Origin: a bacterium
GTDB taxonomy: Bacteria > Electryoneota > RPQS01
Direction of reading: 5' to 3'
NCBI GenBank assembly: GCA_036504735.1
Contig: DASXUQ010000009.1
Coordinates: 167,204-231,203, forward strand
Length of the DNA stretch: 64,000 nt
Part shown: positions 1 through 64,000 of the stretch, in pieces
How positions within the stretch are numbered: position 1 is the first letter of the stretch
How the letters are laid out: each line of letters starts with the position of its first letter
The notes under the pieces: generated by a model
Database searches by the model: none
What the model saw: only the letters and a program-made list of their open reading frames with translations
What the model was told of the DNA's origin: nothing
Position numbers and translations under genes: made by a program

Positions 1-28
1 GCGTCTGAGGTACCTCTTATCACTACGA

Positions 29-913
29 GTGAACTTCCAGAAGATCACCATGAGGATATCTACACAGCCGCGCGGGCGTCCCCGAAAGATGTCCATTGAT
101 CGCTTCAATGTCGCAACGGATCTAACCGAAGGGAAGAAGTTCATCCGATTCAAACGCCACCTGGCGCTGACGGAGCAGGATGCATTCACGATCCTGGTGC
201 GCTTCTTCAATTTCGTGGCGATCAACTATGCCTTTCAACCCAGAATAGATCCTGACGACGCTGATATTCTTGCAGAGTTTTGCTGGTTCGAGAGAACTGC
301 TGCCGACTTGATAGCTGGCCTCCAGGCTGCAGGATTCGTGAATGCGGATCTGACAATCCACGATTGGTTCACGCATCAGCCATTAGCTGAGAAGATTGTC
401 TTTGAGCGGGAGATGTACGCTTCTCGGAGTTCTTCCGCCGACTTATCGCACGAAAAGTGCCCTGCAAAGACATTTTCAACTTCGAAAATTGACACAAAGG
501 TAACTAAAGAAGATAATTCAAATACCATTCCCCCTTCCCCCCTTCCACAATCGAATGGCGAATGGGCTTTAGTATCTGAGTCTCAAGACCCGAAGAAGCG
601 TGTCGCAAGCGCCGAGCGGATTCGCGGTCCATGCACCATTGGAGAGTTGATTCCTTCTCTTGCAGTCGATACTGTCATTCAGACGCGCAAGGTTTCGGAA
701 GCCGATCTTCTTTGCCAGGACTTTTGCACGGAGCACGGTTACCGTGATCAGCAGACCCGTGAGGCTCTTCGATTTCAGATTCAGAAATTCGGCGCACTGC
801 ACGGTCTGGAGGGAGTGCGATTCATGATCGCTGACATTAACGACGACAAGAATGTCCGCGAGCCGATTAAGGTCCTGTTTGCAAAGCTTCGCGGTGCCCT
901 CCAGGCAAATTGA
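29..913 (+). CDS. Replication/primosome-like protein of an integrative element (hypothetical)
   Basis: I do not firmly recognise this 294-residue protein. The first ~115 residues are compact and predicted folded (aromatic-rich, with DRFNVATDL and FIRFKRHLAL), followed by a low-complexity Ser/Thr/Pro linker (~140-185) and a second helical domain (~215-294) with FCTEHGYRDQQTRE. This two-domain layout with a flexible linker resembles phage and plasmid replisome-organiser or helicase-loader proteins; that is inference from layout, not a motif match. The frame is open back to the left edge with no stop, so the true start could lie outside the window; GTG at 29, ATG at 50 or ATG at 89 are all possible and none has a convincing RBS. 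It is followed on the same strand by the excisionase-like and integrase genes, which fits a role in the mobile element. Confidence 0.55.
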   Translation: MNFQKITMRISTQPRGRPRKMSIDRFNVATDLTEGKKFIRFKRHLALTEQDAFTILVRFFNFVAINYAFQPRIDPDDADILAEFCWFERTAADLIAGLQAAGFVNADLTIHDWFTHQPLAEKIVFEREMYASRSSSADLSHEKCPAKTFSTSKIDTKVTKEDNSNTIPPSPLPQSNGEWALVSESQDPKKRVASAERIRGPCTIGELIPSLAVDTVIQTRKVSEADLLCQDFCTEHGYRDQQTREALRFQIQKFGALHGLEGVRFMIADINDDKNVREPIKVLFAKLRGALQAN

Positions 914-1101
914 CTTCGGGGCTTCGCGACACGGAGTCTGCGAGACCGCCAGAGAAGTCCGTTAAGGAACGAAGAAACCAACATTTTGCGGAGCAAACAA
1001 AAATGCATTGTGATTTGCTATTGCCCTGTCACGTGCGAAGCCCACCTGATACGCCGCTTTGAACGCAAGATCGAAAGATGCGCGAAGAATAGCCAAATAC
1101 A

Positions 1102-1140
1102 CCTGCGTCCAAACGGCTAAACGCAGGCTTATGTTAGCCG
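1102..1140 (+). promoter_or_regulatory. Predicted H-type RNA pseudoknot upstream of a small ORF
   Basis: Two perfect 7-bp helices interleave. CCTGCGT (1102-1108) pairs with ACGCAGG (1121-1127), and CGGCTAA (1114-1120) pairs with TTAGCCG (1134-1140). The second helix starts inside the loop of the first, loop 1 is 5 nt, there is no nucleotide between the helices, and loop 3 is 6 nt, so they could stack coaxially. An AAGGG (1147-1151) and ATG (1159) follow, so the structure could control translation of the small ORF. It could also be a DNA-level inverted-repeat site, since the pairing is equally possible on the other strand. Confidence 0.45.
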
Positions 1141-1158
1141 ACAAATAAGGGTTCACAA

Positions 1159-1251
1159 ATGTCCGACGGAAAGAAATGTCATTCCGGCACCGACGGCACC
1201 GCAGCACTGGATCGAATCTGCAACGGTGGCCGTGACGATGATGACGAGTAA
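1159..1251 (+). CDS. Possible small protein (30 aa)
   Basis: A 30-codon ORF begins MSDGKKCHSG and ends in an acidic tail, RDDDDE. It has an AAGGG ribosome-binding site 7 nt before the ATG. It contains two cysteines and one histidine but no family is recognised. Its only support is the RBS and its position directly behind the predicted pseudoknot. It may not be expressed. Confidence 0.25.
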   Translation: MSDGKKCHSGTDGTAALDRICNGGRDDDDE

Positions 1252-1400
1252 CCAGGCTCCTCGCCTGGCGGTTGATTTCGTCCCCAGCGTGCTGAAAGGT
1301 GAGCCGGGTTACCACGTTGCCCCCACGATGAAACGCTGAATAGGGTATAAGGGAATGAAGATGATCTTTGACCTATCAGTGTACGCGCAAAGGAGACAAG

Positions 1401-1661
1401 TTGAGACCATTAATTGACACGAAGCAGGTTGCGGAGCTGCTCGGGTGTTCCGAGACCAAGGTTCGCATCATGTCATCCGAAGGAAGAATTCCGCGCCTCA
1501 AGATTGGCGGATCAGTCCGGTATGATCCCGACAAATTGGAAGAATGGCTCGCGAAGAACGCTGAAGATCCCAAACTCAGCCCCAGCGAGAAGAAACCTAA
1601 GCCGGGTCTCCAGATGAGCCGTCGCAACGCGAAGCGGGCTGTGAACTTCACGCTTGACTAA
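1401..1661 (+). CDS. Excisionase-family helix-turn-helix DNA-binding protein
   Basis: This 86-residue protein has the canonical Xis/MerR-like winged-helix pattern near its N-terminus: a TKQVAELLGCSETKVRIM helix-turn-helix followed by the wing IPRLKIGGSVRYDPDKLEEWL. Family members act as recombination directionality factors or small transcription regulators of mobile elements. A longer in-frame TTG start exists at 1368, but TTG at 1401 has AGGAG at 1391-1395 with 5-nt spacing and removes a non-conserved leader, so it is preferred. The gene is followed by a hairpin terminator and, 102 bp on, by the integrase, consistent with control of integration and excision. The C-terminal ~25 residues are basic and probably unstructured. 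Confidence 0.8.
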   Translation: MRPLIDTKQVAELLGCSETKVRIMSSEGRIPRLKIGGSVRYDPDKLEEWLAKNAEDPKLSPSEKKPKPGLQMSRRNAKRAVNFTLD

Positions 1662-1665
1662 ATGA

Positions 1666-1694
1666 AAAGCCCCGCTCGATTCTGACGGGGCTTT
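1666..1694 (+). terminator. Hairpin terminator after the excisionase-like gene
   Basis: AAAGCCCCG (1666-1674) and CGGGGCTTT (1686-1694) form a perfect 9-bp stem with an 11-nt loop, starting 4 nt after the stop codon. The T-tract is short (CTTTGCT), so termination may be partial. Confidence 0.65.
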
Positions 1695-1763
1695 GCTACG
1701 GAGGGCGGCCTGCACGCCACACCCATACGAGGTTAGTGACAAACAAAATATCGGATTACTACA

Positions 1764-2891
1764 ATGGCAAGAATCTACAAACGCGCAAGCGATTCATCCT
1801 CGAAGAAGGGGAAGGAAGGAGGGGTTTGGTGGATCTCTTACACCCAGAACGGCGAGCAGATTAAGAGATCCCTGGGTGTTAAAGACAAAAGGACTGCGGA
1901 AATGATGAAAGCGGAGATCGAGCGCAACATCGAGTTGGGTAAGGTGGGGCTCCCCCAAAGTTACGTGGACGTGTATGAGCTCTTCGAAGAATTCAAACGT
2001 TCGGTGATCTCCAAGAAGACATCAAAATGGGCACAGCGTATCTTCCAGCTGCTAAAGCCGTTTCTGCTCTATGTTCAGGAGCAGAAGCAGATGAATATGG
2101 CCCGCATTACTGTGACTGATGTCGAGGATCACATGGCCAATCGCGAGAAGCAGATTTCCGACAAAACCTGGAACGAAGAAGTGCGGACCATCAGCCGGTT
2201 CTTTCAGTTTGCCGTGGACAGGGAATACCTGGCCCGCAATCCTTGCCGAAAGATCCCCTTGAAACGCGTCGTTCGACATTCTGTAGAGATCTTCACGCCC
2301 GAGGAATTGGCGCTCATTTTCAAGTACGCGCATCAGGAGGTCGTGCCCTATTACAAAATCCTGCTTTACACTGGCCTGCGTGACGGCGAAGCTCGCCACC
2401 TCCAGTGGACCGACATTGATTTGACACCCGAGCAGGAGCATGTCAAGGTGCGCAACACGAAAGTGCATTTGACGAAGACGCGCCGGGATCGGGTGGTACC
2501 TTTGTGTGCTGAAGCCATCGAAATCTTGGCACGACTTAGGGCGAGGCAGGCGAAGAGTTCACCGTTCGTGTTTCCTGGCCGCAAGGGGGGGCCGATGGGC
2601 CACAACCGCAACACATGGATTGCCTGCCTGAATCGAATCGAGAAGGCCACCGGGACCAAGATTGACAAGGGGTTTCACACGACGGGATTGCACGTGTTCC
2701 GCCACACGTTTGCAACCATGGCTCTCGCGTCGGGCGTGGACATTCGAACGGTTCAAACATGGCTCGGCCACACGACCATTTTGATGACTCAGAGGTACAC
2801 AAACCTGCTCCCGAGCCAGCAGCAGGTCCAGATTCACAAGCTGAACATCCAAATTGGATCGCCGCCGAAGAAGCGGGGGCAGCCCGAGTGA
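1764..2891 (+). CDS. Tyrosine recombinase / site-specific integrase
   Basis: This 375-residue phage-type integrase has an N-terminal Arm-binding-like region (GGVWWISYTQNGEQIKRS), a SAM-like core-binding domain (~65-165) and a C-terminal catalytic domain (~175-350). The catalytic residues are all visible: Arg206 in YTGLRDGEARHL, Lys238, His310-x-x-Arg313 in LHVFRH, His336 in WLGHTT, and the nucleophile Tyr345 in QRYTNL. It catalyses integration and excision through a 3'-phosphotyrosine intermediate. It ends 144 bp before the 3' end of the tmRNA gene and is transcribed towards it. This is the usual arrangement of ssrA-targeting islands, so ssrA is very probably its attachment site. It looks intact. 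Confidence 0.92.
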   Translation: MARIYKRASDSSSKKGKEGGVWWISYTQNGEQIKRSLGVKDKRTAEMMKAEIERNIELGKVGLPQSYVDVYELFEEFKRSVISKKTSKWAQRIFQLLKPFLLYVQEQKQMNMARITVTDVEDHMANREKQISDKTWNEEVRTISRFFQFAVDREYLARNPCRKIPLKRVVRHSVEIFTPEELALIFKYAHQEVVPYYKILLYTGLRDGEARHLQWTDIDLTPEQEHVKVRNTKVHLTKTRRDRVVPLCAEAIEILARLRARQAKSSPFVFPGRKGGPMGHNRNTWIACLNRIEKATGTKIDKGFHTTGLHVFRHTFATMALASGVDIRTVQTWLGHTTILMTQRYTNLLPSQQQVQIHKLNIQIGSPPKKRGQPE

Positions 2892-2997
2892 TTGGGTTCG
2901 GCTGTCAGATCTGTACAAGCGGATTCAGAGCTGTCCAACGGTGTTTAGGACAAAATTAGGACAATCCCCCATCATCCACCTGACCATACCACTAACA

Positions 2998-3034
2998 AGC
3001 CCCTGACAACATTGAAGTTATCAGGGGCTCTTTA
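2998..3034. terminator. Bidirectional hairpin terminator between integrase and tmRNA
   Basis: AGCCCCTGACAAC (2998-3010) and GTTATCAGGGGCT (3017-3029) pair over 13 positions with one mismatch and a 6-nt loop. T-runs are present on the plus side (CTTTA) and weakly on the minus side (TTGTTAG). It can end both the integrase transcript (plus) and the tmRNA transcript (minus), and lies directly next to the tmRNA 3' end. Confidence 0.7.
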
Positions 3035-3035
3035 G

Positions 3036-3392
3036 TGGAGACGGCGGGAATCGAACCCGCGTCCGAGAAACCGACCACACAAGGTACCACAGGCATCTTC
3101 GTTTGATGGATCTTGCTCTCAGCGCGTTCAAACGACAAAACTCTTGAGAGCCAGCCGCATCAGGTCTCGCGGGCTGCACACGGCAGACAGCCCACCAGCG
3201 GAACAGGGTTGGTGCTCGGGCCGGCAGCGGTTCCGCGCACCGCCGGGGAGCATGGCTAGCTAACTATGAGTTAGGCAGCCAGGGCATAACTGTTATTGGC
3301 AGTTATAGATTTGGAACAAGATTTACGAGGATATCCCAGCCTCGGCCTGCACCCCATGCCATCCTGAATCCCGTCGAAACCTGGTCGTCCCC
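3036..3392 (-). ncRNA. ssrA: Transfer-messenger RNA (tmRNA, ssrA)
   Basis: On the minus strand the 5' end GGGGACGACCAGGTTTCGACGG and the 3' end with CGGGTTCGATTCCCGCCGTCTCCA form the tRNA-like domain; GGGGACG pairs with CGTCTCC as the acceptor stem with one G-U pair. The tag reading frame on the minus strand (3300 down to 3271) encodes ANNSYALAA followed by TAA, with the YALAA degron end typical of tmRNA tags. The 3' CCA is not encoded (the genome has CTA), so it must be added after transcription. With SmpB it rescues stalled ribosomes and tags nascent proteins for degradation. The gene is the probable integration site of the element to its left and is still complete. Confidence 0.95.
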
Positions 3393-3699
3393 GAATTTTG
3401 GCAGTTTGATCCCGGGGCCGCTTCGCGGAGCGAATGAGCGAGGGTATCTGTTCAGTGGAAGTTCAATCTACAAACGATTTGCGAGATTTCAAAGTTCCTT
3501 TGGGCAGCGAAAAATATTTTTTACCAAACGAACTGCTTAACCTGAAGAAAATGCTGAAATACTGAAACACTGAAAGGCTGAAAAAGGGCCGAAAACCGTG
3601 CTTGGACTGCCTGAATAGGACGATTTTTCGATTGGCCGGGAGTTGCACGGGGAGAGCCTTTGTCACGGACCAAATATACGAAATTTTGAACAAAAAAGC
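3393..3699. other. Intergenic region upstream of tmRNA
   Basis: No gene is supported here. It should contain the tmRNA promoter (minus strand), although I cannot point to a convincing -10/-35 pair. A short word repeat (CTGAAATACTGAAACACTGAAAGG) lies at about 3551-3584 and belongs to a family seen again at 31.7 and 39.8 kb. Confidence 0.6.
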
Positions 3700-3744
3700 A
3701 AGTGAAAAACAGAAAACAGGCGTTCCGAAGGGCCGGAACGCCTG
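3700..3744 (-). terminator. Intrinsic terminator of the 3.8-9.5 kb operon
   Basis: Read on the minus strand, CAGGCGTTCC and GGAACGCCTG form a perfect 10-bp stem (3717-3744) with an 8-nt loop, followed by TTTTCTGTTTTT. It begins about 25 nt after the stop codon of the secreted beta-helix protein. Confidence 0.85.
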
Positions 3745-3769
3745 TTTTTGGGGCTAAATTCAGCGCGGG

Positions 3770-6769
3770 TCAGCGCATCAGGAGCATTTTCTTGGCATCG
3801 GTAAAGGCACCGGCGCGAAGCTGGTAGATGTACAGACCAGAGGCGACGACCGAACCGGAGGAACTGGTGCCATCCCAGAGCAGCGTGTAGCTGCCCGCCG
3901 GTCTGACCTGATCCGCGAGCGTGGTGACGAGCTGGCCGAGCGAGTTGTAGATTTTCAGTTCGACGCGCACGGCTTCGGGAAGATCAAAACGGATTTCGGT
4001 TTGCGGGTTGAAGGGATTGGGGTAGTTCTGGTAGAGTTTGTAACTGGTCGGCAGTGTGGACATCGGCTTTTCGGAGTGACCGCGCGTACCGAACTGGCGG
4101 AGCAGATCCCCTTCGAGCATCAGACCTTGAGCCACTGAGCGGACCTGTAAGTTCGTCGGGATAACCGGACGGCGTGCGCCGTCAAGGCCGCTGCCGGACT
4201 CTTCGCCGGGGGCAAGCATCTGGATGCCAACCAGATCAATGGCGACCAGTAGCGAATCCTGAAAGGTCAGACCGCTGTTCAGAAGATCCGTGCAGAGGGT
4301 CATGGCCGTGTTGTACTGTTCACGGTCGGTGTGATAGGCGGCAAGCAGACGGTGGCCGTAGACCCGCGCGGTGTAGGCACTGCTGTCCATCGCAAGAGTG
4401 CTGTCCAGCAGAGCGGGGATCCATGCGTCGCCGGATGCACCGTCGAGGTGCCGCTGTGTGGTGATCACGTGGGTCAATGACTGCCAGCGCAGACGATTGT
4501 CGGCGGTGGCGGAAGCCACGGTGTGGAAGTCCCGCTGGGCATCGCTGTAGTTTTCGGAGAGTTCGGCGGTCATGGCGGTATTGAACAGGGCCAGATCGCT
4601 TTCCAGATCATCGAGGCTGCGACCCGAGCGGACTATGCTCTGCCCCGTCCCGTCACGTCCGATCATCATGCCCTGGCCATTGCCGCAGAGGCCCCACGGA
4701 TTGGTGCGGGTGGTATCCACGGCGAAATAGCTCATGGACGGGGAAAAGTCAGTGGACACGAGCTTGTGGTCCCAGTGCTGGTTCTGAGCCGGGTAACGCG
4801 GCGGCTGCACTGCGCCGTCCCACGCCAGATAGTAGCCGCCGCTCTTACGCTGATACCAGTCGTTCTTGCCGCCGGGTCCACCACTGGAGTTGACGTTGTC
4901 GATGATCGGCATGACCTTGTCATTGTAGAAGTAGAGCAGAGTGTTGGCCGAATCGCTGATGACGTTGCTGACGCCGGTGGTGAGGCCTTCCCAGCCGAAA
5001 GTGGGTCCGGTGCCCTTCAGCGCAAACAGCGGCGGGACCGCACCGTTGGACGAAGCCAGATTCTTGAACAGGCAGCACTGGAAGTTGGGAGTACAGCCCG
5101 TTCCGGCGAACAGCACACCGTGGCCTTGGGAGCGCCCCTCGAAGACGCAGCTTGCGAAGGTGCCCGTCACCTGCTTCAGATAGGCGTTAGAGGTGTCACA
5201 ACCCTGAATCGTGTCACCGATGAATTCGGCGATGCAGTCGTAGAGGTAGAGGCCGCGGCCTTTGGGGGTGGTGTGGATGCGGGAGTTCAGGACAGTCATT
5301 TTGCGTTCGGACTTGCCAAGGATGCGCAGCGCGTCGGAGCCGTACAGCAGTTTGCTGCCGTCGAGGTCACAATGGTTCAGAACCAAGGGGACGCTGCCGG
5401 TCAGTTCGGGTTGGTCGGCGAAGAGACAGAAGGAATCGGCGTCGGTAACGGTGCTGTAACTCAGGGAGATCGAGCCGCCGGAAACCTTCAGGCCGGTCCA
5501 GCTCTCACCGCTATGGGCGGCGTGGAAGAGCACCCGGCCCAAGCCGCTGCCATTGACGACCAGCCGTCCCCCCTGATCTACTACCAGCCCCGCCCCTTTC
5601 TCAAAACGCACTTCCACACCGGAATCGATGGTGAGGGTGGTGCCGGTCTGTACATGCCACGTGTTGCCAATGAACACGGGGGACATGCTGAGGGTCCAAT
5701 GGTCCGTAGGATAGGGTGTTGGGTTGTCGAGTGTTGTTCCGCTGACCGTGTACGAGGCCAGCGTCCAGCCACCGCTTGCACTGTCGATCAATGCCATGAC
5801 CAAACGGCCGCCGACTGACCAGATTTGGATGGGAGTGGCCTGCTGGACCAGGCTGGTCTGGACAAGACGAGTTGAATTTCCCAGCGAATCGTTGCCACTC
5901 CAGAAGAAGAACTTTTTGCTGAAACGGTCGAAGGAGACCACGCCGACACCGGGGAAGCACGCGGGTTGCCGGAAGCCGGAGACCAACGAATCGGCGGTCA
6001 CGTGCCACGCCTGAGAGACGAGATGGAATCCGGTGTCGGATTCGGTGGCGGTGAAGCAGTCCACACGGGAGAGGCTGGCATCGCTGACATAGAAGCGAGC
6101 CAAATCCTTGTCATCGACATAGCCGGAGATGTCACTCGGGGTGCTGTAGCCGTTGGTGAACAGGCCCCAGCGTCCGTAAACGGATAGCAGCGCACCCTGA
6201 TCGGTGAGGCGGAAGATGCGCTTGGCTTCATTATCGGTAACGAAGAACTGATTGAACGCCCAGTAGATTCCTGCCGGTCGGGTGATGGCCGGGTTAGTCA
6301 GAGTGCGGTCAATAATAAACTCGCCGTTGAAGCGGTCGAAGCGGTAGATGCCAATGGTGGCTCCGGTCTGGAAAGCAACGGCGAGGCGGTCGTTGTCGGG
6401 ATCGAAGTAGGTCCCTTGCTGCATGAGGCACATGGCCACGGCATCGCCGCAGCCGGACGGGGCGGCGCCTGCGCGAATCAGGCCGCTGAAAGGCAGGCCG
6501 CCCTGCTGATCAATGTGGAAGGTCGTAAAGTGCGGGGCATCGCCTTCAAGAATCACGGCCCGATAGTCAGTGGCGGAGAGCTTCAGCAGGTCGAAATCAG
6601 TGGGGAAGCTCAGGCCAAGATGGCTCGTATCGGTGACCTCGAGGGCCCAGCTGGTGGACAGTGTTTTGACGTTAGGGATGGCAAAGAAGTTGCCTTCCGG
6701 GACGAGGAAGGACTGCGCCGAGGCGGCCAGAGCCAAGCCCAGCAGCGCAATCAGGACATATTTGAACAT
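3770..6769 (-). CDS. Secreted beta-helix protein with T9SS type A sorting domain
   Basis: This 999-residue protein has a signal peptide (MFKYVLIALLGLALAASAQ), a long N-terminal region of beta-propeller character (~20-340), a right-handed beta-helix-like segment (~360-640) with VEVRFEKGAGLVVDQGG, an alpha-helical repeat-like stretch (~780-870) and a Por sorting tail (~912-999) with NYPNPFNP and a KKMLLMR end. The tail sends proteins across the outer membrane by type IX secretion in the FCB group, so the product is probably displayed or released; its substrate is unknown. The ATG at 6769 follows AGGAT and lies 18 bp after the preceding gene, so it is the last gene of a three-gene minus-strand operon. 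Strongest paralogue in the window by tail sequence is the 18.7-22.2 kb gene. Confidence 0.85.
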   Translation of the reverse strand: MFKYVLIALLGLALAASAQSFLVPEGNFFAIPNVKTLSTSWALEVTDTSHLGLSFPTDFDLLKLSATDYRAVILEGDAPHFTTFHIDQQGGLPFSGLIRAGAAPSGCGDAVAMCLMQQGTYFDPDNDRLAVAFQTGATIGIYRFDRFNGEFIIDRTLTNPAITRPAGIYWAFNQFFVTDNEAKRIFRLTDQGALLSVYGRWGLFTNGYSTPSDISGYVDDKDLARFYVSDASLSRVDCFTATESDTGFHLVSQAWHVTADSLVSGFRQPACFPGVGVVSFDRFSKKFFFWSGNDSLGNSTRLVQTSLVQQATPIQIWSVGGRLVMALIDSASGGWTLASYTVSGTTLDNPTPYPTDHWTLSMSPVFIGNTWHVQTGTTLTIDSGVEVRFEKGAGLVVDQGGRLVVNGSGLGRVLFHAAHSGESWTGLKVSGGSISLSYSTVTDADSFCLFADQPELTGSVPLVLNHCDLDGSKLLYGSDALRILGKSERKMTVLNSRIHTTPKGRGLYLYDCIAEFIGDTIQGCDTSNAYLKQVTGTFASCVFEGRSQGHGVLFAGTGCTPNFQCCLFKNLASSNGAVPPLFALKGTGPTFGWEGLTTGVSNVISDSANTLLYFYNDKVMPIIDNVNSSGGPGGKNDWYQRKSGGYYLAWDGAVQPPRYPAQNQHWDHKLVSTDFSPSMSYFAVDTTRTNPWGLCGNGQGMMIGRDGTGQSIVRSGRSLDDLESDLALFNTAMTAELSENYSDAQRDFHTVASATADNRLRWQSLTHVITTQRHLDGASGDAWIPALLDSTLAMDSSAYTARVYGHRLLAAYHTDREQYNTAMTLCTDLLNSGLTFQDSLLVAIDLVGIQMLAPGEESGSGLDGARRPVIPTNLQVRSVAQGLMLEGDLLRQFGTRGHSEKPMSTLPTSYKLYQNYPNPFNPQTEIRFDLPEAVRVELKIYNSLGQLVTTLADQVRPAGSYTLLWDGTSSSGSVVASGLYIYQLRAGAFTDAKKMLLMR

Positions 6770-6787
6770 GAGAGGTTATCCTGTGGA

Positions 6788-7717
6788 TTAGTGTTGCTGC
6801 TGTTCATACTCGGCCTTCAGCCGCAGTATGTTGTGACGGACACTATCGTAGTGCGCACGGGATTCGGTGGTGACGGGCACCACTTCTTCGCCGCCCCAGA
6901 AACCGATGTTTCCATAGCGCTCGAACTGGATATCTATATAGCGAAGAACATCGTCGTGCCGGTGCAATCGACTGGCGAACTCGATGGCGAAGCGAAGGGC
7001 TACACGATCTGACCAGCCGGTCTTGAGAAGCGAGTCCGTGATGGCGATGGTGCGAGCGTAGTCGCGCGAGTAACCTGAGGCCACAATGTTGCCCAAGTTC
7101 ACCAGTGCCGAGTCCCGTTTCGAGCACGGTGCCGAGATGGGAAAACAGCGGATTTCCGTAGAAAGGTTGCCGTAACGCGGATTATCATAGCGGGCACGGA
7201 CACAGAGATATTTGCCCGCCCATCCCGGCGATAGGTCAAGGTTGAACCAGAAGCGCGGCAGAATGTCTGACTTATTTGTGTCCTGCACACCTTGGGTCCG
7301 CCAGAGGCTGTCCATTTGAGCTTGATGGAGTTCGACGAAGTATCGCAGGCCAAGCTGCCTCAACACACCGGCGGATGGGCGAAAATCAGCGGTATCCGGG
7401 GTGTTGGAGATGCACACCTCGAGCGTCAACGCTTCTGGCCAGGACCAGTCCCGGACTCCTTCGTAGGATAAGGAGATGGGCTCGGGGGAATCAACGTTCA
7501 CGACAAGTGTTCCCGTCATACCAACAAGAAACGCGTCTTGGCGTTGCGGCTCGCCCATACACTCGCTGCCACCATACAAACCATGGTTTACTTTCAGCGC
7601 GAAATGTTCAGTCGCAGACACGGGGTGAAGAATCAGAAGTGACACAAGAATACAAGCAAGAAAGAGTCCCAACAAGTTGCGAGGTCCATATGTTTTGCAG
7701 ACATGTCTTTGTTTCAT
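6788..7717 (-). CDS. Secreted protein of unknown function
   Basis: This 309-residue protein has an N-terminal membrane/signal segment (NLLGLFLACILVSLLILHPVSA) and no recognised domain. The middle resembles a beta-sandwich (DLSPGWAGKYLCVRARYDNP), and the C-terminal ~110 residues are helical and could form TPR-like hairpins. There is no type IX sorting tail. A GTG start 12 bp upstream is in frame, but ATG at 7717 has GGAG at the right distance and is chosen. It lies between the metallopeptidase gene (37-nt gap to the ORF limit) and the beta-helix gene (18-nt gap), so the three are probably one transcript. Function unknown. Confidence 0.65.
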   Translation of the reverse strand: MKQRHVCKTYGPRNLLGLFLACILVSLLILHPVSATEHFALKVNHGLYGGSECMGEPQRQDAFLVGMTGTLVVNVDSPEPISLSYEGVRDWSWPEALTLEVCISNTPDTADFRPSAGVLRQLGLRYFVELHQAQMDSLWRTQGVQDTNKSDILPRFWFNLDLSPGWAGKYLCVRARYDNPRYGNLSTEIRCFPISAPCSKRDSALVNLGNIVASGYSRDYARTIAITDSLLKTGWSDRVALRFAIEFASRLHRHDDVLRYIDIQFERYGNIGFWGGEEVVPVTTESRAHYDSVRHNILRLKAEYEQQQH

Positions 7718-7766
7718 AGTAAACTCCACTCGGAGGTTAAGGCAAGTGACTTATTCATGAGCTGTT

Positions 7767-9464
7767 TCATGGGCGTAAGCCCGGTTCGCCAGCCAGGCCT
7801 CCGCAGAGGAAGCTGATGCTAGTGCCATAGAAATGGAATGAATTCCAGTTATCACCTGACTGGTCACCCGAGGGTACTACAATGTAACTACCTTGGCGCA
7901 TAGCGCAGTCCGGCTGCCCGGCAGTTTCTATGTCGTTGAGTCCGAGTGCATGCCCCATCTCATGGACCCAGTCCCGGTCAACAAATTCGTCTCGATAGGT
8001 TTCCCAACGCGAAAGCGGCATGTAATAGCCATTGTTGCTGTTTGCATAGAAGTCCATCAAAGCATCGATGGCTAATCTGTAGACCACGAGCGAATCCGTG
8101 TTTCCGCAGCCTCGGCCAGGAAGCCAACCTATCCAGCGTCCAGTAACCTTCTCGTCCGGCGGCGGCACAAGACCTTCGGTATTAAGTAAGTAGGCCCGGG
8201 GTATGTATCCCTGATGCCACTTGTGGTAGTTTTCTTGATAAAAATTGTTCGGGTTCGTGAAATTTGGAGGATCACACATCCAGTTGTGGACAAGCAAGTT
8301 TTCCCCCACGCGGTCATTCACATCAATCCAATCGTAAGGGTGGTTTTCTGGCCACTGCGCACCAGGCAAAAGGTTGGAAGCGAGGCTCCAGGTACCCCAA
8401 AAAAGTCCATCATGGTTCAACATATAAGAGATTTGTTGCTGACACGGGTATCCTGACTTGATGTTGAAGTCCCTCGCATCCGTACTCGTACGCACGTGGC
8501 AGTCGGGCGCTGTACAGGCGGTTTGGGTCATGAAGCCCCGGTATTCTTCGAAGGCGGTGAGCCCGTCGCCGTCGTCATCGGTGTTTCTTGTAAAGCGGCT
8601 GTAGTTTGGCGGAATCTGCACACCATCACAGACTTTCCAATCCGCAGTATTCAGGGCACGAAAATCGCCGATGGCACCGAAGTCCTGAATCCGCAGCAAA
8701 AATCGCATGGGATTCTGCGGATCCATGGGGGCTTGCCAATAGTAATGGCTTTGGCCGTCCGCCCCGAAGGTGGGGCCTTGCATGGTGCAGCCGTTGACCC
8801 CCGACACGGGGGCAATATCGCTGACGTCGTCTGTCCGGAGGATATCGGGGAGGAGCGGCGCATTCATCGCCATGCCCTCGTAGGTGGAAGACTTCAGTTC
8901 CACCAGGACTTCCATAGGCATGTTGACGCTGACTTCAAAGCAGAGGTAATCCCCATAGGTAGGCAGCCAATTGGCATTAAACTTATCGGGAGGCACCTGG
9001 TCTTTGCAGGGCCGGACCTTGATGACAGGTTTCTGTTCGGCGCGGCCCCCCATGCTGCCGAATTGTTGTGCGGCGCAGTCCTCGTCCATAGTGACACAGC
9101 AATGAACAATATTCTGGCATTCCCAGTAATCCGTGCCCGTGCCGCCGGACGAACATACCGTCCAGTGGGTTCCCGCCTGCGGCTGGGATGAGCAGTAGAG
9201 GTCTACGCAGTCCAGGAACGGAGCCGAGGTAATCGCGCAAGCGCCGTCGTTACAATTGTCCGCGCATGGCTGTCCCGGATAGGCAGCGCAGGTCCACTTG
9301 TCGCCGTTACTCACGGTGAAGCGGTACTCCTGAGCCCCCGGGACATTCGGGCTGGGAACGCTCCCATGCGGTACAATGTGTGAAGTTGAATAGACGGCCA
9401 GCGGCAAGCCGGTGACGACCAGCAGGCCGATGAGCAGTCTTCGCCAGAAAGAAAAAACACGCAT
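7767..9464 (-). CDS. Secreted metzincin-like zinc metallopeptidase
   Basis: This 565-residue protein has a signal peptide, a Cys-rich N-terminal region (~45-160), an EF-hand/thrombospondin-3-like calcium loop (NTDDDGDGLTAFEEY, ~290) and a C-terminal zinc site HEMGHALGLND at 501-511. That fits HExxHxxGxxH/D of metzincins with Asp as the third ligand (as in snapalysin); the CAM at ~520-522 may be the Met-turn. It probably hydrolyses peptides outside the cell. There is no YPNPF sorting tail, so it leaves the cytoplasm by Sec but its further export is unclear. First gene of the minus-strand operon; a ~145-bp sequence upstream (9591-9735) is shared with the region upstream of the gene ending at 22188. 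Confidence 0.75.
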   Translation of the reverse strand: MRVFSFWRRLLIGLLVVTGLPLAVYSTSHIVPHGSVPSPNVPGAQEYRFTVSNGDKWTCAAYPGQPCADNCNDGACAITSAPFLDCVDLYCSSQPQAGTHWTVCSSGGTGTDYWECQNIVHCCVTMDEDCAAQQFGSMGGRAEQKPVIKVRPCKDQVPPDKFNANWLPTYGDYLCFEVSVNMPMEVLVELKSSTYEGMAMNAPLLPDILRTDDVSDIAPVSGVNGCTMQGPTFGADGQSHYYWQAPMDPQNPMRFLLRIQDFGAIGDFRALNTADWKVCDGVQIPPNYSRFTRNTDDDGDGLTAFEEYRGFMTQTACTAPDCHVRTSTDARDFNIKSGYPCQQQISYMLNHDGLFWGTWSLASNLLPGAQWPENHPYDWIDVNDRVGENLLVHNWMCDPPNFTNPNNFYQENYHKWHQGYIPRAYLLNTEGLVPPPDEKVTGRWIGWLPGRGCGNTDSLVVYRLAIDALMDFYANSNNGYYMPLSRWETYRDEFVDRDWVHEMGHALGLNDIETAGQPDCAMRQGSYIVVPSGDQSGDNWNSFHFYGTSISFLCGGLAGEPGLRP

Positions 9465-9590
9465 GTAAACCCTCCTTAAAAGTACTGTGGTTGGATGTAG
9501 AATGCAACGAGCCGGAGATATGGATCGTTAGCAAACAACATAACATTCTGTCAAGTTGTTTTCAATGGGTCTTTCTTGCCCAACCTGTTT

Positions 9591-9735
9591 CTAAGTTCAA
9601 TAATCTTCACGACCTCCTGTTTGACCTTGAAGTTGTGAAGGCATAGGCAAAAATGTGGCGTGATATATACGGAAAAACAGAAATCCCGCAGGGGATGTGC
9701 GGGATATATAACACTATTATTTTCGTAACTATTGG
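9591..9735. repeat. Conserved upstream sequence, copy 1
   Basis: This stretch closely matches 23505-23645: shared blocks include TTCAATAAT, CGACCTCCTGTTTGA, TTGAAGTTGT, CAAAAAT-TGGCGTG and TATTTTCGTAA in the same order and spacing. Both copies lie 130-290 bp upstream of minus-strand secreted-protein genes and just after the terminating gene of the preceding unit. Confidence 0.7.
9668..9705 (-). terminator. Intrinsic terminator of the TPR gene
   Basis: On the minus strand, ATCCCGCA and TGCGGGAT (9683-9705) form a perfect 8-bp stem with a 7-nt loop, followed by TTCTGTTTTT. It lies about 50 nt after the stop codon at 9754. Confidence 0.8.
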
Positions 9736-9753
9736 AGTATTCAGAAGATGAGT

Positions 9754-10785
9754 TTAGGGCTCGATGCGGTTGGAGGTGCCGCAGGCGGGGCAGCGGACGA
9801 GGGTGGGTTTGGAGGGGCGGACGGCATCGGGCCAGGCGTGGCTGCAATGGCCACATTCGACCTCGACGACGTAGTTGTCAGTCTCCCCGCTTTGGGCGGC
9901 GGCAAGAGACACGGGATGGGGTGTGCCGATGATACGGCCCGTGGTTTTGGCCAAGCGCGGATGCACCTGAAAGGGCAGCAGCTTGTCCAGATGCAGACCG
10001 GCGTCATTTAGACTCCACGTGCCTTCACGCGGGGTGATGACCCGCACCTCATAGCCGGGACGGCGCAGGCGGCGGACTTTCAGGAATTCGCGGGCAATGC
10101 GGGAATCGGGGGCTTCGAGCACTTCGATCCAGCGGCCATCCACCGATTTCTTCTCGAGAAAATTAATGGTGGCGGAAGGGCCGAGCTTGTCCAGCGCATC
10201 ACAGAAGCTTAAGCATTCATCGAGTTCATGGGCCAGGTCGGCATCGAGAGTTTCCAGAATATCCAGCTCCGTGCGCGCGCGGGCCATCTGCGAGCGTCCA
10301 GCGGTCAGACAGCCGAGAAAGAAATGCGTGCGGGCATCGGTGGGGTCCAAGGCAATGACGCGCTCATAAGCGGCCTGCGCATCATCGAGCCGTCCCAGCT
10401 CCTCACAAACCACGCCGAAGTAGAAATGTCCGCCGGGGAAAAGCGGTTCACGGCCTGTGATGAAGGTCAGATGTTCGAGGGCTTCTTCCCATTCCTGCAG
10501 CCGAAAATAGGTGACCCCCAGCCAGTAGCGCGCGGCCCAATGCGCGGGAAAGAGATCCACCGCGCGGGCTAAAGCAAGCGCGGCCTCATCGCACTGATCC
10601 AGATCCAAACAGGTGCGGCCAAGCTGGTAACAGTACTCGGCACAGTCGGGCTCGAGTTCGGCGGCCATGCGGAAAATGGGCAACGCTTCCGCCGCCTTGC
10701 CGGCATCCCGCAGCGCGGCAGCGCGAGAGACCAGCTCGGTGATGGCATCGGCCACCGGTGGGGCAGTAGTAAGATTCGTAGACAT
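9754..10785 (-). CDS. TPR protein with C-terminal zinc-ribbon-like motif
   Basis: This 343-residue soluble protein has four or more tetratricopeptide repeats (~15-190), for example AEYCYQLGRTCLDLDQCDEAALAL and GHFYFGVVCEELGRLDDAQAAY. A mixed domain follows, and then C-terminal CxxC...CPAC cysteines (VECGHCSHAW and VRCPACGTSN) that probably bind one zinc. It has no signal peptide, unlike all its neighbours, so it acts in the cytoplasm, most likely as a protein-interaction scaffold. It is monocistronic: a terminator follows and repeat-rich DNA precedes it. No specific partner can be deduced. Confidence 0.75.
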   Translation of the reverse strand: MSTNLTTAPPVADAITELVSRAAALRDAGKAAEALPIFRMAAELEPDCAEYCYQLGRTCLDLDQCDEAALALARAVDLFPAHWAARYWLGVTYFRLQEWEEALEHLTFITGREPLFPGGHFYFGVVCEELGRLDDAQAAYERVIALDPTDARTHFFLGCLTAGRSQMARARTELDILETLDADLAHELDECLSFCDALDKLGPSATINFLEKKSVDGRWIEVLEAPDSRIAREFLKVRRLRRPGYEVRVITPREGTWSLNDAGLHLDKLLPFQVHPRLAKTTGRIIGTPHPVSLAAAQSGETDNYVVEVECGHCSHAWPDAVRPSKPTLVRCPACGTSNRIEP

Positions 10786-11180
10786 GAAACCATCAGAAAA
10801 AACAGAGGAAAACGCGACCTTCTATTTTAATCGCTTTTGGTGTGCAGCGCAAAGCTTTTTCGCGGGATCGAGAAATTATTCGAAACGTTTAGCTGCTGTT
10901 TCTTTGATAGTTGTCCGAGATGTTGGATTTTGACCACTGTTGCCTCTCGGCAGGGCTAAGCCCTGCACCTGTGTCGCCTGCTCGGCGTCGTAAGGGTTCA
11001 ACGTGGAGACGGGGTAGCTGCCTGCTCTGCTCCCCTTTCTCCATTTCATGGGGAAAGGGGCCGGGGGATGGGGGTCTGCGGGCAAAACGAAAAGAGGATC
11101 GGAATCCGTAGAAGGGGCACGATCCTCAGAGCGAGATCTCGGCTTCGCCGGACATGTCGTGCCCGTTCCTCAGCCCACAG
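10786..11180. other. Intergenic region with GC-rich mosaic repeat
   Basis: No convincing gene. 10786-10935 is AT-richer and should hold the promoter of the TPR gene. About 10947-11165 carries a member of the large dispersed mosaic family: a GGGCTAAGCCCTGCACC hairpin, then GCCTGCTCGGCGTCG as at 38260, then GGCACGATCC-CAGAGCGAGATC through CGCCGGACATGTCGTGCC, which reappears inverted near 54345-54415. Confidence 0.6.
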
Positions 11181-11181
11181 A

Positions 11182-11211
11182 GAAAGGGCGACCTTTGCAG
11201 GCCACCCTTTC
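11182..11211 (-). terminator. Hairpin terminator after the beta-helix gene
   Basis: GAAAGGG and CCCTTTC flank a short imperfect stem and loop; read on the minus strand it is preceded by CACAAG, as in the terminators at 18565 and 26671. It lies about 55 nt after the stop of the gene ending at 11265. Confidence 0.6.
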
Positions 11212-11264
11212 TTGTGTTTCGGTTCTTTTGGTGTGGACGGGCGGGAGCCCGGCCCCAGATGGCG

Positions 11265-14200
11265 TTATTTCAGCAGCAGCATTTTCCGGACGAACTGTTT
11301 ATCGGCGGCGGACAGGATGGTGAAGTACATCCCACTGGGATAGGCTTGGGCATTCCACTCCACCGAGTAGAAGCCGGCACTCTGCCGCTGGCTGACCAGC
11401 GTGGTAACCTCCCGGCCCAGCACATCGAAGACTCTCAGGCGGACCTCGCAAGGCTGGGGAAGATCGTAACTAATCCGCGTGGCCGGGTTGAAGGGGTTGG
11501 GGTAGACCGCGTGCAGGGCAAAGACGGTGGGCAGCGGATGAAGCTGTTCTACGCGGTCGGGAATGTCCACGACGAAGCGGAAGGTATCACTGGTGATCGT
11601 GGTGTCGGGGAACAGCGAATGTGCGGTGACCCACCAGGAAACAGGGCGCGGCGGTGTCAGGTGCAGCGGCGCGAGGTTGAGAGTAGACATGCTATCCACG
11701 GGCGCGGCGACGGAGAAGGATGTGTCCGCAAGGGACAGATGAAGGGTGCAGCTCAGAGTGTCCCAATAGTCGGGATCGGACGCGCGGCCCCAGCGGAAGG
11801 TGACGGCGCTATCGGCAGTCAGGATCGAATCGTTGGCCGGGGCGATCAAGGTGAAGGGCAGCGGCGAGTGACCGGACTGCGGAAAGTAGAATGCACCAAT
11901 ATCTGGCCGGGTGTGGTCGGAATCTGAGGGGAGAGTCGAATCGCCGGCGTCGATGCAATGGGATGCGGCGGTGAGGTGGTAATCGTGGGCCACAGTATCG
12001 GCAAACAGCGGATTGACGAAGACATTCAGATACTGGTCCGAAGAGTCGCCACGGAAGTTGGTGCGGTTACGGCGACCTATGCCCGGGGGCATATCCGATA
12101 ATCCATTTACGGAACCGAAGTTGGCAACGGTACTGCCATAGAAGTCGCAATGGGCAACCACAGCGCCTGCACTGAAATCGAATCCTAAAGCGATGCCACG
12201 GGTAAAGCTTATGATGGAATTGTCAAGTGTCACCGCACCGTAGCAGAAGATCCCTGCCTGATCCCCTGCATTATTCCGAAGGAACGTGCAGCGGGTAATT
12301 TGTGCGCCCGATATATATGCCGCGCTACCCTGAAGAGCGTCATTGCTGTCAAAGACGCACTCTTCGAAACGGGCGCTCGAGTAAACTCGAATGGCACCGC
12401 CATCCTCCGCCCAGTTTCCGTAGAACAAGCAGTTGGAGATCACCGCAGAATTGGCGTCAGCATCAATGGCTCCGCCACCATACCAACCGCCATTCGCGAC
12501 GAAGGTGCAATGCGATACGTACGGGGCACCTTGCTGGTCAAGGAGCAGGCCGCCGCCCCATGCGCTGGATCTGTTATGGTTGAAGTAGCAATTTTCGAAG
12601 ACCGCGTTCGAGGAGATACAGGCCGCTCCCGCCCCGCCATAGCCCGATCCCCCGCCATAGGGTGCAACGTTAAACCGGAATGTACACTGCTGGAAATGTG
12701 AGGTATCCGCCTGGCAGTAGACTCCGCCGCCGACGGCGCTATTCCCGTATTCGAAGACGCAATGATCAAAAGTGGGGCTGGTGCTGTATATGCGGACGTT
12801 GCCGTTATTGGAATTCGAAATACGGCAGTATGACATGCGACAACCGTAGGGAGAGTTGCGGAATTCCATGCCCTGCCAGTGGTTGGGGGAAGCTATTGTA
12901 TCCGCCGTGATGATTATGGAATCCTCTTCGGTCCCCATTGCCAGAAGGAGTCCCCGAATGACAAATGAGCCTCGTGTAACAAACGTCAGTTGGGTTCCGG
13001 GCAGAAGAGTGAGAGTGTCCGCGGCATCCACCCAGATATCCTCCCCGACCAGAAATGTGCCTGGTCCCACCGTACCCCGCAAGGCTGCATGCAATTGGTT
13101 AGGTGACGAATTACTATGGCGGTTTTCGAAGGCACCTATGTCGGGATTGGATTCCTGCGGCCAAGGCCGTGCCAGATTGTCAAGATCCATCACAGGAATA
13201 GTCGCTGCCGCAAAAGAGGCCGCGAGGCAGCGGCTGGAGTCCTGCAGACGGAAGTTGCTACTGTCCGGGTTAACAAACAGCGGGTCAAACATCAGGTTCA
13301 GGCTGGCATCACATGAGTCACCCCAAAGATTGGTGCGGCTCCTGCGGCCCAAGCTGGAAGGAATCGCACCACTGAAGGCGGACCCTGCGCTGGAAAACAC
13401 ATCGCAACATACGGCGCTGATTGAGCCGGAGTTGACCACATGAACTCCGGTGCCTTGATCGGGCGAGGCCACGATGACATCAGCCAAGGCGAGGGCATCG
13501 TTGCGGGACCATACGGCGGCATCCGAGGCCGGATTATTGGCAACGGTACAGAAATTCATCGTGATCTGCGAACCGTCGGCGCTGAACATCCCGCCGCCGG
13601 ATGGGGCCTGATTGCCGCTGATGAGACAGTTCACATAGTCCACATGAGCGGCAGAATCCCACACCCCGCCGCCACGTGCGGCACTGTTGCCCTGCATCCG
13701 GCAATTGTTCACCGTGGCTGAGAGGCGATGTCCCCGGAAATAGAGGCCGCCACCGTTCGCCGCGACGTTGCTATCTATTTGGCAACTGGCAAGTACCACA
13801 TTGACAGGGTTGGATTCGAATGCGACGCCGCCGCCGGCCTGGCGAGTTCTGTTGCCGCGGACCATGCAGCGGGTAAGAATCGGACTGGATTCCAGCCCAA
13901 ACAGGCCGCCGCCATCGCCAAGATGCGAGTAGCATCCGATGATCTCGCAATCGGTGAAGTTGGCATTGCCGTTGCTCCGGCAGTACACACCGCCACCGTC
14001 CAACAGAGCATAACAGTAGCGGATGGTGCAATAGGAAAGGGACGGAGAACAGTTTTGGACTTCGAGGCCGCCGCCGTAACGGTCATCGCCCGGCGAGGTG
14101 GCATAGCCGTACTCGATCACGCAATGCTGTAACGTGGTTGAGGTGGCCTGTAACAGACGGACTCCGCGCCAGCGGGACGGGTTCGCCACGGTGTCCGTGG

Positions 14201-14468
14201 TAAAGTAGATGGGACTGGCGGCTGTGCCGATAGCCCTCAGGGTGCCATACACATTAAAGCGGTAAGGGCCGTCAAAAAACACGGTAACGCCTGCGCCAAC
14301 GCTCAAGGTGGTGCTCGTTCCCACAGTTACCGTGCGCTGGATCATGTAGGGGCTATGGGCGGAGGTCCAGGTGCCACTGATCAGGGAATCCGAGACCCAG
14401 GTGGTATCGGCATGGGCCAACGCGCAGGCGATCAGGACAAAGATCAAAACACTAACGGTGCGGCACAT
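11265..14468 (-). CDS. Secreted parallel beta-helix protein, T9SS sorting domain (paralogue 1)
   Basis: This 1067-residue protein has a signal peptide (MCRTVSVLIFVLIACALAHA), two tandem right-handed beta-helix units (~20-440 and ~455-840) rich in GGG(V/L)Y/F turns and C-x-(I/F)-x-x-N steps, one Ig-like domain (~870-960) and a sorting tail with VYPNPFNPAT and an RKMLLLK end. Such polymorphic-repeat helices usually form surface adhesins or carbohydrate-binding proteins. A TTG start 36 bp upstream is in frame, but ATG at 14468 has CCGGAG 7 nt before it and gives a clean signal peptide. It lies 66 bp after its close paralogue at 14535-18203. The two share near-identical N- and C-termini, so they arose by tandem duplication and are probably co-transcribed. 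Confidence 0.88.
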   Translation of the reverse strand: MCRTVSVLIFVLIACALAHADTTWVSDSLISGTWTSAHSPYMIQRTVTVGTSTTLSVGAGVTVFFDGPYRFNVYGTLRAIGTAASPIYFTTDTVANPSRWRGVRLLQATSTTLQHCVIEYGYATSPGDDRYGGGLEVQNCSPSLSYCTIRYCYALLDGGGVYCRSNGNANFTDCEIIGCYSHLGDGGGLFGLESSPILTRCMVRGNRTRQAGGGVAFESNPVNVVLASCQIDSNVAANGGGLYFRGHRLSATVNNCRMQGNSAARGGGVWDSAAHVDYVNCLISGNQAPSGGGMFSADGSQITMNFCTVANNPASDAAVWSRNDALALADVIVASPDQGTGVHVVNSGSISAVCCDVFSSAGSAFSGAIPSSLGRRSRTNLWGDSCDASLNLMFDPLFVNPDSSNFRLQDSSRCLAASFAAATIPVMDLDNLARPWPQESNPDIGAFENRHSNSSPNQLHAALRGTVGPGTFLVGEDIWVDAADTLTLLPGTQLTFVTRGSFVIRGLLLAMGTEEDSIIITADTIASPNHWQGMEFRNSPYGCRMSYCRISNSNNGNVRIYSTSPTFDHCVFEYGNSAVGGGVYCQADTSHFQQCTFRFNVAPYGGGSGYGGAGAACISSNAVFENCYFNHNRSSAWGGGLLLDQQGAPYVSHCTFVANGGWYGGGAIDADANSAVISNCLFYGNWAEDGGAIRVYSSARFEECVFDSNDALQGSAAYISGAQITRCTFLRNNAGDQAGIFCYGAVTLDNSIISFTRGIALGFDFSAGAVVAHCDFYGSTVANFGSVNGLSDMPPGIGRRNRTNFRGDSSDQYLNVFVNPLFADTVAHDYHLTAASHCIDAGDSTLPSDSDHTRPDIGAFYFPQSGHSPLPFTLIAPANDSILTADSAVTFRWGRASDPDYWDTLSCTLHLSLADTSFSVAAPVDSMSTLNLAPLHLTPPRPVSWWVTAHSLFPDTTITSDTFRFVVDIPDRVEQLHPLPTVFALHAVYPNPFNPATRISYDLPQPCEVRLRVFDVLGREVTTLVSQRQSAGFYSVEWNAQAYPSGMYFTILSAADKQFVRKMLLLK

Positions 14469-14534
14469 ACACGGACTCCGGAAAAGTTCGAAGACAGAAG
14501 CCAAGATTCCAAGAAGCCAAAATCACGACAGCCA

Positions 14535-17500
14535 CTATTTCAGCAGCAGCATTTTCCGGACGAACTGTTTATCGGCGGCGGTGAGGATGGTGAAGTACAT
14601 CCCGCTGGGATAGGCCTGGGCATTCCACTCGACCACATAGGAGCCCGCGGGCATGTGCTGATCCACCAGCGTGGCCACTTGGCGGCCCAGCATATCGAAG
14701 ACCTTCAGGCGGACCTCGCAAGGCTGGGGAAGATCGTAACTAATCCGTGTGGCCGGGTTGAAGGGGTTGGGGTAGACCGCATGCAGGGCAAAGACGGTAG
14801 GCAGCGGATGGCCTGCTCCCAAGCGGTTGGGGATACTCAGGACGAAGCGGAAGGTGTCGCTGGTAATGCTGGTATCGGGCAGAAGCGAATGCGCACTGAC
14901 CCACCAGGAGATCAGGGTATCGTTGGGGATGCCCAGCGGGCGCAAGTCCATGGTGTACATAGTATCCTGATGTACGGACATCGCCATGGAGATTCCGGGA
15001 GCAGTTAGATGGAGATCGTAAGTTACGGTATCCGCTGCATCGGGATCTATGCTGGCACTCCACACAAAGGCTACCGCGCTATCGGTGGTAAGGATCGAAT
15101 CATTGGCCGGGGAGATCAGCGTAAAGGGCTGCGGGGGGCGTGGAGGCAAGGTGTGCAGGGTGATCAGAAAGGTATCACTGGCAACACTGGTGTTCGGGTA
15201 ACAGGAATGGGTCATGACCCACCAGTGCAGGGGGGTGTCTGTAGGGAAATGCAGCCCGTGGAGGTTGATGCTGAGGGCGGTGTCCTGCTGCATGTACACG
15301 GAGACGATGGTATCGGGCGCTTGAAGCTTCAGAACATAGGTCACCGTATCCCAGCGGTCCGGATCGGAACTGCGATTCCAGGCAAAGTCCGCAAAACGGT
15401 CGACCGTGAAAGTGGAACTGTCGGCCGGGGAGATCAGCGCGCAGGCGAGGGGTGGGTGAGCGGCCTGTGTAAAGGCGAAGGCGCCGATGTCCGCAAAGCT
15501 GCCGTCGGAGTCATGCGTCAAACCGGAATCACCCGCATCAATGCAGGGCGACGTTTCGGTGAGGTGAAAGTCATGCGCGGCGGTATCGGCGAAGAGGGGG
15601 TTCAGGAAGACATTGAGGTATTGATCGGAGGAATCACCGCGCGCATTGGTACGGGAAAGGGTGCCGATTCCCACAGGCCGGTAATTGACGGCTCCCGAGA
15701 AGTTGCCGCCGCTGTTGGCGAAGAAATCGCAAAACCGGACGGTGACGCCGGAGGTTTGCTGAAATTTGATTCCCGCACCCTGAGAGTTGCCGATGATGGT
15801 GCTGGTAATACGTGGAGTGGAGGAGGTCGACGCCGAAACCGTGATGCCGGCGGCATCAGACGTGGTTCCGGCATTGCCGGAAAGCGTACAACGGCGGACA
15901 ATGGCGTTGTTCGTAACGTACAAGGTCCCACCCGAATGGCCCGTGAAAAGACACTCCTCAAACAGAGGGGTCCCTGTATACTCCATATAGGCGGCTCCAC
16001 CATGAGTCGCCAAGTTTTGAGTGAACTGACACCGTGAGAAGGTCAGGGGACCGCGTACATACGCGGCGCCGCCAATTCCGCTGGCGGTGTTCAGGCTGAA
16101 CTGGCAGTCAGCGAAGACCATCGTATTACCGGAAACGCTGACCGCGCCGCCGGAAGCGGCGCTGTTCTGGAAAAATTGGCACTGGGAGAACACCGCACCA
16201 CCCGAACCATAAACCACGCCACCTTCATTTGCGGAGTTCATTGTAAATGCGCAGCGGGTGAAGTTGGGATTTCCGGAGAAGTAAACTCCTCCACCGACGT
16301 TGTAGTACCCTGTCAATGCGCGATTGTTTGAGAAGTCGCAATCCTGAAAGACCGCATGGGTGGTGTTACCGGCCATGCCGCCTTCATTGCCGGTGAACGA
16401 ACAAAAGAGGAAGCGGGAACTGTCGTAGTTGCAGGTTACCCCCCTGCGCCCACGCTCAAATCCGCAATGGGAAAACACCGGATTGGTTTGGTTAATCGAA
16501 ACGTTGGAGTTGCCATTGCCTGAAGGAATCGACGCGGCGGAGAAGCGGCAATAGGTCAGCGAACACCCCCGCACGGAGAAGATGAATTGCAGACCCGTCC
16601 AGCGCTGCGGGAACACCACGGTATCCACGGTAAGAATCACGGAGTCCTGTTCGGTCCCCAAGGCCTTCAACAGGCCATAGACAAGCAGGCCCGTGCCTCC
16701 CGCGAAACTCAACGTGGTTCCGGCCGCAAGAGTCAGCGTATCGTTCGTGCGCACGGCCACATTTTCACCCACGAGAAAACGTCCAGGGCCGATCAGGCCG
16801 CTGAGATTGCCCGTGAGATGAGGTACGGGACTGCTGAGGCGGTTTTCATACGCGCCCATGTCCGGCTGGGAATTCGACGGTGACGGGCGGGACAGGCCTT
16901 CAAAATCATTATAGAACTGATGAGTGAGGTCCTGACTCGCGGCCAGGCAGTGGCTGGAATCGCTGAGGCGGTAGTTGGCGCTGTCGGGATTGACGAAGCG
17001 GGGGTCCAGCAGCAGATTGAGGGCCACATCACAGGAGTCGCCCCACGGATTGATCCGCGTCAACTGGCCAAGGTTCTGCGGCGTATTGCCGGAAAACGGG
17101 CCGGTGGCATTGGCGTAGAAATCGTTGTACGTAATCTGCGCCGAGCGCGGCAGCGAGAAGTAAACCCCTGAGCCCTGCGCCGTGCGGCTGATGATGGAAC
17201 CGGTCAGGATGATCGAGTCATTACGGCAGTGGAGGGCTGCGGTGGACGACTGATTGTCGTCCAGTGTGACAAAGTTGAGGGTGTTGCGGGAATTGTCCCC
17301 GCTGTAGAGTGCGCCACCCTGAGCGGCCACGTTGCTGTTGAACAGACAGTTGACATAGCTCACGATGGCGGAGGTGTCGAAGGCTGCGCCGCCCCGGGTG
17401 GCGGTGTTGCCGCTGAAAACACATTGGCGCATGGTTGCCGCGCCGTTCCAGTACCGGGAACAGACGAAAAGTCCGCCGCCGTCCCCAGCCGAATTGCCGT

Positions 17501-18203
17501 CAAAGACACAATTCGAGACAGCAATGTTGGGCTGGTGCATGAGCAGCCCGACGCCGCCACCGCTCAAAGTTGTACGATTGCCGCGGAAGGTACACCGGGT
17601 CAGTTGCGGGCCGCTGTTGCGGCTGAACAGGCCGCCGCCACCGCCGAGCTGGGAAACGCAGTTCAGGATATCACAATCGGTGAAGGCAGGCGTCCCGCCA
17701 TCGCGGCAATAGATACCGCCGCCATCCAGCAGCGCATGACAGCGGCGGATGGTGCAGCGGGAAAAGGTGGGGGAGCAGTTCTGAACTTCGATCCCGCCGC
17801 CGTAGCGGTCATCGCCCGGAGAGGCGCCGAGCCCATCCTCGATGAGGCAGTAACTCATGGCCGACGTATTGTTCGCCGTAAGGAAGCGCACGCCCCGCCA
17901 GCGGGAAGGATTGGCCAAAGTGTCCGTGGTGAAGCGGATGGAATCGGTTACCGTGCCAAGGGCCTGGAGGGTGCCGCGCACATTGAAGCGGTATGGACCC
18001 ACAAAGCAGACCGAGACGCCGGGACCGATGGTCAGTGTCTGCGCCGCGCCCACCGTTACCGTGCGCTGAATCATGTAGGGGCTGTGGGCGGAGGTCCACG
18101 TGCCACTGATCAGCGAGTCCGAGACCCAAGTGGTGTCGGCATAGGCGAGGGCAGCAAAGGCTAAGAGAGCAAGAAGTAGAGTGGTAGCGCGGGGCATGGG
18201 CAT
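14535..18203 (-). CDS. Secreted parallel beta-helix protein, T9SS sorting domain (paralogue 2)
   Basis: This 1222-residue protein has a signal peptide ending at AYA, the same opening as paralogue 1 (DTTWVSDSLISGTWTSAHSP), two beta-helix units with many GGG turns, two Ig-like domains (~960-1130; paralogue 1 has one) and a sorting tail with VYPNPFNPAT and RKMLLLK. The ATG at 18203 is preceded by AAGGAAG. Outer ends are far more alike than the middles, as expected when duplicated genes exchange ends or when only the repeat interior diversifies. First gene of the pair, with about 455 bp of non-coding DNA upstream. Probably surface-exposed; ligand unknown. Confidence 0.88.
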   Translation of the reverse strand: MPMPRATTLLLALLAFAALAYADTTWVSDSLISGTWTSAHSPYMIQRTVTVGAAQTLTIGPGVSVCFVGPYRFNVRGTLQALGTVTDSIRFTTDTLANPSRWRGVRFLTANNTSAMSYCLIEDGLGASPGDDRYGGGIEVQNCSPTFSRCTIRRCHALLDGGGIYCRDGGTPAFTDCDILNCVSQLGGGGGLFSRNSGPQLTRCTFRGNRTTLSGGGVGLLMHQPNIAVSNCVFDGNSAGDGGGLFVCSRYWNGAATMRQCVFSGNTATRGGAAFDTSAIVSYVNCLFNSNVAAQGGALYSGDNSRNTLNFVTLDDNQSSTAALHCRNDSIILTGSIISRTAQGSGVYFSLPRSAQITYNDFYANATGPFSGNTPQNLGQLTRINPWGDSCDVALNLLLDPRFVNPDSANYRLSDSSHCLAASQDLTHQFYNDFEGLSRPSPSNSQPDMGAYENRLSSPVPHLTGNLSGLIGPGRFLVGENVAVRTNDTLTLAAGTTLSFAGGTGLLVYGLLKALGTEQDSVILTVDTVVFPQRWTGLQFIFSVRGCSLTYCRFSAASIPSGNGNSNVSINQTNPVFSHCGFERGRRGVTCNYDSSRFLFCSFTGNEGGMAGNTTHAVFQDCDFSNNRALTGYYNVGGGVYFSGNPNFTRCAFTMNSANEGGVVYGSGGAVFSQCQFFQNSAASGGAVSVSGNTMVFADCQFSLNTASGIGGAAYVRGPLTFSRCQFTQNLATHGGAAYMEYTGTPLFEECLFTGHSGGTLYVTNNAIVRRCTLSGNAGTTSDAAGITVSASTSSTPRITSTIIGNSQGAGIKFQQTSGVTVRFCDFFANSGGNFSGAVNYRPVGIGTLSRTNARGDSSDQYLNVFLNPLFADTAAHDFHLTETSPCIDAGDSGLTHDSDGSFADIGAFAFTQAAHPPLACALISPADSSTFTVDRFADFAWNRSSDPDRWDTVTYVLKLQAPDTIVSVYMQQDTALSINLHGLHFPTDTPLHWWVMTHSCYPNTSVASDTFLITLHTLPPRPPQPFTLISPANDSILTTDSAVAFVWSASIDPDAADTVTYDLHLTAPGISMAMSVHQDTMYTMDLRPLGIPNDTLISWWVSAHSLLPDTSITSDTFRFVLSIPNRLGAGHPLPTVFALHAVYPNPFNPATRISYDLPQPCEVRLKVFDMLGRQVATLVDQHMPAGSYVVEWNAQAYPSGMYFTILTAADKQFVRKMLLLK

Positions 18204-18564
18204 GGCTTCCTTGAAAACAGGTACTCCGCAGGAGAGGGGTCCGACGGTTTGGCTAAAGGTACAGAAATCAGGTTACAAGATCGGCGGTCAGCGAACAGGT
18301 CGCCTAAATTCTGCCATCTTGATACGACACCGATTTTTGCCAAGCGGGAAAGAGACTATTCAGGTAAAGATAACACAGAATGAGAGAAAGGGCAAGGGGG
18401 CAGGGGAAAAAGCAAGAAGTGAAGCGGGCAGACTCTGAGAGCGGGCTCTGCTTATTCCTGGGAGTATCCTTCGTCATGATTAGGCACCACGCTCCGGCAT
18501 GGTACGCATGGGGAAACCAGCATGCGGGAGCGCGCTGGCTAGTTTTCGTGAGGAGGGAAATGGA
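18204..18564. other. Intergenic region upstream of the beta-helix pair
   Basis: No gene with coding character. The part next to 18203 should hold the promoter for the two beta-helix genes. A purine-rich tract (AGAGAAAGGGCAAGGGGGCA) occurs around 18384. No known RNA motif is seen. Confidence 0.5.
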
Positions 18565-18594
18565 GACAGGGCGACCCGCAAAGGTCGCCCTGTC
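18565..18594 (-). terminator. Hairpin terminator after the metzincin/beta-helix gene
   Basis: GACAGGGCGACC (18565-18576) and GGTCGCCCTGTC (18583-18594) form a perfect 12-bp stem with a 6-nt loop, 65 nt after the stop at 18659. The same core with CACAAG before it (minus strand) recurs at 11182 and 26671. Confidence 0.75.
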
Positions 18595-18658
18595 TTGTGT
18601 TTTTATCCTTGTGCAGCGGGCGGATGCAATCCGCCCCTACGACAACCGCATGAGGCGG

Positions 18659-21600
18659 TTATTTCATCAGCAGCATCTTCTTGGTGGCCGTGAAATTTCC
18701 GGCTTTGATTTGGCAGAGGTACATGCCGGAGGCCAGATGGCGGCCATCCCACGTGACGGTGTAGCTGCCGGCGGGACGCGACTCGTTCACCAGTGTAGAC
18801 ACGAGCTGGCCGAGGGAATTGTAGACCTTCAGTTCCACCTGGACCGCTTCGGGCAGGTCGAAGCGGATCTCGGTCTGAGGGTTAAAGGGATTCGGGTAGT
18901 TCTGGAACAGACCGTAGCGGGTCGGGACCGGCAGGGTTTCTTCCTGAAGCGTCGTGCCGTGACCGGCATACAGGGTCAGGACGGAATCCAAGCGATGCTC
19001 GACGCGGGCCATGCGGTCGATCATTGTCTCGGACGCGAGCGATGCGTCGGTCTGGCCGCCGTTAACACCGCGCCGACTTCCTCCGGGATTCGTCACCTGC
19101 ATGCCGAATGCGATGTCATCCTGCTGCACCTCGGCCATCAGCAGTTTCAGGGATAGAGCCAGCCGGTCATAGGCCTTGTTGGTATGATCGAGCAGCGAGT
19201 CGAGTTCCACCTGAGCCGCCGTATAGTCTCCGTCTTCGGCCAGACACCAAGCGGCGTTGGACTTGCAGAGCGTAACCAGCGAGGAATCTTTCGAACTGTC
19301 GGCGGCGAGATCCTGGAAATAGCTGCGGATATTCTTCCATGACCATCCGATGGCTGACTTGCAGACCAGCAGGCGATCCGTGACTACGGTCTTGTAGGTT
19401 CCGCCGGGGTATTGAAGCAGATAGTTCTCATAGGACGTGACCGCGTCGGCGAATTGTGCGGCGCGTTCCTGATCCCACCCCTGCTTGAACAGCAGATAGT
19501 CGGGGGCAATCACGCAAGTGGTGGGAGGCGGATCCGTGCAGGGGACGGTCGCGCTCAACATGGAATCGATCACGGTGCTGGCGGGCAAGCGAGACAGAAT
19601 ATTCTGGCGATTGGTGGTGCCCCAGAAGTTGCGGCCGGCCTGCCACTGATCCGGCGGCATGATTTCGATTTCGTTGTCAATCAGCGTGTGGGCGTTCTGC
19701 GCGTCACTGATGGTGTTTTCGCCGCAGTACAAATCTGCCGTTCCGCCCTGCAAATAGATCTGGCCGTAGTCGTAGCCCAGCAGATTCAGCGCCTGCATGT
19801 TGTCCGAGAGTTTGTTGCGGGCGCTGGTGCCCATGTCCCCGTAGGCTTGCGGCAGCAGCAGCATCGCCGGTCCGGCGTTGTGGTCGAAGCTGTTGCAGGT
19901 CAGCGTGACCGCGCCTTCCAGCACTTCAAGACCCGGCCAATAGGCGAAGTCGGCGCGGTGCAGCCCGCCGTTGTTCTGGAAGATGTTGTTGGAGAGCGGA
20001 ATCTGATCGCAGCCCCAGATGCGCAGGCCGTAAACGCCGTTGCCGCTGAAGAGATTGTCATGCACGGCGACACTGCTGCGGAAGAGAAGCGCGCCCCGCA
20101 CGGAGTCATTTTGCAGGGTGCAGTGGCTCAGGGTGCCCGTGCTGCGGGCAAAGCCCACGCCGTTCCACTGACAATTTTCGGCGGTGACGTAGCTGATGGT
20201 AGCCCGGCTGTTGCTGACGCTGATGCCGTTGACCGCATTGCGGACGGTGGCGTAGCTGATGGAATTGGCGGGGTCGGCGCTGTTGCGGATGGAGAGGCCG
20301 GTCCACAGTCCGGTGGCGCCGGAACGGTCAAAGACGATGGGCGCCGCCGCCGTGCCGTTGGCGATAATCTTGCCGTTGACCGTGATGGACTTCTCGGGGG
20401 CGATTCTTATCTTGGTGCCGGGGTTAATGGTCAAGGTTGTTCCGGTGGCGATGGTGAGATTGTCATCTACCACCACGCTGTCCAGCCATAACGCACTGGT
20501 CGTGATTACCCCCGACCAATGACGGCTCGTGGCGTTTACCGTACAGGTGCCTGCCCAGTGATCCACGTTCAGAACTTGTATCCCTGCCATAGTCGGCAAA
20601 TCCTGCGCCCAAGGCGACGTATTTCGCTGAACGGCTGCGCTCGGATTACTTGTATCGCTGAAGACACGCCCGGTCCCGAAGAACGTGGCACCGGTACCGG
20701 CAGAATGTGCTTCTGTCGGAGTGCAATAAGCGAGCTGCGGGTGCGTCCACGCATCGTTATGTTCCCACATGAAGTCGAAGCTATCAAGACCCGTCACAGT
20801 GTTCCGAATCAACTCGTTCTCGCCCGTATTGAGGGAACACGGAATTGTGTTAAATGGCGGGTCGAGCCAGCAGTGCCAGGTCGTATCCACATTTTCCCAT
20901 CGTTCCGTCCATGTGTATTGACCCGAAGCCAGTTCGACATCAAACCGCTTGTGGCGACGATCATTTTGGCTTTGTGTGGGATTCGCGTGCATGATCATCA
21001 CACCGTCTGCTGGCCAGAGGCGATCCCACGGCTTATTACGCGTGACGGCCGTCGCTAGGAAGTATTGGTCACTGCCCTGACCTGAACGGTAAGAAGGAAA
21101 TTTCAGGCAAGCGTTCGATGTGCCCTGCAAATGATCGGTCATGACGTAGTTCATCAGCGGATGATCCACGGTGACCGTTGACATCCAGTTGATGCCATTG
21201 CGCCAGTAAGGGTTGTAAGGGCACACCTCGCCTTCCAGGTAACCGTTCTCCGGATCACGAAACCCATTCCCGGCGCTCATGGGATCGAGTGCTCCACAAC
21301 CAATATGGCTGCCTTCGCTCAGGTCCACATAGTTGCAATCACCGAAGCCATGCCAGTGAAAGCCGCCGATTTGATGTCCGAGTTCGTGGGCTGCGATTGT
21401 TATGTTCGGCCAGTATGCAGCCGAAACAGGATCCGACACACCCCACCCTTGGCAGAAGCTGTTTGTATACGCTTGTTCGGCAACACTCCAGCAGGTTACG
21501 CCAGTTCGGACACGGATGAACTGTCCCAGGCTATTCGTCTGGTGTGTGGAGGTGTACCAATCAGCCAAGCCCGATACTCCGCCGCCTTCCGCTTGACAAG

Positions 21601-22168
21601 CCTCGGCCAGGCCGTAGATGTCAAAGATTGTGTATTCGACATCCTGAGAAGAAGGGGTCGGGAGGAACTCATGTAGATCTACAAAGGAGTCTACCTTGGC
21701 CATGATGTTGTTAAAGAACGCCGTTCCGCCGCTCTGGTCACTATGGATGGGGCGTACCGCCTGATTCGGATCGCACTTGAATACGGTGATGCTGTCCCTG
21801 CCGACCACTTTCCCGTACACGCCGAACTTTCGCCCGGACTGGTCGAGATAGTAGCGGGACAAGCTCCACGGCACAGTCGAATCGAGCGCGGCACTTGCCC
21901 AAGATGGCATCCGGTAGGTTACCGGATTGCAGACGCGCTGTCCTGGATCGTGTCCGATGGGCCAACTCTGGGGAAGTGAAGCGGAATCCGCGGTGCAGAC
22001 AATCCACAGAATCTTGACTCGTCCCGTCCCGCTCGTAATACCCGTAATGGGCGTCCCTGAGTTGACCGCTTCGCAATCCACGCGGGGAATGCGGGGGTCA
22101 TATGGTGCTTGCGCAAAGCCCCAAGCGGCAAGCACTACCAGGAATGTGATCAGCCAGAATAGACGCAT
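18659..22168 (-). CDS. Secreted metzincin-like metallopeptidase with beta-helix and T9SS tail
   Basis: This 1169-residue protein has a signal peptide (MRLFWLITFLVVLAAWGFAQ), a peptidase domain with HELGHQIGGFH at 261-271 (HExxHxxGxxH) and a DPMSAG Met-turn near 297, a right-handed beta-helix segment (~565-850), a helical repeat region (~890-1010) and a sorting tail with NYPNPFNP and KKMLLMK. The layout recalls M6/immune-inhibitor-A-like secreted peptidases, but the motif HxxGxxH is of the metzincin type, so the exact family is open. It probably degrades extracellular protein. AGGAGG sits 5 nt before ATG 22168. It follows the beta-propeller gene by 19 bp, so the two are one operon. Confidence 0.85.
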   Translation of the reverse strand: MRLFWLITFLVVLAAWGFAQAPYDPRIPRVDCEAVNSGTPITGITSGTGRVKILWIVCTADSASLPQSWPIGHDPGQRVCNPVTYRMPSWASAALDSTVPWSLSRYYLDQSGRKFGVYGKVVGRDSITVFKCDPNQAVRPIHSDQSGGTAFFNNIMAKVDSFVDLHEFLPTPSSQDVEYTIFDIYGLAEACQAEGGGVSGLADWYTSTHQTNSLGQFIRVRTGVTCWSVAEQAYTNSFCQGWGVSDPVSAAYWPNITIAAHELGHQIGGFHWHGFGDCNYVDLSEGSHIGCGALDPMSAGNGFRDPENGYLEGEVCPYNPYWRNGINWMSTVTVDHPLMNYVMTDHLQGTSNACLKFPSYRSGQGSDQYFLATAVTRNKPWDRLWPADGVMIMHANPTQSQNDRRHKRFDVELASGQYTWTERWENVDTTWHCWLDPPFNTIPCSLNTGENELIRNTVTGLDSFDFMWEHNDAWTHPQLAYCTPTEAHSAGTGATFFGTGRVFSDTSNPSAAVQRNTSPWAQDLPTMAGIQVLNVDHWAGTCTVNATSRHWSGVITTSALWLDSVVVDDNLTIATGTTLTINPGTKIRIAPEKSITVNGKIIANGTAAAPIVFDRSGATGLWTGLSIRNSADPANSISYATVRNAVNGISVSNSRATISYVTAENCQWNGVGFARSTGTLSHCTLQNDSVRGALLFRSSVAVHDNLFSGNGVYGLRIWGCDQIPLSNNIFQNNGGLHRADFAYWPGLEVLEGAVTLTCNSFDHNAGPAMLLLPQAYGDMGTSARNKLSDNMQALNLLGYDYGQIYLQGGTADLYCGENTISDAQNAHTLIDNEIEIMPPDQWQAGRNFWGTTNRQNILSRLPASTVIDSMLSATVPCTDPPPTTCVIAPDYLLFKQGWDQERAAQFADAVTSYENYLLQYPGGTYKTVVTDRLLVCKSAIGWSWKNIRSYFQDLAADSSKDSSLVTLCKSNAAWCLAEDGDYTAAQVELDSLLDHTNKAYDRLALSLKLLMAEVQQDDIAFGMQVTNPGGSRRGVNGGQTDASLASETMIDRMARVEHRLDSVLTLYAGHGTTLQEETLPVPTRYGLFQNYPNPFNPQTEIRFDLPEAVQVELKVYNSLGQLVSTLVNESRPAGSYTVTWDGRHLASGMYLCQIKAGNFTATKKMLLMK

Positions 22169-22187
22169 AGCGGCCTCCTGTCAAAAG

Positions 22188-23351
22188 TTACTCTATCGTA
22201 TTGTACTTGGTACTTACTGTACCGTGATAAAGCTGAATGGAAATGAGATAGGTCCCAGCCGACAGCGATAGTTTCGGTAGGACGCTTGAACTGTGCTGGC
22301 CGTCTGAAGTGAAGGTGACGGGATATTGTCCTACCAGTCGTCCAAGGATGTCATGGATTTTTACTACTTGCTCCCCGTGGAGGGCTACGCCGGATAACGC
22401 CAGCCTAAGACTTCCTGAACCCTCCCCAATGGCAGATAGCGTTGGTTTGGGCTTCGACTCTTGATGCTGCCGGGGGGTTGCTGCCACGTTGGAGGTGTCG
22501 ATGGTGACCGCGATACGGTAGGCTTCGCAGGGGTAGGGCGATTCACGAATCCATAGGGTTCTTCCATCTACCGCCATGCAGGGATCGGCGTCGCAGCTTA
22601 CTTGCGGGTAATTGTTGGGAGGCGAAGGCAACGGTACGGCTTGTTGCCACACTCCGTTCACCTTTTCGCTGACATAGATGTCGCCCATCATTTGGCCCGT
22701 GTGCCAGAAAAAGATGCGGTTGTTATCTGGCGATAAACACGGGTGCTCGTGCCCAGACAGGTGGCCGAGATCATTGATTTCCGGGGGGTACAAATTGGCC
22801 GGCCCCCATGTGCCATCGGCCTGCCTTTCGTGCCAGTAGATCACCGGAAAGACACCGTATCCGCCCCTGCTGGAGGACACCAGCAGAGTTCCCCCGTCCC
22901 GACTGATGCCCACGGAGAATTCCCGGTCGCTGGAACTGACATTCGGCCCGGCATTATGCACTGGTCCCCAGCAGGTGTCACACGGCCCGGTGCGAATGGT
23001 GTAGTAAACGTCCCACAGGCCGAAGTTCTCGCAATCCGTGCGCGCGTCGCCGATGAAGTAGAGGGTGTCATTATTCGGACTGACAGCCGGACATCTCTGT
23101 GTCGGGGTCAGGCATATGCGGTCTGGCATGTCTGTTCGCGGCCCCCACGCCGAATCAACCGACGGGCGAGAGAAGACACCCAAGCAGGCCATACTGCTCA
23201 TATAGAGGTGCAGGTTATCGTTGCTGATCCACGGGGACTCCGCTCCCGTTCCCGGCTGTGGACAACGAGTGGTATCAGGAATCGTCCATTGGGCAAAGCC
23301 TGTGGTCAGGCCGAAGAGGAGCAGGGTAAAAGCAAATAGTAGGTATTTCAT
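22188..23351 (-). CDS. Secreted PD40-type beta-propeller protein
   Basis: This 387-residue protein has a signal peptide (MKYLLFAFTLLLFGLTTGFA) and repeated blades with TolB/PD40-like signatures: WISNDNLHLYMSS, CPAVSPNNDTLYFIG, VGISRDGGTLLVSS and CLSPDNNRIFFW. A C-terminal domain (~300-387) resembles the sorting-tail fold (VKIHDILGRLVGQYPV) but lacks the YPNPF motif and the basic KKMLL end, so type IX export is uncertain. An upstream in-frame start exists (23405), but ATG 23351 has AAGGA 9 nt away and starts the signal peptide. It is first in an operon with the metallopeptidase and shares its upstream sequence with the 7.8-9.5 kb gene. Confidence 0.75.
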   Translation of the reverse strand: MKYLLFAFTLLLFGLTTGFAQWTIPDTTRCPQPGTGAESPWISNDNLHLYMSSMACLGVFSRPSVDSAWGPRTDMPDRICLTPTQRCPAVSPNNDTLYFIGDARTDCENFGLWDVYYTIRTGPCDTCWGPVHNAGPNVSSSDREFSVGISRDGGTLLVSSSRGGYGVFPVIYWHERQADGTWGPANLYPPEINDLGHLSGHEHPCLSPDNNRIFFWHTGQMMGDIYVSEKVNGVWQQAVPLPSPPNNYPQVSCDADPCMAVDGRTLWIRESPYPCEAYRIAVTIDTSNVAATPRQHQESKPKPTLSAIGEGSGSLRLALSGVALHGEQVVKIHDILGRLVGQYPVTFTSDGQHSSSVLPKLSLSAGTYLISIQLYHGTVSTKYNTIE

Positions 23352-23504
23352 GAAGGCGTTCCTTTCAGGAAGTTGTGGCTCGCTGTGCGACGAGGCAAAA
23401 GGCAAAGGCGATCATGGGGAGTCTCTTCTGAGCAACTTTGCATAGAAAAGAAGATATCAATTTGTCAAGCGGAGTCAATAGGGTAAACGCCTTGGCGAAT
23501 ATTC

Positions 23505-23645
23505 TAACTTCAATAATTTCCTCGACCTCCTGTTTGATGTTGAAGTTGTAAGGGCATTACCAAAAATATGGCGTGGTATATGCGGAATATGGGTGGCTTT
23601 CAGCTAACGATGTGCTATATATTACGAATTTATTTTCGTAAGTAG
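23505..23645. repeat. Conserved upstream sequence, copy 2
   Basis: Matches 9591-9735 in order and spacing. In this copy AACTTCAA (23506-23513) and TTGAAGTT (23540-23547) are perfect inverted repeats around CGACCTCCTGTTTGA; in copy 1 the same pair has one mismatch. The function is unknown: a promoter region, a structured leader or a dispersed repeat are all possible. Confidence 0.7.
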
Positions 23646-23681
23646 TTTTGATACAAGATGATATTATAAGACAGGCCAACA

Positions 23682-23710
23682 GAAAGGGCGGATCCGCAGG
23701 TCCGCCCTTC
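23682..23710 (-). terminator. Hairpin terminator after the Cys-rich secreted protein
   Basis: AAGGGCGGA (23684-23692) and TCCGCCCTT (23701-23709) form a perfect 9-bp stem with an 8-nt loop. It is 55 nt after the stop at 23764; minus-strand read continues TCTGTTGG. Confidence 0.65.
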
Positions 23711-23763
23711 CATCCGTGAGTGTCCGGGCGGCGCAAAACCGCCCGGTGCTGGCTGGGGAAACG

Positions 23764-26199
23764 CTATTTCATCAGGAGCATTTTTCTCTCGGCCACAAAC
23801 TGATTGACCTCGATGCGGTAGAGATACACACCCGAAGGAAGGTAGGATGCATCGAAACTCAACACATGGTGGCCGGGATTGAGAGTCCCGTTGACGATGA
23901 CGGCGACCTGCTGGCCGAGCAGATTGTACAGGCCAAGCGACACATGGCCCTGCTCGAGCAGATCGAAGGCAATGCGCGTCGTGGGATTAAAAGGATTGGG
24001 GTAATTCTGGTAGAGCGCGTACTGGATGATCAGCGCCTGACCATCGGTTTCCGGCGTGGCTTCCACGCTCTTAAGCAGCGACCGCCCGCCGTTCAGGTCC
24101 ACACCGTACAGGTCAAAGTGGGCGACGCGGCCATTTTCCAATCCGGTTTCGGTCCAGGTGTAGCTGTGGCCTGTCGGTGAGTTGCCTTGCGAGGAAATGG
24201 TGGCGACCCGCTGCCCATCACGTTCAATGTCGAAGTGGTCATTGCTGGTTTCGGAGGCCGTCTGCCAGTGCAGGGTGACTTCATTGCGCCCGGCGGTGGC
24301 CGTGAGCGAAGCCAGTTCCACCGGCAGGATGACATCACTGTGAATGCTGAGGGTGATGTCTCCGCAGTCAAAGCTGAAGCGGGAAACGGCGACATAGTAG
24401 ACACCTGCCGCAAGGTGCAGACTGTCGATCCGTTCGGCATGGGTGATGGATGTGTCCGAAGAAGCGATGCAGGTGCCGGTGGGATTGGAGCAATCGGTGA
24501 ACACCATGATCTGCGCATCACCGCCGATGGCACTGAGGTCTACAATGGCCGGCGCCGCCGGATGAATGCGGAAGATGACCGCCCGGCCCGCGGCATACAT
24601 GGTGCCGCTGCAGGCCCGCTCAAAGACAAAGGGCAACGGACTGGTGGCACAGCAGGTGTTTACCAGCAGGCTGAAGTCTGTGGTCTCGCCGACATTGATG
24701 GGGTTGGCGCAGTAGTCCCGCAGCGGACAGCAGGACGTGGCGATTTTATAGCGGTTCAGGCAGGCGCCGTCGCCGTGGACATCGAGATAGAAGGTAACCG
24801 GAATGTCCCCGGGGTTGGTAAGGACCCAGCCGGTCGAACTGCCGGAGTCAAGCAGCTCGCAGTTTTCACCCCGCACATCACTTTGGATGCAGGGCGAAGG
24901 CAGCGAGTCACAGTCTGTTCCCGCCGAAGGGATGACCGTCATCACCGAGCGCTCGCGAACGGAAACCCGGTACACGTCATGGTCATCGGCGGGGCATAGG
25001 GTGCCATACAGCAGCGTTTCCACCACACCGGTATCATCAGTGGGGCAGGTGATGGTGAGCGGATCAAGCTGCGAAGGACAGATATTATTGGGTTCGGTTT
25101 CGGCGGGAGTGCCGCAGGGAAGAATGTCCGTGCAGTTCGGCTGGTGGCAGTTGATGCCGTTATCGGTGATGTCCAGCCGGAACCCCCCGTAGGCCCCCTG
25201 ATAGCCATGCACCAGCATAAAATACTGCACGCCGGCCACCGAGCACCAGGTGACCTGCGAGCGGTTGTCGCAATAGTCATCATTGCCGCCGACGCAGGTC
25301 AGACTCGGACAGGGGCCGAGGAAGACACTGAGTTCGGTATCCCAATCGGCGGAAACGTCGCATAGGGAAGCGGTCATCATGTTGCCGGTGCCATTGACAC
25401 GGTACCAGACGCCGGGCGCAGTAGGCGCGTCGGCATTGCCGCAGGCGGGAATCGCATCCAGCGACGCATGGAGCGTGGTGCCCATAGTCTGGGACGGTAC
25501 GGCCACCTGCTCGGCATTCACGCACAGATCATTGGCCGGCGGAACATTGGGCCCATAAGCCCGGAAGTTGTACGGGCTGGCGGTGGACGTGTTGTACTTG
25601 CCGCATTCGATGTAGATGATCTGTCCGGTGGAAAGAGCCAGCGTGAGGGAGGGGTCGTAATCGCTGCCGCAGGAGTTGTCATCGGCGACGTTGTTCCCCG
25701 CACAGCAGGTGCCTTCGGTCCAGAGCCGCATGTAGGTGTCTCCGGAACTGCCGCACATGTTGAAAGTGTGGTTGCCGTTCTGGATAGCCGTGTAGCGGTA
25801 GAACACATCGCGGTAAGGACGCCCTGCACAGTTGTCTGTTGAGCCCAGCGTACCGGACTCACTGAAGGGCAGCGCGGGAATGGTAAAGGCATTGGCACAA
25901 TCTTCCCCCCCTTGGCGGGTATCGGTTGTGCTGGAAGCGGACGGCATCTTATCCAGTGCCCCGCCCCGGGTGCCGCGGGATTCTCCAGTCAATTCATCGA
26001 TACGGTCAAACAGAGCCGGATCAGGCTCCTGATCAAGGGCTCGAGCTTGATCAATCTGCGCCATAATCTGCTGGATTTCCACTTTGGGTGGAAGCGGCGC
26101 TTTTCCAAGGGTCGCACCGGACCGGATCACACTGGGGGTAGCAAAGAGCGAGGTGCTCATGATCAGGATAAAGGTACACAGCCAGTAAGAACTCTTCAT
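23764..26199 (-). CDS. Secreted Cys-rich protein with PPC-like domains and T9SS tail
   Basis: This 811-residue protein has a signal peptide (MKSSYWLCTFILIMSTSLFA), a helical segment (~30-75), then several beta-sandwich repeats that resemble bacterial pre-peptidase C-terminal domains: GEDCANAFTIPALPF, PANDLCVNAEQVAVP, and YVAVSRFSFDCGDITLS-type strands. It has many paired cysteines, an FN3-like domain (VTLHWQTASETSNDHFDIER) and a sorting tail with NYPNPFNPTTRI and RKMLLMK. The role is probably substrate binding or surface attachment. ATG 26199 has AGGAG 6 nt upstream; the longer start at 26229 has none. It appears to be monocistronic. The FN3 module and tail are closely related to those of the next gene (26728-27957). 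Confidence 0.83.
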   Translation of the reverse strand: MKSSYWLCTFILIMSTSLFATPSVIRSGATLGKAPLPPKVEIQQIMAQIDQARALDQEPDPALFDRIDELTGESRGTRGGALDKMPSASSTTDTRQGGEDCANAFTIPALPFSESGTLGSTDNCAGRPYRDVFYRYTAIQNGNHTFNMCGSSGDTYMRLWTEGTCCAGNNVADDNSCGSDYDPSLTLALSTGQIIYIECGKYNTSTASPYNFRAYGPNVPPANDLCVNAEQVAVPSQTMGTTLHASLDAIPACGNADAPTAPGVWYRVNGTGNMMTASLCDVSADWDTELSVFLGPCPSLTCVGGNDDYCDNRSQVTWCSVAGVQYFMLVHGYQGAYGGFRLDITDNGINCHQPNCTDILPCGTPAETEPNNICPSQLDPLTITCPTDDTGVVETLLYGTLCPADDHDVYRVSVRERSVMTVIPSAGTDCDSLPSPCIQSDVRGENCELLDSGSSTGWVLTNPGDIPVTFYLDVHGDGACLNRYKIATSCCPLRDYCANPINVGETTDFSLLVNTCCATSPLPFVFERACSGTMYAAGRAVIFRIHPAAPAIVDLSAIGGDAQIMVFTDCSNPTGTCIASSDTSITHAERIDSLHLAAGVYYVAVSRFSFDCGDITLSIHSDVILPVELASLTATAGRNEVTLHWQTASETSNDHFDIERDGQRVATISSQGNSPTGHSYTWTETGLENGRVAHFDLYGVDLNGGRSLLKSVEATPETDGQALIIQYALYQNYPNPFNPTTRIAFDLLEQGHVSLGLYNLLGQQVAVIVNGTLNPGHHVLSFDASYLPSGVYLYRIEVNQFVAERKMLLMK

Positions 26200-26229
26200 T
26201 ATGGCTCCTGTGAATATAATAATGCTCAA

Positions 26230-26455
26230 GATGGTCCGTAAATGGTAACAGAAATATAGGAGCTATCCTGAAGCGAGGCAATCTCAGCACAATTATTACA
26301 GAAAAACACCACCCCGTTTTGCTCCCGCTGTAGGTTGATCGAACGGATTTTTATAGTTGCTATAGGTAGTAATTGGGATGGCGAGAGATCGGGAAAGGAT
26401 GCAATATCTCCGGCACACCCAGAGCACAGGCCCGCCTTGAACAAATTAGACCATA
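26230..26455. other. Intergenic region upstream of the PPC-like gene
   Basis: AT-richer DNA that should contain the promoter for the gene starting at 26199. No gene or known RNA is seen. Confidence 0.4.
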
Positions 26456-26610
26456 GAGGCGCAGGGGTAACCCCTGCACCCGGGGCCGGCTTTGCCGGGG
26501 GGACAGCGCGGGGGTACCGCGCGGTCCCTTCCGCATTGATCCCTAGCGGCGGCCTCTGGTCCGGCGGAGCCGAGATCTCGCCTTCAGCGGACCGTCAGCC
26601 CGGAGGGCAG
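26456..26610. repeat. Large GC-rich mosaic repeat
   Basis: Member of a dispersed family: GCAGGGGTAACCCCTGCACC hairpin, a CCGGGGCCGG-CCGGGG block, CAGCGCGG-CCGCGCGGTCCCTTCCG, then TTGATCCCTAGCGGCGGCCT and a GAGATCTCG end. Related copies are at 28247-28355, 54343-54572 (inverted), 38229-38350, 10947-11165, 57133-57180 and 57893-57945. Confidence 0.75.
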
Positions 26611-26670
26611 CAACCACCAAGGCAATCCAGCACGCGGGAGCGTGCTGGGTAGTAGGTGAGGAGAAGAAAA

Positions 26671-26696
26671 CAGGGCGACCCCTGCGGATCGCCCTG
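26671..26696 (-). terminator. Hairpin terminator after the FN3/T9SS gene
   Basis: CAGGGCGA (26671-26678) and TCGCCCTG (26689-26696) pair perfectly; on the minus strand the stem is followed by TTTTCTTC. It is 31 nt after the stop codon. Confidence 0.75.
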
Positions 26697-26727
26697 TCTT
26701 GTGTTTCGATTCTTGTTCAACGGGCGG

Positions 26728-27957
26728 TCACTTCAGCAGCAGCATCTTCTTGGTGGCAGTGTAGCCATTGGCCTGCAGGGTGTACAGGTACATGGCCGAA
26801 GGGAGATTGGTGCCGTCGAAGTGTACGACATGGTGGCCCTGGTCCATCGTGCGGTTCACCATAGTGGCAATTTCCTGACCGACCATGTTGTAGAGCTTGA
26901 GCGTGACAAAACCCCTCTCCGCCAGATCAAAGCTGAGACTGGTGGTGGGGTTGAAGGGATTGGGGAAGTTCTGATAGAGAGCGTAGTCGGTGATTTCGGC
27001 AGGGTTGCCGGCGGTGGCGGTGGCATCGCGGCTGCCCAGCACCGTGCGGTTGCCCAGCACATCCACGGCGACCAGCGTGTAGGTGTACGATTCACCGGTC
27101 TGCACCGACTGATCGGTCCACGAGTAGCGGGCGCCGCTGGCGCTGTTGGTGGCGTTCACCCGGGCAACGGTCTGGCCGTCCCGCTCGATTTCGAAATGAT
27201 CATTGCGGTTTTCCGCGACCGTCTGCCAGCGCACGGTCACGCCGTCGGCTTCGGGTACGGCATCAAAACTGCGCAGTTCGGCGGCGAGTTGATTATCCGC
27301 CGGGGAGCAGTTGACGCTGGCGACGTAGGTGCGGCAGCCCATCCACTGGAAGTGGGCCGGGGCGACATACAGCCAGTAGGTGCCACGATCCAGCACGGCA
27401 CTCACCGTCAGGGGATGGCATTCCTGCGCCACGGCGGGGGCGGTATAAGCCACGCGGTCTTCGCAGCCGTTGGCGCCGGGGCCAAGGATCATAGCCAGAA
27501 CATCGAATTCGGCGGTGACGGTAAAGGTGACCGTATCACGCTCGGAGACGGTCAGTTCATACCAGTCGGTGTCACGGATCAAAAACCACGAGAAGGCGCT
27601 GCCGCAGATGACGTCATTGCAGGCGATGGGCATGAACGCGGGGGGTGTCGAGAAACAGCCGCCGTTATAGTGGTCACAAAGGTTGAGGCAGGGCTCGCCT
27701 TCGGGGCGGGCACCAGCCGGGCATTCCACGGTGCAACCGCAACGCGAGAAGCGATTTGCATCGGTTGAACGTCCGCTGTGCTCGCCGAAGGAATCGGTCT
27801 GGGAGAGCAGATCATTCAACGCCGCGGTGTCAAACTGCGAGAGTCCGGACGAACCCGGAGCCACGGCGCCAAGGTAAACGCTCTCTGCGGGGGAGCCGGC
27901 AAATGCCAGCGCACAGACGAACAGTAACGTGCCAAAGAAAGCTAACAGTCTCATCAT
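26728..27957 (-). CDS. Secreted FN3-containing protein with T9SS tail
   Basis: This 409-residue protein has a signal peptide (RLLAFFGTLLFVCALAFA), a Cys-rich domain (~50-190) of PPC-like type, an FN3-like module (~205-300; VTVRWQTVAENRNDHFEIER) and a sorting tail with NFPNPFNPTT and KKMLLLK. Four ATG codons in a row follow AAAGGA; the third (27957) has the best spacing, but 27954-27963 cannot be separated. It reads like a shorter relative of the 811-residue gene next to it. It may bind a surface polymer; no enzyme motif is visible. Monocistronic, with a terminator. Confidence 0.82.
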   Translation of the reverse strand: MMRLLAFFGTLLFVCALAFAGSPAESVYLGAVAPGSSGLSQFDTAALNDLLSQTDSFGEHSGRSTDANRFSRCGCTVECPAGARPEGEPCLNLCDHYNGGCFSTPPAFMPIACNDVICGSAFSWFLIRDTDWYELTVSERDTVTFTVTAEFDVLAMILGPGANGCEDRVAYTAPAVAQECHPLTVSAVLDRGTYWLYVAPAHFQWMGCRTYVASVNCSPADNQLAAELRSFDAVPEADGVTVRWQTVAENRNDHFEIERDGQTVARVNATNSASGARYSWTDQSVQTGESYTYTLVAVDVLGNRTVLGSRDATATAGNPAEITDYALYQNFPNPFNPTTSLSFDLAERGFVTLKLYNMVGQEIATMVNRTMDQGHHVVHFDGTNLPSAMYLYTLQANGYTATKKMLLLK

Positions 27958-28508
27958 CATCATGTCCTTTACCAATGCTATGGGAGGTCATCAAAGTCAA
28001 GTTTTCGACACGGCGGGGGTCCCGCTGTGGGATGCATAACATACACAAGCCAAAGCGGGAGCACAAGAGAAAGCCCGCCTTTTTCTCGGGATAATTTGCC
28101 GTGGCACGGGCGGTTACGGTATAGTTGGTATAGTTGAAAAGGGTATCCGGATTCGACCGCATCATTTCAAATATGTCAAAAGATGAGAGAAAATTTTCGA
28201 AAGTGTGATCAGGATTGCGGACCCGCCGGTGGCCTTGTGAGACAAGGTTCTGTGCCCCGAGAGGCGCCCACAGCAAGAGGTGACCCCTTGACCCGGGGCC
28301 GCCTACCGGCGGGGGGACAGCGCGGAAGACCGCGCGGTCCCTTCCGGATTCTTGGTTTCGGCCGGGTTGTGTCATCAACGAATGTGAAGGAACGATCCGG
28401 CTCAACCCGGCTCGGCGGTATTTGTGCAGCGGGCGCTTGCATGGCGGCGGGGAAATGGCTATTTTGAGCGGTGGTTTGGAGGCGGATTGTCTATGGGAGA
28501 GAGGGCTG
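27958..28508. other. Intergenic region with mosaic repeat
   Basis: The stretch next to 27957 is the leader and promoter region of the FN3 gene. 28247-28355 is a mosaic-repeat copy (GACCCGGGGCCGCC, GGACAGCGCGGAAGACCGCGCGGTCCCTTCCG). A minus-strand frame of 276 codons crosses this area but has no coding character and overlaps the next gene. Confidence 0.6.
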
Positions 28509-28838
28509 ATGCGAACGATTGTGCTGCTGACATTGTCGAATGTGTTTATGACCTTTGCCTGGTACGGGCATCTGAAATTCCGCAGCGCACCGCTGCTGAT
28601 TGCCATTCTGGCCAGTTGGGGAATTGCCTTTTTCGAGTACTGCCTGCAGGTGCCGGCCAACCGCTACGGCTACGGGCAGTTCAATGCGGCCCAACTGAAG
28701 ACGATTCAGGAGGTGATTACCCTCGGGGTCTTTGCGGTCTTCTCGACGCTCTATTTGAACGAACGACCGACGTGGAATACCCTGATCGGCTTCGGTTTCA
28801 TAGCGGTGGGCGCGTGGTTCGTGTTTAAGAAGGGCTAA
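28509..28838 (+). CDS. DMT-family inner membrane protein (DUF486)
   Basis: This 109-residue protein has four hydrophobic segments and the conserved DUF486 features FMTFAWYGHLK, ASWGIAFFEYCLQVPANRYGY and QFNAAQLKTIQEVITL. DUF486 members are small four-helix membrane proteins of the drug/metabolite transporter superfamily; the substrate is not established. ATG 28509 is chosen because it starts the conserved region; upstream in-frame codons encode low-quality sequence. Length is normal for the family. It stands alone; the neighbouring genes are on opposite strands or distant. Confidence 0.88.
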   Translation: MRTIVLLTLSNVFMTFAWYGHLKFRSAPLLIAILASWGIAFFEYCLQVPANRYGYGQFNAAQLKTIQEVITLGVFAVFSTLYLNERPTWNTLIGFGFIAVGAWFVFKKG

Positions 28839-28850
28839 GCAGCGTAGAGC

Positions 28851-28900
28851 CGTAGGGGAGGGTTAAGGTACTCCGCAACCCTCCCGTCTTGCTATTGCCG
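28851..28900. repeat. Short dispersed palindromic repeat, copy 1
   Basis: GTAGGGGAGGGTTAAGGT-CTCCGCAACCCTCCCGTCTT occurs here and at 46329-46379 with the same layout. GGGAGGGTT and AACCCTCCC form a hairpin. It lies 12 bp after a stop codon, so it may act as a terminator-like REP element. Confidence 0.7.
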
Positions 28901-29305
28901 GGATCAAAACGGGCGGGTTGCGCGTAAGGCATCCACCGTCTGGCGACATTCTTCTGCTTAACCCGCCCCTACACGAGGTTGCTGTGGTGTGAGGGCAGCA
29001 CAACTATACGCAGCGAGGTCGGCGGGTAGAGCGGTCTTTCAAATTTTCAGCCTTTAGCCCTTCTTCACTGGGGGAATGCCTCTCTTTCTTAGGGGAAGCG
29101 ACGCAGGCAAGGAGCTTCTCATAGCGGGCGGGAGGGTGTTTGACCGGCAAATGGGAGTATGTGGCCTTGGGACTCAAGTTGAGATTAGGGAGTGGTTTGA
29201 GAGTGAGCGGCGGGGTTTATCGATGGGGAGAGAGCGGGAGGTGTGAGCGCACTATGAGAAAGGCGGAGCGCGCGGGGAAGAATCAGGAGTAACGGCGAAA
29301 AGCCC
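28901..29305. other. Intergenic region before the histone-like gene
   Basis: Contains a palindromic GGGCGGGTT ... AACCCGCCC pair (about 28909-28970) followed by CCTACAC, a motif also seen at 18617-18650 and 30132-30160. The rest shows no gene. The promoter of the next gene is listed separately. Confidence 0.5.
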
Positions 29306-29335
29306 TTGACAGAGAGAGCGTCCCATGAGTATATT
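29306..29335 (+). promoter_or_regulatory. Sigma70-like promoter of the histone/SWIB gene
   Basis: TTGACA (29306-29311) and TATATT (29330-29335) are separated by 18 nt. Transcription would start near 29342, leaving a leader of about 158 nt before the ATG at 29500. This is the best -35/-10 pair seen in the window. Confidence 0.7.
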
Positions 29336-29499
29336 AGCGCGTTGCACTGTGGCTGGCTGTTCTGGCGGCCGGCGAGATCCTGATACCGGCGCGATTTCCG
29401 CCTGACGAAGCGGGCTGCGCCGGTCCCTATGCCTGAGTTCAGTTCACTCAACGTTGTTCACACTCTGTGGACCAACCGTAAACCCCGAAGGAGAATCTC

Positions 29500-30051
29500 A
29501 TGAAGAAAGCTCCCGCTAAGAAGGCCGCCCCGAAGAAGGCCGCTCCCGCAAAGAAGGCTGCTCCGAAGAAAGCCGCCCCGAAGAAGGCCGCTCCCGTGAA
29601 GAAGGCTGCCCCGAAGAAGGCCGCCCCTGTGAAGAAGGCCGCTCCGAAGAAGGTCGCGCCGAAGAAGGCCGCCCCGAAGAAGGTTGCCCCGAAGAAGGTC
29701 GCGCCGAAGAAGGCCGCCCCGAAGAAGGTTGCCGCCCCGAAGAAGGCCGCTGCCCCGAAGAAGGCCGCCCCGAAGGCCGTGAAGCCGAAGGTCAAGCGCG
29801 CGCCGAATCCCGCTTTTATGGCCCCGATGGCCCCCGACGCCATCCTCGGCGCCGTCGTTGGCGACAAGCCGATGCCGCGCACGGAGATCACCAAGAAGTT
29901 GTGGGAGTACATCAAGAAGAACGGCCTGCAGGACAAGGTCAACAAGCGCATGATCAATGCTGACGAGAAGCTGCGCGCGTTGTTCGGCAAGGGCGCCGTC
30001 TCGATGTTCGAAATGAACAAGCTGTTGCAAGGCCACCTGAAGAAGGCGTAA
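29500..30051 (+). CDS. Histone H1-like / SWIB domain DNA-binding protein
   Basis: This 183-residue protein has an N-terminal tail (~1-100) of Lys/Ala/Pro repeats (KKAAPKKAAPKKVAPKKAA type) like bacterial and eukaryotic histone H1 tails, followed by a SWIB/MDM2 domain (~105-180) with ILGAVVGDKPMPRTEITKKLW, YIKKNGLQDKVNKRMI, LFGKGAVSMFEMNKLL. H1-like tails bind DNA non-specifically; SWIB domains in chlamydiae and plants are linked to chromatin condensation. It is probably an abundant nucleoid protein. AAGGAG sits 6 nt before the ATG and a strong promoter and terminator bracket the gene, in line with high expression. The repeat tail is highly biased in codons (AAG, GCC, CCG). Confidence 0.88.
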   Translation: MKKAPAKKAAPKKAAPAKKAAPKKAAPKKAAPVKKAAPKKAAPVKKAAPKKVAPKKAAPKKVAPKKVAPKKAAPKKVAAPKKAAAPKKAAPKAVKPKVKRAPNPAFMAPMAPDAILGAVVGDKPMPRTEITKKLWEYIKKNGLQDKVNKRMINADEKLRALFGKGAVSMFEMNKLLQGHLKKA

Positions 30052-30076
30052 GCCGGAGAGCAGGATAGAGTTCAAG

Positions 30077-30104
30077 AAGCCCGAAGCGATTGCTTCGGGC
30101 TTTT
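30077..30104 (+). terminator. Intrinsic terminator of the histone/SWIB gene
   Basis: AAGCCCGAAGC (30077-30087) and GCTTCGGGCTT (30092-30102) form a perfect 11-bp stem with a 4-nt loop and run into TTTTG. It is 25 nt after the stop codon. Confidence 0.9.
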
Positions 30105-30172
30105 GCATGGCGGGGAATTTTCATCAAAAGCGGGCCGGTCTAAGACCGGCCCCTACACCGACAGATGGTGAA

Positions 30173-31129
30173 TTATTGCAATTCCCATTTGCAGAGGCCG
30201 GCGCGGAGAATACGACCGTTGTGGATGCGGACGGTGAGGGTGTCACTGGTCAGATGGCAGGGGCCGCCGATCATGCGGCCCGAGGCGATGTCATAGGGGA
30301 CCGCGGCACCGGGCATGCTGATGAGAGCGACGGTGTTATCCGGCGAGAGCCAGCAGGCATTGGCCCCGCGCAAACTGAGCAGCACGGCACCCACGGGAAG
30401 CCGGGGGGCAATGCCAAGGTTGACAAAGGAGAGCGCCCCGGAGGCTTCATAGACGGCGGCCACCCGGCAGCTTGCGCCGAGCGCAAAGCCCTGCGGCGAG
30501 AGGGCAAAGCCCTGGAGTCCGATCTGCGCCGCGTCAGATACGGCAACCGTATCACTGCACGGTGCGCCCTGACCGTGGCGCAGGTCATAGAAGGCCAGTT
30601 CGCCAAAGGGGGATACATGCGCGCAGAGGCTGTCGCAAGGCTGGGATTCGATGCCGAAGGCGAGCCGGGTAAAAGGGCCGGTCTGGCGCTGTATCCAGAG
30701 CCGGAATTCCTTGCGGACGGGCTGCGGCAGGCTGTCGGAGACGGCTTCGAGCACAAAGTTCAGCTTGCCGGTGGGAGCCTGGCCCAGCAGGGGAGTCAGA
30801 TGCACGGTGGCACTGGCCGTCGTGTCGAAGCTGGCCGAATCGATGCCGACCTTCAGCCAGCCGGGAGTGTCCGAACCCGGTTGCAGCCGTACGGGAATCC
30901 GGCGGCCAGAGACCCAGAGGATATCCAGCGGGATGTTATAGGTCAAGCCCCATTCGAGAGTATCTGAGGAGACGGATGAGGTGATCACGATGCCACGGGC
31001 AGGCGGCAGCTTGCGTGCATCGGGCTGGGGCACCGCCATCGGCGGCTGCGGCGGTGCAGACGCGCAACCGGACAGAAGCAAATAGGAGATGTGAAATAGG
31101 AAATAGGAAAGAAGACAAGACTTCTTCAT
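30173..31129 (-). CDS. Lipoprotein of unknown function
   Basis: This 318-residue protein starts MKKSCLLSYFLFHISYLLLSGC, a lipoprotein signal peptide with lipobox LSGC (Cys22), followed by a Pro-rich linker. The rest is beta-rich with no catalytic motif; GRRIPVRLQPGSDTPGWLKV and LNFVLEAVSDSLPQPVRKE suggest Ig-like strands, and the C-terminal half could be a small propeller (LSPDNTVALISMPGAAVPYD). It is probably anchored to the outer or inner membrane. The hydrophobic core of the signal peptide is encoded by the TTTCCTATTTC word repeat that is otherwise intergenic. It lies 9 bp after the methyltransferase gene on the same strand, so the two are likely co-transcribed. Confidence 0.75.
   Translation of the reverse strand: MKKSCLLSYFLFHISYLLLSGCASAPPQPPMAVPQPDARKLPPARGIVITSSVSSDTLEWGLTYNIPLDILWVSGRRIPVRLQPGSDTPGWLKVGIDSASFDTTASATVHLTPLLGQAPTGKLNFVLEAVSDSLPQPVRKEFRLWIQRQTGPFTRLAFGIESQPCDSLCAHVSPFGELAFYDLRHGQGAPCSDTVAVSDAAQIGLQGFALSPQGFALGASCRVAAVYEASGALSFVNLGIAPRLPVGAVLLSLRGANACWLSPDNTVALISMPGAAVPYDIASGRMIGGPCHLTSDTLTVRIHNGRILRAGLCKWELQ
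31079..31110. repeat. GAAATAGG word repeat inside a coding region
   Basis: CAAATAGGAGATGTGAAATAGGAAATAGGAAAG-type units overlap the start of the lipoprotein gene. The same words occur at 41024-41111, 48708-48806 and near 54201-54290, always between genes except here. Confidence 0.65.
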
Positions 31130-31138
31130 TTTCAGTTT

Positions 31139-32113
31139 TCAGCTTTCAGCTTTCAGCTTTTCGGAAAGGGCGGCAATGTGCTCGGGAGTGGTGCCACAGC
31201 AGCCACCCAAGATGTTCGCACCAAGGCTTACCATCTGCTCTCCCCAGCGGGCGAATTCTGCGGGGGAAAGCGGGGCGGAAAAGTCCCACGGCTTGCCTTC
31301 CGGTGCTCGGAAGTTGGGATAAGCGCCCAGCAGGATGTCACCCTCGGGCAGCGCGGCGCGCAGGGTTTGGAAGGCCGCCGCAGCCAGATCGGGCGGGCAG
31401 CAGTTGATGAGCACGGCATTGGCTCCCAAGGCAAAGGCGACGCGAGCGGCATCGGTCAGGGAATCGCCATTGTATAGCTCGGTGGCGCTTTTGGGCATAA
31501 AGGATGTCCAGACGGGCAGGCCCATGTTCAGGGCCATTTCCGTGGCAATCTGGGCTTCCCGCGCACTATTCTGGGTCTCGACGAGGATCAGATCGGCCCC
31601 GGCATCGCGCAGCAGCCGCGCGGTGTGCGCATGTTCGCGCAGCAGAATCTCATCGGGCGGGCACAGGTCGGGGCGGTAACAGTCTTCCAAAGGGGCAAGG
31701 GAGGCGGCGACTCCTGGAAAAGGCTGAAACGCTGAAAGGCTGAAACGCTGAAATTCGGAACCCCCTTCTTTTCCCCCTTTTTCAAAGGGGGAAGGATCAG
31801 AGTCTCCCCCCTTAGAATAAGGGGGGAACAAGGGGGGTAGAACTTCCCTTGCCAGCCTGATGGCCAGCCGTGTCAATTCCTCCGCGCGGTCGGCCATGCC
31901 GGCTTTAGCGAGGGTGTAACGGGTGGTGCGGAAGGTGGCGGCGGTGAGGATGTCGGCTCCAGCGGCCAGATAGTGCTTGTGGATGGTCTGGACGAGGTCC
32001 GGGGCTTCGATCAGGGCAAGGGCCGACCACAAAGGCAAACGGGCCACAAAACCGCGCCGTTCCAGTTCGGTGCCGAACGCGCCATCGAGGATAATGGGGT
32101 AGCCGGACGCCAT
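31139..32113 (-). CDS. Homocysteine S-methyltransferase family protein with in-frame repeat insertion
   Basis: This 324-residue enzyme belongs to the zinc-dependent homocysteine methyltransferase family (MmuM/BHMT and the MetH N-domain). The three zinc ligands are Cys238 in INCCPP and Cys305-Cys306 in GGCCGTTPEH. It would transfer a methyl group from a donor such as S-methylmethionine to homocysteine, making methionine. The start ILDGAFGTELERRG is typical. Between residues ~93 and ~134, from PPLFPPYSKGGDSD to SAFQPFPG, a low-complexity insertion replaces what should be a short loop before VAASLAPLEDCYRPD. This is translated repeat DNA (see 31712-31845). The end ALSEKLKAES is also built from a GCTGAAA word repeat. 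It is probably active because the insertion sits in a surface loop. Confidence 0.85.
   Translation of the reverse strand: MASGYPIILDGAFGTELERRGFVARLPLWSALALIEAPDLVQTIHKHYLAAGADILTAATFRTTRYTLAKAGMADRAEELTRLAIRLAREVLPPLFPPYSKGGDSDPSPFEKGGKEGGSEFQRFSLSAFQPFPGVAASLAPLEDCYRPDLCPPDEILLREHAHTARLLRDAGADLILVETQNSAREAQIATEMALNMGLPVWTSFMPKSATELYNGDSLTDAARVAFALGANAVLINCCPPDLAAAAFQTLRAALPEGDILLGAYPNFRAPEGKPWDFSAPLSPAEFARWGEQMVSLGANILGGCCGTTPEHIAALSEKLKAES
31712..31845. repeat. Composite palindromic/word repeat inserted in the methyltransferase gene
   Basis: Two repeat types are joined. 31717-31753 is a GCTGAAACG word repeat. 31757-31843 has two hairpins, TTCCCCCTTTTTCAAAGGGGGAA and CCCCCCTTAGAATAAGGGGGG. 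An intergenic relative of the second part lies inverted at 41585-41665. The insertion keeps the reading frame. Confidence 0.85.
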
Positions 32114-32404
32114 CAGGCCTCCGCACCGTGAAGGCTATGCAAAAGATACATTATCTTACCCACCTATCCACAAGACAAGCTCTTGTTTATTGAAGGCCAA
32201 ATTTGTCGCACGGGCTTTGCAGCGACGCTTTAAGGATACCGGAAGTTCTGACCTAAGCTGTGGGCTGCATTGCCTTTGGAACGGCGAATCCGTATCTTAA
32301 CTGTTTGGGTAGAAGGCAGTTTAGCGATATTCGCGGACAAAGGCAACCCCCATCCTGACCTTCCCCCACGAAAGTAAGGGAAGGGACCAACCTCGGAGGA
32401 CGCT
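32114..32404. other. Intergenic region before the disrupted secreted-protein gene
   Basis: Divergent spacer between the methyltransferase (minus) and the leader at 32405 (plus). It contains a hairpin-like CCTTCCCCCACGAAAGTAAGGGAAGG (about 32359-32384). Promoters for both directions should lie here but none is clear. An excellent RBS (GGAGG, 32395-32399) belongs to the leader ORF. Confidence 0.45.
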
Positions 32405-32467
32405 ATGCGGCGGTTTCTCTTGCTTGCTTTGGCACTTTTGCCGGTGGTGTGCTGGGGGCTGATATGA
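32405..32467 (+). pseudogene. 5' remnant of a secreted-protein gene (signal peptide only)
   Basis: A 20-codon ORF encodes MRRFLLLALALLPVVCWGLI and then stops. It is a perfect Sec signal peptide with GGAGG 5 nt before the ATG. Nothing mature follows; instead the stop TGA overlaps the ATG of the KAP NTPase gene (ATGA). Together with the sorting-tail fragment at 34580-34714 it is best read as the 5' end of a type IX cargo gene whose centre was replaced. Alternatively, it now serves as a leader peptide for translational coupling. Confidence 0.65.
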
Positions 32468-34626
32468 CAGATGAAAGCCGGACGGTCTTGGACTTCGACT
32501 CAGATCAGCCAAAGACTGATATGAAGGATGATGCGCTTGGCCGGACGGGTTATGCGCGCTATTTGGGCGATTCCATCCTGTCGTACAAATCAACCGATAG
32601 CTTGGTTGTGGGTATTTACGATGAGTGGGGCTCGGGCAAAACCACGCTTATCAATTTCGCCCTTCAGCATATTCGGAAGAAGACAGCCGGGCACAACGAC
32701 AGGCCAGTTGTCATTCATTTTAGCCCTTGGCTATTCTCAACTTCCGAGGCCTTGGTTTCGGCGTTCTTCAAAACTCTGTCGCAGAATTTGAAGCGTCAGG
32801 ACTGGAACGCCGAGTTGCAGAAAGCTGGCGCGTTGGTGTCATCCTATGCGGCTTTCTTTGCATTCTTGTCGTATGTACCGCAGGACGGGATGTCGCATTA
32901 CTGGGTCGTTGGTTCCCAAATGCTCTTTGCGGCCGCGTCTGTTCTCAAGAAGAGCGGGAAGGTATTGAAGCGTGACCTCGAGACGAGAAGAACGGCACTA
33001 TCTAAGGTCCTAAGGGATCAGCCAAGCAAAGTCATCATTGTAATAGACGATCTTGACCGTCTGCCCGATGAAGAAGTCAGGCAGATATTCCAGTTGGTCA
33101 GATCCATGGCGGACTTTCCCAACACCGTTTACCTGCTTGCTTTCGACCCCAAACCTGTCGCGAAGGCTCTTGACAAGTCACAGGATGGTTGTGGCAACAA
33201 GTATCTGGAAAAGATTATACAGGCACCGTTCGTGGTGCCCAAAGCGACCCCAGAGGCGTTGTCAAGCTACGTAGGCGCCAGGATACGCGCCCTGCAGGAG
33301 GAAGCCCCAGCGGAACGTCGAGACAAAAACGATCGGTTGTTCAGTATCTTGGACTGGAATGCGTTCCATTTGATTCAGAACCTCCGACACGCGAACCGTT
33401 TTTTGAACATCTTGACGTTTAACTTCGATAGGCAGAGGGAACATATAAATTTTGCCGATATCGTCGGCCTGAGCGTTCTTCAGGTATTCTGCGAACCTGT
33501 TTACCGTGGGATTCGAGATAACCACCTGATTTTCAGACGAACGATCTCGGCTGGACTTCGCCTGCCAGACACCCACGCCAAGGAGTCAATTAAGTCTGTC
33601 GTCGAAGGCTTGTTCGCCCAGATCATTCCAGAGCACCGCAAGTACGCCGAGGGCATACTCTTTGAACTCTTTCCCGACATAGGGGCCATCTGCAACAAAC
33701 CGACGGGAGGTCCGCACGAAGAGGAAGACGATCTGCGGACAGGTCGAATATGCCATCCTGAGAACTATAACAGAGCACTTGCATTCGACGTTCCGGAAGG
33801 AGAAACCACGGATGCCGAGGCTTCAACGCTGTGGGATGACGCTGCTGATCTCGAGATGGAACAACTGACAGGCAAGCTCGGGGATCTATGTCGTACTCAT
33901 GAAGTGTCGCAGCTTTTCAGACGCCTTGCTGCAAAGGCGCCCGTTGAACTTCAACAAAACACCGCTATCAAGGTCATCGCTGCGTGTCTCTTACTCTGGG
34001 AGCAATTCAGCGAAGACGAGTCGGTGATTGGTGGCTACCCGAGTGACGCAACGGGGTTTGTGGCACGCGTGCTGCGTCGCTTTCCTGATTCGATCGCGCG
34101 CGGGAGAGTGCTGCGTGATGGCATCAGTTACGCTTCCGGTTGTGTTTGGCCGATAGGTGACTTGGTTCGCCGTATAAAAGTTGAGGGGTCACCCGCATCG
34201 GGAGCATCGCTGTACGACACACCTCTTGCCTTGCAGACGTATGCCGATTGTAAAGGGATTGCACGCGGCCGCATTCAAGCAGCGGCGAGAGATGGGCTTT
34301 TGTGGTCGCATCCACACTTCTATTACATTCTGCGGGCTTGGCACGACTTTGGGGGTACTGAAGATGTGCGGGAATTTATATCGCGCGAGACTTCTAGAGA
34401 CGGGAGGCTGCTTGAGTTACTTGACCGTCTCCCGTTAACAAAGGAATCTGTGCCGTTCTTGGGTTTGTTTATGGATATACCGGCTTTGGTCGCTCGCTTA
34501 GATACCATTGTACAGGCGGGTATTGGCAGCGCGGTGTATGATCGAATTGACTCGGTCACTCGGTATTTGAACATATTGAGAGGGTCGCAGGCCACCGACC
34601 GCGGGGAGTCACCAGGTGAGCTTTGA
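32464..34626 (+). CDS. KAP family P-loop NTPase
   Basis: This 720-residue protein has the KAP ATPase layout: N-terminal DALGRTGYARYLGDSIL, Walker A DEWGSGKTTLINF (Lys59), two hydrophobic segments inserted between the Walker motifs (~122-160, likely membrane-associated), and Walker B VIIVIDDLDRLPDEE (Asp195/196). LLAFDPKPVAKAL and NLRHANRFLNIL sensor-like parts follow, then a long C-terminal domain of unknown fold. KAP NTPases are mostly predicted membrane-associated ATPases; the phage-exclusion protein PifA of plasmid F is a member, so an antiphage role is possible but is inference. ATG 32464 overlaps the stop of the leader ORF. Base composition is more AT-rich than its neighbours. The last ~12 codons are read from the tail of the interrupted gene, in another frame. 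Confidence 0.85.
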   Translation: MTDESRTVLDFDSDQPKTDMKDDALGRTGYARYLGDSILSYKSTDSLVVGIYDEWGSGKTTLINFALQHIRKKTAGHNDRPVVIHFSPWLFSTSEALVSAFFKTLSQNLKRQDWNAELQKAGALVSSYAAFFAFLSYVPQDGMSHYWVVGSQMLFAAASVLKKSGKVLKRDLETRRTALSKVLRDQPSKVIIVIDDLDRLPDEEVRQIFQLVRSMADFPNTVYLLAFDPKPVAKALDKSQDGCGNKYLEKIIQAPFVVPKATPEALSSYVGARIRALQEEAPAERRDKNDRLFSILDWNAFHLIQNLRHANRFLNILTFNFDRQREHINFADIVGLSVLQVFCEPVYRGIRDNHLIFRRTISAGLRLPDTHAKESIKSVVEGLFAQIIPEHRKYAEGILFELFPDIGAICNKPTGGPHEEEDDLRTGRICHPENYNRALAFDVPEGETTDAEASTLWDDAADLEMEQLTGKLGDLCRTHEVSQLFRRLAAKAPVELQQNTAIKVIAACLLLWEQFSEDESVIGGYPSDATGFVARVLRRFPDSIARGRVLRDGISYASGCVWPIGDLVRRIKVEGSPASGASLYDTPLALQTYADCKGIARGRIQAAARDGLLWSHPHFYYILRAWHDFGGTEDVREFISRETSRDGRLLELLDRLPLTKESVPFLGLFMDIPALVARLDTIVQAGIGSAVYDRIDSVTRYLNILRGSQATDRGESPGEL

Positions 34627-34714
34627 GGGGAAGGGGTTGGCCTCGGGGGTGTATGTGTATCGATTGCAGACGGCGGATGGGGTGCGGGCGGGGAAGATGG
34701 TTTTGCTGAAATAA
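34580..34714 (+). pseudogene. 3' remnant of a T9SS cargo gene (sorting tail)
   Basis: In the frame offset from the KAP gene, 44 codons read AGSHQVSFEG then KGLASGVYVYRLQTADGV then RAGKMVLLK and stop at 34714. This is the last half of a type A sorting domain, lacking the YPNPF half and any start. It overlaps the 3' end of the KAP gene by 47 bp. It is the downstream piece of the gene whose signal peptide survives at 32405. Confidence 0.8.
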
Positions 34715-34738
34715 GGATGAAGGCGGCGCGAAGACGAA

Positions 34739-34781
34739 CCCGAGGTCCTTCAGCCCGAAGACGGGCTTCAGGATGACAAGG
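34739..34781. repeat. REP-like palindrome GAGGTCCTTCAGnCCGAAGACGG
   Basis: CCGAGGTCCTTCAGCCCGAAGAC followed by GGGCTTCAGGATGACAA forms a hairpin; near-identical units lie at 60372-60412, 61096-61132 and, in a relaxed form, 62585-62705. Confidence 0.8.
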
Positions 34782-34836
34782 GTGGATGGGGAACAGTTCT
34801 TTTCGCAAACAACAACTTCAACATAGAAGACAACAG

Positions 34837-37800
34837 ATGAGCAAGCATTGGGTGAAGGTGGGGCTGGTGGTGCTGGCGGCGGCGATGGCCGTTATGGCGA
34901 TGGCGGCTCCGAAGGCGGCGCAGCGAATGGTGAATGTCTATCAGCAGCTTGCGCCGTGGCGGGCCTACTATAATTCGCGCACCGACTGGCCACGGGCGCA
35001 CGGCTACAAACCGTTCAAACGTTACGAATGGGATGTGATGCAGCGCGGCTTTCCCGACGGCAATATTCCGGCGGGAGCCTACTGGGAAGCCTTCCAGACA
35101 CGTGGCCGGATGCGGCACCATTCCCTCGATGAAGCCTGGGTGAACCTTGGCCCGTACAATCACGGCGGGCGGGCGCGGGTGATCCGCTTCGACCCGCGCA
35201 ATGCCAATATAATGTACGCCGGGGGAGTAAGCGGCGGGATTTTCAAGTCTATCGACGCCGGAGAATCCTGGCACCCGCTGACCGATAATCTGCCCAATCT
35301 TTCAGTCGGCTGCTTTGAACTGGACCCGTCGCACCCCGATACGATGTACCTCGGAACGGGCGAGGGCTACTTTAACGGCGACGCGATTATGGGCATCGGC
35401 CTGCTGAAGAGCACCAACGGCGGGCAGACGTGGGCCACCACGGGACTGTCCTATCAATACAATCAGGGCGAATCCATCTTAAGGCTCTCGATTGACCCGC
35501 GCGACGGGCAGATTGTGATGGCCTCGACCAATGACGGCCTCTACCGCTCGACGGACGGCGCGGCCAGCTTTACCATGGTGCGCTCGGGAGACATTAAGGA
35601 ACTGAAGCGGGATCCGCAGGATCCGGATATTCTGCTGTGCGCGCCGGGCAATCCGGGCGGCAGCGGCGTCAACGGCATCTACCGCTCGACGGACAACGGC
35701 ATAAGCTGGACCCGCACGTCGACGGGACTGCCCTCCATCGACCAGATCGGGCGAATTGTGCTGGCGTTCTACGCGGCCAATTCGCAAATCGTGTACGCGG
35801 GAATCTGCGGCACCTGGTCTTCCAACGGTTCGCAGATGGTGGGAATCTACCGCTCGATGGACAATGGACAGAACTGGACGCAGATGTCCCAGACGGGCGC
35901 GAACCATTATGCCAGCCAAGGGTGGTATGACATGGCGCTGGCGGTGAAGCCCGACCAGCCCAATACGGTGCTGTCGGCGGGGCTGGACACGTGGCGCTCG
36001 ACGAACTCGGGTCTGGCTTGGACACAGGTCAGCCACTGGGATTACAATTTCGGCAATCCGGCCTATGTGCATGCGGACCATCACGAAATCGTGTTCCATC
36101 CGACCAACGCCAACGAGGTCTGGCAGGTGACGGACGGCGGGATTTTCAAGTCCACCAATGCCGGTTCGACATGGCTGGAAAAGAGCAACGGCTTTGTGAC
36201 CTTCCAGTATTATGCGATGGGCAACGCCACGCTGGATACGGCGCTGGCCTACGGCGGGACGCAGGATAACGGCACCTTCCGCTATCACGGCAGTCAGGAT
36301 TTTGCGGCGGTGTTCGGCGGGGACGGCGGCTATTCGGTGGTGGACTTTACGAACGACAACACGGTGTATGCCGAGTGGCAGGGCGGACACCGCTCCCGCA
36401 GCGACGACGGCGGCAACAACTGGAGCGACATCAATCCGGGAATCAGCGGCGACGGCGCGTGGGTATGTCCGATGGTGCTGGATCCCTTCGACCATCTGAC
36501 GATTTATACCACGACCACCGACGGCAACGTGTGGAAATCGCCGAACCAGGGGCGCAACAGCAGTTGGGCGACCGTAGGGCAGACGCTGGGCGGCACGATG
36601 CAGGTGATTGTCCCCTCTCCGGTGCAGCAGGGACGGATCTATCTGGCGACGGATAATTCGGTGTACCGCCTCGACCCGGACGCCACACAGTGGGTGAATA
36701 TCACCGCCGGACTGCCCGGCGCCTATGTGACGCGGATTGTGCCGGACCCGGTGGATGCGAATACGGTATTTGTGACCCTCTCCGGGTTCGGACACGGGCA
36801 TGTCTACAAGTCTACGCAGGCCGGCAGCAACTGGGTGAACATCAGCGGCAATTTGCCGGATGTGCCCTATCAGGATGTGGTGGTGGACGTGCGCGACCAT
36901 AACACGCTGTATGTGGGCGGGGATATCGGCGCGTACTATTCTCCCAGCGGCGGCTCGGACTGGCAGATTATGGGCGAAGGATTGCCCGCGGTGCGGATCG
37001 ACGACATGGATATGCAGCCGGTGACGGGCGTGCTGCGCGCGGCAACACACGGGCGCGGCATGTGGGAAGTGCCCACAGGCTCGGCGCGGCTGGCCCTGCT
37101 CTATCCCAACGGCGGCGAAGTGCTGCAGCCGGGACAGGCCGTGGGGCTGCGCTGGAGCGGCACCAGCTTTGGCGGCAATGTGCGGCTGGAGATAAATCGC
37201 AGCTACCCGTCGGCGACGTGGGAGACCCTCTTTGCTTCCACGCCCAATGACGGCACGGAAAACTGGACGGTGACCGGACCGGATGCGGACCATGTGCGCT
37301 TCCGGATCACGCATGTCACGCAAGCGACCCTGACGGACAGTTCCAACGCGGATTCGCGAATTGTGAGCCCGTCGTTGCATCTGGTGTGGCCCAACGGCGG
37401 CACGGTGTTTACCGGACTGCGGGACACGGTGCGGTTTGCCCGGCAACTGGTGACCGATCCTTTGAAGCTGGAACTCAACCGCGATTATCCCAATGGCACG
37501 TGGCTGGAACTGTCGAACAATATCACGGCGGACAGCACGGCGATGTGGATTGTGCAGCTTCCGGCAAGCAACAATGCCCGGCTGCGGGTGACCTCGATGG
37601 ACCGTCCCGAGCTGACCGATATGTCCGACGCCGACTTTGTGCTGCGCGCCCCGCAGATGACTCTGTCCGCGCCGAACGGCGGCGAGCAGCTTGCGGCGGG
37701 TACACCGTACAATATTCAGTGGTCCGCACCGGAACATCGCGGCACACTGAAGCTGCAACTGAACCGCGATTACCCCGGCGGCACGTGGGAGACCATCAAC

Positions 37801-38229
37801 TCCAACACGGCCAACGACGGCGAATTTACTTGGGTGCCTTCGGGGCTGGGATCAACCCATTGCCGCGTGCGGGTGAGCACGGTCTTCGATCAGCAGAGCT
37901 TTGTGGAGAGTGCGGCGGACTTTACGATTACCTCTCTGGCCGCCGACAGCAAGCCGGCTCTGCCCAAAGAGTTCGCACTGCACGAGCCCTATCCGAATCC
38001 GTTCAATCCCACCACCGTGGTGGCGATTGATCTTCCGGTGCGGATGAAGGTCAAGGCCCGGGTGTTCAACCGCCTTGGCCAGCAGGTGGCGATGCTGAAG
38101 GACGGCTTTTTAGAGCCGGGCTCACATGATATGGTCTTTGACGCCAGCATGCAGCCTTCCGGCGTGTACTTTATCCGGGTGGAAGCGGCAGGGAAGATGC
38201 AGATACTGAAGGTAGCGCTGGTGAAATAG
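34837..38229 (+). CDS. Secreted Asp-box beta-propeller (sortilin/Vps10-like) protein with T9SS tail
   Basis: This 1130-residue protein has a signal peptide (WVKVGLVVLAAAMAVMAMA) and a large propeller (~90-750) with many Asp-box/BNR motifs: KSTNGGQTWATT, RSTDNGISWTRT, RSMDNGQNWTQM, KSTNAGSTWLEK. Three related Ig-like domains (~755-1040) each start L-x-(Y/W/S)-PNGGE or PNGGT, and a sorting tail has EPYPNPFNPTT and a basic end. Such propellers bind glycans or proteins on the cell surface; sialidase activity cannot be assumed without the arginine triad. An earlier ATG at 34786 would spoil the signal peptide. The operon is single-gene. The last strand of the propeller (ATHGRGMWEVP) is typical of this family. 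Confidence 0.87.
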   Translation: MSKHWVKVGLVVLAAAMAVMAMAAPKAAQRMVNVYQQLAPWRAYYNSRTDWPRAHGYKPFKRYEWDVMQRGFPDGNIPAGAYWEAFQTRGRMRHHSLDEAWVNLGPYNHGGRARVIRFDPRNANIMYAGGVSGGIFKSIDAGESWHPLTDNLPNLSVGCFELDPSHPDTMYLGTGEGYFNGDAIMGIGLLKSTNGGQTWATTGLSYQYNQGESILRLSIDPRDGQIVMASTNDGLYRSTDGAASFTMVRSGDIKELKRDPQDPDILLCAPGNPGGSGVNGIYRSTDNGISWTRTSTGLPSIDQIGRIVLAFYAANSQIVYAGICGTWSSNGSQMVGIYRSMDNGQNWTQMSQTGANHYASQGWYDMALAVKPDQPNTVLSAGLDTWRSTNSGLAWTQVSHWDYNFGNPAYVHADHHEIVFHPTNANEVWQVTDGGIFKSTNAGSTWLEKSNGFVTFQYYAMGNATLDTALAYGGTQDNGTFRYHGSQDFAAVFGGDGGYSVVDFTNDNTVYAEWQGGHRSRSDDGGNNWSDINPGISGDGAWVCPMVLDPFDHLTIYTTTTDGNVWKSPNQGRNSSWATVGQTLGGTMQVIVPSPVQQGRIYLATDNSVYRLDPDATQWVNITAGLPGAYVTRIVPDPVDANTVFVTLSGFGHGHVYKSTQAGSNWVNISGNLPDVPYQDVVVDVRDHNTLYVGGDIGAYYSPSGGSDWQIMGEGLPAVRIDDMDMQPVTGVLRAATHGRGMWEVPTGSARLALLYPNGGEVLQPGQAVGLRWSGTSFGGNVRLEINRSYPSATWETLFASTPNDGTENWTVTGPDADHVRFRITHVTQATLTDSSNADSRIVSPSLHLVWPNGGTVFTGLRDTVRFARQLVTDPLKLELNRDYPNGTWLELSNNITADSTAMWIVQLPASNNARLRVTSMDRPELTDMSDADFVLRAPQMTLSAPNGGEQLAAGTPYNIQWSAPEHRGTLKLQLNRDYPGGTWETINSNTANDGEFTWVPSGLGSTHCRVRVSTVFDQQSFVESAADFTITSLAADSKPALPKEFALHEPYPNPFNPTTVVAIDLPVRMKVKARVFNRLGQQVAMLKDGFLEPGSHDMVFDASMQPSGVYFIRVEAAGKMQILKVALVK

Positions 38230-38400
38230 CAGGAGTAACCCCTGCACCTGTATCGCCTGCTCGGCGTCGCAGGGATTCGGCGTGGAGACAGGGGTGCCAT
38301 CGGTGAGGGGAACAGCGCGGGGAATATCGCGGCCCCATGGGGCGTTGTCATTCTGTTCCTCCGTAGACTCGCGGAGGGACGGAATGACATTATGCGGGTG
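38229..38400. repeat. Mosaic repeat copy
   Basis: GAGTAACCCCTGCACCTG, GCCTGCTCGGCGTCGCAGGG and AACAGCGCGGGGAATATCGCGG are shared with other members of the large mosaic family, most closely with 10947-11165. It ends with a GTCATTCTG ... GGAATGACAT palindrome. Confidence 0.65.
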
Positions 38401-38444
38401 GCAGTAGTCGTGCTAAGGAAATTCAATCATTGAGGAAGGACAGC

Positions 38445-39779
38445 ATGCGAGTTGGGATATTGGTTTTGCTGCTGGCGGGGATGACGGTTTCGGGGTGGGC
38501 ACATAACAGTTATACGGGATATTCGAGCGCGCCGGGCAGCCGGGGGACGTGCGCGTCCCAGTGTCACGGTTCTACGGGCGGCACGATTACGATCACGGGG
38601 TTTCCCACAACGTATACTCCGGGGCAATCCTACAGTCTGACCATCGGCCACAGCGCGGGAAGTACGATCAGCAACTTCAATGCGTCGTGCCGCGCGGGCA
38701 TGGGCAGCGCCAATGCGGGCAGCTTGACGGCGGGGACAGGCACCTCGACATACAACGCGACGGGGGAATCCAACGGCGTGAAGCTGTCGAGCAATAATCA
38801 GAATTCCGGCAGCTTCAACTGGACGGCTCCGGCGGCGGGGACGGGGACGGTGCGGCTGTATGTGGCGGGTTTGCAGGGCGGTTACAGCGGGCAAAATACG
38901 CGACTGATCCTGGTGTCCAATGAAGCGGCGGCAGCGCCGGGCGCGGCCAGCAATCCGGTTCCGTCGAACGGTGAAGAGGGTGTGACTCCCGGCGACTCGC
39001 TGTGGTGGACGGCGGGGGCAGGAACCACACTGCATGTGCTTTACTTTGGCGTAAGCAACCCGCCGGATTCGGTGGGGGCGTATGCCCTGCCGGTCTATTA
39101 CAGCACGAACACGCTGCCGGGGACGACCTATTACTGGCGGGTGGATGAGCAGAATGCCGCGGGAATTACTCCCGGAGAGCTTTGGCACTTTACGACGCTG
39201 GCCTTGCCGGATACGGCGAGCCATCCTTTTCCGGCCAATTGCGATACGGCGATTGCGGTGCGGGTGACACTTTCCTGGCTGGCTGATGGCACGGTGTGGG
39301 GGCACAATGTTTATCTGGGCACCACCAACCCGCCGCCGCTGGTCTCTACCGAGCAGTCGGGCAATTCTTATCCGCCGCCGCAGAATCTTGAAGAAGGAAC
39401 TCTTTACTACTGGCGGGTCGACGAGATCAACAACGCAGGGACGACCGAAGGGCCGGTGTGGAGCTTCCGCACGGAGAGTCCCAATGCGGTGGGTGATCCG
39501 AAAGCGTTGATACCGACGGAGCTGGCCTTGGGTCCGGTCTATCCCAATCCGTTCAATGCCACGGTGACGATTCCCTTTGCCCTGCCGCAGGCCGCCAAAG
39601 TCAGTGTGGCCCTGTATGATGTCACCGGACGGTTGGTGGCGGTGATGGCGAACGGCACGTATGGCGCAGGGGTTCATTCGGTACAGTTTTCTTCGGAAGG
39701 GGTAGCCAGCGGGGTGTATCTGGTGAAGCTCGCGGCGAATGGCCATATGCTGACCACCAAGGTGGTGGCGCTGAAGTAA
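38445..39779 (+). CDS. Secreted choice-of-anchor V / FN3 protein with T9SS tail
   Basis: This 444-residue protein has a signal peptide (MRVGILVLLLAGMTVSGWA), then a Reelin-like choice-of-anchor V domain (~20-165) opening with CASQCHGS, a C-x3-CH arrangement usual for this domain, and ending RLILVSNE. Two FN3-like repeats follow (~175-340; YYWRVDEQNAAG and YYWRVDEINNAG) and a sorting tail has VYPNPFNATV. The role is probably in adhesion or extracellular binding; CxxxCH could hold heme, but this is not shown. ATG 38445 lies behind GGAAGGA and starts the signal peptide; TTG at 38430 is less likely. Followed by a long inverted repeat that can act as terminator. Confidence 0.82.
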   Translation: MRVGILVLLLAGMTVSGWAHNSYTGYSSAPGSRGTCASQCHGSTGGTITITGFPTTYTPGQSYSLTIGHSAGSTISNFNASCRAGMGSANAGSLTAGTGTSTYNATGESNGVKLSSNNQNSGSFNWTAPAAGTGTVRLYVAGLQGGYSGQNTRLILVSNEAAAAPGAASNPVPSNGEEGVTPGDSLWWTAGAGTTLHVLYFGVSNPPDSVGAYALPVYYSTNTLPGTTYYWRVDEQNAAGITPGELWHFTTLALPDTASHPFPANCDTAIAVRVTLSWLADGTVWGHNVYLGTTNPPPLVSTEQSGNSYPPPQNLEEGTLYYWRVDEINNAGTTEGPVWSFRTESPNAVGDPKALIPTELALGPVYPNPFNATVTIPFALPQAAKVSVALYDVTGRLVAVMANGTYGAGVHSVQFSSEGVASGVYLVKLAANGHMLTTKVVALK

Positions 39780-39780
39780 A

Positions 39781-39852
39781 ATGCTGAAAATCTGAAACGC
39801 TGAAACGCTGAAAGGTCAAGCTGATGAAATTCAGACCTTTCAGCGTTTTCTT
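39781..39852 (+). terminator. Long inverted word-repeat terminator
   Basis: TGAAACGCTGAAAGGTC (ending 39817) pairs with GACCTTTCAGCG (39834 onward) and TTTTCTTTGG follows. The left arm is a tandem of the GCTGAAACG word that recurs at 3551-3584 and inside the methyltransferase gene. Confidence 0.7.
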
Positions 39853-39892
39853 TGGGTGCAACTACCGGGACGGTTTGCGCGTTTTCATACTA

Positions 39893-40363
39893 ATGAATAT
39901 CTTTGTACTGGACCGGGAGCCGGAGCGGGCGGCGGAGTACCATTGTGACAAACATGTGGTGAAGATGGTGCTGGAAAGCGCCCAGCTTCTGGCGACGGCG
40001 CATCATGTCGTGAAGCCCTCCAGGCGGCTGCCGCCGATCCGGGCGACGCATCAGAATCACCCCTGCGCCTTATGGGTACGGGGCTCTCTGGCCAACTACC
40101 GCTGGCTGGCACGGCTGGCACTGGCGCTCTCGGCGGAATACACGCGGCGCTACGGAAAGGTCCATCGCTGGGAGCCCTATATTCACTGGCTGGCCGCGCA
40201 CGAGCCGCCGTTGCCCGATGCGGGATTAACGCCCTTTGCGCAGGCCATGCCGGAGAGTTATCGGAATAAGAATGCCGTAAAGGCCTACCGGGACTATTAC
40301 CGCGGCGAGAAAGCCTACTTCGCCCAATGGAAAACCCGGCCGCCGCGCTGGTGGACATCCTAA
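39893..40363 (+). CDS. Conserved hypothetical protein (CDKHVVKM motif)
   Basis: This 156-residue soluble, basic protein begins MNIFVLDREPERAAEYHCDK, with the conserved block CDKHVVKMVLESAQLLATAHH, then ATHQNHPCALWVRGSLANYRWL, GKVHRWE and YRDYYRGEKAYFAQWK. I have seen this pattern in phage and bacterial proteins of unknown function rich in invariant His and Trp. The histidines and Asp suggest a metal or nucleic-acid site, but no reaction is known. ATG 39893 is chosen because the family signature starts there. It lies 10 bp before the endonuclease III-like gene, so both are one transcript, hinting at a DNA-related role. Confidence 0.65.
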   Translation: MNIFVLDREPERAAEYHCDKHVVKMVLESAQLLATAHHVVKPSRRLPPIRATHQNHPCALWVRGSLANYRWLARLALALSAEYTRRYGKVHRWEPYIHWLAAHEPPLPDAGLTPFAQAMPESYRNKNAVKAYRDYYRGEKAYFAQWKTRPPRWWTS

Positions 40364-40373
40364 GGATGGCCGT

Positions 40374-41027
40374 ATGCTTGAGCCAAAGGAACGCGCCCGC
40401 GCAGAAAAGATCCTGAAGATTCTGCACCAGACGTATCCCGATGTTACCACGGCTTTGATTCACACGAATGTATTCGAGCTGTCGGTGGCGGCGATTCTCT
40501 CCGCCCAGCAGACGGATGCAGGCGTAAATGCAGTGAGCGGGGAGCTTTTCGAGCGCTACCAGAATCCGCAGGCGCTGGCCGAAGCGAACCTCGATGAACT
40601 CGACGGGATGATCGGGACTATCAGCTTCCACCATGCCAAGGCGCGGTACCTGATCGGTTTCGGGCAAGGATTGGTGGAGAAGTTCGGTGGCAAGGTGCCG
40701 AAGACGGTGGAAGAGCTGACCTCGCTTCCGGGCATCGGGCGGAAAATTGCGCAGGTGATTTTGGGGACGGGCTACGGCCTGGCCACCGGAATTGTGGTGG
40801 ACACGCATGTGATCCGCATCTCTTACCGGCTGGGTCTGACCGAGAATAAGCAGCCGCTCAAGATCGAGAAAGACCTGCTGCCGCAGATTCCGCAGCAGGA
40901 TTGGATCTGGTTTACCCATGCCATCATCTGGCATGGCAGGGCCATTTGCACCGCGCGGCTTCCACAGTGTTCGATCTGTCCGCTGAATGAAGTCTGCCCA
41001 AAGAAGGGCGTCACACAAAGAAAATAG
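40374..41027 (+). CDS. Endonuclease III-like DNA glycosylase (first paralogue)
   Basis: This 217-residue base-excision-repair enzyme has a helix-hairpin-helix LPGIGRKIAQVIL with the Schiff-base lysine Lys124, the catalytic aspartate Asp143 in VVDTHVIR, and a C-terminal [4Fe-4S] loop with Cys192-x6-Cys199-x2-Cys202-x5-Cys208. It would excise oxidised pyrimidines and cut the strand by beta-lyase action. ILSAQQTDAGVN matches the ILSAQxTD signature. It is co-transcribed with the hypothetical gene before it. A second paralogue lies 680 bp downstream; this copy is the more divergent (Gln, Gly and Ile where the second has Cys, Arg and Thr), so it may have a different lesion range. Confidence 0.92.
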   Translation: MLEPKERARAEKILKILHQTYPDVTTALIHTNVFELSVAAILSAQQTDAGVNAVSGELFERYQNPQALAEANLDELDGMIGTISFHHAKARYLIGFGQGLVEKFGGKVPKTVEELTSLPGIGRKIAQVILGTGYGLATGIVVDTHVIRISYRLGLTENKQPLKIEKDLLPQIPQQDWIWFTHAIIWHGRAICTARLPQCSICPLNEVCPKKGVTQRK

Positions 41028-41111
41028 GAAATAGGAAACTTGAAATAGGAGAGAAGAGGTCTCTTCGCTTCCGTATTCTGTTTTCCTTTCCTATTTCACA
41101 TGTTCTATTTC
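41024..41111. repeat. Long imperfect inverted repeat of GAAATAGG words
   Basis: Left arm: GAAATAGGAAACTTGAAATAG-type words; centre GAAGAGGTCTCTTC; right arm TTTTCCTTTCCTATTTCACATG. It overlaps the end of the nth-like gene by 4 bp and fills the gap to the membrane protein. Confidence 0.7.
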
Positions 41112-41116
41112 CGCTT

Positions 41117-41581
41117 ATGCTCCACGCAATTTCGCGCCGCTTGGCCCCTTATCTTCTGCTGCTCTTGATGTTCTTTCAGGCGATCAGCGGGTTTGCCGGC
41201 GGAGTGACGCTGCTGGCCAGTCCCGATGGCCGTCTGATACAGTTTCCCGCCGATGCCCTGGATAAATCGCCCTTTCCCGACTATCTGATTCCCGGTCTGG
41301 CTTTGCTTCTGCTGCTGGGGGTGTACCCGGCGCTGGTGTGCTATGGACTGCTGCGCCGTCCGCACTGGAGATGGGCCGAGGCGCTGAATGTCCACAAGGA
41401 GAATCACTGGAGTCTGACCCACGCGCTGTATGTGGGGATCATGCTGATATTCTGGATTGACGTGGAGATGATCTGGATCAGCTATTCCCCGCTGCAAACG
41501 GTGTATGGGTTGCTGGGGCTGGCGATGGTGATTACCGCACTGACGCCGGGGGCGAGACGGTTTTACCGGAAAGTATCGTAA
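41117..41581 (+). CDS. Small integral membrane protein of unknown function
   Basis: This 154-residue protein has four predicted membrane helices (~9-30, ~55-80, ~100-120, ~125-145): LLLLLMFFQAISGFAGG, LIPGLALLLLLGVYPALVC, ALYVGIMLIFWIDVEMIW and VYGLLGLAMVITALTPG. The loop RRPHWRWAEALNVHKENHWS is charged. No family is recognised. It lies between two endonuclease III paralogues and is separated from both by repeat DNA, so co-expression with them is uncertain. Confidence 0.7.
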   Translation: MLHAISRRLAPYLLLLLMFFQAISGFAGGVTLLASPDGRLIQFPADALDKSPFPDYLIPGLALLLLLGVYPALVCYGLLRRPHWRWAEALNVHKENHWSLTHALYVGIMLIFWIDVEMIWISYSPLQTVYGLLGLAMVITALTPGARRFYRKVS

Positions 41582-41584
41582 GAT

Positions 41585-41665
41585 ACCCCCTTAGTCTCCC
41601 CTTATGCTAAGGGGGAGACTCTAATCCTTCCCCCTTTGAAAAAGGGGGAATAAGAAGGGGGTTCT
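41585..41665. repeat. Double-hairpin palindromic repeat, intergenic copy
   Basis: GTCTCCCCTTATGCTAAGGGGGAGAC and CTTCCCCCTTTGAAAAAGGGGGAA are two adjacent hairpins. Inverted, the unit aligns over about 80 bp with 31757-31843, which is translated inside the methyltransferase gene. Confidence 0.85.
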
Positions 41666-41706
41666 GTTTTCCTATTTTCTACTTCACATTTTCTTCTTCC
41701 ATTCCT

Positions 41707-42333
41707 ATGAAAAATTCCATTCAGAAATTCACCACGGCGCTGTTTGAGAGCTATCCGAATGCGGCCTGTGCGCTGCATCATAAGGATGCCTTTCAACTGG
41801 CGATTGCCACGATTCTCTCCGCGCAGTGCACCGATGAGCGGGTGAATCTGGTGACCAAAGACCTGTTCAAAAAGTATAAGACGCCGCAGGCTTTTGCGCA
41901 GGCGGAGCTTGAAGAGCTGGAACAGGATATCAAATCCACCGGCTTCTACCACAACAAGGCCAAGAGTATTCTCGGCTTTTCCAGGGCGATTGTCGAGCAG
42001 TTCGGCGGGAAGATTCCCAAAGATCTGGATGCTTTGGTGAAGCTGCCCGGTGTGGGACGCAAGACGGCCAATGTGATTTTAGGAACCGGCTTTGGTCTGG
42101 CGACCGGTGTGGTGGTGGACACCCATGTGACGCGGCTCTCCAACCGCATGGGACTGACCACTGAAGAGGATGCGGTGAAGATTGAGCAGGATCTGATGAA
42201 GCTGCTGCCACAGGAGCAATGGATCCTGTTCAGCCACGCGATGATTCTGCATGGGCGGCAGATCTGCGCCGCGCGCAAACCGAAGTGCGCGGAATGCCCG
42301 ATGGAGAGTTTCTGCCCGAAAATCGGCGTTTGA
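41707..42333 (+). CDS. nth: Endonuclease III (second paralogue)
   Basis: This 208-residue protein has all hallmarks of Nth: ILSAQCTDERVN, helix-hairpin-helix LPGVGRKTANVIL with Lys119, VVVDTHVTRLSNR with Asp138, and Cys187-x6-Cys194-x2-Cys197-x5-Cys203 for the iron-sulphur cluster. It removes oxidised pyrimidines and nicks at AP sites. It is closer to textbook Nth than the paralogue at 40374. ATG 41707 follows a pyrimidine-rich word repeat without a strong RBS. A strong terminator follows 70 bp later. Confidence 0.93.
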   Translation: MKNSIQKFTTALFESYPNAACALHHKDAFQLAIATILSAQCTDERVNLVTKDLFKKYKTPQAFAQAELEELEQDIKSTGFYHNKAKSILGFSRAIVEQFGGKIPKDLDALVKLPGVGRKTANVILGTGFGLATGVVVDTHVTRLSNRMGLTTEEDAVKIEQDLMKLLPQEQWILFSHAMILHGRQICAARKPKCAECPMESFCPKIGV

Positions 42334-42403
42334 AGAAAAGGCTGAACTGCGAAGGATTCCGTTTCGGGGCGGAGCAGCTTAACAACCTGAGTGTATGATT
42401 GGA

Positions 42404-42434
42404 GGCAGCGGGAATGGACCCGCTGCCTTTTTTT
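42404..42434 (+). terminator. Intrinsic terminator of nth
   Basis: GGCAGCGGG (42404-42412) and CCCGCTGCC (42419-42427) form a perfect 9-bp stem with a 6-nt loop followed by seven T. Confidence 0.92.
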
Positions 42435-42581
42435 GTGGGCGGGAGCTACGAGCGGGCATGCAAGGCTGGCACGTTCGCTTCTGCTGCGGCAACGGCGGAG
42501 GCGGCAATAGGCAGGGTTTGGGATCCGATCCGCCTATGCCATCACAACTTACTTTCGAGGATAAGAATAGGTGTCTTTATC
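42435..42581 (+). other. Unassigned segment between two terminators
   Basis: This 147-bp stretch lies between two strong plus-strand terminators and has no credible ORF. It contains GGCAATAGGC and GCCTATGCC, which form a bulged hairpin around GATCCGATC (about 42503-42542). A small RNA ending at the second terminator is possible; no known RNA family is recognised. Confidence 0.3.
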
Positions 42582-42610
42582 AGCCCGACCGCGCGGTCGG
42601 GCTTTTCTTT
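42582..42610 (+). terminator. Second intrinsic terminator
   Basis: AGCCCGACCG (42582-42591) and CGGTCGGGCT (42594-42603) form a perfect 10-bp stem with a 2-base apex (in practice a slightly shorter stem and larger loop), followed by TTTCTTT. Confidence 0.85.
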
Positions 42611-42747
42611 GGATGTACAGTTTATCGAGCCGTGTCACTATAGCTAATATAACCAGAGCGCGACAAGTTTATTATAGACCCAACATTTATTTGCAGTTAT
42701 TGGACTCTGACGGTATCTTTTACAAAAATCATCAAATGGAGGTTGCC

Positions 42748-45708
42748 GTGAACAGGATCTATGGGACTATTTGGTGTGCACTTCTTGTGATCTGGTGTGT
42801 GTCGCCGGCGATCGGCAGGGACTTGCGGACAAGCATGAACATGCACGACCGCTCTCCCGTGACGGTGTCGGGAGATATTTCGGGCGTGTGGAACCTGGCG
42901 GGATCGCCCTATGTGATCACCGGCAACGTAACCGTGCCCACGGGTCAGACATTGACCATTCAGCCGGGTGTACGGGTGCTTTTCGGCGGCCACTATACCT
43001 TTGTGGTCAACGGCACTTTGAATGCCGTCGGTACGGAGCACGATTCGATTGTTTTCAGCCGTGAGTATCCTACCGAAGAGTCCAAGTGGGGCGGCATCCG
43101 GATGTATAGCGCCGCGCCGAACACTCATCTGGCCTATTGTGTGATCGAGTACGGAAAGGCTATCGGAGGGGACTTTGAGAACATCGGCGGCGGTCTGATG
43201 ACGCACCTTTGTTCCCCCACGGTCGAGCATTGCACCTTCCGCAACAACGAAGCGATCTGGGCGGGCGGCGCTATTTCCTGCGACACCGGCACGCCGGTGT
43301 TTTCCCGTTGTGTCATTACCAACAATACCGCCCCGTATGGCGGCGGCGTGAACTTGTGGCACTCCAGTGCTACGCTGCTGAACTGCACGGTCAGCGGCAA
43401 TATGGGATCGATTGATGGCGGAGAGCTGCGCATCGGACAGTCCGAGGCCATTATCCGGAACAGCATTTTCTCTTTCTCCGCGGGAACCGGTGTCACCTTC
43501 GCCATGGGCGCGCCATATGGCACGTTCGACCACTGCAATTTCTTTGGCAACAGCCTTGATAATCTTTCGGGTGAAGTTCCGGCGGGAATGGGCGTGATGG
43601 ATCATGTGAATGTCCACGGCGATCCCTGCGATGCGTCCTTCAATATCTCATTGGATCCGCTGTTCTTCAATGCCGGATCTGCTAATTTCCGGCTGACGAG
43701 CGGCTCGCCGTGCATTGATGGCGGCAATCCGAGTTCGCCCGCGGATCCGAACGGTTCCGTCGCGGACATCGGCGCTTTCTCGGCTGGCACGGTGGTATGC
43801 GGAAATGTCTCCGGCGTCTGGACGCTGGCCAATTCGCCGTACTACGTGTCATGCCAGGTCACGGTGTCCTCCGGACAGACGCTGCGGATCGAACCCGGTG
43901 TTCAGGTCAAGTTTTTGGGGCATTACAAGTTTGAAGTGGAAGGCACCCTGAGGGCTATCGGAACGGCACAGGATTCTATTCTGTTCACGCGGGCCTTCCC
44001 GACGGAAGCGTCCAAGTGGTATGGCATCCGTTTCTGGTATGCGTCAAACACCTGCAGCCTGGCCTATTGCAATGTGGAGTATGCCAAAGTGGATGGACCG
44101 GCAGGGACCTACGACGCCGCGGGTGGCGGAGTGTTCTGTCTGGCCTGCTCGCCCACCGTCGTGCATTCGACGTTGCGCTACAACTGGTCGCGGGACGGCG
44201 GCGGTGGTTTCCACTGCGACGCGGGTTCGCCGCACGTGTCGGACTGCTATGTGCATGATAATGTCACCGCCTATTATGGCGGTGGAATGAGCGCCTGGCA
44301 TGCCAACCCTTATGTTGAGCGCACGCTGATTGTGCGTAACACCGGTGTGGTGGGTGGCGGGTTTTCCTGGGGCCAGGGTATGCCGACGCTGATTCATTGC
44401 ACACTAAGCGACAATACCGCCAGCCAGATGGGCGCCGGTGTGTATTGCTATGATACGGACAATTCCAATTTTACGATGACCAGTTGCATCGTCGCCAATT
44501 CCCACGGTTCGGGCATTGCCTTCTGGGAGCCGAACAATGTGTGCCACATCCGCAATTGCGATGTCTACGGCAGCACCGGCGAGAATTTCCAGAATCCGAC
44601 GTGGGGCCCGCCGGGCATCGGCGTGTTGAATCACACCAATGTCAACGGCGATCCGTGCGATGTGTACAATAATATCGTGCTGAATCCCGAGTTCGTCAAT
44701 TCGGCCAACGGCGATTACCATCTGAACGGCACGTCGCCCTGCATCGACTCCGGCGATCCTGCCCTGCCGCATGACACGGATGGCAGCGTGTGTGACATGG
44801 GCGTGTTCCCTTATCTGCACGGCACCGAATCCGGACGCGGCTATGTGAACGTGATTCTTTCCGGCCCGCCGAACTGGGGCTATCGCCTGACGCGGCAGAG
44901 CGGTGCGCTCTCCCGCCTGGTGTTCACCCGTTTCTGCCCCGGAACGCAAGGGTCGGTGGGCGGTGCGGCGGCGGAGCACTGGACTGTGCTGCCCAACGGC
45001 GACGGCAATGACGGCGACTCGATTATCTTCGTGTCGGACGTGCCGTTCACGGGCGCGATGCTGGACACCTTCCGGCTGAGCCATCCGTGGTGCACGGATG
45101 CCGTGCGCTGGTGCAGCGGCGACTCCTGCGGGTCGGTGGAAGGTCCGTTGCCGGTGGAACTGTTGAGCTTCGCCGCCGATGGCGGCAATGGTTATGTGCG
45201 TCTGAAGTGGGCCACGGCTTCCGAATCCAACTCCGATCACTTCGAGATTTTGCGTGACGGCATTGCCTTGAGCCGGATCACCGCGGCGGGAAACAGCTCC
45301 GCGCGGCATGATTACGCGTACGTCGACCGCGCGGTGACCAACGGCGCCACGTACCGCTACACGCTTGTCGAAGTCGACATCAACGGATCGCGCAGTGAGC
45401 TGACATCCGCCAGTGCCACGCCGGTCTCCAACGTGGTGCTGATCGACGAGTACGCGTTGCAGCAAAACTATCCGAACCCCTTCAACCCGACGACCAGCAT
45501 TGTCTTTGATCTGCTGGAGAGCGGCACGGTAAATTTGAAGGTGTACAACCTGATGGGACAGCAGGTGGCGGATCTGGCTAATGGCACAATGGCCCAGGGC
45601 AGACATCAGATCACCTTTGACGCGGCGAATCTTCCGTCCGGCGTGTACCTGTACCGTCTGAAGGCAAATGAGTTCGTGGCGGAGAAGAAGATGCTGCTGA
45701 TGAAGTGA
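42748..45708 (+). CDS. Secreted parallel beta-helix protein with T9SS tail
   Basis: This 986-residue protein has a signal peptide (IYGTIWCALLVIWCVSPAIG), two tandem right-handed beta-helix units (~40-345 and ~350-690), each opening with an SGVW-LA-SPYxxxxxVTV element, an unclassified domain with four cysteines (~695-790), an FN3-like module (~795-885) and a sorting tail with NYPNPFNPTTSI and KKMLLMK. It is homologous to the two beta-helix genes at 11-18 kb but lies on the other strand with a different C-terminal part. GTG 42748 is preferred over ATG 42736 because GGAGG (42738-42742) is 5 nt before it. Probably a surface or secreted adhesin. Confidence 0.87.
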   Translation: MNRIYGTIWCALLVIWCVSPAIGRDLRTSMNMHDRSPVTVSGDISGVWNLAGSPYVITGNVTVPTGQTLTIQPGVRVLFGGHYTFVVNGTLNAVGTEHDSIVFSREYPTEESKWGGIRMYSAAPNTHLAYCVIEYGKAIGGDFENIGGGLMTHLCSPTVEHCTFRNNEAIWAGGAISCDTGTPVFSRCVITNNTAPYGGGVNLWHSSATLLNCTVSGNMGSIDGGELRIGQSEAIIRNSIFSFSAGTGVTFAMGAPYGTFDHCNFFGNSLDNLSGEVPAGMGVMDHVNVHGDPCDASFNISLDPLFFNAGSANFRLTSGSPCIDGGNPSSPADPNGSVADIGAFSAGTVVCGNVSGVWTLANSPYYVSCQVTVSSGQTLRIEPGVQVKFLGHYKFEVEGTLRAIGTAQDSILFTRAFPTEASKWYGIRFWYASNTCSLAYCNVEYAKVDGPAGTYDAAGGGVFCLACSPTVVHSTLRYNWSRDGGGGFHCDAGSPHVSDCYVHDNVTAYYGGGMSAWHANPYVERTLIVRNTGVVGGGFSWGQGMPTLIHCTLSDNTASQMGAGVYCYDTDNSNFTMTSCIVANSHGSGIAFWEPNNVCHIRNCDVYGSTGENFQNPTWGPPGIGVLNHTNVNGDPCDVYNNIVLNPEFVNSANGDYHLNGTSPCIDSGDPALPHDTDGSVCDMGVFPYLHGTESGRGYVNVILSGPPNWGYRLTRQSGALSRLVFTRFCPGTQGSVGGAAAEHWTVLPNGDGNDGDSIIFVSDVPFTGAMLDTFRLSHPWCTDAVRWCSGDSCGSVEGPLPVELLSFAADGGNGYVRLKWATASESNSDHFEILRDGIALSRITAAGNSSARHDYAYVDRAVTNGATYRYTLVEVDINGSRSELTSASATPVSNVVLIDEYALQQNYPNPFNPTTSIVFDLLESGTVNLKVYNLMGQQVADLANGTMAQGRHQITFDAANLPSGVYLYRLKANEFVAEKKMLLMK

Positions 45709-45756
45709 CCCTTCGGGGTTACTACTCCACACCCTCAGGGTGTGGGTAAACGACAG

Positions 45757-45797
45757 AAGAAAAAAGGGGCGATCCGCACGGGTTGCCCTTTTTTTCT
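45757..45797 (+). terminator. Intrinsic terminator of the beta-helix gene
   Basis: AAAAAAGGGGCGATCC and GGGTTGCCCTTTTTTT form an imperfect long stem, ending in TTTTTTTCTC. A smaller hairpin, CCACACCCT/AGGGTGTGG, lies just before it (about 45728-45745). Confidence 0.85.
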
Positions 45798-45865
45798 CGC
45801 AACCAAATGGTCTGGAACTTTGATCACGCGTTCAGAGTGTGAGCTATATTGAGTCAATCTAAAGA

Positions 45866-45887
45866 TTCCCCTGAGTTTTCAGGGGAA
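45866..45887 (+). promoter_or_regulatory. Hairpin in the leader of the VOC gene
   Basis: TTCCCCTGA and TCAGGGGAA form a perfect 9-bp stem with a GTTT loop, about 57 nt before the start codon. It has no T-tract, so it may be a regulatory leader structure or an operator-like palindrome. Confidence 0.4.
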
Positions 45888-45944
45888 GGTACAAGAGTTC
45901 GGGTCGAGGATAATCTAAAGTCTATTCACAGGGAGAGTTGAAAG

Positions 45945-46298
45945 ATGGCAAACGGGATCACACATTTTGAGATCATCGGTCAGAACAGCAGCAAGCTGCG
46001 CGAGTTTTACGGCAAGCTGTTCGATTGGAAGATCAAGGTGGAGAAGATGGGCGGCGGGGAGTACGGCATGGCGGACACCGGCGGGATGCCGAACGGCGGG
46101 ATCACGGATCCGATGCCGGGCGGGGGCAGCATGGTAACGATTTATGTCGGCGTGGATGACCTCGAAGGGACCCTCAAGAAAGCCGAATCGATGGGCGGCA
46201 AGACCGTCGTGCCGCCGACCGAGATTCCCGGTGTCGTGACCTTCGCCCAGTTCAAAGATCCGTCCGGCAATGTGATTGGGCTGACGAAGAATATGTAA
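45945..46298 (+). CDS. VOC family (glyoxalase-like) protein
   Basis: This 117-residue protein matches the small single-domain VOC group: ITHFEIIGQNSSKLREFYGKLFDWKI at the start, then VTIYVGVDDLEGTLKKAESMGG and FAQFKDPSGNVIGL at the end. VOC proteins use a metal centre for isomerisation, dioxygenation or drug binding; this one resembles the abundant 'glyoxalase/bleomycin resistance-like' group whose substrate is usually unknown. The metal ligands of glyoxalase I cannot all be matched, so activity is open. GGGAGAGTTGAAAG precedes the ATG. Single gene. Confidence 0.88.
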   Translation: MANGITHFEIIGQNSSKLREFYGKLFDWKIKVEKMGGGEYGMADTGGMPNGGITDPMPGGGSMVTIYVGVDDLEGTLKKAESMGGKTVVPPTEIPGVVTFAQFKDPSGNVIGLTKNM

Positions 46299-46328
46299 GC
46301 CTTGGGAAGCGGCTGAAAGAATATCGGG

Positions 46329-46379
46329 TGTAGGGGAGGGTTAAGGTCTGCCGCAACCCTCCCGTCTTAGCGATTGCAA
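46329..46379. repeat. Short dispersed palindromic repeat, copy 2
   Basis: Matches 28851-28900: GTAGGGGAGGGTTAAGGT followed by CCGCAACCCTCCCGTCTT. In both cases it sits a few tens of bases after the stop codon of a small plus-strand gene. Confidence 0.75.
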
Positions 46380-46444
46380 GGTGTGGCGCGGGCTGAACGC
46401 AAAACGGCGGCCCAAGGGCCGCCGGAAGCAGGAAAACACAGGCG

Positions 46445-46473
46445 AAGCCCGGCCAGAAATGGCCGGGTTTTTT
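46445..46473 (+). terminator. Intrinsic terminator between VOC gene and rex
   Basis: AAGCCCGGCC (46445-46454) and GGCCGGGTTT (46461-46470) pair over 10 bp with one G-U and a 6-nt loop, followed by more T. It faces the plus strand but lies at the end of rex and may serve both. Confidence 0.8.
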
Positions 46474-46502
46474 CGTCTTTAGAAAAGGCGGAAGAAAGAG
46501 AA

Positions 46503-47195
46503 TCAGGCCGGGACGGGGGCGCCGGTGCGGGGGCGGTGCGCGCCTTTGCTGGTCAGGGCGTAGGACAGGGCTTCGATTTCGATCACCATGTTCTCGTTAC
46601 GCACAAAGACGCCGGGCGGCACCAGAATGGTCACGGGAGCGAAATTGAGAATGGCCTTGACGCCAGCCTGCACGAGACGGTCCACCACGCGCTGTGCCGC
46701 GGGAGCGGGCACGGCGACGACGGCGATCTTGATCTTCTCGCGACGGATCAGCTCCTCGCAGTTCTCGAAATCCTGAATCTCCAGTTCGCCGATCTTCTGG
46801 CCGTACTTGGAGGGATCGCTATCCAGAATCAGCCGGAAGATAAAGCCCTGATCCTGGAACTGCTTGAAATGCACAAGGGCGGTACCGATGTTACCGGCGC
46901 CGACGAGGCAGACGTTCCAAGTCTTGTGCAAGCCGAGAATCTGGCTGATGTTGCGGTGCAGATCGGAGACATTGTAGCCCAGACCGCGCCGGCCAAACGC
47001 GCCGAAGAAGGACAGGTCCTTGCGCACCTGCGCGGCGGTGAGGCCGTTGATGCGGGCGATTTCTTCCGACGAGATCGTGGTCTTTTCCGCCGCAATGGCG
47101 TTTTGCAGCGTACGGTAGTACTTGGACAGCCGCTTGACTGTCGCATCGGAAATTTTCGGGCCGTCCAGATTTGGGATCGTCGCTTGACGAGGCAT
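46503..47195 (-). CDS. rex: Redox-sensing transcriptional repressor Rex
   Basis: This 230-residue protein has a winged-helix DNA-binding domain (~14-80) with ARINGLTAAQVRKDLSFFG and a Rossmann NAD(H) domain with LVGAGNIGTAL (Gly99-Gly104) and a C-terminal swapped helix (IEALSYAL). Rex senses NADH/NAD+ and represses respiratory and fermentation genes. The sequence agrees with the family along its length. It is 51 bp downstream of the sugar transferase gene on the same strand, so they may share a transcript. No Rex-box operator was found nearby by eye. Confidence 0.95.
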   Translation of the reverse strand: MPRQATIPNLDGPKISDATVKRLSKYYRTLQNAIAAEKTTISSEEIARINGLTAAQVRKDLSFFGAFGRRGLGYNVSDLHRNISQILGLHKTWNVCLVGAGNIGTALVHFKQFQDQGFIFRLILDSDPSKYGQKIGELEIQDFENCEELIRREKIKIAVVAVPAPAAQRVVDRLVQAGVKAILNFAPVTILVPPGVFVRNENMVIEIEALSYALTSKGAHRPRTGAPVPA

Positions 47196-47246
47196 ATCCT
47201 GCGTTCTCCTGCCTTTAAAGAATATTTGCCGTTGTACGTTCGCCGC

Positions 47247-48692
47247 TTACATCGCGCCGCGGCCCCGAATCACTTCGATGACCGTGCGCAGCAGAATGCG
47301 GGCGTCGAACCACAAACTCCAGTTCTCAACGTAGTATAAATCGTATTCGGTGCGCTCTTCGATGGTGCTCTCACTGCCCCGCAGCCCGCAGACCTGCGCC
47401 CAGCCGGTGATGCCCGACTTGACGCGGTGGCGGTCCAGATACTGCGGAATGTGCTTGGAAAATTCTTCGACGAAGTAGGGCCGCTCGGGACGCGGGCCGA
47501 CCAGTGACATGTCGCCGCGCAGCACGCTCCAGAATTGCGGCAGTTCGTCCAGCGACCAGCGGCGCAAAAAGCGGCCCACCCGCGTGACGCGCGGATCGCC
47601 GGATTTGGCCCACACCGGCCCGGTCTTGGCTTCGGCGTCGGTGCGCATGGTGCGGAATTTGATCATGTCGAACTCCCGGCCATCCATCCCGACGCGCGGC
47701 TGCTTATAGAAGATCGGCTTGCCGCCCTCCAGAAAGACAATCGCGGCCAGCAGGCCGTAGAGCCAACTGAACAGCAGCAGGAAGAGACCGGAAAAGGCAA
47801 AATCGGTAAGCCGCTTGACCACATAGCGCCAGCCGGCCATGGGCAAGGTCTTCATGCGCAGAATGGGACGGCCGCCGACTTCGGTGACGCGGATGCGCGA
47901 CTTGGTGATTTCCAGCGCGGCGGGACAGTAGAGCAGTTCGATGGTCAGCCCTTCGGCGTAGTGCATCACTTCTTCCATCTGCTCCTCTTCATCCGGCGGC
48001 GGAGCCATCACCAGCAAGTCCAGATCGTGTTCGAAGATCAGATTCTTGAGGTTGGGAACATCGCCGAGGGACTGTCCGCCTTCCACCGGCGGTTTGCCCA
48101 GCGCGCCGATCAGGTCAAAACCCTGTGTGCGACCGTGCACGAAGTCCTGCCAGAGTTTGGCGGCCACGTCTCCCGCACCCCAGAGCGCCACACGCTGCAC
48201 GCCGATGCCGCGGCGGAAGAGCGCAATCTGCAACCGCTGAAACAGCGAGCGCGCGATGATCAGCGCGGGGATCATCATCGTAAGGGTCAGCAGGAACACG
48301 AAGCGTGAATAGGTGAACTCGCGGTAGAAGAAGATCAGGGCGAGGGCAACCCCCATCGACAGCAGCGCGCCGCGCAGAATGCGGCCCACCTCCTGTTCGA
48401 GGGGCACACGCAGCCGCGTGGCATAGCTGCGGTAGGACCAGGAGACCATCACATAGATGAGCCCAAGGCCGATGCCGAACAACAGATAGTTGACGATCCA
48501 CGGCTGCCACGTCTCTTTGTAGCGGCTGATGACTCCTGCCACCGGCGTGTAGAAGCGCAGATAATAGGAGAGCAGCGCGGCCGCCGTAACCGCCGCGACG
48601 TCGATAAAGGCGGCAGTGACCGGTAGCCAGAAGAATACGGCGAGGGAGCGTTCGCTGGAGCGGCGCTCGCGTTTTTGTCTTGTCTTTTCCAA
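47247..48692 (-). CDS. Polyprenyl-phosphate sugar phosphotransferase (exopolysaccharide initiation)
   Basis: This 481-residue membrane enzyme has an N-terminal region with about four membrane helices (~20-140), a CoA-binding-like Rossmann segment (~150-265; VALWGAGDVAAKLW), a further hydrophobic helix (~300) and the C-terminal bacterial sugar transferase domain with FYKQPRVGMDGREFDMIKFRTM, RFLRRWSLDELPQFW, LRGDMSLVGPRPERPYF and GITGWAQV. It transfers a sugar-1-phosphate from a UDP-sugar to undecaprenyl phosphate, starting a capsule, O-antigen or exopolysaccharide repeat unit. The start is TTG at 48692, with no strong RBS, so it is uncertain. No other glycan genes are adjacent. Confidence 0.92.
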   Translation of the reverse strand: MEKTRQKRERRSSERSLAVFFWLPVTAAFIDVAAVTAAALLSYYLRFYTPVAGVISRYKETWQPWIVNYLLFGIGLGLIYVMVSWSYRSYATRLRVPLEQEVGRILRGALLSMGVALALIFFYREFTYSRFVFLLTLTMMIPALIIARSLFQRLQIALFRRGIGVQRVALWGAGDVAAKLWQDFVHGRTQGFDLIGALGKPPVEGGQSLGDVPNLKNLIFEHDLDLLVMAPPPDEEEQMEEVMHYAEGLTIELLYCPAALEITKSRIRVTEVGGRPILRMKTLPMAGWRYVVKRLTDFAFSGLFLLLFSWLYGLLAAIVFLEGGKPIFYKQPRVGMDGREFDMIKFRTMRTDAEAKTGPVWAKSGDPRVTRVGRFLRRWSLDELPQFWSVLRGDMSLVGPRPERPYFVEEFSKHIPQYLDRHRVKSGITGWAQVCGLRGSESTIEERTEYDLYYVENWSLWFDARILLRTVIEVIRGRGAM

Positions 48693-48707
48693 AGCGGGTT
48701 CTCGGGA

Positions 48708-48806
48708 AAAATAGGAAATAGAAAATTTGAAATAGGAAAGCAGATCCGCTTTCAGATTTCGGTTTTCAGTTTGGTTTTCTATTTCCTATTTCAGATTTCA
48801 GATTTC
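48708..48806. repeat. Long imperfect inverted repeat of GAAATAGG words
   Basis: Left arm words AAAATAGGAAATAG and TTGAAATAGGAAAGC, centre AGATCCGCTTT, right arm TTTCTATTTCCTATTTCAG and a TTTCAGATTTC run. It fills the gap between the TPR gene and the sugar transferase gene. Confidence 0.7.
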
Positions 48807-49709
48807 CTACTTCTCTTCCTCGTCCGGACCTTGCTGGATGATCTGCATGAGCAGGTTGTTGGCCAGTTGCGGGTCGAGTCCAGCAAGCTTTTCGAGCTGG
48901 GTGGCGGCTTCCTGTCCCTTGCCCTGGCCAAGATAGACCAGCGTCAGCAGGTAATGACCATCCACGGAGTCGGGACGCTCCTGCACAAAGCGGCTGCACA
49001 TGGCTTCGGCATCGGCCAGACGGCCCAGTTCGGTGTAGGTGCGGGCAAGGGCAAAGATGGCCAATTCACTTTCCGGCTCCAGCGCAAAGGCGCGCTCGAG
49101 AACCGGCAGGGCATCGGCGGGGTGACCAAGGGTTAAATACGCGCCGCCCACGCTGACCATGGTGGAGGTCGAGTCGGCGCTCTTGCTCAGCAATTCCTGC
49201 AGCACGGCGTCGGCTTCGGCATAGCGGTCAAGGTGACCGAAGGCAATCGCCTGGCCAAGACGTGGCTCTTCACTGTCCTCATCGGATGCCAGCACGCGCT
49301 CATAGGATTCGAGGGCTTCTTCCCAGCGTCCGGCATCGGCATACATGTCGCCCAGCCGCAACTGCACTTCGTCATATTCGGGATCCATCTCGGCGGCCTT
49401 TTCAAGGACTTCGATGGCACGGTTGCGTTCATCGAGCATATAGTGGGCAAAGCCGAGACCCAGCAGGGAGTCGGAATCTTCGGGATCGAGTTCAGACGCC
49501 TTGGTGAAGGCGCGCACGGCTTCGGTGTAGCGTTGCAGGGAATTCAGCTCCTGGCCGAGGAAGAAGTGCGCTTCGGCCTGGGTGGCATCGAGCTGGATGG
49601 CTTTGATAAAGGCGCGGGCGGCTTCTTCATGCTTGCCTTCCGAAGACAATTCGATGCCCTCGCTCATGGCTTCAAGAAACTTCTCCGGGCTCTTGGAATC
49701 TTCCGACAT
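48807..49709 (-). CDS. TPR-repeat protein
   Basis: This 300-residue soluble acidic protein consists of about seven tetratricopeptide repeats, such as AHFFLGQELNSLQRYTEAVRAF, LLGLGFAHYMLDERNRAIEVL and LRLGDMYADAGRWEEALESY. It acts as a protein-interaction scaffold in the cytoplasm. ATG 49709 has AAGGCGG in the right place; the in-frame start at 49760 adds a non-TPR leader and is unlikely. It is 57 bp downstream of the protease gene and 114 bp upstream of the sugar transferase gene, all on the minus strand. Confidence 0.85.
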   Translation of the reverse strand: MSEDSKSPEKFLEAMSEGIELSSEGKHEEAARAFIKAIQLDATQAEAHFFLGQELNSLQRYTEAVRAFTKASELDPEDSDSLLGLGFAHYMLDERNRAIEVLEKAAEMDPEYDEVQLRLGDMYADAGRWEEALESYERVLASDEDSEEPRLGQAIAFGHLDRYAEADAVLQELLSKSADSTSTMVSVGGAYLTLGHPADALPVLERAFALEPESELAIFALARTYTELGRLADAEAMCSRFVQERPDSVDGHYLLTLVYLGQGKGQEAATQLEKLAGLDPQLANNLLMQIIQQGPDEEEK

Positions 49710-49766
49710 GGTGCCGCCTTTTCGGTTAAAGGTAAGGTTTTGCCCGGCGTGGCCGTCCACCGGCGG

Positions 49767-50639
49767 TTAGCGTTCGATGGCGATTTGTTGATGCTGATAA
49801 TCGAGCGTCAATCGCATCTCTTTGAAAAATTCATTGCCGAGGCTGCCGCCGCGCTCGGACAGGATCTGCTCTTCGGGGCTACGGGAGGCAAAGTAGAGCG
49901 ACACCGAATCGAAGACCGCCGTCTGCAGCCGCAGTTCGGCGCGGGGGCCTTTGCGCACCTCCAGAACGCCGCCGTACACCAGCGTGGTCATCAGCCGTGC
50001 GTTCCGGGCCGCTTCGTTCAAACCCAATTCGGTGGTTGCGCGCGGGTAGAGCAGCAGACCGAGGCTGGAGCCGGTGTCCAGAGAAGCGCGGAGGGAATGG
50101 CCGTTGACATGCAGGGCATCGAACAGCGGAATCATTTTGCCGGAGAGAAAGTGCATCGGCAGCATCACATTGCGGCCGCTCTTTTCGATGGCGGGCGGAT
50201 GGTTCAGGAAGCGAACCACATGCTCGCGGTAATCGATCTGGACAATGCGGTCCTTGAGAAAACTGTAACCAAGTACCCCGTGCAGCGGCCTGCGCAACGC
50301 CTGGCTGACGTCGGCCAGATTGGGCGCCCAGGCAAACAGGCTGTCCATCACCAGCAGGCCGACCTTCAGGTCCCGCAGCCAGACGGTGGCGGGAACGCCG
50401 CCGCGAGAACTCTCGCTGAGCATCACCTGCAGACCGATGCGCCGGGCGGTGGCTTCATCGATGGTGGAGTTGTCGGTGCCGGTGTCGAGCAGGAAATTCA
50501 GGGAATCATGGCCATTCACCGAGACCCGGAGAATAATCTGGTTGTTCTCGAAGGTGAAGGGGACGTCCCCCGGGCTGCGCTGCAGCGCCGGAGAGCCGAC
50601 TGACATCGCCCATGCCAGGAGAATGGCGAAGATGGTCAT
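49767..50639 (-). CDS. Secreted retropepsin-like aspartic protease (paralogue A)
   Basis: This 290-residue protein has a signal peptide (FAILLAWAMSVGSPA) and two pepsin-like halves, each with a DTG motif: LLDTGTDNSTID (Asp52) and LDTGSSLGLLLY (Asp188). Between them is HGVLGYSFLKDRIVQIDY, the GVLGxDFL-like element of clan AA proteases. Two DTG sites in one chain mean a pseudo-dimeric enzyme that need not dimerise. It should cleave peptides in the periplasm or outside. It is closely related to the gene at 53301-54191; both flank a Ycf48-like T9SS protein. ATG 50639 starts the signal peptide but has a weak RBS. Confidence 0.82.
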   Translation of the reverse strand: MTIFAILLAWAMSVGSPALQRSPGDVPFTFENNQIILRVSVNGHDSLNFLLDTGTDNSTIDEATARRIGLQVMLSESSRGGVPATVWLRDLKVGLLVMDSLFAWAPNLADVSQALRRPLHGVLGYSFLKDRIVQIDYREHVVRFLNHPPAIEKSGRNVMLPMHFLSGKMIPLFDALHVNGHSLRASLDTGSSLGLLLYPRATTELGLNEAARNARLMTTLVYGGVLEVRKGPRAELRLQTAVFDSVSLYFASRSPEEQILSERGGSLGNEFFKEMRLTLDYQHQQIAIER

Positions 50640-50691
50640 GGCAAAGCCCGGATTAGAGACAAAGGACCGGATACTTGAAATCGCGAGACGG

Positions 50692-52854
50692 CTATTTCAG
50701 CACAATCATCTTGCGGCTTTGAATCTCTGTGCCGCTTTGCAAGCGATAGAAGTAAATTCCTGATGGCAGCTTGGATGCATCAAAGGTTGCGTTATGTACT
50801 CCCGCCGGAAGAACATCATTCATGAGCTGCGCCACTTCCTTCCCCAGCAGATCGTATACCTTGAGAGATGTCTTCCCCGCCCGCGCCAGATCGAAACGGA
50901 TTTCGGTCGTGGGGTTGAAAGGGTTGGGGTAGTTGCAAAGATGGATAGAAGACGGTGGTGCAGCATGGGACCCCTCAGAGAATGCCGGCGCATCATAATG
51001 CAACACGCAGCCACCAGTGCCTACCGCCCATATATTCTCCGGACCGGCGGCGACGAAATTGTAGCGAAAATCTCCACCCGGAAAATCCACATGCTCCCAA
51101 AATGTTCCTTCGTCGGTGGTGTGTTCCACACCATCCCTGGCATAGATATTTCCCAACGACCAGCCCTCGCTACGCGAACAGAAATACGGGTATAGAGGAT
51201 CTTCGGTGCGCTCCCAAGTGTCGCCCCCATTCGTGGTTCGTATGACATACCCGTACCCCAACTGCTGATCGGCTACGGTTACCCAACAATAGGCAGAGTC
51301 GAGGGCAAAGAAACCCGCAGGAAAACGGTATTGGCCGAACACTACCGAATCCCAAGAGATACCACCATTGCGGGTGCGGAACAGACTGTCGGTCATCACC
51401 CATCCGTGCCGGCGATCGACAAACTGCAACCGGGATAGGCTGGCGTGCGTCCATCGTCGTTGCGGCATCCATGTCTGTCCACCGTTAGTGGTGCGCAACA
51501 CCGTAGTGGTATCGCCCAAGGTTAAGCCGAACCATCCATAAAGCGAATCGGTGACACTCAATCTGTCGCCATACGAGAGCGGCTGTCCGGCGCGCATCTG
51601 AGCCCACGTCGCGCCGCCATCTACCGTCTTCAAAATCGCGCCATCACCGACGACGATCCAGCCGTGCAAGCTGTCTGTGAAGGTTATACCGCCCATCCCG
51701 TGGACGGTATCGTTCACGGTTTGAGTATTCCACTCCTGTCCCCCGTTCGTGGTGTACAGTAGGTTAGGACCGGCGGCGATCCAGCCGTGACGTGCATCGG
51801 AAAAGCACATCTCCGGAATGCCATCACACAGCACGAGCCCCCCGCAGGCCCTGCTCCAATGCGTACCGCTGTCTACAGAGGCCAGGATTGTGCCTCCTTC
51901 CGCTACCGCGAACACGCGGCCGTTACCGTCCGTCCAACCGCCATTTAGCGAACCGACGTTCAACAGCGTATCCGGGGACGCTATCCATGTTATGCCACCG
52001 TCCGTCGTACGGCTCGTGAACCGGTTCCCGAAAGACCATCCGTGCCACTCGTCGGTAAAGAGCAGAGTTTTCCCGTAACTATAATCATCGTGCAGTTGGG
52101 ACCAGGTAACGCCGCCATCTGTGGTGCGGTACATCGCCAAGCCAAAAAGCGGCACGGTCGCCCAGCCGAGTAACGGGCTGGCAAATTCAAATCCGCTTAC
52201 ATTGTAGAAAGGTGTATCGGGAATGATATGCGAGCACATCCAAGTCTGGCCACCATCGGTCGTGCGAAGCACATTCGGGCCGCCGACAATCCACCCGTTC
52301 TGACTATCGACAAACTTGAGATGGCGGGCGCGGACCATGCTGTCCAGAGGTGTGGATGCCCACGTGTCACCACTGTCGGTAGTTCTCCACAGCACGCCCG
52401 TCGGAACCTCGATGCTGGCATAGCCGACCATAAAGCCAATAGCCGGCGTGGGGAAGGCTATGGCAGAGGGAAAGCCGTCCGCAGAAATTGAGGTCTGCTC
52501 CTCCCAGCTCTCACCGCCATCAGTGGTGCGGAAGACTGCCGAGGAAAAATCGAAAAAGGCAATCCCACGGATACCGATGGCCCAGCCGTGCAGCGAGTCC
52601 GCAAAGACGATCTGTTGCACATTGGCCCAGCGCGGCAGAATTCCAGAGTAATCATTCCAAGTCAGGCCGCTGTCAGTGGTGTGCAACAGGGTGCCGCCCG
52701 AGCCAGCCGCCCAGCCACTGCCTGTGCCGTTGAAGGTGACGCTGTTCAGGGTATTGCCCGTCAGCGCCGGACGCTGCCATTCCCAGACTTGTGCGCTCAG
52801 GCTCGGAGTGATGGCCAGCAGCCCAAGCAGCAGAACGAGGTGAAAGTACTTCAT
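50692..52854 (-). CDS. Secreted Ycf48/BNR-repeat beta-propeller with T9SS tail
   Basis: This 720-residue protein has a signal peptide (YFHLVLLLGLLAITPSLSA), about ten propeller repeats of the type GWAVG-xxG-xxL-xTTDGGxTW (for example HTTDSGLTWNDY, RTTDGGESWEEQ, KTVDGGATWAQM) and a sorting tail with CNYPNPFNPTTEI and RKMIVLK. It resembles Ycf48/HCF136 and sortilin-like propellers; its ligand is unknown. ATG 52854 with GGAGG 5 nt upstream is the true start; a long upstream in-frame extension to 53037 precedes the signal peptide and is not real. It lies 52 bp upstream of the aspartic protease gene, so it heads a possible four-gene transcript. Confidence 0.87.
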   Translation of the reverse strand: MKYFHLVLLLGLLAITPSLSAQVWEWQRPALTGNTLNSVTFNGTGSGWAAGSGGTLLHTTDSGLTWNDYSGILPRWANVQQIVFADSLHGWAIGIRGIAFFDFSSAVFRTTDGGESWEEQTSISADGFPSAIAFPTPAIGFMVGYASIEVPTGVLWRTTDSGDTWASTPLDSMVRARHLKFVDSQNGWIVGGPNVLRTTDGGQTWMCSHIIPDTPFYNVSGFEFASPLLGWATVPLFGLAMYRTTDGGVTWSQLHDDYSYGKTLLFTDEWHGWSFGNRFTSRTTDGGITWIASPDTLLNVGSLNGGWTDGNGRVFAVAEGGTILASVDSGTHWSRACGGLVLCDGIPEMCFSDARHGWIAAGPNLLYTTNGGQEWNTQTVNDTVHGMGGITFTDSLHGWIVVGDGAILKTVDGGATWAQMRAGQPLSYGDRLSVTDSLYGWFGLTLGDTTTVLRTTNGGQTWMPQRRWTHASLSRLQFVDRRHGWVMTDSLFRTRNGGISWDSVVFGQYRFPAGFFALDSAYCWVTVADQQLGYGYVIRTTNGGDTWERTEDPLYPYFCSRSEGWSLGNIYARDGVEHTTDEGTFWEHVDFPGGDFRYNFVAAGPENIWAVGTGGCVLHYDAPAFSEGSHAAPPSSIHLCNYPNPFNPTTEIRFDLARAGKTSLKVYDLLGKEVAQLMNDVLPAGVHNATFDASKLPSGIYFYRLQSGTEIQSRKMIVLK

Positions 52855-53300
52855 GGTGCCCTCCAATTGCGTGTACGAAAGTGGTCTTGATCTGCAATTA
52901 CCAGTCGGTGTTTCTCGGTAGCCGAGACAGATCGGAATCGCAGATGCCTGATTCACGATTTGCCCTGGCGGCAGAGAATCTCCTTCACTTCCGGCTCTTT
53001 CCCACCATCCGGGAAAGAGCAATTGTAATGCGAGCAACAGGGCCAGGTGATCTCAGTGCCGTATCTCGAAAGGTTGTTTTGGTTGTGGTGATCTGACCCT
53101 TTCCGATAGTTGACGGCCGGAGGGCGGCGCAGCCGTATGTTTGAGTCCGAAGTGTATCGGGCGATGTGCGAAAGCCACCACTGTAATCATCAGCGTGATG
53201 AGCAGCCGGAGTCCACGCATGAGCCGTCGCCTCCAAACTGCGGAAGTTCTCTTACCGGATCGTCAGGTGGTGCTATCGGCCCCTACCCATATTTCATCGC
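52855..53300. other. Intergenic region upstream of the Ycf48-like gene
   Basis: About 445 bp with no supported gene. It should contain the promoter of the 50.7-52.9 kb gene. No known RNA motif or repeat family member is seen. Confidence 0.45.
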
Positions 53301-54191
53301 TCATAGCTCGATGGAGATCAAGCCGTTCTTATAATCGAGGGTGAGGCGGGCATTGCGGAAGAAGGCGTTGCCGAGCGCACCATCCCACAGATCGGTCCCC
53401 TGGCTGCTCCAGCCCTCGCGGGTGAATTCGACGGCGGCGGCATTGAAGCGCATCTCCTCGATCTGCACCGTGGCGCGATGGCCGCGCAGAATATCGGTTT
53501 CCTCGCTCTCGCCGTGCAGCACCGAGTCGGCGCGGATGTTGGCGCCGTAGTTGTCCAGCCCGAGGGCCGCCACTGTGGCCGGAAAGAGCAGAAAGGAAAA
53601 GCTGGAACCGGTGTCGATGCCCGCGTCGAGGGGCGTGCCATCCACGGTGAGGTCGTGGATGAGGGGTGTGGTCTCGCCTTCAATCATCATCATGGGCACG
53701 GTCACGCCATTGCGGCCCGGATCCACATCCGGACGGTCATCATAGAGCCGCACCACGTGGCGGCGGTAGTCGATCTGCACGATGCGATTCTGGAAAAAAC
53801 TGTAGCCCAGCACTCCGTGCAGCGGCAGACCGATGTAGCGCGAGGACAGGCTGAGGTCCACCGTCATTGCCGGGATACTGTCGATATACACTCCACCGAC
53901 ATTCAGATGGCGCAGGGGCGCCACATAATCCAGCGAATTGCTGCGGGACTCGTCACCGGGGGCATGGCGCGCGGGACGGACAATCAGGCCGCGAGCCTGC
54001 GCAGTGGTCAGATCGACCAGCGAGGGGTTAGCCCCGGTGTCGAGCTGAAAGTTCAGAGTATCCCCTTCGATCACCACCGGGAGAATGATCTGGTTCATCA
54101 CCCAGCGAAAGGGGATCTCGGCAACGGGGTCTGCGGCGAAGAGTCCTCCACAGCAGAATAGCAGCGCGAGGAAAAGCACAACCGTTTTCAT
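53301..54191 (-). CDS. Secreted retropepsin-like aspartic protease (paralogue B)
   Basis: This 296-residue protein has a signal peptide (MKTVVLFLALLFCCGGLFAA), a first catalytic motif FQLDTGANPSLVD (Asp51), the central HGVLGYSFFQNRIVQIDYRRH shared with paralogue A, and a second DTG in GIDTGSSFSFLL (Asp193). It is a two-lobed clan AA protease, probably periplasmic. ATG 54191 is chosen for the signal peptide; an earlier ATG at 54245 lies within a word-repeat region and the RBS is weak for both. It is the first gene of the minus-strand run down to 48.8 kb. Confidence 0.82.
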   Translation of the reverse strand: MKTVVLFLALLFCCGGLFAADPVAEIPFRWVMNQIILPVVIEGDTLNFQLDTGANPSLVDLTTAQARGLIVRPARHAPGDESRSNSLDYVAPLRHLNVGGVYIDSIPAMTVDLSLSSRYIGLPLHGVLGYSFFQNRIVQIDYRRHVVRLYDDRPDVDPGRNGVTVPMMMIEGETTPLIHDLTVDGTPLDAGIDTGSSFSFLLFPATVAALGLDNYGANIRADSVLHGESEETDILRGHRATVQIEEMRFNAAAVEFTREGWSSQGTDLWDGALGNAFFRNARLTLDYKNGLISIEL

Positions 54192-54560
54192 GGAAATCAG
54201 AGCATAGGAGGTTTGAAACAGGAAAGAAGAGGTTCTTCTGGACATCTCTTCGGCAAGACCGCACGAAGGGTCCCGCTTCTATTTCCTATCGCTTTGCGCC
54301 GATTTAGTTCCCCTGTTGCTGCCGCTTAGTCGTCCGGCGGGGTAGACGGGCACGACATGTCCGGCGAAACCGTGATCTCGCTCTGCGGATCGTGCTTCTA
54401 CGGCCGATTGCGTGCCTGAACCGAGGGTCATGCTGCCCTTTGGGCTGACGGCCAGAGGCCGCCGCTAGGGATCAATTCGGAAGGGACCGCGCGGTCTTCC
54501 GCGCTGTCCCCCCGCCGGTAGGCGGCCTTGGGATCCAACGCCCCGCGTTGGGTGCAGGGG
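54192..54560. repeat. Large mosaic repeat (inverted) between protease and gyrA
   Basis: The core 54343-54572 is the longest member of the mosaic family, in inverse orientation: GGCACGACATGTCCGGCGAAA-like block, TGATCTCGCTCTGCGGATCG, GCCGCCGCTAGGGATCAAT, CGGAAGGGACCGCGCGG and GTGCAGGGGTTACCCCTGC. The last hairpin overlaps the very 3' end of gyrA. The part next to 54191 contains GAAACAGGAAAG words. Confidence 0.75.
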
Positions 54561-57059
<2,499 letters not shown>

Positions 57060-57223
57060 TGCGTTTCTTTATTGGTGAAAAACAAAAATCGAAAAATCAA
57101 ATCCCCCGGCGGCCTATGCCACCTCAATCGTCGTATCAATCGCCCCTAGCGGCGGCCTCCGGCCGTCAGGACGAAGTCCGGCACAAAGTCCCGATTCCGG
57201 TTAGGCGAATGCGCGGTTCCATG
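57060..57223. repeat. AT-word and mosaic repeat between gyrA and hepT
   Basis: GAAAAACAAAAATCGAAAAATC (57077-57098) belongs to the AAAAATCG word family also seen at 59050-59150, 59887-59970 and 62039-62083. 57137-57175 has CCCCTAGCGGCGGCCTCCGGCCG from the mosaic family. Confidence 0.55.
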
Positions 57224-57565
57224 TCAGGGTTTTTCCGGCGGGACAAGCGGCTCAAGCAGCCGAATGAGTTCGGGTATCGCCTGTTGGGCGGCTTTCCACA
57301 CCATCTCATAGTTGACGAGCTTGTATCCGTGAATCATCCGGTGACGCATGCCAATGATATTGCTCCACGGAATTTCCGGGTGCCGCTTTTGAAAGGCGTC
57401 CGAGACATGATTTGCGGCTTCGCCGATATTGGAAATCTGGAGAACTACAGAGTCGCGCTTCTCCCGGTCGGCCAGGAATTCCTCCCACGTGACTCCCTTG
57501 GCGGACTCCACGACATACCCTGCATATTCCAACATGTAAAGCAGGAGCGTTTCGTCATGCGCCAT
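57224..57565 (-). CDS. hepT: HepT-like ribonuclease toxin (DUF86)
   Basis: This 113-residue all-helical protein of the HEPN fold has the RNase motif R-x4-H-x-Y at Arg74-His79-Tyr81 (RHRMIHGY). HepT toxins cleave RNA and are neutralised when the MntA partner adds AMP groups to the Tyr of this motif. It overlaps the MntA-like gene by 11 bp on the same strand, the usual antitoxin-first order. The set of conserved residues (ISNIGEAANHVS, IIGMRHRMIHGY) is complete, so it is probably functional. Confidence 0.9.
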   Translation of the reverse strand: MAHDETLLLYMLEYAGYVVESAKGVTWEEFLADREKRDSVVLQISNIGEAANHVSDAFQKRHPEIPWSNIIGMRHRMIHGYKLVNYEMVWKAAQQAIPELIRLLEPLVPPEKP

Positions 57566-57866
57566 AATAGGTCCTCAGATTGCTCAGAATATTTCTGCGC
57601 AAGATGTAATTCTTGCTTCGCTCAAGTGCGGGACGGGTCACGACGTCTACGTCCCGCCCCACAATCTGCGCGAGTTCATTTTCCAGATCCACCATGTCAA
57701 AAATCGTCCACGGCGCATCGTCGGAGAACTTCACCATCACATCCACGTCGCTGTCGGGGCGGAAGTCCTCAGTGAGCACGCTGCCGAACAGAGAAAACTC
57801 CACGATCTTCCATTTCTGGCAGAAGGCGGCGATCTTCTCTTTGTCTATGGGGATGCGGGGTTCCAT
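57555..57866 (-). CDS. mntA: MntA-like minimal nucleotidyltransferase antitoxin
   Basis: This 103-residue protein has the pol-beta nucleotidyltransferase signature GS-x10-DxD: Gly28-Ser29 and Asp40-x-Asp42 in LFGSVLTEDFRPDSDVDVMV, plus a later acidic DVDVV segment (likely third carboxylate). It transfers AMP to HepT and so blocks it. It is the first gene of the two-gene operon, with the toxin overlapping its 3' end. The conserved basic end RRNILSNLRTYYG is near the overlap. Confidence 0.9.
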   Translation of the reverse strand: MEPRIPIDKEKIAAFCQKWKIVEFSLFGSVLTEDFRPDSDVDVMVKFSDDAPWTIFDMVDLENELAQIVGRDVDVVTRPALERSKNYILRRNILSNLRTYYGA

Positions 57867-57892
57867 TTGGGATACGGGTTTATTTCACACCC

Positions 57893-57945
57893 TGCCCTAT
57901 GGGCAGGGCCACGGGTGCAGGGGTCACCCCTGCTGCTCCCGGCAG
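57893..57945. repeat. Hairpin pair of the mosaic family
   Basis: CCCTGCCCTATGGGCAGGG and GGTGCAGGGGTCACCCCTGC are adjacent hairpins that overlap the end of the DinB gene by some 20 bp and lie just upstream of the toxin-antitoxin pair. Confidence 0.65.
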
Positions 57946-58391
57946 AACCAGATGTAATCGGTGATGACGGGTTCGAGGCCGGCGGCGCGCAGGTCGGTGG
58001 AGATTTGCGCGCGGTGGTGGATCGAATGGCCGTGGAGCTGGGTGAGAATGTCCACGATGCGCAGCGTGACCGGGCCGTTGGGAGACGGGAAGGTCAGCGT
58101 CTGCCTGTCCAGCGGATCCGGCAGCGCCGCCAGATACCGCGCCCAGTGCTGCGCGCTCTGCTCGTTTCGGGTCAGGCACTCTTCAACCGAGAGCTGGGGA
58201 AACCATTCGAACCGCCGGAAGTCGACCGCTTCACCGGCCAGCCGCTGCTCCCAGAAACCGTGAGCCGCCATAATGTGCGGACACAGTTCGGCGGTGCGCG
58301 AAGGCACGGACGGCGCGGCTTGCAGTGCGGTCAACAGCTTATGATTGGCCCACTGCTCGTGGGCAAAGAGTTTTTGCAGATAGGCGCGCAT
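57924..58391 (-). CDS. DinB-family protein (first)
   Basis: This 155-residue four-helix-bundle protein has the DinB/YfiT pattern: MRAYLQKLFAHEQWANHKLL at the start, CPHIMAAHGFWEQRLAG with the first His, and LTQLHGHSIHHRAQISTDL with the two later His of the metal triad. Many relatives are thiol-dependent transferases; the reaction is unknown here. The longer frame to 58502 would overlap the next gene by 100 bp and is not real; ATG 58391 leaves 10 bp between the two genes. It is co-transcribed with the DUF1572-like gene. Confidence 0.85.
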   Translation of the reverse strand: MRAYLQKLFAHEQWANHKLLTALQAAPSVPSRTAELCPHIMAAHGFWEQRLAGEAVDFRRFEWFPQLSVEECLTRNEQSAQHWARYLAALPDPLDRQTLTFPSPNGPVTLRIVDILTQLHGHSIHHRAQISTDLRAAGLEPVITDYIWFCREQQG

Positions 58392-58401
58392 GGGACTTTT
58401 G

Positions 58402-58911
58402 TTACAGGCGCTGCGGCTGGACCTCAAGATGCGCGTACCAGGGGAAGCGCGCCTGCTTGATAGCCTTGACAATATAGATGATCTGGCCGGCGTGGTAGGC
58501 AAAGTGCTCGACCACGTGGTAAATATCCTTCAGCAGCGTGACCTTGTTCCCCTGAATCACGCGTTCCTCGGTGAGCAGTTTGGGATCGAGCGTCGCCACC
58601 ACGTGGAAGGCTTCCAGCACGGTGGTTTCGAGATTGTTCAGCAGCATGGCCTTGGAGATGCCGCCGTGGGCGGTGAACTCCTTGGGACGATTGCGCTCAT
58701 CGGGACGGCCACCCACGCCGGAAAGAATGTGCTGCCGCACGTTTCCAGTCAGGTGCATCAGCAGATTGCCAACACTGTTGGTGGACTCGTTTTCCTTCGC
58801 CCAAAGTTCGTCTTCGGACAGAAGCGCTACCGCTTCCTTGATCTTCGGCAGATACTGGTCGCGCAGGGTGCTTGCCGACACGGCCAGAAACTGACGTTCC
58901 ATAGACTCCAT
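58402..58911 (-). CDS. DinB-superfamily protein (DUF1572-like)
   Basis: This 169-residue protein has another DinB fold: SVGNLLMHLTGNVRQHILSGVGG with the first His, and IYHVVEHFAYHAGQIIYI with HxxxH for the metal. DUF1572 proteins are putative metal-dependent enzymes of unknown substrate. ATG 58911 has AAAGG 8 nt upstream; GTG 58920 and ATG 58902 are alternatives. It is the first gene of a pair with another DinB protein, and a third DinB-fold gene lies 2.6 kb away. Confidence 0.87.
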   Translation of the reverse strand: MESMERQFLAVSASTLRDQYLPKIKEAVALLSEDELWAKENESTNSVGNLLMHLTGNVRQHILSGVGGRPDERNRPKEFTAHGGISKAMLLNNLETTVLEAFHVVATLDPKLLTEERVIQGNKVTLLKDIYHVVEHFAYHAGQIIYIVKAIKQARFPWYAHLEVQPQRL

Positions 58912-59049
58912 GACTATCACCTTTCATGTTCCGCGTTGCAGACGCGAAATGTATGATTTATGCAGAGCCAGCCGGAAAAAGCATAAGCCTTTCCCGCCAT
59001 TCCAGTCTGCTTATTAAACGCATGTATCAAAGAATCGAACCAAGCGGAA

Positions 59050-59150
59050 GGCGAAATGAAAAACTCAAAATCAAAAGTCAAAGAGCCTGATAATCCTTCT
59101 CGGTCACTTTTATCATTTTTAATTTTTAGTTTTTCGTTTTCTCTTAGTAG
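59050..59150. repeat. AT-rich long inverted repeat
   Basis: Left arm: GAAAAACTCAAAATCAAAAG; right arm: CACTTTTATC followed by TTTTTAATTTTTAGTTTTTC. They pair imperfectly over about 35 bases and can close the minus-strand transcript of the gene ending at 59144. Confidence 0.6.
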
Positions 59151-59458
59151 TTGAACTCGTCCTTCTTTTCCTTGGAGGACGGGGCGGCGAAGCGGAAGTT
59201 GGTGTAGAGTTCCTTGCCGTCGATGTCGGCATAGACGCCGATGGAGCCCTTGTCGCCGGGGGAAACTTCAAGCAGCCGCTCGAAGGCCACTTCAGCGGCG
59301 CGGATCATGTTGCCGTAGCCCTTGCGCTCCAACAGGTGCCGCAAGTGGGCCAGGATCTGCTGCTTGTTTTTGGACTTGGCAATCGCCTCCATGTAGGCGT
59401 CCCAGTTCACATCTTCCACCGGCTGCCAGCCCGGCTTGATTTTCGGTTTATCGTCCAT
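59144..59458 (-). CDS. Hypothetical protein (104 aa)
   Basis: A small soluble protein with a helical N-terminal half (WDAYMEAIAKSKNKQQILAHLRHLLERKGYG) and a C-terminal half with beta character (GSIGVYADIDGKELYTNFRF) and a charged end, SSKEKKDEFNY. No family is recognised. It reads well as protein (few rare residues, balanced composition) and has a good start MDDKPKIKPG, so it is likely real. Single gene between repeat regions. Confidence 0.65.
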   Translation of the reverse strand: MDDKPKIKPGWQPVEDVNWDAYMEAIAKSKNKQQILAHLRHLLERKGYGNMIRAAEVAFERLLEVSPGDKGSIGVYADIDGKELYTNFRFAAPSSKEKKDEFNY

Positions 59459-59523
59459 AAAGGATCCTGCGTTTCCCGGTAATTAAGCCCATGTTTCGCA
59501 TGGACACGGCAAGCCATGTCCCT

Positions 59524-59562
59524 ACTTCATCCTTCATCCTTCCGCCGTCATCCTTTCTTCCG
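59524..59562. repeat. TTCATCC word repeat
   Basis: CTTCATCCTTCATCCTTCCGCC occurs here and at 61483-61508 (TTTCATCCTTCATCCTTCCG), each time just after the stop of a minus-strand gene. Confidence 0.6.
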
Positions 59563-59886
59563 TCGCGCTTCCGGAAAGTCCCGGTAGAGCGCGGTGGAGA
59601 CATTCCGCACGGCATCGCTCAGCGGCTTGTGGAACGCCAGAACCTCCTCGCCGCCCTCGGAGAGCAGGGCAAAGGCGCGGTTCATCTGCGCGATGCTGGC
59701 AAAGTCGACGGTGATCTGGAACTCGCCTAAAAGCGGCGGCGAGATGACAAACTTGCGGCGCGTGATGTAGTAGCCTTCGATCAGTTCGCGCTCATGCAGA
59801 TAGCTCAGAAACTCGCGGACGCTTTCACAGAACTGGAGAACATTCTGCCCCGCCTTGAGATTACACCAGATGTGAAAGTGATTCAT
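59548..59886 (-). CDS. Conserved hypothetical protein, tandem paralogue 1
   Basis: This 112-residue protein is clearly related to the next gene: both start with an HIWC(N/D)LK block, contain YxITRRKFxxSPPxLG(E/D)FxI, and end in (T/S)ALYRDFP. The alpha/beta pattern with aromatic residues recalls dimeric ferredoxin-like (NIPSNAP/DUF6614-type) proteins, a guess from pattern only. Function unknown. The 65-bp gap to paralogue 2 is filled by AT-rich word repeat. Confidence 0.7.
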   Translation of the reverse strand: MNHFHIWCNLKAGQNVLQFCESVREFLSYLHERELIEGYYITRRKFVISPPLLGEFQITVDFASIAQMNRAFALLSEGGEEVLAFHKPLSDAVRNVSTALYRDFPEARRKKG

Positions 59887-59951
59887 GCAGAACTAAATCA
59901 AAAATGAAAAATTGGAAACCATAAATGACGATGCTGAAGACGTGGGACTTT

Positions 59952-60293
59952 TTAGTTTTTCATTTCTCTTTCCCCGTCCGGAAAGTCGCGGTACAAAGCC
60001 GTGGTAAGATGGGTGGCCATGCTGTAGACGGGGCGGTGCAGCTCTTCGATCCTGCCGCCGCGCGTGGCTACCAGCGCAAAGGCATCATCCAGCCGTCCAA
60101 GATTCTCGCATTCCACCATGATGTGAAAATCCCCCAGCCCCGGCGGCGAAAACCCGAACTTGCGCCGCGTAATGCGATAACTCTGCACATGCCCCTGCTC
60201 CTTCAGATGCCCGAGGTACGCATGCACCGCGCGTACAAACTCCAGATCCTTCGATCCGTCCTTCAGGTCGCACCAGATGTGGTAGAGGGTCAT
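59952..60293 (-). CDS. Conserved hypothetical protein, tandem paralogue 2
   Basis: This 113-residue protein is the second copy of a tandem pair: MTLYHIWCDLKDGSKDLEF, then SYRITRRKFGFSPPGLGDF, HIMVECENLGRLDDAFALV and LTTALYRDFP. ATG 60293 matches the start of paralogue 1; the earlier start at 60317 adds a leader with no counterpart. It likely forms a ferredoxin-like dimer. Upstream DNA holds a REP-like palindrome. Function unknown. Confidence 0.7.
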   Translation of the reverse strand: MTLYHIWCDLKDGSKDLEFVRAVHAYLGHLKEQGHVQSYRITRRKFGFSPPGLGDFHIMVECENLGRLDDAFALVATRGGRIEELHRPVYSMATHLTTALYRDFPDGEREMKN

Positions 60294-60371
60294 AAGATTA
60301 TCAGTTGAACCGTTCACTCACCATTAACATCACTATGAATTTCGAAACAACACCGGCGCACCCCCACACCT

Positions 60372-60412
60372 TGTCATCCTGAAGGCCGTCTTCGGCCTGA
60401 AGGACCTCGGGC
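60372..60412. repeat. REP-like palindrome
   Basis: TTGTCATCCTGAAGGCCGTC then TTCGGCCTGAAGGACCTCGG is the inverse of the unit at 34739-34781 and 61096-61132. Confidence 0.8.
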
Positions 60413-60488
60413 AAGTCTGCGGTGTTGGCTGCTTGCAGCCGAGCCGTTCGGCAACGCAGTACCCAAACGATCCGATCAAACATGAGAA

Positions 60489-60956
60489 CTATTTTGTTAT
60501 GACTTCTCGCTGTTCAGCTATGATGATTTGATCCTGCATCCTTGCCCGAAATGTGAGAGGAGCTTCCACTTTGGTAAAAGGCTGCTGCGTTCCGCCGGAG
60601 CCTACTACGGTTAGTTTTCCGTAGTTAAACATGCGCCCGAAGATTCCTTGATTGACATGAGCGCCTTCGACTTTGGAGAGGAGAATCTCGATTGTCCGCC
60701 GTCTCAAGAATCCATCTTTCAAGACGACTCTTCGGGTCGTCACGGCAAATTCAGCACTCCGCAATCGAATCGCGTTCGAAATCAACGAGAGCAACGTCAG
60801 CAGTCCACAAAAGAAGATCAGTGGTTGCACTCGAACGAGAATCGCCCATATCCATAGGAGCGCGAAGAGGAGTGAACTTGAGAAGATATACGGTGAGAGC
60901 TTCCCCTTGTAGACCACGGTTTCGTTCGCCGCCAAAGACTGCTCAATATATCCCAT
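60489..60956 (-). CDS. Membrane protein with bacterial PH domain (YdbS-like)
   Basis: This 155-residue protein has two close membrane helices (~27-65; SPYIFSSSLLFALLWIWAIL and QPLIFFCGLLTLLSLISNAI) and a C-terminal bPH2 domain with FAVTTRRVVLKDGFLRRRTIEILLSKVEGAHVNQG and LTVVGSGGTQQPFTKVEAP. This is the standard layout of YdbS/YdbT-type proteins, whose role is poorly known (membrane stress in some Firmicutes). MGYIEQSLAANETVVYKGKL at the start is also typical. Single gene. Confidence 0.88.
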   Translation of the reverse strand: MGYIEQSLAANETVVYKGKLSPYIFSSSLLFALLWIWAILVRVQPLIFFCGLLTLLSLISNAIRLRSAEFAVTTRRVVLKDGFLRRRTIEILLSKVEGAHVNQGIFGRMFNYGKLTVVGSGGTQQPFTKVEAPLTFRARMQDQIIIAEQREVITK

Positions 60957-61095
60957 GATTCGGTCTCCGTTTTTGCTCTCCTCTACGATCAGTCCGTTTC
61001 TGCATCTTCAGATACTTCTATTTCGAACGTAACGCAAAGCCGCGCCAGCTCGATTCCGAAAACCGTGCACAACTCTCCAAGCGCCAACCAGAACC

Positions 61096-61170
61096 CGAGG
61101 TCCTTCAGGCCGAAGCCGGCCTTCAGGATGACAATGTTTGGGTTTGCACTATCGTTGTCAGGGATTCCGT
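61096..61170. repeat. REP-like palindrome and neighbouring hairpin
   Basis: CCGAGGTCCTTCAGGCCGAAG then CCGGCCTTCAGGATGACAA is another member of the family at 34739 and 60372. It is followed by GATTCCGTTCCGAAGACGGAACGGAATGAC, a second palindrome also hinted at near 38350. A minus-strand frame of 75 codons crosses both and is probably not a gene. Confidence 0.8.
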
Positions 61171-61227
61171 TCCGAAGACGGAACGGAATGACAAATCTCT
61201 GTGGAGTCGGCGCCATTCATTGTCCTT

Positions 61228-61395
61228 TCACCGCAGCACAAACATGGCGGTATCGGGCGCGGCGACGGTGCTGTCTTCCGGGGCTTGCTGGGTGGAATCG
61301 GTGTCGTCGGTCTTGGGGTCGGGGCGGCGCTTGGAGTGCGACGAACAGGAAACCAGCAGCAGACCCAGCAACAACACGAGCAAGTACTTCTTCAT
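61228..61395 (-). CDS. Small lipoprotein
   Basis: This 55-residue protein is MKKYLLVLLLGLLLVSCSSH... with a perfect lipobox LVSC (Cys17) and a short mature chain of about 38 residues that is charged and rich in Asp, Thr and Pro. AGGCGAGG precedes ATG 61395. The mature part is too short for a domain; it may be an anchor or envelope-associated peptide. The earlier ATG at 61419 is less likely. Confidence 0.65.
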   Translation of the reverse strand: MKKYLLVLLLGLLLVSCSSHSKRRPDPKTDDTDSTQQAPEDSTVAAPDTAMFVLR

Positions 61396-61512
61396 AAGCC
61401 TCGCCTGAAAGAAAAACAAAAAGCAGAGAGCAGAAAACAGAAACGACGATCATGCGCTTCTGGCCTATTCTCCTCTTTCATCCTTCATCCTTCCGCCTTC
61501 ATCCTTTTGAGG

Positions 61513-62040
61513 TCACCATCCCATGCGTTTGCGCAGTTCGGTGACGTGCGCGACGTGGTGCGGGCCGTGCCAGGCATAGATGGCCAGCAGGAAATCGAGG
61601 CTGCGGACGCCTTCAAAATCGGGATGGCGGTAGCCACGGGCAAAATCACTCTCAGCCATCGCGCGCAGCACATGGACCCAGCGCTCATGCAGACATTCCA
61701 GAAAGCAGAGCGACGTGTGAATGGGTGTGCTGACCGAATCCGGCAGCATGGCCCACGCCGCTTCGTCGTAGGGCTTGACCATCGGGCTGTCTTCGGTGAG
61801 CGCCAGCTTGAAACGCGTGTAGGCATTCAGATGGCTGTCGGGCAGATGATGCACCACCTGCCGCACCGTCCAGCCGCCCTCGCGGTACGGAGTATCAAGC
61901 TGCGCGTCGGACAAACCCTGAACCGCTGCGCCGATCTGCTCGGGCGTGGCGGCAATCGTGTTAATCATTTCCTGCCGCAGAGACGGCGTCATTACTTGCG
62001 GCGGCGCGAATTTTCCAAGGGGGTAGCGGGGATCTTTCAT
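61513..62040 (-). CDS. YfiT-like DinB-family transferase
   Basis: This 175-residue protein has the YfiT/BstA signature: MKDPRYPLGKF at the start, WTVRQVVHHLPDSHLNAYTRFKLAL with the first His, and LLAIYAWHGPHHVAHVTELRKRM with HxxxH. The family includes bacillithiol-S-transferases and putative metal-dependent hydrolases. Length is normal. It is the third DinB-superfamily gene in this part of the window. The flanks are AT-word repeat (62039-62083) and TTCATCC word repeat. Confidence 0.9.
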   Translation of the reverse strand: MKDPRYPLGKFAPPQVMTPSLRQEMINTIAATPEQIGAAVQGLSDAQLDTPYREGGWTVRQVVHHLPDSHLNAYTRFKLALTEDSPMVKPYDEAAWAMLPDSVSTPIHTSLCFLECLHERWVHVLRAMAESDFARGYRHPDFEGVRSLDFLLAIYAWHGPHHVAHVTELRKRMGW

Positions 62041-62083
62041 AAAACGAAAAATCGAAAATAAAAAATTAGAAAATCGAACACAC
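62039..62083. repeat. AAAAATCG word repeat
   Basis: ATAAAACGAAAAATCGAAAATA then AAAAATTAGAAAATCGAACA. It is the spacer between two minus-strand genes and overlaps the ATG of the YfiT-like gene by 2 bp. Confidence 0.55.
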
Positions 62084-62088
62084 TGAAA

Positions 62089-62562
62089 TCAGGAGCGTTT
62101 TTGTCCTTCGGCGATCATGCCAACGGCCTTTTCGATGCGCGCGGCGCGGGTTTCGGCCTTCTTGGCTTCCTCGATCCAGCGCACGTATTCCTTCTTATGG
62201 GAATAAGCGAACTTCTCGAAGACTGCTTTGGCGGCCTTGTTCTTGTTCAGCGCCTTCTGAAAATCTTCCGGCGCCTCCACGGAGCGCTCGGCGGTGTCGC
62301 GCTCGAGGATCACGTGCACCACATCGCCTTCGCCTTTGCCAATCTTCTCGCGGATTGCCTTCAGCACACCCAACTGATGACAACCGCCGCCCATGTTGGC
62401 CAGCGAGCCGCGATAGGGCACGCCGTCGATCAAGGCATTGACCGGCACCCGTCCCTTGGTAGCGTAGATGTCCATGATTTTGGCAGGGACTTCCACCCAC
62501 GCGCCGCCGCCGTCACCGAAAATGAGCGGAGCTTTGAATTCCTGTTGGTCGGATTTGGGCAT
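62089..62562 (-). CDS. DUF1905 / YdeI (OmdA)-like protein
   Basis: This 157-residue protein joins a DUF1905 barrel (~5-90; WVEVPAKIMDIYATKGRVPVNALIDG and GCHQLGVLKAIREKIGKGEGD) to a C-terminal YdeI/OmpD-associated helix pair (~95-157; APEDFQKALNKNKAAKAVFEKFAYSHKKEYVRWIEEAKKAETRAARI). Such fusions are common; related YdeI proteins were linked with resistance to cationic peptides, but the biochemical role is unknown. Length and composition are normal. REP-like DNA precedes it. Confidence 0.9.
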   Translation of the reverse strand: MPKSDQQEFKAPLIFGDGGGAWVEVPAKIMDIYATKGRVPVNALIDGVPYRGSLANMGGGCHQLGVLKAIREKIGKGEGDVVHVILERDTAERSVEAPEDFQKALNKNKAAKAVFEKFAYSHKKEYVRWIEEAKKAETRAARIEKAVGMIAEGQKRS

Positions 62563-62584
62563 TGTTTTACACTACTCCGTTGCT

Positions 62585-62705
62585 TGTCATCCTGCAGCAT
62601 TGTCCCATTACTTTGTCATCCTGTAGACCGTCTTCGGGATACAGGATCTCTCTTCTCTGCTGCTTCCCGAGAGATCCTGCATTTGAAGCCAAATGCAGGA
62701 TGACA
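62585..62705. repeat. Relaxed REP-like repeats
   Basis: TTGTCATCCTG occurs at 62585 and 62611, and CCAAATGCAGGATGACAA at 62689-62708; GATCTCTC and GAGAGATC form a longer hairpin (62653-62676). They bracket the promoter region of the DUF1905 gene. Confidence 0.6.
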
Positions 62706-62732
62706 ATGCTGAGATAACCGCCACATTACGTA

Positions 62733-63740
62733 TTAGCTCACAAGAATGCGCGAGCCCCACCAGCTCAAGCTTTCATCATAGCGGTAGTGCGTCTGCATAT
62801 GGCCGGCGTTGAATTCGCGGTGCTCGATGGACAGGCCGGCGGCGCGGAGTTTTTTTACCAGAATGCGCGCTCCCCACTGCAGGTTGAATTCATCCTGCAT
62901 TCCGCATTCGATGTAGATGCCGCGGAGTTTGTGCAGGTTTTCGGTTACGGCACTTAACTGTGCCATGCGCACCGGATCATGCGCCAGCCAGCGCAACCAG
63001 ACGTCTTCCCGCAGTTCGGCGGTTTCCAGATCGAAAGGATAATCGAAGCCCCACGGGCTCTCGCGGTTGGGAGAATAGCAGGCAGCCATGGCGGTCACGT
63101 TCAGCGCCTGCATGTAACTTTTGGACATCGGTCCGGGTTGGCCGATCTTCCGGATAAATTCCTGCGGCCCGCCCGCCTTCTGCAACTCTCCTGCGGTGGC
63201 GGGGAAATCGGGCAGCAGGCTGTACTCGAAATAGCAATCTCCGCTGTGCATGATCATCCAGCCGAACAGATCGGGATGCCGCGCGGCCAGCACAAACGCG
63301 CCGAAGCCGCCGGAGGATTTTCCGGCAATCACCGTCTGCTCGGGCTTAAGTCCTGCGCGGAACGTGGCGCGCACCCACGGAATCACTTCTCCCGTGATGT
63401 GATCTTCATAATCGCCCACCGCGCTGCTGTTCAGATACTGGCTGCCGCCCAGCCGCGTGAAAGCATCGGGAAAAACGGCGACGCACGGTGGAAGCCGCTT
63501 TTCGGAAATCAGCCGCTCGATGCGCTGCGGCATGGTCTCGCCCCAGGGCATCCAGTTCAGATGCGAGAGACCCGATCCGGTGAAGCCCGCCAGAACCAGC
63601 AACAGCGGATAGTCCCGCGTGCCGTCATAGCCTTCAGGCAGATACACCGGAATCTCGCGCACGGCACTGTCGCCGAGGGGATTGCCCTCGAGGCAGCGGC
63701 TGTGCAGCGATTCGATGAGTAGTTGACCGTGAAGCTTCAT
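62733..63740 (-). CDS. Esterase of the alpha/beta-hydrolase fold (esterase D/feruloyl-esterase-like)
   Basis: This 335-residue enzyme has VYLPEGYDGTRDYPLLLVLAGFTGSG (oxyanion region), the nucleophile elbow GKSSGG with Ser142, an acid in YIECGMQDEFN and the histidine in GHMQTHYRYD. It should hydrolyse an acyl or carbohydrate ester. It has no signal peptide and is thus cytoplasmic, like many esterase D-type proteins. The ATG overlaps the stop of the T9SS gene by ATGA, so translation is coupled. Followed by REP-like DNA. Confidence 0.88.
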   Translation of the reverse strand: MKLHGQLLIESLHSRCLEGNPLGDSAVREIPVYLPEGYDGTRDYPLLLVLAGFTGSGLSHLNWMPWGETMPQRIERLISEKRLPPCVAVFPDAFTRLGGSQYLNSSAVGDYEDHITGEVIPWVRATFRAGLKPEQTVIAGKSSGGFGAFVLAARHPDLFGWMIMHSGDCYFEYSLLPDFPATAGELQKAGGPQEFIRKIGQPGPMSKSYMQALNVTAMAACYSPNRESPWGFDYPFDLETAELREDVWLRWLAHDPVRMAQLSAVTENLHKLRGIYIECGMQDEFNLQWGARILVKKLRAAGLSIEHREFNAGHMQTHYRYDESLSWWGSRILVS

Positions 63741-64000
63741 TTGATGAGCAGCACCTTGCGCGTCACGGCCTGGTCATCGGCGTTCAGCCGCACGAAATAC
63801 AACCCGCTGGCATGGCGAGCGGCGTCCCACGTGTGAATATGTCCGCCTGCCGCCGCATGGGTCTCGGTCAGCGTTTCCACTAAGCGGCCCGTCAGATCGT
63901 AGACGCGCAGCGAGACATTTCCGGCGCGAACGAGATCATAGCGGATTTCGAAGGTGGCATTACCGGGATTGGGCCAGACCGTCAGCGCAGGGCGGCTGGG
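63737..64000 (-). CDS. C-terminal part of a T9SS cargo protein (runs off the window)
   Basis: 87 codons are visible, reading LTVWPNPGNATFEIRYDLVR, VSLRVYDLTGRLVETLTE, ASGLYFVRLNADDQ and TRKVLLIK. This is a type A sorting tail; the motif is WPNPGN rather than YPNPFN. The stop TGA overlaps the start of the esterase gene. The remainder of the gene lies to the right of the window. Confidence 0.85.
   Translation of the reverse strand, partial: PSRPALTVWPNPGNATFEIRYDLVRAGNVSLRVYDLTGRLVETLTETHAAAGGHIHTWDAARHASGLYFVRLNADDQAVTRKVLLIK

Follow-up and report, generated by a model that had tools for sequence, protein, structure and literature searches.

The palindromic elements of Rickettsia (RPEs) are repeats of about 150 bp that lie both between genes and, in frame, within unrelated metabolic and housekeeping genes (PMC10969869); according to the same source, nearly half of the copies of the first report lie in coding DNA. 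In-frame copies also occur among the QMITEs of Coxiella (PMC5896051), and in Thiomargarita a MITE has been suggested to be linked to a PD-(D/E)XK_2 gene (PMC4853749). Ever since the Rickettsia reports, it has been a question by what route palindromic elements that code for protein move and come to lie in frame within genes. Here we describe a case from a window of 64,000 nucleotides (the whole stretch of DNA analysed), which adds one more genome whose conserved genes contain in-frame copies, together with a concrete, testable candidate for the mobiliser: DUF559, a common domain that is still of 'unknown function' in Pfam.

An in-frame insert in a homocysteine methyltransferase gene

The product of the insert-bearing gene (Table 1) matches the Pfam family S-methyl_trans (PF02574) with E=3.5e-59. 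The preliminary description of this DNA had proposed that a palindromic repeat is translated in frame inside it, and the alignment with relatives bears this out: the insert comprises 43 residues where 11 aligned relatives have a variable linker of 5-13 residues that joins a helix (LAREx) to the strand VAxSxAPLEDCY. None of the 11 orthologues contains the segment, so that the refuting observation named in the preliminary description did not turn up. The segment is a genuine insertion: a dispersed palindromic repeat, in frame and specific to this lineage.

Table 1. Features of the insert-bearing gene and of the palindromic element, in window coordinates.
Feature	Position	Strand	Basis
Homocysteine S-methyltransferase gene, insert-bearing, 324 aa	31139-32113	-	ORF list; Pfam PF02574; orthologue alignment
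In-frame insert, residues 92-134, LPPLFPPYSKGGDSDPSPFEKGGKEGGSEFQRFSLSAFQPFPG	31712-31840	-	alignment with orthologues (5-13 residues there)
Palindromic element (A + C modules), genome-scan query	31750-31842	-	genome scan; copy comparison
A-module outer arm CCCCCCTTGT	31828-31837	-	sequence; 48-site consensus
A-module hairpin TCCCCCCTTATTCTAAGGGGGGA	31805-31827	-	sequence; 48-site consensus
C-module hairpin TTCCCCCTTTGAAAAAGGGGGAA	31771-31793	-	sequence; 48-site consensus
C-module outer arm AAGAAGGGGG	31761-31770	-	sequence; 48-site consensus
GCTGAAA(C/G) word array, translated as the 3' part of the insert	31719-31753	-	repeat family D2
Intergenic element copy, inverse orientation, 91% identical	41585-41664	+	repeat search, copy comparison

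The insert DNA had also been read as a composite of two dispersed repeats, and this holds: one is the palindromic element and the other an array of CTGAAA words. The element proper (31760-31838, about 80 bp) is built in the order outer arm, hairpin, hairpin, outer arm, and the inverse intergenic copy that had been reported for it was recovered (Table 1). The two hairpins of the proposed double-hairpin unit are present in the element; as a refinement, the RNA folds best into one long hairpin (-53.9 kcal/mol, z=-2.55), because the two are similar enough to cross-pair. The word array recurs in the window, as had been noted, at 3541-3597 and 39771-39835. CTGAAA words stand beside 5 of 48 element sites, compared with 0.7% of random places (p=3e-5).

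Outside the insert, the protein looks like its relatives. It retains 72 of the 73 columns that are invariant in eight of them, its identity to them is usual for the group, and C238, C305 and C306, at the Cys ligand positions, are present in an open frame, in keeping with the earlier statement that zinc ligands and frame are kept. The pairwise dN/dS against the orthologue of G006 is about 0.21, a value that reflects mostly the time before the insertion. Two further homocysteine methyltransferase matches lie in the same genome (G000:C5:588330 and C5:865959). Helix-to-strand loops of TIM barrels lie on the face opposite to the active site, which fits the tolerance of an insert at this position; by this analogy, the inserted peptide is probably a surface loop on that face, so that the enzyme is probably still active. 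A single-sequence AlphaFold model (mean pLDDT 42.6) was set aside. In the alignment with relatives, a C-terminal intein border of the HN-C type is absent at the insert.

Several other features of the window were recorded. The 3' end of the methyltransferase gene (31132-31165, SEKLKAES and the stop) is itself made of CTGAAA/TTTCAG words, so the array may have given the gene a new stop. Three kinds of short intergenic word array (CTGAAACG, AAATAGG and CATCCTT) resemble short direct-repeat families; they occupy the two array positions given above (3541-3597 and 39771-39835) as well as 31079-31115, 41021-41057, 48708-48744, 59521-59556 and 61472-61507. A separate REP-like palindrome family, CTAGCGGCGGCCTCTGGCCG, is found at 26516-26559, 28292-28350, 54431-54532 and 57144-57183, and also flanks a Y1 transposase at G000:C8:155245. 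An ORF at 29500-30051 carries long AAPKKAAPKK repeats, and its C-terminal part resembles a SWIB domain. An Rfam scan of the whole window matched a tmRNA and nothing else.

Distribution of the element across the host genome

The element query gave 57 matches in the host genome (E down to 1e-29 for copies elsewhere), which merge into about 48 sites in the 480 kb of DNA around the matches. Most copies are intergenic, and the best of the others is 96% identical. Comparison of the copies shows that the element is modular, A-(B)n-C, where A comprises outer arm and hairpin, C comprises hairpin and outer arm, and zero or more middle units B stand between them. No constant target-site duplication was recognised at the 48 sites when inspected by eye.

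Besides the methyltransferase, two genes carry confirmed in-frame copies, giving 3 among about 48 sites. MnmE (G000:C9:276419-278017) has an insert of about 75 aa, checked against relatives, that consists of A, B, a further module and C, while in a DUF4175 protein the insert, GSPPFEKGGTKGGGGEGL, is 18 aa long and absent in seven relatives. The flanks of both are intact, and all three inserts share the peptide frame FEKGG. Copies are also spanned by ORFs for a TonB receptor, a cytochrome, a hydrolase and a PPIase; these were left out of the count because the copy lies near the N-terminus, where the true start is ambiguous. In the last of them, a PPIase-like lipoprotein (L070:3129-4193), the N-terminus reads through an element and the signal peptide is apparently encoded by TTTCTGC words.

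We considered whether the element has a specially open reading frame and rejected this, as open frames are about as common in it as expected by chance. The in-frame copies are therefore likely survivors of selection. Short in-frame palindrome-like remnants were also seen in the mnmE genes of three other genomes (G002, L091; G008, L092; G001, L096), all in the same loop, which suggests that this loop is a repeated landing site. The modularity, the MnmE and DUF4175 cases and the nuclease discussed below all go beyond the preliminary description.

DUF559 nucleases and their flanking palindromes

We searched 15 genomes for DUF559 (PF04480, an EDxHD/Vsr-like nuclease), and nearly all copies sit directly between element-like palindromes, as judged by eye. 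In the host genome, one DUF559 gene (G000:C17:255498-255815) has a full copy of the element directly on either side (L069:8320-8439 and 8849-8967), 84-86% identical to the methyltransferase insert. Around another (G000:C8:151317-151634), the palindromes belong to a second family, of which the genome has more copies; a decayed copy of this second family lies in the window at 32343-32385, upstream of an ORF for a KAP-like NTPase. In MnmE of G006 and G009, a much larger in-frame insert near the site used in the host consists of an entire DUF559 domain framed by matching hairpins. A strict automatic test of 18 related loci, which asked for a C5/G5-run hairpin no farther than 180 nt away on each side, found both-side hairpins at 10, compared with 0.2% of control blocks; at L124 and L127, a clear palindrome pair was not seen. 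Residues of catalytic type are conserved in the domain: E14, Q33, D42, E53, D55, H59 and D68 do not vary among 19 sequences. A profile of the domain picks out the structure of a homing endonuclease, 3r3p ('Mobile intron protein'), at E=1.4e-4.

The repeats differ between genomes. The methyltransferase element has no match in G001, G004, G005 or G007. A probe made from the flank of the G001 nuclease detects 40 copies in G001, by far the strongest scores being there, and a probe made from the mnmE-DUF559 hairpin detects 81 copies in G006, 67 in G009 and none in the host genome. In G002, no DUF559 was detected though repeats are present, and hence repeats can persist or spread without a resident nuclease.

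To look beyond these relatives, we scanned GTDB genomes with four of the closer DUF559 sequences, as a wider first alignment was too diverse. The scan yielded 80 loci from many phyla, a biased sample since they were selected by two peptide motifs. Hairpins within 250 nt were found upstream at 53 loci, downstream at 51 and on both sides at 44, against 14.6% of background windows; at that strictness, about half of the loci fail the both-sides test. Measured from ORF borders, with other ORFs of the same loci as controls, both-side hairpins flank 22 of 59 DUF559 ORFs and 4 of 114 control ORFs (p=1e-8), and a repeat common to the 5' and 3' flanks occurs at 26/59 and 3/114, respectively (p=1e-11); the hairpin criteria are simple, and most of the genomes are draft assemblies. 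Between unrelated loci, once those at the same genomic site had been removed, similar flank pairs at 0-220 nt numbered 52 upstream and 72 downstream, with none at 700-920 nt. A first correlation of flank similarity with nuclease similarity was discarded as confounded, since loci at the same genomic site were included and far flanks correlated too. After removal of these loci, the Pearson coefficients were 0.26 and 0.29 (permutation p=0.002) for near flanks, and 0.05 and -0.03 for far flanks. That near flanks track the nuclease implies that nuclease and palindromes travel together as a unit. The association is a statistical one, and these data show the coupling of palindromes and DUF559 to be tight and lineage-specific.

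The nuclease also occurs inside host proteins. DUF559 and palindromes lie in frame inside mnmE, ileS, uvrA, uvrC, metH and ribD; with palindrome-coded peptides on one or both sides, the domain splits IleS (Saprospiraceae), UvrA (Emticicia), UvrC (Ignavibacteria), MetH (Bacteroidetes), RibD and a DegT aminotransferase. It is joined to a Mur ligase in Armatimonadetes, and fused N-terminally to HisF, CbiC and guanylate kinase. Purifying selection acts on the embedded nuclease in the three genes examined: pN/pS is 0.22/0.76 in mnmE and 0.08-0.17/0.78-0.94 in uvrC, and dN/dS is about 0.08 in hisF. A nuclease domain is thus kept under selection inside essential enzymes. Inteins carry it as well (L125, L146, L148, L150 and L152), with splice motifs present at the borders in L125 and L146; L125 (G003:C434) is from a relative of the host. 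Two earlier papers mention DUF559 in a Thermosynechococcus intein (PMC9403480) and in a Vsr-like repair context (PMC12907096). Its link to palindromes is absent from the titles and abstracts of open-access papers mentioning DUF559, a set that takes in few preprints.

Origin of the insert and comparison with known systems

We propose, with a probability of about 0.68, that the insert derives from a class of elements mobilised by DUF559, as a MITE-like form that lacks the nuclease, and that it is tolerated because it is in frame and in a variable linker. Elements of this class would have the build arm-hairpin-(cargo)-hairpin-arm, and the flanking repeats make a DUF559 (EDxHD/Vsr-like) nuclease their well-supported candidate mobiliser. 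The nuclease gene would lie inside or between the palindromes, and the methyltransferase copy, without it, would be a non-autonomous form; such copies are probably moved in trans. DUF559 may cut at or near the palindromes or the target, and repair would then copy the element into the break. That a dispersed palindromic element landed in frame in the methyltransferase gene, as in at least two other conserved genes of the genome, is shown by the sequences; it would have survived there because the reading frame was kept and a variable helix-to-strand linker was hit.

The competing explanations concern what moves the repeats and what the insert means for its gene. DUF559 could be a passenger that lands in or beside palindromes spread by other means, with hairpins or cruciforms as its preferred target. 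A passenger role would suit the loci where the nuclease sits between two complete palindromes rather than inside one (C17, L199), and the repeats of G002; we nevertheless think it unlikely, since each nuclease lineage has flanks of its own that move along with it, and every repeat family tested is amplified in the genomes that have the matching DUF559. The palindromes might instead be REP-like and moved by Y1 (RAYT-type) transposases of the genome, whose seven Y1_Tnp matches all lie on element-rich contigs. However, none of the four of these genes inspected has an element within 400 nt and several are flanked by other repeat families, such as CTAGCGGCGGCCTCTGGCCG, whereas DUF559 is directly flanked by the element; this origin therefore seems highly unlikely. 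From what the sequences tell, DUF559 is the likely engine that spreads the palindromic repeats, sometimes into essential genes.

As for the gene, the insertion may be neutral debris in a dead copy, open by chance. The other methyltransferase matches could make this copy dispensable, and the chance-level frequency of open frames would agree. The retained invariant columns, Cys ligand positions and normal identity speak against it, as do the intact flanks of the in-frame inserts in MnmE and DUF4175, and we consider it improbable. Removal or skipping of the insert, by splicing or ribosomal bypassing, might be suspected from the strong mRNA hairpin and from the inteins with DUF559 known here (L125, L146-L152). 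But the methyltransferase, MnmE and DUF4175 inserts are in frame and stop-free, which bypassing would not require, and lack intein splice motifs, leaving very little room for this explanation. An old protein loop would fit a site that is a variable linker among relatives, yet the segment is in no relative and some 48 further sites carry matching DNA, one of them 96% identical; within the genomes searched, that reading is refuted.

A mobiliser role for DUF559 would, if true, explain many GC-run palindromes and the odd peptides of the 'PPLxPPxxKGG' type that are translated from them. On a broader view, DUF559 and arm-hairpin-hairpin-arm palindromes might form a widespread, undescribed class of mobile element, which spreads by cutting and repair, gives rise to genome-specific nuclease-less families and enters essential genes in frame without splicing, its nuclease being kept active as an extra domain in proteins that include MnmE, UvrC, IleS, UvrA and MetH; we hold the odds of this to be about even.

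The resemblance to RPEs drawn in the preliminary description is apt for behaviour, on which the comparison rests: both are short palindromic repeats that occupy intergenic DNA and also stand in frame within metabolic or housekeeping genes, here those for the methyltransferase, MnmE and the DUF4175 protein. The present element differs in its length of about 80 bp, its A-(B)n-C modules, its GC-run hairpins and its linked candidate mobiliser, the last of which makes it more than a counterpart of RPEs. With 3 in-frame copies among about 48 sites, its coding share is also much lower than theirs. BOX elements of pneumococcus are modular, with a variable number of middle units, and we know of no nuclease for them; the element here shares this modularity, a likeness of build. 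With the REP/RAYT system (PMC2817692, PMC3733652) it shares dispersed extragenic palindromes and a dedicated single-domain enzyme in the same genome, but the type of enzyme and the arm-hairpin-hairpin-arm build are different, and the inspected RAYT-type genes have no element alongside. It is like a MITE in being short, with many dispersed copies, inverted ends, no gene of its own and occasional in-frame fusions, and its ends are common to the presumably autonomous DUF559 unit at C17. The proposed parent, however, is a DUF559/EDxHD nuclease rather than a DDE/HUH transposase or PD-(D/E)XK_2; as a precedent for a nuclease from this superfamily, the Thiomargarita MITE comes closest. Finally, DUF559 is profile-related to the EDxHD homing endonucleases (I-Bth0305I, PDB 3r3p; PMC3943268) and serves as an intein nuclease (L125, L146, L148), but here it is accompanied by palindromes, both at numerous unrelated sites and inside host genes that have neither intein nor intron.
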